A DNA stretch of 20,813 bases from a virus, in the IMG/VR virus record IMGVR_UViG_3300042914_001064, positions 1 to 20,813 of that record; one strand, given 5' to 3'. Both the position numbers and the translations under genes were made by a program. Positions 1 to 20,813 of this stretch are shown here, one piece after another. A model generated the notes under the pieces. That model saw nothing but the letters and a program-made list of their open reading frames with translations. It had not been told where the DNA came from and made no database searches. Every line of letters begins with the position of its first letter. Position 1 is the first letter of the stretch.

Positions 1-27
1 CAGGGCAGAGCAGTTAAGGCCGCATGA
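1..27 (+). CDS. 3' end of an upstream gene, possibly major capsid protein (partial)
   Basis: Frame 1 reads QGRAVKAA followed by TGA. The next gene is a head-tail connector, before which siphovirus maps normally place the major capsid gene, so this may be the capsid C-terminus. Only eight codons are visible, so both the frame and the identity are inferences from position. Confidence 0.35.
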   Translation, partial: QGRAVKAA

Positions 28-48
28 TAAATTAATAAACTTTGAACA

Positions 49-579
49 ATGGGTAACTACTCTTATACGATAGATTCGCAAATCACAGAGGTAAGCTATG
101 CGGAGCCGGTAACGCTTGCAGAAGCGAAGCTATACATCAGGGTAAGCCATACAAGCGAAGATGCACAGGTTTCGCAACTGATTAGTTCTGCCCGTAAGAT
201 AATCGAAGATGCAGCAGGTATCAGCGTAATAACAAAGCAGGTGAAAGTATGGTTCAGCAATAAGGGTGGTGCATATCAACTGCCATATGGCCCGATTACT
301 TCCGACATTACATTATACGATGACTATACCGGTACAATCCTAACTGACAAACGAATCATAGGCGGTAATTATCCAAGAATTACTTTTCCACAGATAGAAA
401 ACATGAGGGCAGAATATACGGTAGGATATACCCATGTACCTGCTGCTTTGAAGTTTGCTATTCTTGACCAAGTCAACCATATGTACGAAAATAGGGGAGC
501 AGGTGCGGAAGGTATGGGCATCTGTGAGAAAGCATGGAGAGCGTGTCAGCAGTTCACCCGTCAATCGCCAATAATATGA
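49..579 (+). CDS. Head-tail connector protein (phiE125 gp8 / HK97 gp6-like)
   Basis: This 176-residue protein should form the dodecameric ring that joins the portal to the head-closure protein inside the virion neck. The N-terminal segment PVTLAEAKLYIRV followed by a helical pair (SQLISSARKIIEDAAGI) is the hallmark of the phiE125 gp8/HK97 gp6 connector family, where this region contacts the portal. The later part (residues 75-120, YDDYTGTIL to AEYTVGYTHVP) is the usual beta-rich core, and the C-terminal helix (AILDQVNHMYENRG) also fits the family. It starts the visible late operon and overlaps the next gene by four bases (ATGA). No Shine-Dalgarno sequence precedes the start; the leader is A/T rich. 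Confidence 0.85.
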   Translation: MGNYSYTIDSQITEVSYAEPVTLAEAKLYIRVSHTSEDAQVSQLISSARKIIEDAAGISVITKQVKVWFSNKGGAYQLPYGPITSDITLYDDYTGTILTDKRIIGGNYPRITFPQIENMRAEYTVGYTHVPAALKFAILDQVNHMYENRGAGAEGMGICEKAWRACQQFTRQSPII

Positions 580-917
580 GGTTAAAAGGCACAAGACCGA
601 ATTACTTATCAGCAGAACTACTGCATGAGCCGATAGGCATACTTCAACCTACACAGGTGAGCGATGGTGAGGGGGGTTATACGGTTACCTATGCGAATAC
701 TGCCACCATTTGGGGTATGTTTATTCCGCTTGGAGATAGCCGTTCTTTGATTGCAGCGCAGGTAAGTTACACGGCATCCGCTACTGTATTCGTGCGCTAC
801 CCCCTTACAATCGATCAGACCTACAGATTAGAGATAGGTGGCGAACAATATAGCATCCACTCTATTACGAATGTGGAGAATAAGGATGAATATTTGGAAA
901 TACAAATCTTTAAGTAA
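576..917 (+). CDS. Head closure / head-tail joining protein
   Basis: A protein of 113 residues that resembles the phage head-tail joining family (SPP1 gp16-like), which seals the DNA channel below the connector ring. Visible family features are the N-terminal strand LHEPIGILQPT, a GEGGYTVTYANTATIWGMF segment (the usual DG-GG...W pattern), the TYTASATVFVRYPLTIDQTYRLEIGGEQYSI core and a final strand YLEIQIFK. I chose the ATG at 576 because it overlaps the stop of the connector gene as ATGA and starts directly at the family's N-terminus. An in-frame ATG at 534 would add 14 residues that look like shadow translation of the connector gene. Confidence 0.8.
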   Translation: MRLKGTRPNYLSAELLHEPIGILQPTQVSDGEGGYTVTYANTATIWGMFIPLGDSRSLIAAQVSYTASATVFVRYPLTIDQTYRLEIGGEQYSIHSITNVENKDEYLEIQIFK

Positions 918-1501
918 TGGCCGAATTCAGCATGAATTTAGTGGGGGGCAAGGCGGTCAGAAAAATGTTTGACATTGCCGCTGAAAGGATGGGGCCAGGT
1001 CTTAATAACTTGATGTCGCAATCCGCATTGAACATTGAACGCAATGCAAAGCGGATGGCTCCTGCTAACTTGGGTAAATTGCGGCAAAGCATAAAGCATA
1101 ACATTGGTGAGCCGTTGATGAAATCGGTTTATGCAGATATTGGGTATGCTGCGTATGTAGAGTTTGGCACAAAGAAAAAAGCAATGACCCATCCGATACA
1201 TAATGGGTTCGCTGCTTATGCTGCACAATTCAGAGGGAAGGGTAAAGGCGATTATGGAGATTTGATACTTGCATTAATCTTCTATGTTAAGCGCAACAAA
1301 TTAGCAGGAACGTATAAGGTAAAATCAAAAAGAAGGATAGGCAATAGAGATCAAAGGTTATCGGAAGATTTGAGGGTTGCTGAAAGAATGGCCTACTTTA
1401 TACTTAAAAACGGTATCAATCCACAACCATTCTTGATACCTGCCTATCTTGATGAAAGACCGAAACTGATTAAGCGGATTCAAAACTTGTTACGCAAATG
1501 A
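917..1501 (+). CDS. HK97 gp10-like neck/tail-completion protein
   Basis: This 194-residue protein belongs to the HK97 gp10 family, a neck or tail-completion component acting between head closure and tail terminator. Typical features are NAKRMAPANLGKLRQSIKHN near residues 43-62, then YAAYVEFGTKKK near residues 77-88, and the C-terminal NPQPFLIPAY signature near residues 168-177. Residues 100-160 are a basic insertion (FYVKRNKLAGTYKVKSKRRIGNR region) that makes the protein longer than the common 110-150 residue members. The start overlaps the previous stop by one base (TAATG), as expected for a tightly coupled late operon. Confidence 0.8.
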   Translation: MAEFSMNLVGGKAVRKMFDIAAERMGPGLNNLMSQSALNIERNAKRMAPANLGKLRQSIKHNIGEPLMKSVYADIGYAAYVEFGTKKKAMTHPIHNGFAAYAAQFRGKGKGDYGDLILALIFYVKRNKLAGTYKVKSKRRIGNRDQRLSEDLRVAERMAYFILKNGINPQPFLIPAYLDERPKLIKRIQNLLRK

Positions 1502-1914
1502 TAATGAAAAACCCTGCCATACCGATAAAACAATGGTTAGTAACTCAACTGGCTGCCTATACCTATGTTGATGTGTACGATGCTATGGTGCCTGCAAATG
1601 AGCCGGCTGAATACATTACCATAACCGGTAGAACATCCGGGCAGGAGCAAGGGAAGGAGGGGTACGTTAACATGGTTTCCGTCAACATAGATATAACAAC
1701 GAAAAGTAGTAACTTTGGGTTCAAGAGAGCGGAGCAAATAGCGGATGCGGTGATGGGTGCGATAAATAGTGATACGGTGGTTGTGTTACCTGTGGGATGG
1801 GATTGTAAAAATGTGGTTTTGGCATCGGTAACTAACTTGGAGGACTTGGATCCATTTGATAACACTTTTCGTGTAATTTTGCGGTATGAATTTATAATCA
1901 GTCAAACACAATAA
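1498..1914 (+). CDS. Tail terminator / tail-completion protein candidate
   Basis: A 138-residue protein whose position between the gp10-like protein and the major tail tube is where siphoviruses encode the tail terminator that caps the tail tube. The sequence fits that role: an N-terminal helix (IKQWLVTQLAAYTYVDVYDAMVP), a strand EYITITGRTSGQ, then a hydrophobic strand VNMVSVNIDITTKS, a helix FGFKRAEQIADAVMGAINS and final strands VVLASVTNLEDLDPFDNTF and ILRYEFIIS. This alternation matches gpU/DUF3168-like terminators, but I see no invariant motif, so the assignment rests mainly on order. Start codons at 1498 and 1504 are both possible; the first overlaps the upstream stop. Confidence 0.6.
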   Translation: MIMKNPAIPIKQWLVTQLAAYTYVDVYDAMVPANEPAEYITITGRTSGQEQGKEGYVNMVSVNIDITTKSSNFGFKRAEQIADAVMGAINSDTVVVLPVGWDCKNVVLASVTNLEDLDPFDNTFRVILRYEFIISQTQ

Positions 1915-1916
1915 AT

Positions 1917-2357
1917 ATGAGTTACACTTTTGTAAATGCGAGGGACATAATCCTTCAACTGGATTTCGACAGAAACGGTAGTTTTCAGACCGTTGCCTGC
2001 CTTACTTCAAACTCAATGGAAATCACAAGAGATGCCATTGATGCCGATAGTAAATGTGGAGATGAGCAACTTCCCGGTAATTCCGTAAGTCAGACAATCA
2101 GTTGTAGTGGAAATGCCATTGACCAAACAGGTAGTGGTAGCCGTGAAAGCTATGACCGTTTGTATTCAATGCTCGTTAATCGGGATTCTATCCCTGCCCG
2201 TTTTGGCCCTGCTTCCACCGTTAGTGGCGACATCGTGTATAGCGGTAATATATTTGTTACTTCGCTTTCATTGGATGCTACTGATAAGGACTTGCTTAAG
2301 TTCGATGCGGAGTTCCAAGTTCAGAATGCTCCACTTACCCAAACCAAGACATACTAA
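1917..2357 (+). CDS. Major tail tube protein (TP901-1-like)
   Basis: This 146-residue protein is the likely subunit of the tail tube. It follows the order typical of TP901-1/Phage_tail_2-type tube proteins: an N-terminal strand (INSERT-like ARDIILQLDF), the substrate-like loop ACLTSNSMEITRDAIDADSK near residues 27-46, the ELPG-like DEQLPGNSVSQTISCSG segment, and a C-terminal strand block (DIVYSGNIFVTSLSLDATDK, then LLKFDAEFQVQN). The length and the adjacent tail-assembly chaperone pair agree with the assignment. A second protein with the same kind of core is encoded at 6786-7478, behind the tail-tip gene. Confidence 0.8.
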   Translation: MSYTFVNARDIILQLDFDRNGSFQTVACLTSNSMEITRDAIDADSKCGDEQLPGNSVSQTISCSGNAIDQTGSGSRESYDRLYSMLVNRDSIPARFGPASTVSGDIVYSGNIFVTSLSLDATDKDLLKFDAEFQVQNAPLTQTKTY

Positions 2358-2360
2358 TTT

Positions 2361-2714
2361 ATGCCCGTAGCATTTGAGTTAAAAACTTCAACGGGCAGCG
2401 TTAGTTTACTTTGGAATAACTGGGCGATGCACCGATTCTGTGAGATGAATGGCAACTTGCCAATAGGTAAGATGTTGGAGATGTACGATGGGCAATCCTT
2501 AACCTTTAAGCACGTTATTACAATGGTGCAGGCGGCAAGTGAGGGAGCCGGTAAGGTGATAACCGAAAGGGAAGCATCGCAGTTGATTGATGAAGGTGGT
2601 GGATTGCAGTTCACAGGTTCGCAGGTACTTGAATTCATCCAGTACACTATGAAGGCAATGGTGCCGGATGTACCTGCTGATAAAAACGTACCGGAGGAAG
2701 AAAAAAAAAGTTAA
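2361..2714 (+). CDS. Tail assembly chaperone, short (G-like) product
   Basis: A 117-residue, mainly helical acidic protein between the tail tube and tape measure genes, where nearly all long-tailed phages encode the G/GT chaperones that bind the tape measure protein and recruit tube subunits. The frame ends in VPEEEKKS-stop over a run of nine A. The -1 frame remains open from that run to 3031 with no usable start codon of its own before a TTG at 2810, so this is best read as the G product, with a minority of ribosomes slipping to make a GT fusion of 223 residues. The predicted helix LLWNNWAMHRFCEMNG near residues 16-31 is typical for Bacteroidota phage members. Confidence 0.8.
   Translation: MPVAFELKTSTGSVSLLWNNWAMHRFCEMNGNLPIGKMLEMYDGQSLTFKHVITMVQAASEGAGKVITEREASQLIDEGGGLQFTGSQVLEFIQYTMKAMVPDVPADKNVPEEEKKS
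2693..2710 (+). promoter_or_regulatory. Programmed -1 ribosomal frameshift site (A-run slippery sequence)
   Basis: The G-like gene ends over nine consecutive A (2701-2709) followed by G. In the zero frame the codons are GAA AAA AAA AGT TAA, so A AAA AAA at 2702-2708 is a classical -1 slippery heptamer lying just before the stop. A purine-rich GGAGGA sits at 2693-2698, at the distance where internal Shine-Dalgarno-like stimulators act in dnaX-type sites. I saw no convincing downstream stem-loop. The -1 frame then runs open to 3031. Confidence 0.8.
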
Positions 2715-3031
2715 ACCACCGGGATAAGACCTGGGATGAGGTTATAATTCTCGCCATTGAAGCCGGCCTAACTATTGAGCAGTTTTGGCAGGTTCGGTGG
2801 CGAGATTTTTTGCTTTATAGGAAAGCGTATGAAGCGAAGCAGTTAGCTGAATGGCAGAGGGCAAGGTTGATAGCTTATGTGATGTACTGCACGAACACGG
2901 ACACGAAGGGGCGCAAAAGCATAACAGATTTCTTACCTTTGTCAACGGATGAGCAGCCGGATAGAGGGGAGAGATTGACACAGGAACAGTTCATAGAGAA
3001 TATGAAGAAATTATCAGAAGCATTAAAATAA
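2711..3031 (+). CDS. Tail assembly chaperone, T-domain (reached by -1 frameshift)
   Basis: This 106-codon frame is the C-terminal T part of the GT fusion. It is open from the slippery A-run onward and contains no ATG near its beginning; the first candidate start is a TTG at 2810, in the middle of an apparent helix. Its sequence, with DKTWDEVIILAIEAGLTIEQFWQ, then RDFLLYRKAYEAKQLAEWQRARLIAY, resembles the small Trp-rich helical domains (GmFT..EF W...) that follow the frameshift in many siphoviruses. The product ends five bases before the tape measure start. Its role would be to link tape-measure-bound chaperone to tube assembly. Expression only as a fusion is inferred from the missing start. 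Confidence 0.75.
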   Translation, partial: LNHRDKTWDEVIILAIEAGLTIEQFWQVRWRDFLLYRKAYEAKQLAEWQRARLIAYVMYCTNTDTKGRKSITDFLPLSTDEQPDRGERLTQEQFIENMKKLSEALK

Positions 3032-3035
3032 AGCA

Positions 3036-4745
3036 ATGGCAGCGGAAAAACTCGAAATATTAATTAGTGCGGACAATAAGAAAGCCATTGCAGCGATTAA
3101 GGAAACTGTTCTTTCACTTGACGGGGTTGAGAAAGCATCGAAGGGGGCAGGGGGTGCTACGCAGAAAATGGGTAAGGACTTTACAGGTCTTTCCCGTGTT
3201 ATACAAGATATGCCTTATGGCTTTAATGCGATTGCCAACAACTTAACGAATATCTTGCCTGCTGCCGGTGCAGCTGGGTTAGCCGTTTCAGCACTTGTTG
3301 CTGGATTGCAGTTTGCTTCATTAGGATTCGATAACTGGACAAGGGGGTTGATTGATAGCAAGGAAGCAATGGAAGGGTCAAAGAAAGTAAACGATGACTA
3401 TATTGCTACTTTAGCAAAGGAAAAAACAGAACTTGACCTGCTATTCAAGACAATGTCTAACACGAACTTGTCAATGAATGTCAGGAATAATGCAATAGAA
3501 AAGGCAAGAGAATCATATGGTTCATATCTTTCAAATCTTACAGATGAGCAATTACTTACAGGCAATGTTGGAGATGCTTATTTAAAATTATCAGTAGCTA
3601 TTGAAAAAGCTGCAAAAGCAAGGGCAGCACAAGATTTTATTGTTGAAAAGCAAAAGCAAGTATTAACATTAGAGCAAGAGATTGCTAAAGAAAGAGAGAA
3701 GTTAGAAAAAAGAAAAATAGAAATTCAAAAAGAAGGTACTACAGTAGCCCAAACTACAATGGGGGCAGTAGGACAAATTTATACTGTTCAACAAAAATTG
3801 GATTTAGCTGAAGCAGGTTTTATTGCACGAACAAAAGATAAAACTGCTGCAATTAAAGTATTAACTACAGAAATGAACTCATTATCTCAAACCTATGAGG
3901 ATAATGCAGATAATGTAAATACAAATACTACTAAAAAAACAAAAGCAGTAGAAGTAAGTAAAGATGAAATCAATGCTTATGTAAAAGCACAAAAAGAACT
4001 TGAATACTATAACAATTTAATAGTAGAACAAACTGCCCTTAATAGGTTAAAAGCAACTATGGGCAGGTTAGAAACTGGAACGGTAGATAGTGCAGGCATT
4101 AACCTTCCCCAACAAAGAGACCTAACAAATATTCAGTTAACCACTACTGCTAACAACACATTAACCAAAGCACTTGGAGAACAATCAATGGCTTTGAGTA
4201 TGTTAAAGTTAAAGAAAGATGAAGCATTCGCAGCAGATACGGCAAACTACTTAACGCAATCAATGACTGGAATGTTCAATGCTATGATAAACGGTCAAAA
4301 CATTGGTACTGCATTGGGCGATATGTTCAAAAGGTTAGCAGTTGACATCGCAATGGCAGCAGCGAAGGCGGCAATATTTCAGGGCATTATGTCTGCATTA
4401 ACTATGGGCGGAAGTGCTGCATTTAAAGGCGGTCAAGCAGTAGGGGCATCATTAATGGGTGGTACAGTTGGTGGTGGTAAGAAAGGCGGTGGGTTCCTTT
4501 CACTTCTCGGCAAACTACTCGGCTTCTCCGAAGGCGGTACCGTTACAGGCCCCCGTTCCGGTTATCCCGTAATGCTACACGGCACAGAACACATTGTACG
4601 GCCTGACCAAATGCGCTCAATAATCGCATCCGCATCGCAGATGGGTGGAGGAAATAGCAGGGTAGTGGTGGAGGGTGTAGTGAGAGGTAACGATATATGG
4701 CTTTCACAAAGTAGAACCAATACATTTAGAGCATTAACAACTTAA
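3036..4745 (+). CDS. Tape measure protein
   Basis: A 569-residue protein that should fill the tail tube and set tail length; at roughly 0.15 nm per residue it predicts a tail near 85 nm. Residues 1-45 form the common N-terminal LEILISADNKKAIAAIKE...GVEKA segment, followed by a hydrophobic stretch (about residues 66-100, NNLTNILPAAGAAGLAVSAL), a long K/E/Q-rich coiled-coil region (about 125-380), a second hydrophobic Ala/Gly-rich stretch (430-480), and the widespread C-terminal cap FSEGGTVTGPRSGYPVMLHG...EHIVRP (about 495-525). The middle, roughly 3480-4170, is visibly more A-rich than both ends, suggesting module exchange. It lies directly after the chaperone pair. Confidence 0.9.
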   Translation: MAAEKLEILISADNKKAIAAIKETVLSLDGVEKASKGAGGATQKMGKDFTGLSRVIQDMPYGFNAIANNLTNILPAAGAAGLAVSALVAGLQFASLGFDNWTRGLIDSKEAMEGSKKVNDDYIATLAKEKTELDLLFKTMSNTNLSMNVRNNAIEKARESYGSYLSNLTDEQLLTGNVGDAYLKLSVAIEKAAKARAAQDFIVEKQKQVLTLEQEIAKEREKLEKRKIEIQKEGTTVAQTTMGAVGQIYTVQQKLDLAEAGFIARTKDKTAAIKVLTTEMNSLSQTYEDNADNVNTNTTKKTKAVEVSKDEINAYVKAQKELEYYNNLIVEQTALNRLKATMGRLETGTVDSAGINLPQQRDLTNIQLTTTANNTLTKALGEQSMALSMLKLKKDEAFAADTANYLTQSMTGMFNAMINGQNIGTALGDMFKRLAVDIAMAAAKAAIFQGIMSALTMGGSAAFKGGQAVGASLMGGTVGGGKKGGGFLSLLGKLLGFSEGGTVTGPRSGYPVMLHGTEHIVRPDQMRSIIASASQMGGGNSRVVVEGVVRGNDIWLSQSRTNTFRALTT

Positions 4746-4746
4746 C

Positions 4747-6783
4747 ATGGCATACGGGAAGAAATATACTTTCACGGCAATAAGCAAATCAGGGTTAACC
4801 TATGATGCTGAAATATGGGAAAATGATTACACAGGTTCCGTGTATAGCGTAGCCACAGGAAATAGTCCTTTTTTGTTAGAGTGCCTTGCTTCCGGTGATG
4901 ATCCTTTTCAGCCCGTACTTCCTACACTATTTACCATAAGAGCGGATTTTACCGACTTTACAGGCCCATACCCAGACCTTGTTTCAACAGACGATAAAAA
5001 GTACTATGTAAGATTTTCGGCCAATGGTGGCACTTATTTTATATGGCAGGGGTATGTCTTAATGGATAGCATTAGCATAGCTTTTACAACGGGCAGAAAC
5101 TTTGTTGATATTATTTGCGTGGATGGGTTAGGATTGCTTAAATCAGTACCATACGTTCCTACATCTGCAAATATCAACACATCCGAATCATTACTGCAAA
5201 TCATTCGCAACTGCTTAAAGAATATTGAATTTCCGGTGCAGTACTATATCAATTCGGCAATCAATTACTATGCAACGGCACATAGTACATCAACATCATA
5301 CATTCGCAATACTCACATCTTCCCTGCCCGTTGGACTAATAACGATTATACTTATAAGAACTGCTATGATGTACTCGAAGATATTTGCATTGCTCACGGT
5401 GCGCAAATATATCAATCGGGTGGGGAATGGTGGATAACTTCCGTAAATGAAAGAGCATCCGATACTATTCGGGTATTCCGTACAGATGGGGTATCTTCGA
5501 CAGATACCTTATCGAATGTACCTATAAATAGAACTATTCAGCCGTATCAAGATAATGGGTCAGTACCATTTTACTTTGTAGAAAATAGCCAAACCAAAAT
5601 AATCAAAAAGTCATTTAATTCGCTTGAACTTACCGGAGAATTAAAGTACCCTGAAAATACAGTTGACAATGGCAACATGGCATTGCTTACTTCCGGTGTT
5701 CCTACGAATTGGAGTAGAACATTGGGAAGTGGTGGCACATTTGTAATGGGGCCGGAAAGCGGTGTATATGGTGCAAGGTTTACATCCGGAAGTACTCAAT
5801 CAACATTTACTGCTTTATCATGCGGCCTTGTAAGTGAAGGGGATATTTTAGAAATAGAGTTCCAATGTATTACTGCATCAACGGGCGACATGGAAATAGG
5901 GATAAGCGTTACAAGCGGTTCCACCGTGTATGCTTGGGGGAGGTTGGTATCTGGTGCGCCTGAATGGTTCAATAGTTTTCTATATTTTGAAGAACCGAAA
6001 AACAATACAGCGTTAGAAACTAAAACCATTATCACAAATCCATCGCCAATCACAGGAACTTTATCAATAGAATTTAGGGTTACTTCTGCAGGTATATCTA
6101 ATATGTTTGTGGCAAATGTGAAAAGAAAAGCAAAGTCAGTGTATGGCCCTAAACAAGTTTTATTTAATCAAACGGCAAGTAATCAGTATAAGAAACAAAT
6201 AACAACTCCTATAGGTAATCAGTTTCCGTTATTAAACGTCACGCAACTTCAATCGCTTTTGTCTGTAACAGATAATGCTTTAACTGGATTCACTCGATTC
6301 GGCATTAGCGGGAGTTATTCAAACCTTGCAACATTGTTATTTAGTCAGTTATACAACATCTATGCAAAGGCGAATATCAATATGCAGTTCACCCATTATA
6401 ATCTGTTTACGGGTACATACGTTGCAGGGTTGTTGCATACAATAGGGGTAGAGGATCCATCGGGTGTTATTAATGTTAATACATCAAGGTTCATTTTAGG
6501 ACAATGTACTTTTGATTACATTAACAATACTTTGTCAGGTACGGCAATCCAAACGAGGAATGAAATATTAACCTATACACTTATTTCATCATTGCAGGAA
6601 ACCCCACCTGTGCCATGTTACAAGTACTATAATTATACGGGTGATTTTTGGTCGGGTGAATACACAGATTGTGAGGGACTTCCGAAAGTTGCATTAACTT
6701 TGCCACCAGATCAATTCATTTGCTCTAAAACTACACCGGTGCCTTATGGTATTGATTCATTAACAAAAGGAGAACTCTGCTAA
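4747..6783 (+). CDS. Tail tip / baseplate hub-type structural protein
   Basis: This 678-residue protein directly follows the tape measure gene, the usual place of distal-tail and hub proteins. The first 110 residues (YTFTAISKSGLTYDAEIWEND to FIWQGYVLMDSISIAF) look like a beta-rich Dit-like N-terminal domain. Residues 115-235 contain NFVDIICVDGLGLLKSVPY and NCYDVLEDICIAHGAQIYQS followed by GEWWITSVNERA, a pattern I associate with hub-like tail proteins of Bacteroidota phages. Residues about 300-450 look like a carbohydrate-binding-module-type beta sandwich (SGVPTNWSRTLGSGGTF onward), which could bind glycans. There is no peptidase or lysozyme motif. The hub assignment comes from order and general resemblance, not from a diagnostic motif. 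Confidence 0.55.
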   Translation: MAYGKKYTFTAISKSGLTYDAEIWENDYTGSVYSVATGNSPFLLECLASGDDPFQPVLPTLFTIRADFTDFTGPYPDLVSTDDKKYYVRFSANGGTYFIWQGYVLMDSISIAFTTGRNFVDIICVDGLGLLKSVPYVPTSANINTSESLLQIIRNCLKNIEFPVQYYINSAINYYATAHSTSTSYIRNTHIFPARWTNNDYTYKNCYDVLEDICIAHGAQIYQSGGEWWITSVNERASDTIRVFRTDGVSSTDTLSNVPINRTIQPYQDNGSVPFYFVENSQTKIIKKSFNSLELTGELKYPENTVDNGNMALLTSGVPTNWSRTLGSGGTFVMGPESGVYGARFTSGSTQSTFTALSCGLVSEGDILEIEFQCITASTGDMEIGISVTSGSTVYAWGRLVSGAPEWFNSFLYFEEPKNNTALETKTIITNPSPITGTLSIEFRVTSAGISNMFVANVKRKAKSVYGPKQVLFNQTASNQYKKQITTPIGNQFPLLNVTQLQSLLSVTDNALTGFTRFGISGSYSNLATLLFSQLYNIYAKANINMQFTHYNLFTGTYVAGLLHTIGVEDPSGVINVNTSRFILGQCTFDYINNTLSGTAIQTRNEILTYTLISSLQETPPVPCYKYYNYTGDFWSGEYTDCEGLPKVALTLPPDQFICSKTTPVPYGIDSLTKGELC

Positions 6784-6785
6784 CT

Positions 6786-7478
6786 ATGACACCAGTAACC
6801 GGACAAAAACTCAACCTTTACAGGTACAATTCAATCGCAATGACAGACAATCTCATTGCGTGTGCAAGGACTTGCACTTTTTCGGTGGAGGTGGATGCAA
6901 TGGAAACTACTAATATCAGTAGTGCTTGGTTCAGGCAATCAAGGCCGGATGTGGCTTCTTGGTCAATACAAGCGGATGGACTTGTTGTGTTGGATGATTA
7001 TTCGTACTTGTTTATGCTCAATAGCCAACTGAATCGGGAGTTGGTATCACTTAAGTTTGTTATTGACAATGGCACGGCAGGGGGACTTGTAATCGTATCG
7101 GGTTTGGCATGGTTGCAATCTTTTACCATTACAGGGGCAAATAAGGACATCGCAACTTATCAAGTATCTTATCAGGGTACGGGTGTGTATAGTTTAGCAG
7201 GAACCACCGTAACGCCAACGGGGATAGTTATACAAGGTACAACTACACAGGTGCTGCAATATACTGCAGGTGGTGGGGAGACTTCGATAGCTATACCGGG
7301 TGGTGCAGGTAAAACAATGATATACGGCTCACGGGGTGGTACATCGTTTGAAACGATAAAGTATAACACGGGTTCGCCTGATACGGGTGCATTATGGATA
7401 GTAAGTAGTGGTACGCTGACTGTTGATAGTAATGTTCCTTTTGTTCAAAATGAGAAAATATTAATTTTAGTTCAATAA
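6786..7478 (+). CDS. Second tail-tube-like protein with C-terminal beta domain
   Basis: I do not recognise a named family for the whole 230-residue protein, but residues 1-150 follow the tail tube pattern: NLYRY strand, then LIACARTCTFSVEVDAMETT, a pair DVASWSIQADGLVVLDD, and later strands LVSLKFVID, GGLVIVSGLAWLQSFTITGA and DIATYQVSYQGTG. The first tube protein (1917-2357) has the equivalent ACLTSNSMEITRDAIDAD and final strand pattern. Residues 155-230 form a separate Gly/Thr-rich beta domain ending in EKILILVQ. Because it sits after the tail-tip gene it may form a ring or adaptor at the distal tail, or hold fibres. Family membership is inferred by eye. Confidence 0.5.
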   Translation: MTPVTGQKLNLYRYNSIAMTDNLIACARTCTFSVEVDAMETTNISSAWFRQSRPDVASWSIQADGLVVLDDYSYLFMLNSQLNRELVSLKFVIDNGTAGGLVIVSGLAWLQSFTITGANKDIATYQVSYQGTGVYSLAGTTVTPTGIVIQGTTTQVLQYTAGGGETSIAIPGGAGKTMIYGSRGGTSFETIKYNTGSPDTGALWIVSSGTLTVDSNVPFVQNEKILILVQ

Positions 7479-7479
7479 T

Positions 7480-8805
7480 ATGAGAAAGTTTTTAACAATC
7501 TGTGCAATACTTTTATCCTTATCCGCTTCCGCACAATGGCAATTAACGGGTAGCCGTGTACGTTATGTAAATGGTATCGGTATTCCTACCCGTGATACTT
7601 CCGCAATGACCCCTGCTGATAGTTCACAGATCCTGATTCGCCCTGCTGATTCGGCATTGTATGTGAGGTATAAGAGGGCATGGCAGAAAGTAGGGGCAGG
7701 GGGAGGTGGTATTAGTGGTAGTGGTACAACTAATAGAATCCCGAAATGGACTTCATCGAGTGCTTTGGGAAATTCATCAATAGTTGATTCGGCATCTTCA
7801 GTTGCTATGACTATTAATCCATCAGGGAATGTGGGGATTGGTATAACAAGTCCGACAAGAAAGTTAGACATTAGAGGTGCATCAGGCGTTGCGTTGCAGA
7901 TTTATGAAACATCAACAGGAAATGATAACAGATTAATAATTAGTCAAGTAGGGAACGAGGCAAGATTTCAAAATACATTTACAACAGGTGCTGCAAGATA
8001 CACTTGGCTGACAGGTTCGACTGAAATAATGAGAATAGATACAAGCAGCAACGTAGGTATAGGTTACACCGCCCCTGCTGCTAAATTAGCCGTTAATGGA
8101 AGAACATTAATAAACACGAATACGGATAATGGTGTTGATGCTTTGCAGGTTAGCGGAAGTATGAACGTATCAGCAAGGGCAACGGCGCAGAATTTGTCGG
8201 TTACGAATAATATTAGTGTAACAAACGATATTAATCAAGGGAGTGGAACGGCTAATGCAAACTATACTATTCTTGCCAATGGTACTTCAAGTGGTTGGGC
8301 GGGCAGAATGGTTGGTGAATATGCAACAGGGCAGTTTTATTTTCAGCATAGAAATAATACACCAACTTGGACTACTTGCTTTTCATTGAATGCAAATGGA
8401 GGTAAGGGGGGTACAACATTTTTTGATAATGCGTTTATAGGTGGCGATGGATGGTTAACTGTTAATGGTTCTACAAATAACGGAGTTGATAAGTTACAAG
8501 TAGTAGGTTCATTAACTGCAACAGGTATGCAGCAAAAATACCTTGCCCGTACTACCGCATACACCGCTACAACTTCCGACTACCTTATTGACTGTACATC
8601 GGGTACTTTCACCGTTACTCTCTATGCAGCATCGGGAAACGCAGGTAGAATTCTAATGGTAAAAAATAGTGGTGCAGGCACAATAACCGTTGATGGCAAC
8701 GGTGCAGAAACTATTGATGGTGCTGCTACTTATTCATTATCAGTACAATATGCTACCGTACAATTAATGTGCGATGGCACTAACTGGAAAATAATATCTA
8801 ACTAA
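7480..8805 (+). CDS. Tail fibre-like protein with an N-terminal Sec signal peptide
   Basis: A 441-residue protein with the composition and repeats of a trimeric phage fibre. Residues 1-18 (MRKFLTICAILLSLSASA, cleavage before QWQ) look like an ordinary Bacteroidota signal peptide, which is unusual for a virion protein. Residues about 108-130 and 190-207 carry the fibre motif NVGIGxTxPxxKLxxxG twice (SGNVGIGITSPTRKLDIRG and SNVGIGYTAPAAKLAVNG). Two copies of a NxDNGVDxLQVxGS-type unit follow. Residues 360-441 form the common fibre tip with TSDYLIDCTSGTFTVTLYA, ITVDGNGAETIDG and CDGTNWKIIS. It probably adsorbs to the host surface, or is an exported surface protein encoded by the phage. Confidence 0.7.
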   Translation: MRKFLTICAILLSLSASAQWQLTGSRVRYVNGIGIPTRDTSAMTPADSSQILIRPADSALYVRYKRAWQKVGAGGGGISGSGTTNRIPKWTSSSALGNSSIVDSASSVAMTINPSGNVGIGITSPTRKLDIRGASGVALQIYETSTGNDNRLIISQVGNEARFQNTFTTGAARYTWLTGSTEIMRIDTSSNVGIGYTAPAAKLAVNGRTLINTNTDNGVDALQVSGSMNVSARATAQNLSVTNNISVTNDINQGSGTANANYTILANGTSSGWAGRMVGEYATGQFYFQHRNNTPTWTTCFSLNANGGKGGTTFFDNAFIGGDGWLTVNGSTNNGVDKLQVVGSLTATGMQQKYLARTTAYTATTSDYLIDCTSGTFTVTLYAASGNAGRILMVKNSGAGTITVDGNGAETIDGAATYSLSVQYATVQLMCDGTNWKIISN

Positions 8806-8818
8806 TAAACAATATACT

Positions 8819-9154
8819 ATGCTTACCGCAATCGCTTTATCAATCGCACTAACAACAACGGCGCCCGTACAAGTACAACAAGCAGACACTATACCTGCAT
8901 CCATACAAGTCAAACCTGTAGAGTTCAACAAACTGACAAAGGATACCATAACTCAAGTTACTTGGGTAGTATTTGGACTTAGTAGAGATACAACGAAAGG
9001 TTGTAATTCTTATGTTGAAGCGTATGACAGAAAGGGGAAGAAGATTACAGATGGCAACGTGCCTATCCCTGCACACATAGTGCAACAATGGGGAACGGAT
9101 AACACACTCATAGATGATTTTATTCTCAACTTTTACAAACTGATAAAGCGTTAG
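8819..9154 (+). CDS. Small putative exported protein behind the fibre gene
   Basis: A 111-residue protein without a family name I can give. The N-terminus (MLTAIALSIALTTTAPVQVQQ) could be a short signal peptide, like that of the preceding fibre protein. The rest contains a beta-strand-like TITQVTWVVFGLSRDT, a GCNSYVEAYDRKGKKI segment and a C-terminal helix IVQQWGTDNTLIDDFILNFYKLI. The start lies 13 bases after the fibre stop, without a Shine-Dalgarno motif. It may be a partner or assembly factor of the fibre, because both are adjacent and both appear to be exported; that link is inference. Confidence 0.55.
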   Translation: MLTAIALSIALTTTAPVQVQQADTIPASIQVKPVEFNKLTKDTITQVTWVVFGLSRDTTKGCNSYVEAYDRKGKKITDGNVPIPAHIVQQWGTDNTLIDDFILNFYKLIKR

Positions 9155-9156
9155 AC

Positions 9157-9330
9157 ATGGAACACCAAACAAATGATGCAGGAATAAATGGTCTGCTTGT
9201 AACATTAACCTTTTGGGTATTTAGCCACTTGACTGCATCGGATGTGGCAACGTATTGCACCATACTATCAGCACTCGTTACAATATTCGTGAACATAAAT
9301 AAGTACAGAAATGGGAAAGACAAATCTTAG
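9157..9330 (+). CDS. 57-residue two-helix membrane protein, holin/antiholin candidate
   Basis: This short frame (ATG at 9157, TAG at 9330) begins two bases after the preceding stop and overlaps the next gene by 20 bases. It encodes two hydrophobic helices, about residues 10-25 (INGLLVTLTFWVFSHL) and 29-47 (DVATYCTILSALVTIFVNI), joined by a short turn, and a basic tail NKYRNGKDKS. That is the topology of class II holins. With a signal-less endolysin downstream, a holin is required somewhere nearby. Which of the two membrane proteins here is the holin and which (if any) an antiholin cannot be told. Confidence 0.6.
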   Translation: MEHQTNDAGINGLLVTLTFWVFSHLTASDVATYCTILSALVTIFVNINKYRNGKDKS

Positions 9331-9571
9331 TTTAACCAATGTAAACAAGCCGGCACCTAAATGGTACCGCAAATCAAAAAGAATCATCGGGTTATTATCC
9401 GGGCCTACCGTAATGGCAGTATTTCAAGTATTTAACCTGACCGACAAACAAATGGCAAATGTGGGTATTATTATCGCATTTTTGCCGACATTATTGGAGG
9501 TATTCTCCGCATTACTCGCAAATGGTGAACACTATGCAATCGTACCTGATGAACAAGACCCCAAAGTTTAA
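9311..9571 (+). CDS. 86-residue two-helix membrane protein, holin candidate
   Basis: The product has a basic N-terminus (PAPKWYRKSKR), a first hydrophobic helix near residues 25-42 (IIGLLSGPTVMAVFQVF), a second near 49-69 (ANVGIIIAFLPTLLEVFSALL) and a polar acidic tail. It overlaps the previous small membrane gene and its own 3' end overlaps the spanin-like gene by 23 bases, so the cassette is translationally packed. It may be the holin that releases the amidase from the cytoplasm, or it may pair with the 57-residue protein upstream as an antiholin. I see no specific family motif. Confidence 0.6.
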   Translation: MGKTNLSLTNVNKPAPKWYRKSKRIIGLLSGPTVMAVFQVFNLTDKQMANVGIIIAFLPTLLEVFSALLANGEHYAIVPDEQDPKV

Positions 9572-10007
9572 TTGGTTCCCGTTTGTTTTCATTGCAATAT
9601 TGGTACTATTAGTACTGCTATCCTGCAATTCAGTAAACAAATCAAGGGGAAAAACAGAAACACTGACAATATACGAATACGATACATTAAGAGTATCGGT
9701 AGTAGATACTACCCGTACACTTCAAGAATGGATTGACATTCAGACAAAGACGGTAGAGTTATTCGACACAACCTATACAACCGTTCCTATCCTTCGCAAG
9801 CGGATAATCTATGAGAATGTAAAGGCATCCAGTAAAGAGGTGGCAATGGGTGTAAGTAGAGATAGCGTTAAGGCAACGGGTACTATAATAGGTTTCAGTC
9901 AATCAGACTATCGGAATAAGGAAACCAAACGATTGCCGTCTTGGTTAGCGTTATCCATTGTCGCAGTTATATCATTTGTAATCTATAAGCTATGGCGAGA
10001 AAAATAA
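9549..10007 (+). CDS. Unimolecular spanin (u-spanin)-like lipoprotein with C-terminal TM helix
   Basis: From the ATG at 9549 the product is 152 residues. It has an N-terminal lipoprotein signal (hydrophobic residues 10-25 ending LVLLSC, lipidated Cys26), a periplasmic domain of about 100 residues (27-129) rich in Thr and beta-prone segments, and a C-terminal transmembrane helix (about 130-147, PSWLALSIVAVISFVIYKL) with a short basic end. Outer-membrane lipid anchor plus inner-membrane helix in one chain is the u-spanin topology of phage T1 gp11, which fuses the two membranes at lysis. It lies directly upstream of the amidase and overlaps it by 16 bases. Upstream in-frame ATGs (from 9459) add residues that are shadow of the membrane gene. 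Confidence 0.65.
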   Translation: MNKTPKFNWFPFVFIAILVLLVLLSCNSVNKSRGKTETLTIYEYDTLRVSVVDTTRTLQEWIDIQTKTVELFDTTYTTVPILRKRIIYENVKASSKEVAMGVSRDSVKATGTIIGFSQSDYRNKETKRLPSWLALSIVAVISFVIYKLWREK

Positions 10008-10534
10008 TCTTATCAGCCGGGCATGGTGGGAAGGATCCAGGTGCTTCCGGTAACGGCTACATCGAACGTGATTTAGCCATTGAATTAAGGGATATGATTG
10101 TGGCCGAACTGCAAAAGGAAGGCATTGAACCGCTTACAGATAGCAATACCAATGCACTATCACAGACACTTGCTTGGCTGCGTGGTAAGTTCAGCAAAAG
10201 GGATATTTTAGTTGACATCCATTGGAACGCATCCGCAAACGTGGAAGCAAAGGGAAGTGAGGTCATAGTACCCGATAACGTGAGCAAATTTGAGCATGAG
10301 TTAGCACAATCCCTGCTGAAAGTATTTACTTCCGTTGGCTTTAAGGATAGGGGAATCAGACCCGAAAAGCTAACTGCACGCAGGTCATTAGCCTGGATGA
10401 AAGCGGATGCGGAAACGGTGCTGATTGAGGTATGCTTTATTACTAACCTTACCGATATGAAACTCTACCAAGCGAATAAATGGGGCATTGCCCGTAAGAT
10501 TGCAGGGGTGCTGAAATCGAAAAGTAATGAGTAA
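9992..10534 (+). CDS. N-acetylmuramoyl-L-alanine amidase (Amidase_3), endolysin
   Basis: A 180-residue zinc amidase that cleaves the bond between muramic acid and the stem peptide. The whole protein is the Amidase_3 catalytic domain: LSAGHGGKDPGASG with zinc ligand His11, the second ligand Glu25 in YIERDLA, His77 in VDIHWNAS, and catalytic Glu146 in VLIEVCFITN. There is no signal peptide and no cell-wall-binding domain, so it should need the holin encoded just upstream. It closes the lysis cassette. The start overlaps the spanin-like gene by 16 bases; the alternative of a longer N-terminus is not needed because the family's first strand begins at residue 4. Confidence 0.92.
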   Translation: MARKIILSAGHGGKDPGASGNGYIERDLAIELRDMIVAELQKEGIEPLTDSNTNALSQTLAWLRGKFSKRDILVDIHWNASANVEAKGSEVIVPDNVSKFEHELAQSLLKVFTSVGFKDRGIRPEKLTARRSLAWMKADAETVLIEVCFITNLTDMKLYQANKWGIARKIAGVLKSKSNE

Positions 10535-10539
10535 ATTTG
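10532..10539 (+). promoter_or_regulatory. Candidate Bacteroidota -7 promoter element TAAATTTG
   Basis: TAAATTTG matches the TAnnTTTG -7 consensus and lies 15 bases before the ATG of the next gene, at the only real gap (20 bases) in this stretch of the late operon. No TTTG is present at the proper -33 distance, so it would be a partial promoter. It might start transcription of the accessory virion genes separately from the lysis cassette. Confidence 0.4.
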
Positions 10540-10554
10540 CATAAATAATTACAG

Positions 10555-10965
10555 ATGGCATCTTTCAATAAATTCAACTCATTCGTGGAAGCAGTAGCAG
10601 AAGGCACCCACAATCTGGGGAGCAATCAGCTAACCATTGCACTAACTAACACGGCACCTGTTGCTGGCAATAGTGTACTGGCAAACATTACAGAAATCAC
10701 TTACACGAATTTATCCACACGAAATTTAACCACTACTTCATCCTCGCAGACAGGTGGACTATACAGATTGATAGTTGCGGACACTACCCTCACTTCAACA
10801 GGTGGTAGTACAGGGCCATTCCGCTATGTGGTGGTGTATAACTCTACGGCTGCCGGTGGGCCACTTATCGGGTGGTTTGATTACGGAAGCAGCATCACCC
10901 TGCTTTCGGGTGAATCTTTAACGGTTGATTTTGACCAAGTTAATGGACTTTTAACACTTCAATAA
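10555..10965 (+). CDS. Conserved phage virion-associated protein (NKFNxFVE family)
   Basis: This 136-residue protein begins MASFNKFNSFVEAVAEGTHN and continues with LTIALTNTAPVAGNSVLANI, a pattern I know from many small structural proteins of tailed phages of diverse bacteria; the exact role in the virion is unclear to me. The remainder is beta-rich with GGLYRLIVADTTLTSTGGST and a final strand SGESLTVDFDQVNG. It opens a run of genes (10555-13839) whose products all look like virion decoration or fibre components. A perfect DnaA-box sequence (TTATCCACA, 10711-10719) falls inside the coding region, most likely by chance. Confidence 0.6.
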   Translation: MASFNKFNSFVEAVAEGTHNLGSNQLTIALTNTAPVAGNSVLANITEITYTNLSTRNLTTTSSSQTGGLYRLIVADTTLTSTGGSTGPFRYVVVYNSTAAGGPLIGWFDYGSSITLLSGESLTVDFDQVNGLLTLQ

Positions 10966-11393
10966 TGGCAGATAACGTAGGATATACACCGGGGTCGGGG
11001 GAGGTAATCGCCACAGATGACATCGCAGGGGTGCAGTACCAACGGGTAAAACCTGTGTGGGGTGTTGATGGGGTGGCTAATGATGTGAACAATAACACGC
11101 CACTCCCCGTAACAGGCGCACAAGAACTCATGGAAGCTATCGAAGCTATGCGGATGGTGATACAATCACTCAGCCGAACTATCGGAATGGCGCAGGTAGA
11201 AGCACTTACCGGAAGATTACGGGTAGCAGTAGAATCTATTGTTGCAATATCTGGTACTGTTACTGCGAATCAGGGTGGTACATGGAACATCACCAACGTT
11301 GCAACCATAGGTGGTGTGGCTGCGAACTCACAGGTTCAATCCTTTGAAAGAATGACCGCTGATAATTTAAGAAGAAATATAAACGTAACATAA
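10965..11393 (+). CDS. Phage virion-associated protein (MADNVGYTPGSG family)
   Basis: The 142-residue product starts with the stereotyped MADNVGYTPGSG...IATDDIAGVQYQRVK and then VDGVANDVNNNTPLPV, an N-terminal module I associate with small structural proteins encoded near phage fibre genes. Residues 50-90 are helical (AQELMEAIEAMRMVIQSLSR), suggesting oligomerisation, and residues 90-140 contain the Gly/Thr strand unit SGTVTANQGGTWNITNV. It overlaps the previous stop by one base and its own stop overlaps the next start, so these genes are translated together. The function is inferred from resemblance and company. Confidence 0.6.
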   Translation: MADNVGYTPGSGEVIATDDIAGVQYQRVKPVWGVDGVANDVNNNTPLPVTGAQELMEAIEAMRMVIQSLSRTIGMAQVEALTGRLRVAVESIVAISGTVTANQGGTWNITNVATIGGVAANSQVQSFERMTADNLRRNINVT

Positions 11394-12823
11394 TGCCAAC
11401 TACAAACGGAAATAGACAGATATTAGACCTTAAGAGATGGGAACAAGTAACCCCTGCACCTGTAGCATCAGCAGCAGGTGCATTCATAGCATCTTCCCGG
11501 CACTTTAAGCAGAATCAGTTGTATGTGCAGGCACCAACGGTTGCATATTTATACAACCCCAATGAGGATGGATGGGTACAACTGCCTTCCCCTGCACTTG
11601 CAGGTACTTTGGCAGCAGGGGCATCCGCTACCGCCGGGGCATGGAGTACAGGTACAACTATCGGGGCATCGCTTACTGCCACCGCAGGTACTACTTCGAC
11701 AATCACAACCAACCAAACTATCGCCCGTTCATTAGCCGGGTATTCAGTTCACATCCTTGCCGGCCCGAATGCCGGTGTTACGCTGCAAATCGTTTCCAAC
11801 ACTATTGGAACTAACGCAGTTATAACCGTAGCTACACAGGCATCGGCATTTTCTGCTTCTACCGTTTACCGCCTTTGCACTCCTGTATGGTATGTACTGG
11901 GTTCGGGTACTTTGGCATCAGGTTCTTTTAAAAAGTATGACTATGCAACCAACACATGGACTACCCTATCTCAAACCGGATTGGCTGCATCGCTTGCAAC
12001 GGATGGCAAACTGATTGCAACCCCTTCTTGGTATGACCAAGATTATGTGCCATTTGCCTCCGGTACTGCAACTTCCGCAACGGCTACCACTTTGGTCCAT
12101 ACCGGTAAGACATGGACTGCTTCCCAATGGGTGAACTCGCAGGTTAGAATTGTATCAGGAACAGGTGCAGGGCAACTTCGTACGATTACGGCGAACACAA
12201 CCGACACGCTCACCGTTGCAACATGGACAACCACGCCAGATGCAACTTCCGTATATCAGATTAGCGGAAATGATAACTTCCTTTATTACATGGGTAATAA
12301 CGCAGTTACCTTGTACCGATACGATATTGGTGCGAATACATGGTCAACACTTTCACCTGTTGCAGCAAGGGCAGCAGCACCCGGAGCAGGAATGTCAGGG
12401 CATTGGATATGGGGTGTAAGTGCAACTGCATGGACTTCCGAAAATGCTATAATCAACGGTCGCAGAATCTACTCATTCAGAGGGGGTGCAGGTGGTGTAC
12501 TTGATTATTACGACATTGCCGCAAACACTTGGGTATCGGGTGTAACGTATGCCCCTGCTGCTGAAACATTTACCACAGGTACGAAGTATGCCTACTATAG
12601 TGATTTCATCTACATTCAAAAGGATGCCACTAACCGTTGGTACAAGTATGATATAGCAGGCAATGCAATGGATGGATGGAATACTATGCCTGTAGTACAA
12701 GGTGCTGCCATTGTCGGAGATACTGCTTTTGATGTTGAATATCAGGATGGCACAACTATAATTGTGTACATTTATATGCTGATGAACACATCTACTTTAA
12801 TGTACAGGCAAATGGTAATCTAA
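11393..12823 (+). CDS. Large virion protein with kelch-like repeats and two glycan-binding-type beta modules
   Basis: A 476-residue protein starting MPTTNGNRQILDLKRWEQV. Kelch-like repeat units are visible: FKKYDYATNTWTTLSQTG, LYRYDIGANTWSTLSPV, LDYYDIAANTWVSGVTY and RWYKYDIAGNAMDGWNTM, consistent with a partial beta propeller. Inserted between them are two related modules of about 70 residues, one around 75-165 (GPNAGVTLQIVSN) and one around 215-290 (WVNSQVRIVSGTGAGQLRTI), both with the GxGAG..r.I.xNT..tltv pattern that recurs in phage structural proteins. It is probably a host-binding or decoration protein; the neighbours at both sides are of the same kind. No enzymatic motif is seen. Confidence 0.6.
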   Translation: MPTTNGNRQILDLKRWEQVTPAPVASAAGAFIASSRHFKQNQLYVQAPTVAYLYNPNEDGWVQLPSPALAGTLAAGASATAGAWSTGTTIGASLTATAGTTSTITTNQTIARSLAGYSVHILAGPNAGVTLQIVSNTIGTNAVITVATQASAFSASTVYRLCTPVWYVLGSGTLASGSFKKYDYATNTWTTLSQTGLAASLATDGKLIATPSWYDQDYVPFASGTATSATATTLVHTGKTWTASQWVNSQVRIVSGTGAGQLRTITANTTDTLTVATWTTTPDATSVYQISGNDNFLYYMGNNAVTLYRYDIGANTWSTLSPVAARAAAPGAGMSGHWIWGVSATAWTSENAIINGRRIYSFRGGAGGVLDYYDIAANTWVSGVTYAPAAETFTTGTKYAYYSDFIYIQKDATNRWYKYDIAGNAMDGWNTMPVVQGAAIVGDTAFDVEYQDGTTIIVYIYMLMNTSTLMYRQMVI

Positions 12824-12978
12824 TGACACCGCAAGAAGAAAAAGAACTATGGAACAAGCGAATCAATCACCTTCAGCTACTGATAGGTGCAGCGAAGCAG
12901 CGTGGGGATATTGAATGTGTTATACAACTTGAACAAGAACTAATAAAAGCTAACAATGCTTTTAACGCTATTACGTAA
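12823..12978 (+). CDS. 51-residue helical protein of unknown function
   Basis: The frame starts with an ATG overlapping the stop of the kelch-like gene (TAATG at 12821-12825) and ends at TAA 12976-12978, inside the next gene. The product MTPQEEKELWNKRINHLQLL followed by GAAKQRGDIECVIQLEQELI looks like two amphipathic helices, a small hairpin that could act as an adaptor or assembly factor for the fibre-like proteins. The stop-start overlap and the otherwise unfilled 130-base gap are the main reasons to accept it. I do not recognise a family. Confidence 0.6.
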   Translation: MTPQEEKELWNKRINHLQLLIGAAKQRGDIECVIQLEQELIKANNAFNAIT

Positions 12979-13570
12979 CCAGGGTGCAACGGGCAATACC
13001 ATTGTCGCAGATAGGGGTACATATACCCTAACCGGTAACGTAGTAGATTTTAGGGCAGCATATCGAATTGCAGCAGTTGTTGCTGCTTTCACACTCACCG
13101 GGGCAGATGCTGACTTTACCATTGGCAAAACAATCGCACCCAACAGAGGTACATTTACCCTTACTGGAAATGATGCCGGCACCATTGCAAACAGGCGAAT
13201 TGAAGCGGAAAGGGGAACATTCACACTAACCGGCACAGATGCAGACCTTGTAAGGGTACGTTCTATTGCTGCTGATATTGGCGCATTCGTATTGACTGGC
13301 ATTGATGCTGACCTTGTCAAGAGTTCAACAACACCAACCATAACGGCTGCACGGGGTACATTCGTGCTGACAGGTTTCGATGCGAATTTGATTATACCTT
13401 TGTATCAGTTTAACGCCAATGTAACAATACAAGCAGCGCAAAGCACACAGGTAAGTATTATTAGAGAACAAAATACAAGAGTTTCTATTGATGATGAACA
13501 AAGCACACCGGTAACCATACAGGCATCGAATGACTATAATGTAACGATAACATCAACTTTTGAATCATGA
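12956..13570 (+). CDS. Repeat-rich fibre/decoration protein
   Basis: A 204-residue protein made almost entirely of two kinds of tandem repeat. Residues 19-145 hold six copies of a RGTFTLTGxDADL-type unit with a period of 22 residues (25 for the last). Residues 156-198 hold four and a half copies of a ten-residue unit beginning VTIQ/VSI and ending QSTx. Both would give regular beta structure, so an elongated fibre or virion decoration is likely. The first repeat type occurs in several phage structural proteins. The start overlaps the 51-residue gene by 23 bases, and the end overlaps the next start by four bases. Confidence 0.6.
   Translation: MLLTLLRNQGATGNTIVADRGTYTLTGNVVDFRAAYRIAAVVAAFTLTGADADFTIGKTIAPNRGTFTLTGNDAGTIANRRIEAERGTFTLTGTDADLVRVRSIAADIGAFVLTGIDADLVKSSTTPTITAARGTFVLTGFDANLIIPLYQFNANVTIQAAQSTQVSIIREQNTRVSIDDEQSTPVTIQASNDYNVTITSTFES
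13010..13390 (+). repeat. Six tandem 22-residue coding repeats (RGTFTLTG units)
   Basis: Repeat cores fall at residues 19, 41, 63, 85, 107 and 132 of the protein encoded from 12956: DRGTYTLTG, VAAFTLTG, NRGTFTLTG, ERGTFTLTG, DIGAFVLTG and ARGTFVLTG. The DNA copies differ a lot, so the repetition is old and kept at protein level. Confidence 0.8.
13421..13549 (+). repeat. Tandem 10-residue coding repeats (VTIQxxQSTx units)
   Basis: The units are VTIQAAQSTQ, VSIIREQNTR, VSIDDEQSTP and VTIQASNDYN, followed by a partial VTI. The strict period of 30 bases and the V-x-I core suggest one beta strand plus turn per repeat. Confidence 0.75.
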
Positions 13571-13839
13571 TATACAACGGTACCAACGTAACTATAAAAC
13601 TCACAGAACAAGGGGTGAATCTACACAACCCTACATCTGCTGACATTTATTATAAAAAGCCATCCGGTCAAACTGGGTCATGGAGTGCAACGATTATCGC
13701 TAACCATGAGATAACGTACACTACAACGGTAGGTGATATAGACATCCCCGGACTATGGATATTGCAGGGAAAGGTTGTGAAAGCAGGGGTAACCTATTGG
13801 ACATCTTTGGCTGAAATGATAGTTGAAGCGCATTTATGA
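13567..13839 (+). CDS. Small Ig-like/beta-sandwich virion protein
   Basis: This 90-residue protein resembles small phage proteins with a single beta-sandwich domain: GTNVTIKLTEQGVNLHNPTS, then ADIYYKKPSGQTGSWSATI, and GDIDIPGLWILQGKVVKAGV with a closing strand AEMIVEAHL. The pattern of a variable described as positive steps (YYKKPSG) and of a final pull-down G.W.LQ..V is shared with BppU-like or accessory tail proteins of other phages. Start and stop overlap both neighbours by four bases. The exact role is unknown; assembly onto the fibre or capsid is inferred from company. Confidence 0.5.
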   Translation: MIYNGTNVTIKLTEQGVNLHNPTSADIYYKKPSGQTGSWSATIIANHEITYTTTVGDIDIPGLWILQGKVVKAGVTYWTSLAEMIVEAHL

Positions 13840-14834
13840 CCAAAAGCGAAGTAGCACGTTCTTATAGGGATAAGTATGGGGCAAATATGCCTTCAATGAA
13901 ACTTGCCCGTATAATGTATGCTGAAAACAATCTGCTATTTAAAGACGTTGAATCAGCAAGGTCATTTTTGCGGTACATCGAAGGGAAATTTGGTAGTGCA
14001 TACACAAAAAGCGTAAACAAAACCGAATACTACATGAAAGAAAAAAGACCAATGAATCCGTATAACCTACCGGAATCACATCAAGAGAAAAGGCAACCAT
14101 TTAAGCTACCTACCGCCTGTAACAACATTCTGCTGATTTCCGACCTGCACATCCCGTACCATGACATTGATGCCATTAATTTGGCTATCAAATATGGTGT
14201 GGAAAACAAGATTAACACAATCTTTATAAACGGGGATTTGATTGATAACCACCAAGTAAGCAGATTCGAGAAAGACCCCCGTAAAAGGTCTGTCAAGCAG
14301 GAATTTGATGCCACAAAGCAATTTCTGCGATCACTACGGGCAGTATTCCCCGATGCTCACATTTACTGGCTAAAGGGCAACCATTGTGTTCGCTGGGAAA
14401 AGTTCCTGCTGCAAAAGGCAGCAGAGATATGGGATGATCCGTATTTCCACTTGGAGGAAAGGTTACAACTTAATGAGGAAAGAGTACATCTGTTGGATGA
14501 TAAGGTATTGGTGAAGGCCGGTAAATTGGCTATTACTCATGGCCATCACATATTTAAAGGAATATTCACACCTGTATCTCCTGCAAGAGGAGCATACACA
14601 AAAGCAAAACAGAATGTTATAGTAGGTCATTTACATAGACCTTCACATCATCCTGAAAGTGATATGGAAGGAAATATAAATGCAGCATGGTCAATGGGTT
14701 GCTTATGTCAATTAAAAATGGACTATTCACCATTAGTTTCTAACTCATTGCATGGATTTGCACACATAATTGTAGAAAAGTCAGGTGATTTCCAAGTTAA
14801 AAACTTTCAGATAATCAACGGCAAAATATACTGA
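13836..14834 (+). CDS. Calcineurin-like metallophosphoesterase
   Basis: A 332-residue two-metal phosphoesterase. All core motifs are visible: ISDLHIP with Asp103 and His105, NGDLIDN with Asp134 and Asp137, LKGNHC with Asn182 and His183, THGHH with His235/His237, and VGHLHRP with His265 and His267. Residues 1-65 form a helical N-terminal extension (SEVARSYRDKYGANMPSMKL), possibly for DNA or partner binding. Substrate cannot be predicted; nucleic acid or nucleotide phosphates are both possible. It lies at the end of the late operon after virion genes. From about 14530 the DNA becomes more A/T rich with different codon choice, hinting at a recombination junction within the gene. Confidence 0.88.
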   Translation: MTKSEVARSYRDKYGANMPSMKLARIMYAENNLLFKDVESARSFLRYIEGKFGSAYTKSVNKTEYYMKEKRPMNPYNLPESHQEKRQPFKLPTACNNILLISDLHIPYHDIDAINLAIKYGVENKINTIFINGDLIDNHQVSRFEKDPRKRSVKQEFDATKQFLRSLRAVFPDAHIYWLKGNHCVRWEKFLLQKAAEIWDDPYFHLEERLQLNEERVHLLDDKVLVKAGKLAITHGHHIFKGIFTPVSPARGAYTKAKQNVIVGHLHRPSHHPESDMEGNINAAWSMGCLCQLKMDYSPLVSNSLHGFAHIIVEKSGDFQVKNFQIINGKIY

Positions 14835-14835
14835 T

Positions 14836-15069
14836 ATGAAAGTTGTCAGGCGCAAATTGGGAAAGGAGAAAGCGGATGGCTTGGCGCACATTGACGATAA
14901 CACCATTGAGATTGATGAACGGCTCAAAGGTCGCTACCGGTTAGAAATAACCATACATGAAGCACTGCATATCCTATACCCTACTGATTCGGAAACCGCC
15001 ATCATTCGCAAGTCAAAGCGGCTGACTAATGTTCTGTGGAAGCAGGGGTATAGGTTGGTGGAGAAGTAA
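14836..15069 (+). CDS. Minimal HExxH metalloprotease-like protein
   Basis: The 77-residue protein contains EITIHEALHILYP (residues about 37-49), a zinc-binding HExxH motif preceded by a hydrophobic helix, and the C-terminal helix RKSKRLTNVLWKQGYRLVEK. The same order occurs in short phage proteins of the zincin type. A third metal ligand is not certain; Glu54 in DSETAI is possible. Its small size leaves no room for a normal substrate-binding domain, so it may work in a complex or only bind metal. It starts one base after the phosphoesterase stop and ends five bases before the convergent lipoprotein gene. Confidence 0.6.
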   Translation: MKVVRRKLGKEKADGLAHIDDNTIEIDERLKGRYRLEITIHEALHILYPTDSETAIIRKSKRLTNVLWKQGYRLVEK

Positions 15070-15074
15070 TAATG

Positions 15075-15320
15075 CTATTCTTGCTCTATTCTTTCTTCAT
15101 AAGTAACTTTACCAACTTGTTGTATAGTATTTACATCTCCTTTGGTTGTAAAGTAATGATAATGACCAGCATCATAAAAACGATACATTTTTATTCCGTC
15201 TTTTTCAAACAAAAATTTAATCCTAATTTGATTATCCTTTCCCGTTTGCTCAAAAGAAATTGATTTATTTACACATCCAATTAACGATACCAATGTTAAT
15301 ACTAATAAAATCTTTCTCAT
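15075..15320 (-). CDS. Small lipoprotein, DUF4884-like
   Basis: An 81-residue lipoprotein with signal MRKILLVLTLVSLIGC (lipidated Cys16) and the body IKFLFEKDGIKMYRFYDAGHYHYFTTKGD, which resembles the DUF4884 pattern (YLFE.DG.kvYRF.D.G..vYFT) known from Bacteroidota. It is the last gene of the leftward block, downstream of a tRNA-like gene, and converges with the late operon. Phage-encoded outer-membrane lipoproteins often block superinfection by masking receptors; nothing in the sequence proves this here. The DNA is more A/T rich than the late genes. Confidence 0.65.
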   Translation of the reverse strand: MRKILLVLTLVSLIGCVNKSISFEQTGKDNQIRIKFLFEKDGIKMYRFYDAGHYHYFTTKGDVNTIQQVGKVTYEERIEQE

Positions 15321-15340
15321 TGTTTACATTTTAATTTAAG

Positions 15341-15450
15341 TAGTCAGGACAGGATTCGAACCTGTATGAAACTATGTTAAAGTCCATTTTCACTTGTTAA
15401 CTTAGTGTAGTTTCTAAACTCGTCTGCGTCTACCATTCCGCCACCTGACT
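15341..15450 (-). tRNA. Aberrant Leu-like tRNA / tRNA-like RNA gene, 110 nt
   Basis: Read leftward, the RNA has a perfect 7-bp acceptor stem (AGTCAGG with CCTGACT), a Leu/Ser-type D arm (GCGGAATGGTAGACGC), a perfect T arm (ACAGG, loop TTCGAAT, CCTGT) and discriminator A as in tRNA-Leu; CCA is not encoded. Between D and T arms lie 60 nt, too many for a normal anticodon arm plus variable arm. I tested every offset for a 5-bp stem with 7-nt loop and found none; the closest has four pairs and a G in place of U33. Instead, GAAACTA (15408-15414 on the - strand) pairs with TAGTTTC (15368-15374) around an inner hairpin. It is either a degenerate tRNA or a tRNA-like RNA with another use. Confidence 0.6.
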
Positions 15451-15456
15451 GTTGTT

Positions 15457-15552
15457 TTACTTATCCTCCCTCCCATACTTCGCATCATACTGCCCTAACT
15501 GATAGGCAAGGAAACAAGTACCGATAAAGATTAACGCTGCGATTATAGCCAT
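15457..15552 (-). CDS. 31-residue single-helix membrane peptide
   Basis: The frame starts at 15552 and overlaps the end of the DnaA-domain gene by ten bases. The product MAIIAALIFIGTCFLAYQLG then QYDAKYGREDK is one transmembrane helix with a charged cytoplasmic tail. Such mini membrane proteins are frequent in phage accessory blocks. No function can be given; the overlap and clear helix/tail layout are the evidence that it is real. Confidence 0.5.
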   Translation of the reverse strand: MAIIAALIFIGTCFLAYQLGQYDAKYGREDK

Positions 15553-15869
15553 TGTTTGTCGTTTAAGTATGATTTAATTTCGTTATCGTATTTAGCAGTT
15601 AAGAAGTTGCTAACTAATTTCCGGCTATGAATAATTGAGGTGTGATCCCGTTCAAACATTCGACCAATCTTTGAGTAATTCAGTTTGCATTTCTCAAACA
15701 GTAAGAACTGGCAAATGTGCCGAGGTACTACAAATCTGCGCTTCCTTACTTGGCTGAATAGGTTATCCCTGCTTATGCCCCAATCTGCGCAGATAGTGTC
15801 GATTATTCTTTGCGCATCTACTGATGCTTTTCGATCTCTGTTGATTCCGGGTATTGCGTATGGATTCAT
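15543..15869 (-). CDS. Orphan DnaA domain IV (DNA-binding) protein
   Basis: This 108-residue protein matches only the C-terminal DNA-binding domain of the replication initiator DnaA. It has the helix of RIIDTICADWGISRDNLFS, the RRFVVPRHICQFLLF helix, and the DnaA signature GRMFERDHTSIIHSRKLV (usual form GR.F..RDHTTV.HA), which reads the DnaA box. There is no AAA+ domain, so it cannot initiate replication as DnaA does; it could compete for DnaA boxes, recruit the host initiator or act as a transcription regulator. I chose the ATG at 15869 (MNPYAIPGINRDRK), the common beginning in such proteins; an ATG at 15905 adds 12 basic residues. An intrinsic terminator separates it from the upstream gene. 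Confidence 0.82.
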   Translation of the reverse strand: MNPYAIPGINRDRKASVDAQRIIDTICADWGISRDNLFSQVRKRRFVVPRHICQFLLFEKCKLNYSKIGRMFERDHTSIIHSRKLVSNFLTAKYDNEIKSYLNDKQWL

Positions 15870-15951
15870 TTTCTTTAAGTTTTTTAGCCATGCACGAATA
15901 AACATCGTACATGAGTTTTGAAGATATTTTCATTTTATGTTGTTATGGTGG

Positions 15952-15981
15952 AAAAAAACCCCCGATGCCGACCACCGGGGG
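15952..15981 (-). terminator. Rho-independent terminator on the - strand
   Basis: The inverted repeat CCCCCG (15959-15964) and CGGGGG (15976-15981) encloses 11 bases, and on the - strand it is followed at once by seven T (15958-15952). It lies behind the gene ending at 15995, so it should end the leftward transcript or reduce read-through into the DnaA-domain gene. Confidence 0.75.
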
Positions 15982-15994
15982 AAACCAAAAAACC

Positions 15995-16183
15995 CTAACA
16001 TGAGAGCTGAGAAGCAGCTGATCTAGAGTTCAAAGATAACATTTTTTTGAATTTTAACAGATGGCTAATCTCCCCACTATCATCATAGCAGATAATGTGG
16101 TTAAGATGCCTTTCGTATTGAAGTTCAAGGTTTTCAGCGTAATTCTGCGCTTGTTTGATTGTGGAAAAGATTAGTGTGGTCAT
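15995..16183 (-). CDS. 62-residue hypothetical protein
   Basis: The product MTTLIFSTIKQAQNYAENLE then YERHLNHIICYDDSGEISHL has an N-terminal strand and a following amphipathic helix, but I do not recognise it. It begins three bases after the stop of the Imm-5-like gene (start 16183) and is followed by the terminator at 15952-15981, so it is the last gene of that transcript. The tight spacing supports it. Confidence 0.5.
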   Translation of the reverse strand: MTTLIFSTIKQAQNYAENLELQYERHLNHIICYDDSGEISHLLKFKKMLSLNSRSAASQLSC

Positions 16184-16186
16184 TGG

Positions 16187-16708
16187 TTAAAGGTATTTGG
16201 TTAATAATAATTCAATCTCTTGGCGGTTTAAAAATTGTGCCGCAACAGATGCGCAAGCTCTTTCAAATGATTTTTCGGTAACACTTGCAGCGGCCATCGC
16301 AGCAAATGCGGCATCCCTTTCCTTGTCATTGCCAACATAACCGGCAAGTTTTTCAGCAACTCTTGCCATAGCCATTGCTTGGAATAGTTCATGTGTACCA
16401 ATCACGCCATTAGCATAATCTCTTGCAGCTTGTATCGCTTTACGTGGACGGTCATCATTTGGGTATCGCTTTTCGTAAATGTGCAGCACTGATTCAGAAC
16501 AATCTGCAGCAAATAATCTGATTTCTTTATCCTTTCCTTCAACTGCACATAATGCCCATACCGCATCTCTTATGCCGTTGGATTCGATTATAGTGGCAAT
16601 AGATAGCGGCTCATCGTCTGCTTGTGTTTTGCCTAAATAATTAAGCAGTTTATTCCACCCATCTACGCAGGGTGAATGTGCTTTGATTTTGTTAAGGGTA
16701 GTGGTCAT
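16187..16708 (-). CDS. Imm-5-like putative immunity-family protein
   Basis: A 173-residue helical protein with the pattern IRDAVWALCAVEGKDKEIRLFAADCSESV (residues 45-73), then DDRPRKAIQAARDYANGVIG (83-110 region) and an Ala-rich helical repeat (AMAMARVAEKLAGYVGNDKE, AFAAMAAASV). This is how I know the 'putative immunity protein' (Imm-5-like) family, first proposed as antidotes for polymorphic toxins and found in many phages and mobile elements with no toxin nearby. No toxin gene is seen in this window. It belongs to the leftward transcript that begins at the promoter near 17150-17182. Confidence 0.6.
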   Translation of the reverse strand: MTTTLNKIKAHSPCVDGWNKLLNYLGKTQADDEPLSIATIIESNGIRDAVWALCAVEGKDKEIRLFAADCSESVLHIYEKRYPNDDRPRKAIQAARDYANGVIGTHELFQAMAMARVAEKLAGYVGNDKERDAAFAAMAAASVTEKSFERACASVAAQFLNRQEIELLLTKYL

Positions 16709-16727
16709 GGTTTATGGTTTTAATTGG

Positions 16728-17129
16728 TTATTCAATTCCGATTGTCATGCCCTTATATTCGATATTTTCGGGGCATTGCAGGGTTACCGAAAGGTGCGCC
16801 AGGTAGGACATGAACTGCTGCGCTGATTCTAAAGAATCGAACCACCATTCGTGGTTGAACCACTCTTTCGGAGCATTGGTACCGGAAATGGATGCCGGCA
16901 TAGTGTAGCGATGTGTAGGATCCATGTGGAGCAGTTCCCGGAATGCTTCAATACTCTCTGAATGGGCATAGATGCAGTACTCTTCCCGAATGGCTAATTG
17001 GTTGCGCTCCCACCCTGGGCATTTGGTAGCGATGAAATTTTCCGCATCTTCGAGCGTGGTAAGATCATCGGTCAAACGAGATTCACTTTCGAGGAAATAA
17101 ACGTTGTAATGCTTGGTTGGTGTGTTCAT
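16728..17129 (-). CDS. 133-residue hypothetical protein
   Basis: From the ATG at 17129 the product begins MNTPTKHYNVYFLESESRLT and includes TTLEDAENFIATKCPGWERN and EWFNHEWWFDSLESAQQFMS, suggesting an alpha/beta fold of unknown role. I prefer this start over one at 17174 because a consensus promoter spans 17150-17182, which would put the transcription start near 17143, inside the longer frame. It is the first gene of the transcript that continues through the Imm-5-like and the 62-residue genes. I do not recognise the family. Confidence 0.6.
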   Translation of the reverse strand: MNTPTKHYNVYFLESESRLTDDLTTLEDAENFIATKCPGWERNQLAIREEYCIYAHSESIEAFRELLHMDPTHRYTMPASISGTNAPKEWFNHEWWFDSLESAQQFMSYLAHLSVTLQCPENIEYKGMTIGIE

Positions 17130-17149
17130 GTTTTTTGGTTTTGTTTCCA

Positions 17150-17182
17150 CAAAGATAAAGTTATTCACACACACAATCCAAA
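17150..17182 (-). promoter_or_regulatory. Bacteroidota-type promoter on the - strand
   Basis: Leftward, TTTG (17182-17179) is followed after 21 bases by TATCTTTG (17157-17150), matching the TTTG / TAnnTTTG consensus. The expected transcription start is near 17143, 14 bases before the ATG at 17129. A DnaA-box-like sequence (TTATTCACA, 17161-17169 on the + strand) lies inside the spacer, so an initiator-type protein bound there could repress it. Confidence 0.7.
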
Positions 17183-17193
17183 TATTTTTGGAA

Positions 17194-17373
17194 TTATTTT
17201 TGGAGTTTAGTGGAATTTTTTAATAACTGCTTGATTTTCAATTCCTCATCTGGTGAAAGTTTTTCCTTTCCTCTTATCCAGCCATGTACTTTTAATTTGC
17301 GGATCCCTGCTTGTTTTTCAATTTGCGATACGTTAAAGATGTGCTGACCTTGTAATAGTTCTTTGATTTGCAT
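17194..17373 (-). CDS. 59-residue helix-turn-helix regulator (Cro-like)
   Basis: The product MQIKELLQGQHIFNVSQIEK then QAGIRKLKVHGWIRGKEKLS and PDEELKIKQLLKN has the spacing of an HTH domain: helix SQIEKQAGI, turn, recognition helix RKLKVHGWIRG, and a last helix. The size fits Cro-like or other small phage repressors/activators. It overlaps the end of the upstream gene (17333-17653) by 41 bases and stops about 12 bases before the promoter at 17150-17182, so it may control that promoter or the divergent early region. The target is not known. Confidence 0.6.
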   Translation of the reverse strand: MQIKELLQGQHIFNVSQIEKQAGIRKLKVHGWIRGKEKLSPDEELKIKQLLKNSTKLQK

Positions 17374-17653
17374 AACGGTTGATTTGTAATTGATATTCTG
17401 ATAAATTATTTATAAATCCTTCTAATTCCTTAATACATTGCTTAATATAACGAGCGTCTAAATGCTTATTAGGTACTTTATTAACGTATGATTCAATCAA
17501 ATGAAATTGATAATCACTACATTCATCCATAATTGTTTCCCACCCATGAGTGTTTTCTTTATGTAAATAGTTGTCTAAATGAAAACTTTGTGAAGATTCT
17601 TTGAACTCTAATCTGTACACAAATTCACCATTATTGTTTTTTCGCATTCGCAT
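17333..17653 (-). CDS. 106-residue hypothetical protein
   Basis: I chose the start at 17653 (MRMRKNNNGEFVYRLEFKES), eight or so bases behind the expected transcription start of a consensus promoter (17668-17698); a start at 17710 would lie upstream of it. The product is hydrophilic, with helices around DECSDYQFHLIESYVNK and RYIKQCIKELEGFINNLSEY, and is not recognised. The DNA is more A/T rich than the late genes. It is the first gene of the leftward block and is divergent from the RecT-like gene. Confidence 0.5.
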   Translation of the reverse strand: MRMRKNNNGEFVYRLEFKESSQSFHLDNYLHKENTHGWETIMDECSDYQFHLIESYVNKVPNKHLDARYIKQCIKELEGFINNLSEYQLQINRYANQRTITRSAHL

Positions 17654-17667
17654 AAAATATATTTTGA

Positions 17668-17698
17668 CAAAACTACAAAAATATTTGGTAATTACAAA
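17668..17698 (-). promoter_or_regulatory. Bacteroidota-type promoter on the - strand (divergent region)
   Basis: Leftward, TTTG (17698-17695) is followed after 19 bases by TAGTTTTG (17675-17668), a full match to the TTTG-N19-TAnnTTTG consensus. It should drive the 106-residue gene and the HTH gene. A second -7-like TATTTTTG overlaps at 17683-17676. In the same 80-base region I found no full match on the + strand for the early operon. Confidence 0.7.
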
Positions 17699-17735
17699 AC
17701 AATACCGCAATTTTACACTCTAAAACCAATTTAAC

Positions 17736-18407
17736 ATGAACATTGTAAAACACACGGCCACCGAGATAATGAGCATCGGTAAGGCATTCGCAGAATCGGG
17801 AATGTTCCCCGACATTAAGTCCGCAGCACAGGCAATCGTAAAGATCCAGGCAGGTGCAGAATTAGGCATCGCACCTTTTGCCGCTATGAGTGGAATCCAC
17901 ATCATAAAAGGTAAGCCGACCATAGGGGCCGGTATTATGGCAAGTATGGTAAAGGCATCGGGCAAGTACAACTACAGAGTGGTTGAACAGACCGACAAGA
18001 AATGCTCCATTGATTTCTACGAGGGCAAGGAACTTATCGGCAATAGCACCTTCACTATTGAAGAAGCGAAGAAAGCAGGTACGCAGAACCTGGAGAGATT
18101 CCCCCGTAATATGCTTTTCGCACGGGCGATGAGTAACGGGGTTAAGTGGTATACTCCCGATGTATTCGCAGGGCCGGTGTATGTGCCGGAGGAAATGGAG
18201 TTCCCAACGTTGCCAGATGCCGAACCTACTAAACGCATTCTCACCAACGATCAATTCCAATCAGCACTCGTAAAGATACAAGATGGCGAATGTATCAAAG
18301 GCAGTACCGTTACCGTGTACGATTGGGTAAGAACCGAATGCCAACTGACAGAAGAACAACAATCATTATTTAACCTAATAAACTCAAACGACAATGGAAC
18401 TGATTAA
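17736..18407 (+). CDS. RecT-like single-strand annealing protein
   Basis: This 223-residue protein begins with MSIGKAFAESGMFPDIKSAA, then AGAELGIAPFAAMSGIHIIK, GKPTIGAGIMASMVKASGKY and, further on, ERFPRNMLFARAMSNGVKWY and YTPDVFAGPVYVPEEM. This is the way Bacteroidota and other phages encode the RecT-type annealing protein that pairs ssDNA ends during phage recombination and replication. The C-terminal 60 residues are less conserved-looking. It heads the rightward early block; two small genes and an SSB-like gene follow. I see no exonuclease partner (RecE/YqaJ type) in the window. Confidence 0.7.
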   Translation: MNIVKHTATEIMSIGKAFAESGMFPDIKSAAQAIVKIQAGAELGIAPFAAMSGIHIIKGKPTIGAGIMASMVKASGKYNYRVVEQTDKKCSIDFYEGKELIGNSTFTIEEAKKAGTQNLERFPRNMLFARAMSNGVKWYTPDVFAGPVYVPEEMEFPTLPDAEPTKRILTNDQFQSALVKIQDGECIKGSTVTVYDWVRTECQLTEEQQSLFNLINSNDNGTD

Positions 18408-18858
18408 ATTCAACCACACAACGAAGGAAGAACGCTCACAACTTGTCCGTGAAATCTTCGATGAAGTACTCAATGGCCGCATCAATCCTTTAGAACTGCA
18501 TTTGCGACTAAAGTCAGCGGAGGAGGTGATTAAGCAACTCACCGGACTTGAACCATACAAAGCAATCCTATTGGATGAAGCACAGAAGTTTGGGAAATCA
18601 TTTAACTACCAAACTGCGAAAATAGATATTAGAGAAACGGGGGTTAAGTATGATTATTCAGTATGTGGCAGTAGTGCATTAGCTGAATTGTACGAAAAGC
18701 AGGATGCTATAAACGATGCAATAAAGGAACACGAAGCCTACCACAAGCCATTGCCAGCATCCGGCATACAGGTACTCAACCCATCCACAGGCGAAGTAGA
18801 AACACATTATCCACCAACAAAATATTCTACCACATCGGTAGCGGTAACGCTTAAATAG
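18394..18858 (+). CDS. Conserved-looking phage protein of the recombination block
   Basis: The 154-residue product starts with MELIKFNHTTKEERSQLVRE and has a helical first half (FDEVLNGRINPLELHLRLKS, AEEVIKQLTGLEPYKAILLD), then KIDIRETGVKYDYSVCGSSA, a coiled helix LAELYEKQDAINDAIKEHEA and a C-terminal PPTKYSTTSVAVTLK. I believe I have seen similar proteins next to annealing proteins in Bacteroidota phages but know no function. It overlaps the RecT-like gene by 14 bases, so translational coupling and a role in ssDNA handling are plausible. No catalytic motif is evident. Confidence 0.6.
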   Translation: MELIKFNHTTKEERSQLVREIFDEVLNGRINPLELHLRLKSAEEVIKQLTGLEPYKAILLDEAQKFGKSFNYQTAKIDIRETGVKYDYSVCGSSALAELYEKQDAINDAIKEHEAYHKPLPASGIQVLNPSTGEVETHYPPTKYSTTSVAVTLK

Positions 18859-18865
18859 AAAAGTT

Positions 18866-19120
18866 ATGACACAAAACCAAATAGGAGAATATATTAAAGA
18901 TGCCGTATTTCCGCAGAATGTTGAACATCCTAATGGCAATGTTACTTCTTTAGGCTTAACCAAACGTGAATACTTTGCAGCAATGGCAATGCAGGGATAT
19001 ATTGCAAGCGGTTTAATGGACAGATGCGGTGAGAAAACTCTTGCATTGCATTCAGTAACGGCAGCCAATGCTTTGATTAAAGCATTAAACAATACCGATA
19101 ATCCAAACTTACAACCATAA
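18866..19120 (+). CDS. 84-residue conserved phage protein (LTKREYFAAMAMQG)
   Basis: The segment GLTKREYFAAMAMQGYIASG near residues 30-49 is a motif I recognise from small proteins of many tailed phages, including those of Proteobacteria, but no function is known to me. The preceding part (IGEYIKDAVFPQNVEHPNG) and the C-terminal helix TAANALIKALNNT complete the family's layout. It sits eight bases after the previous stop and its stop lies seven bases before the tRNA-like gene at 19128. Confidence 0.6.
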   Translation: MTQNQIGEYIKDAVFPQNVEHPNGNVTSLGLTKREYFAAMAMQGYIASGLMDRCGEKTLALHSVTAANALIKALNNTDNPNLQP

Positions 19121-19127
19121 CACGGCA

Positions 19128-19219
19128 GTCATGTTAGCGTAATCGGGAATGAATACCGACTTGGGATAACGCCTTCGCATTGTAGCGGAGAGATGCGGGT
19201 TCGAGTCCCGTACATGGCT
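19128..19219 (+). tRNA. Aberrant tRNA-like gene (Thr-TGT-like) with a hairpin inserted in the D loop
   Basis: The acceptor stem is GTCATGT with ACATGGC (7 bp, one wobble), the T arm GCGGG, TTCGAGT, CCCGT, and the variable region AGAT. The D stem GCGT (19137-19140) and ACGC (19169-19172) encloses 28 nt, of which 17 (TCGGGAATGAATACCGA, 19143-19159) form their own 4-bp hairpin. Without it the RNA would be 75 nt with a normal D loop holding GGG. The anticodon arm is CTTCG with CGGAG (5 bp) and a loop of 8 (CATTGTAG), or 6 bp with a loop of 6; taking U33 as 19180 gives anticodon TGT (Thr). CCA is not encoded. Confidence 0.6.
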
Positions 19220-19254
19220 CTAAATCACACCGGCTCTGATTATCCGGCGAATCA

Positions 19255-19554
19255 ATGGCAACACTAATCAATGCCTACATCACAAAGGCAAAACTTGAAC
19301 AACTGCTGCAACAAGCAGACAAAGGAGTGGCTTTCACAATCGCAGTAAATGATGAAGCGAATGCCTACAATCAGAATGTATCTCTTTACCTTTCGCAGAC
19401 AAAGGAGCAAAGGGAATCGAAAGAACCTAAGACCTACTTTGGCAACGGGGCGGTTGTGTGGACTGACAACAAGGTAACACTTGCACCGAAGAAAGATGTA
19501 CCTGCTGAAAACAAGGTAGTAACTCCTAATTACAAAGGAGATCTCCCATTTTAA
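19255..19554 (+). CDS. SSB-like single-stranded DNA-binding protein
   Basis: A 99-residue protein with a compact N-terminal part (INAYITKAKLEQLLQQADKG, then VAFTIAVNDEANAYNQNVSL and FGNGAVVWTDNKVTLAP) and a flexible, polar C-terminus ending in NYKGDLPF. The final acidic-hydrophobic tip ending in D-(L/I)-P-F is the protein interaction tail of bacterial SSBs. This, plus the nearby RecT-like gene, supports an ssDNA-binding role. The core does not show a clear OB-fold signature by eye, so the assignment leans on the tail and context. An intrinsic terminator follows. Confidence 0.5.
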   Translation: MATLINAYITKAKLEQLLQQADKGVAFTIAVNDEANAYNQNVSLYLSQTKEQRESKEPKTYFGNGAVVWTDNKVTLAPKKDVPAENKVVTPNYKGDLPF

Positions 19555-19560
19555 TCACAC

Positions 19561-19590
19561 GGGGAAGGGTAACTCCTTCCCCTTAATTTT
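19561..19590 (+). terminator. Rho-independent terminator on the + strand
   Basis: GGGGAAGG (19561-19568), loop GTAACT, and CCTTCCCC (19575-19582) form a perfect 8-bp hairpin followed by TTAATTTT. It lies seven bases behind the stop of the SSB-like gene and should end the early transcript. Confidence 0.85.
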
Positions 19591-19591
19591 G
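19584..19591 (+). promoter_or_regulatory. Candidate -7 element TAATTTTG giving a (near) leaderless transcript
   Basis: TAATTTTG matches TAnnTTTG and shares its bases with the T-rich tail of the terminator. Only six bases separate it from the ATG at 19598, so transcription would start at or next to the start codon. There is no TTTG at the -33 distance, where the hairpin itself lies. Confidence 0.4.
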
Positions 19592-19597
19592 CCCACC

Positions 19598-19792
19598 ATG
19601 ACAATCCACCAATACCTCCACAACAAAGACATCCGCACAAATACTACTGCAAGGCTGAAAGATGGCAAATGGTACCGTTACATTGGCGGTGCATGGGTGC
19701 CGGAAAAACAGTTTCAGTTGATGTTTCCACTACCTGCGAAGATCGGCAATGATTCAAGTAACCCGAATAAAAGAGCGTTATATCTTGATTAA
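19598..19792 (+). CDS. 64-residue hypothetical protein
   Basis: From the ATG at 19598 the product reads MTIHQYLHNKDIRTNTTARL, then KDGKWYRYIGGAWVPEKQFQ. A start at a TTG nine bases upstream would fall in the T-tail of the terminator and is not needed. The KDGKWYRY..G.WV strand pair suggests a small beta domain. It ends two bases before the methyltransferase start and is likely co-transcribed with it. I do not recognise it. Confidence 0.5.
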   Translation: MTIHQYLHNKDIRTNTTARLKDGKWYRYIGGAWVPEKQFQLMFPLPAKIGNDSSNPNKRALYLD

Positions 19793-19793
19793 T

Positions 19794-20801
19794 ATGACAC
19801 ACGGATCATTATTCAGCGGAATTGGCGGCTTTGATTTAGCTGCCGAATGGATGGGATGGGAAAACGTATTCCATTGCGAATGGAACGATTTTGGACAAAA
19901 AGTATTACATCATTACTGGCCTAAAGCAATTTCATATCATGACATCACTAAAACAGACTTCACTATTCACAGAGGAAAGATTGACATCCTCACAGGTGGA
20001 TTTCCTTGCCAACCGTACTCATCAGCCGGAAAACGAAAAGGCAAAGAAGATGAACGACATCTCTGGCCGGAAATGCTGCGAGCAATTAGAGAAATTCAAC
20101 CACGTTGGGTTGTGGGCGAAAATGTTCTCGGCCTTGTTAATTGGTCAGGGGGATTGGTATTCCACGAGGTGCAAGCTGACCTGGAAGCTGCGGGGTACGA
20201 AGTTTGGCCGTATGTACTGCCAGCTGTATCCGTTAACGCTCCCCACAGAAGGGATAGGGTTTGGTTTGTTGCTAAAAACACCAAGTGCGATGGATTCATA
20301 TTCGGAGAACCTAATGAAGAAAGAGCAGAAATTCGGGAATTCAGGAACGCTTGCACAGGAAGTTCAGACGGGGTTTATTTATCAGAGGGGCCTACTCCCC
20401 ACCCCAACGGCAATGGATTCAACCAATGCAACGGCAACAATGAAAAGCAGCCAAGTAAAGGAGGGTTCAATGCACTCGGTAACGCTGACACGGGCAATGA
20501 GTATGGGAATGTTGCCGACACCATGCGCAACGGACAGCCCGGACAAAAATACGGGCAAACGAGCGCAGGACGGTTTACAGAAAAGAGCATTCCAAACGAC
20601 TGGCAAAACTTCCCAACTCAATCCCCTGTTTGTTCTCGAAATGATGGGATTTCCTCCCAACTGGACGGAATTACCTTTTCTAAATGGAGAAACGAATCAA
20701 TCAAAGCAGCCGGAAACGCTATAGTACCGCAAGTCGTTTATCAAATCTTTAAAGCAATAGAGCAATATGAAACACTACCCCGAATGGCGGATTCGATATA
20801 A
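19794..20801 (+). CDS. C5 cytosine DNA methyltransferase, main (alpha) chain
   Basis: A 335-residue enzyme that transfers a methyl group from S-adenosylmethionine to cytosine C5. Motif I is LFSGIGGFDLA (residues 6-16), motif IV GGFPCQPYSSAG with catalytic Cys72, motif VI VVGENVLGL with Glu109, motif VIII APHRRDRVWFVA (149-159), and motif X AGNAIVPQVVYQIFKAIE near the end. Residues 165-285 are Gly/Asn-rich and hold no motif IX (R.LT.rE..rlqgFP). In this same DNA a second conserved-looking protein is encoded in another frame and supplies a motif-IX-like segment. The ATG at 19794 starts directly before motif I; a start at 19749 adds residues from the preceding gene. It may protect phage DNA against host restriction. 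Confidence 0.9.
   Translation: MTHGSLFSGIGGFDLAAEWMGWENVFHCEWNDFGQKVLHHYWPKAISYHDITKTDFTIHRGKIDILTGGFPCQPYSSAGKRKGKEDERHLWPEMLRAIREIQPRWVVGENVLGLVNWSGGLVFHEVQADLEAAGYEVWPYVLPAVSVNAPHRRDRVWFVAKNTKCDGFIFGEPNEERAEIREFRNACTGSSDGVYLSEGPTPHPNGNGFNQCNGNNEKQPSKGGFNALGNADTGNEYGNVADTMRNGQPGQKYGQTSAGRFTEKSIPNDWQNFPTQSPVCSRNDGISSQLDGITFSKWRNESIKAAGNAIVPQVVYQIFKAIEQYETLPRMADSI
19939..20724 (+). CDS. Methyltransferase beta chain nested in the +1 frame of the alpha gene
   Basis: This frame lies wholly inside the methyltransferase gene and encodes 261 residues from the ATG at 19939. It is not a typical shadow: it starts MTSLKQTSLFTEERLTSSQV, continues DFLANRTHQP, KCCEQLEKFNHVGLWAKMFS and CKLTWKLRGTKFGRMYCQLY, carries three TPxAxDS repeats, and ends LNPLFVLEMMGFPPNWTELP. 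That last segment resembles the motif IX / target-region FVEWMMGFP..W known from C5 methyltransferases and their partner chains, and the main frame has no motif IX. The arrangement is like M.EcoHK31I and M.EaeI, where a beta chain with motif IX is encoded in another frame of the alpha gene. An earlier in-frame ATG at 19891 is also possible. Confidence 0.8.
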   Translation: MTSLKQTSLFTEERLTSSQVDFLANRTHQPENEKAKKMNDISGRKCCEQLEKFNHVGLWAKMFSALLIGQGDWYSTRCKLTWKLRGTKFGRMYCQLYPLTLPTEGIGFGLLLKTPSAMDSYSENLMKKEQKFGNSGTLAQEVQTGFIYQRGLLPTPTAMDSTNATATMKSSQVKEGSMHSVTLTRAMSMGMLPTPCATDSPDKNTGKRAQDGLQKRAFQTTGKTSQLNPLFVLEMMGFPPNWTELPFLNGETNQSKQPETL

Positions 20802-20813
20802 TACCGCACACTA

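Follow-up and report, generated by a model that had tools for sequence, protein, structure and literature searches.

What does a phage gain from an RNA that has the body of a tRNA, an additional hairpin in the D loop and no readable anticodon? The question is raised by positions 19,128 to 19,219 of an IMG/VR contig of 20,813 nt, the whole of which we refer to as the window. A sequence-only reading of this DNA had proposed a discrete 17-nt hairpin at 19143–19159. These coordinates turned out to be exact, and 65 distinct sequences, carried by about 90 IMG/VR contigs of 4–167 kb, share the architecture.

Standard tools give a mixed picture of the element. The Rfam tRNA model matches exactly 19128–19219 with 32.6 bits (gathering score 29), and tRNA is the only Rfam 15 family that the RNA matches above the gathering score. 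ARAGORN in tRNA and tmRNA mode calls nothing anywhere in the window; with no tmRNA call and just 92 nt of RNA, a tmRNA was rejected. The thermodynamic fold includes the inserted, anticodon and T hairpins at an unremarkable z of −1.2. The comparative evidence was decisive for judging the RNA real. Its parts are as follows.

19128–19219, + strand: whole tRNA-shaped and almost certainly non-decoding RNA, 92 nt, cloverleaf
19128–19134/19212–19218, + strand: acceptor stem, 7 bp; 7 of 7 pairs covary, 98.3% of alignment cells paired
19137–19140/19169–19172, + strand: D stem; 92.6% paired, GUAA invariant in the alignment
19141–19142, + strand: A14 and A15, directly 3′ of the 5′ strand of the D stem
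19143–19159, + strand: D-loop hairpin, 17 nt, TCGG-GAATGAATA-CCGA; compensatory changes at 4 of 4 pairs, 100% of cells paired
19160–19168, + strand: remaining D loop with a G18G19-type GGG and A21, assigned by sequence; G/R-TA conserved in the family
19174–19189, + strand: anticodon-arm replacement; 5-bp stem (19174–19178/19185–19189) covaries, no usable anticodon
19179–19184, + strand: anticodon loop ATTGTA, 6 nt in normal tRNA framing; length and sequence not conserved
19190–19194, + strand: variable loop GAGAT, whose final base U48 is able to pair with A15 (Levitt pair)
19195–19211, + strand: T arm with loop TTCGAGT; 5-bp stem covaries, 99.4% paired
19219, + strand: N73, a T
19220–19224, + strand: 3′ trailer CTAAA without encoded CCA; C74 and A-rich, like ordinary tRNAs of related phage arrays

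A family held together by compensatory change

Relatives were first retrieved via neighbouring proteins, an approach that is unbiased towards the RNA sequence. Two pattern scans of IMG/VR then extended the set to the 65 sequences, from which one chance match (L100) is excluded. As both scans demanded the hairpin loop, a third one was run that fixed only the scaffold and left this loop free. The family signature, GUAA followed by a D-loop hairpin and G-N-UAAC inside a cloverleaf, is present in the window RNA. The family covariance model R1 scores this RNA with 83.2 bits (E 1.1e-15) and family members with 72–98 bits. In the two bacterial chromosomes that gave matches, no host tRNA exceeds 44.7 bits. 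There is one copy per record searched whole, except for the record of L149, which carries two in tandem.

Can the fold be followed across divergent members? In an alignment of 34 diverse sequences 97.2% of cells are paired, and 19 of 23 pairs show double changes. The covariation score amounts to 0.859, against 0.233 for shuffles and 0.065–0.175 for slid structures. Compensatory changes are seen in the acceptor, D, anticodon and T stems as well as at every pair of the inserted hairpin. Without a supplied structure, RNAalifold predicts the acceptor, D-loop hairpin, anticodon and T helices and leaves out the D stem. Features of the L shape are kept too, namely U8, A14, A15, the G18G19 region, U48 (a U in 62 of 65 sequences) and the T loop, so the bases for the elbow contacts of elongator tRNAs (U8–A14, A15–U48 and G18G19–T loop) are present.

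A decayed phage tRNA pseudogene would account for the silence of ARAGORN, but every arm compensates across the 34 sequences, and the RNA is retained while flanking genes are exchanged between relatives. We regard decay as practically ruled out, in agreement with the earlier suspicion that the locus reflects more than damage. That reading had named two observations that would speak against a tRNA shell serving another purpose: a normal tRNA at this place in relatives, and loss of acceptor and T-stem pairing. Neither appeared; no relative found carries a normal tRNA at the locus, and both stems are kept through compensatory change. The idea of a repurposed shell thus gains support from the sequence comparison.

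Judged by its sequence relationships, the window RNA belongs to a virus-encoded RNA family that is both widespread and strongly conserved. tRNA-like noncoding RNAs are known as a broad kind; this family is apparently undescribed, and no description of it was found in the open-access literature searched.

A tRNA body without an anticodon

While the body of the molecule is preserved, the decoding end tells a different story. The anticodon arm retains a covarying stem, whereas the loop is mostly 3–6 nt long, unrelated in sequence between members and without a consistent anticodon; the pattern of U33 and purine 37 is absent as well. A 7-nt loop with U33 and a conserved anticodon, as expected for an elongator tRNA, was looked for, and the window copy has 6 nt. 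The sequence-only reading had offered a loop of 8 or 6 nt. The shorter version stands, and the longer one falls since it requires opening a stem pair that the closest relatives keep. The comparison that it had called for likewise gives two answers: the D-loop hairpin is conserved, the size of the anticodon loop is not. A threonine anticodon (TGT/UGU), its best guess, finds no backing, as the loop varies and ARAGORN reads only a 2-base anticodon, 'tg', from the window copy after removal of the hairpin in silico. Across the family the same operation yields either anticodons of 2 bases or amino acids that disagree with each other. An anticodon placed by ARAGORN at about position 33 was also considered and rejected; it is not conserved, given that the closing pairs of the D-loop hairpin covary.

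Some members depart from the short arm. In L128, L149, L321, L332, L340, L356, L359 and L363 the anticodon arm is longer and contains an inner hairpin as well as a CUUAA-like segment. A canonical 7-nt loop, CTCATAA with the anticodon CAU, is found only in the near-identical L362 (9448–9537, − strand) and L381 (4875–4964, + strand), which are the exceptions to the loss of the elongator pattern. Their loop is perhaps close to the ancestral state, and because of it some members might decode, or might have done so until recently.

Is the family then a set of unusual working tRNAs, for threonine (UGU) or for frameshifting, that tolerate an expanded D loop? The complete cloverleaf, the normal elbow and the CAU loop of L362 and L381 would be in line with this, but most short-arm members have an anticodon loop of 3–6 nt with no consistent anticodon, and neither the U33/purine 37 pattern nor a conserved discriminator is seen. 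The discriminator is T in 22, A in 19, C in 15 and G in 9 of the 65 sequences, and the 1–72 pair is mostly A-U. The free variation of discriminator and acceptor sequences speaks against a retained synthetase identity. A working tRNA is very unlikely on these grounds. The loss of the anticodon together with the gain of an extra hairpin points to a role other than the translation of codons, and the alignments indicate that these RNAs are almost certainly tRNA shapes without an anticodon that serve a non-translating role.

The D-loop hairpin as an exchangeable module

Across the 65 sequences the loop of the D hairpin is GAATGAATA in 39, GAATAAATA in 22 and AAATAAATA in 4. It thus reads GAAURAAUA in most members, a dominance that partly reflects the loop-keyed scans that retrieved them. 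The closing stems differ around nearly the same loop, with TCGG/CCGA, CCGG/CTGG, GCAG/CTGC, CCGA/TCGG and GTGG/CCAC all being observed. The scaffold-only scan provides a view free of this bias: among 36 distinct sequences, 28 carry an AAURAAUA-type loop and 8 carry other hairpins at the same site with their pairing partners present. Further types of D hairpin were seen beyond those 8.

How does such variety arise? Close relatives that share the rest of the RNA show replacement of the whole hairpin, as in immuto and L388 compared with L322. The route to Flavobacterium phage immuto was its helicase, 98% identical to the one encoded by contig L346. The immuto member, at 20247–20330 of MW353175, scores 58.1 bits with the family model and has an alternative D-loop hairpin. 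It and the RNA of L322 are nearly identical once the hairpin and the anticodon stem are left aside, from which we conclude that the hairpin was swapped as one unit. The immuto RNA is annotated as tRNA-Cys (20246–20331, the same as L505 15247–15332), a name that looks like an artefact. These RNAs go unnoticed by tRNA finders or are assigned a wrong amino acid, cysteine in immuto and Lys, Glu, Leu, Pyl or ??? in the family studied here.

The D loop is a possible site of introns in archaeal tRNAs. The discrete insertion of 17 nt and this precedent could suggest a small intron whose splicing would yield a normal tRNA. However, the RNA keeps non-decoding anticodon loops when the hairpin is taken away, the hairpin is the best-paired helix, the sequence offers no bulge-helix-bulge and the hosts appear to be bacterial, all of which makes an intron highly improbable. 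An excised 17-nt piece, which had been proposed as something to look for, is unlikely as well, because removal restores no decoding tRNA and would discard the best-paired helix.

Genomic neighbourhood and distribution

In the window the RNA follows an 84-aa ORF that stops at 19120 and precedes a 99-aa ORF that starts at 19255; it sits within a rightward run of genes that includes a RecT-like gene and a DNA methyltransferase. Throughout the family the nearest ORF is co-oriented with the RNA in 54 of 64 cases upstream and 50 of 59 downstream, counts in which small ORFs may be spurious; median gaps are about 21 nt from the upstream stop and 37 nt to the downstream start. A further small hairpin, CCGG-CTCTGATTAT-CCGG, lies at 19230–19247, downstream of the RNA and ahead of the next start codon. 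It seems to be conserved by pairing, since its counterparts in relatives have CTGG/CCAG or similar pairs.

In large phages the RNA is found at the 5′ end of, or within, arrays of at least 20 ordinary tRNAs. These are mostly followed by a C-A-rich stretch after N73 without an encoded CCA, and most RNAs with the D hairpin are built likewise. The similar trailers point to a shared 3′ maturation.

Such an arrangement invites a reading in cis, in which the cloverleaf acts as punctuation: it would mark cuts by RNase P and RNase Z and provide the downstream mRNA with a defined 5′ end, while the excised RNA would have no job of its own. Sense orientation, tight spacing, varied neighbours and the tRNA-type trailer all agree with this. 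A plain cloverleaf would suffice for the purpose, though, and the nearly invariant hairpin, its covariation and wholesale replacement, as well as the position beside tRNA arrays, are left unexplained. Punctuation in cis therefore seems unlikely to us.

Where do these RNAs occur? The only resemblances of a 678-aa protein of the window (4747–6783) are weak ones, to proteins of Cellulophaga and Flavobacterium phages that mostly carry structural annotations; they suggest that the host probably belongs to the Bacteroidota. Using strict filters and sampling part of this phylum, no host or prophage copy was found at E ≤ 1e-8 in about 690 genomes (395 of the phylum and 295 of one class within it, a few of them shared). 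In a pattern scan of genome contigs the matches listed looked chance-like by eye, and the subset that was checked gave no family-level covariance-model score. No named phage with the GAAURAAUA hairpin was found, and among named phages the alternative hairpin of immuto turned up only in the immuto phages at the sensitivity of that search. Plasmids yielded no family member, and no protein partner shared across lineages was found within 8 kb of the RNA.

What might the RNA do?

The account that we favour, with about an even chance of being right, is that of a non-decoding, tRNA-shaped phage RNA that is excised like a tRNA and mimics tRNAs in trans, the D-loop hairpin serving as its recognition handle. 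It is the simplest way to accommodate a retained tRNA body, a missing anticodon and a hairpin at the elbow that is kept yet exchangeable. It builds on direct observations: the architecture, the covariation, the loss of the anticodon, the location on the sense strand, the tRNA-type trailer and the distribution among phages. From these we infer the maturation, the three-dimensional shape and the action in trans. The RNA would be co-transcribed with adjacent phage genes in an operon and excised by host tRNA maturation enzymes, with RNase P generating the 5′ end and RNase Z or exonucleases together with CCA addition the 3′ end. It would then fold into an L with an intact elbow, in which the anticodon arm serves as a structural stem only and the hairpin between A15 and G18 juts out as a specific recognition handle. 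Acting in trans, it might occupy a host factor that binds tRNAs, most likely one involved in translation, tRNA processing or tRNA-directed phage defence; the identity of this partner is a matter of speculation.

More tentatively, and with less than even confidence, the tRNA elbow could be a delivery scaffold for swappable hairpins that act in trans against host processes depending on tRNA or against tRNA-directed immunity, the swapping of hairpins being the trace of an arms race. If true, the D-hairpin RNAs and the tRNA-like RNAs with a hypervariable core described below would form a toolkit of tRNA mimics in Bacteroidota phages.

The exchangeable hairpins could also be read as the modules of a tRNA-scaffolded RNA with a regulatory or antisense role, in which the loop of the D hairpin or the anticodon loop pairs with host or phage RNA. 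The conserved, accessible 9-nt loop and the hypervariable core of the companion family would suit such a function, but the anticodon loop drifts in length, unlike a guide that is kept. We consider this distinctly unlikely.

tRNA genes are frequent in phages and their role is debated; a conserved RNA consisting of the body only implies that some of these phage genes have nothing to do with codons. For the trans-acting mimic, a cultured phage–host pair exists in immuto and Flavobacterium sp. LMO8, which carries a member and makes maturation, partner and fitness effect directly testable.

Comparison with known RNAs

Several systems use a tRNA fold outside of decoding. mascRNA and viral 3′ tRNA-like structures employ it for processing or mimicry, in eukaryotic lncRNAs or at the genome ends of RNA viruses, respectively. 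They resemble the phage RNA in this non-decoding use of the fold; to our knowledge neither has a D-loop hairpin module. YrlA-type bacterial Y RNAs, which are mentioned in PMC7790460, are noncoding RNAs with a tRNA-mimic module, another likeness, and are bound by a Ro/TROVE protein via a separate stem. A bacterial Y RNA was rejected as an identity for the window RNA: TROVE is encoded in none of 30 phage records, many of them fragmentary, while a control in Deinobacterium was positive, and no Rfam Y RNA match was obtained.

Another relative in kind is tRNAOther, a pseudo-tRNA of Bacillus cereus adjoining a genomic island, which is poorly charged and stays off polysomes, yet has a phenotype (PMC3399842). 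Both are small tRNA-like RNAs without a role in translation, as far as can be inferred for the phage RNA. tRNAOther is, however, a single Bacillus RNA with a readable Trp anticodon and described without a D-loop hairpin (PMC3399842), whereas the phage RNA belongs to a phage family with compensatory evolution. Phage noncoding RNAs that adjoin tRNA genes are also represented by GOLLD and ROOL, which lie near tRNA islands, form RNA cages and have an unknown function (PMC12286853). They are much larger and unrelated in structure, and the window RNA gives no Rfam match to them. Phage tRNAs with altered anticodon loops evade host defences that cut tRNAs (PMC10264068; PMC11555353). Their diverging anticodon loops, possibly due to an arms race, recall the family described here, but those tRNAs still decode, whereas the D-hairpin RNAs have no anticodon and an additional hairpin in the D loop.

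Companion RNAs

A second tRNA-like gene of the window (15341–15450, − strand) is of another family, whose ends, AGTCAGGTGGCGGAATTGGTAGACGC...TACAGGTTCGAATCCTGTCCTGACTA, are near-constant and whose middle of 45–70 nt is hypervariable. This type also occurs in L066, L083, L065, L106, L140, L117, L344, L346, L348, L149 and L369, and several phages have it in the vicinity of the D-hairpin RNA. The middle of the L140 copy could form a pseudoknot. In L128 (312–1076) a hypervariable tRNA-like RNA, a predicted tmRNA (485–845) and a D-hairpin RNA follow each other in tandem.

Plainer forms exist as well. L013 (819–888, − strand) encodes a related 70-nt tRNA-like RNA that scores 54 bits with R1, has no D hairpin and carries the 6-nt loop CTCATA; L168 (4568–4637, − strand) contains one of the same kind. 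Both lie about 3 kb upstream of the D-hairpin RNA and on the other strand, at roughly the place that 15341–15450 takes in the window.
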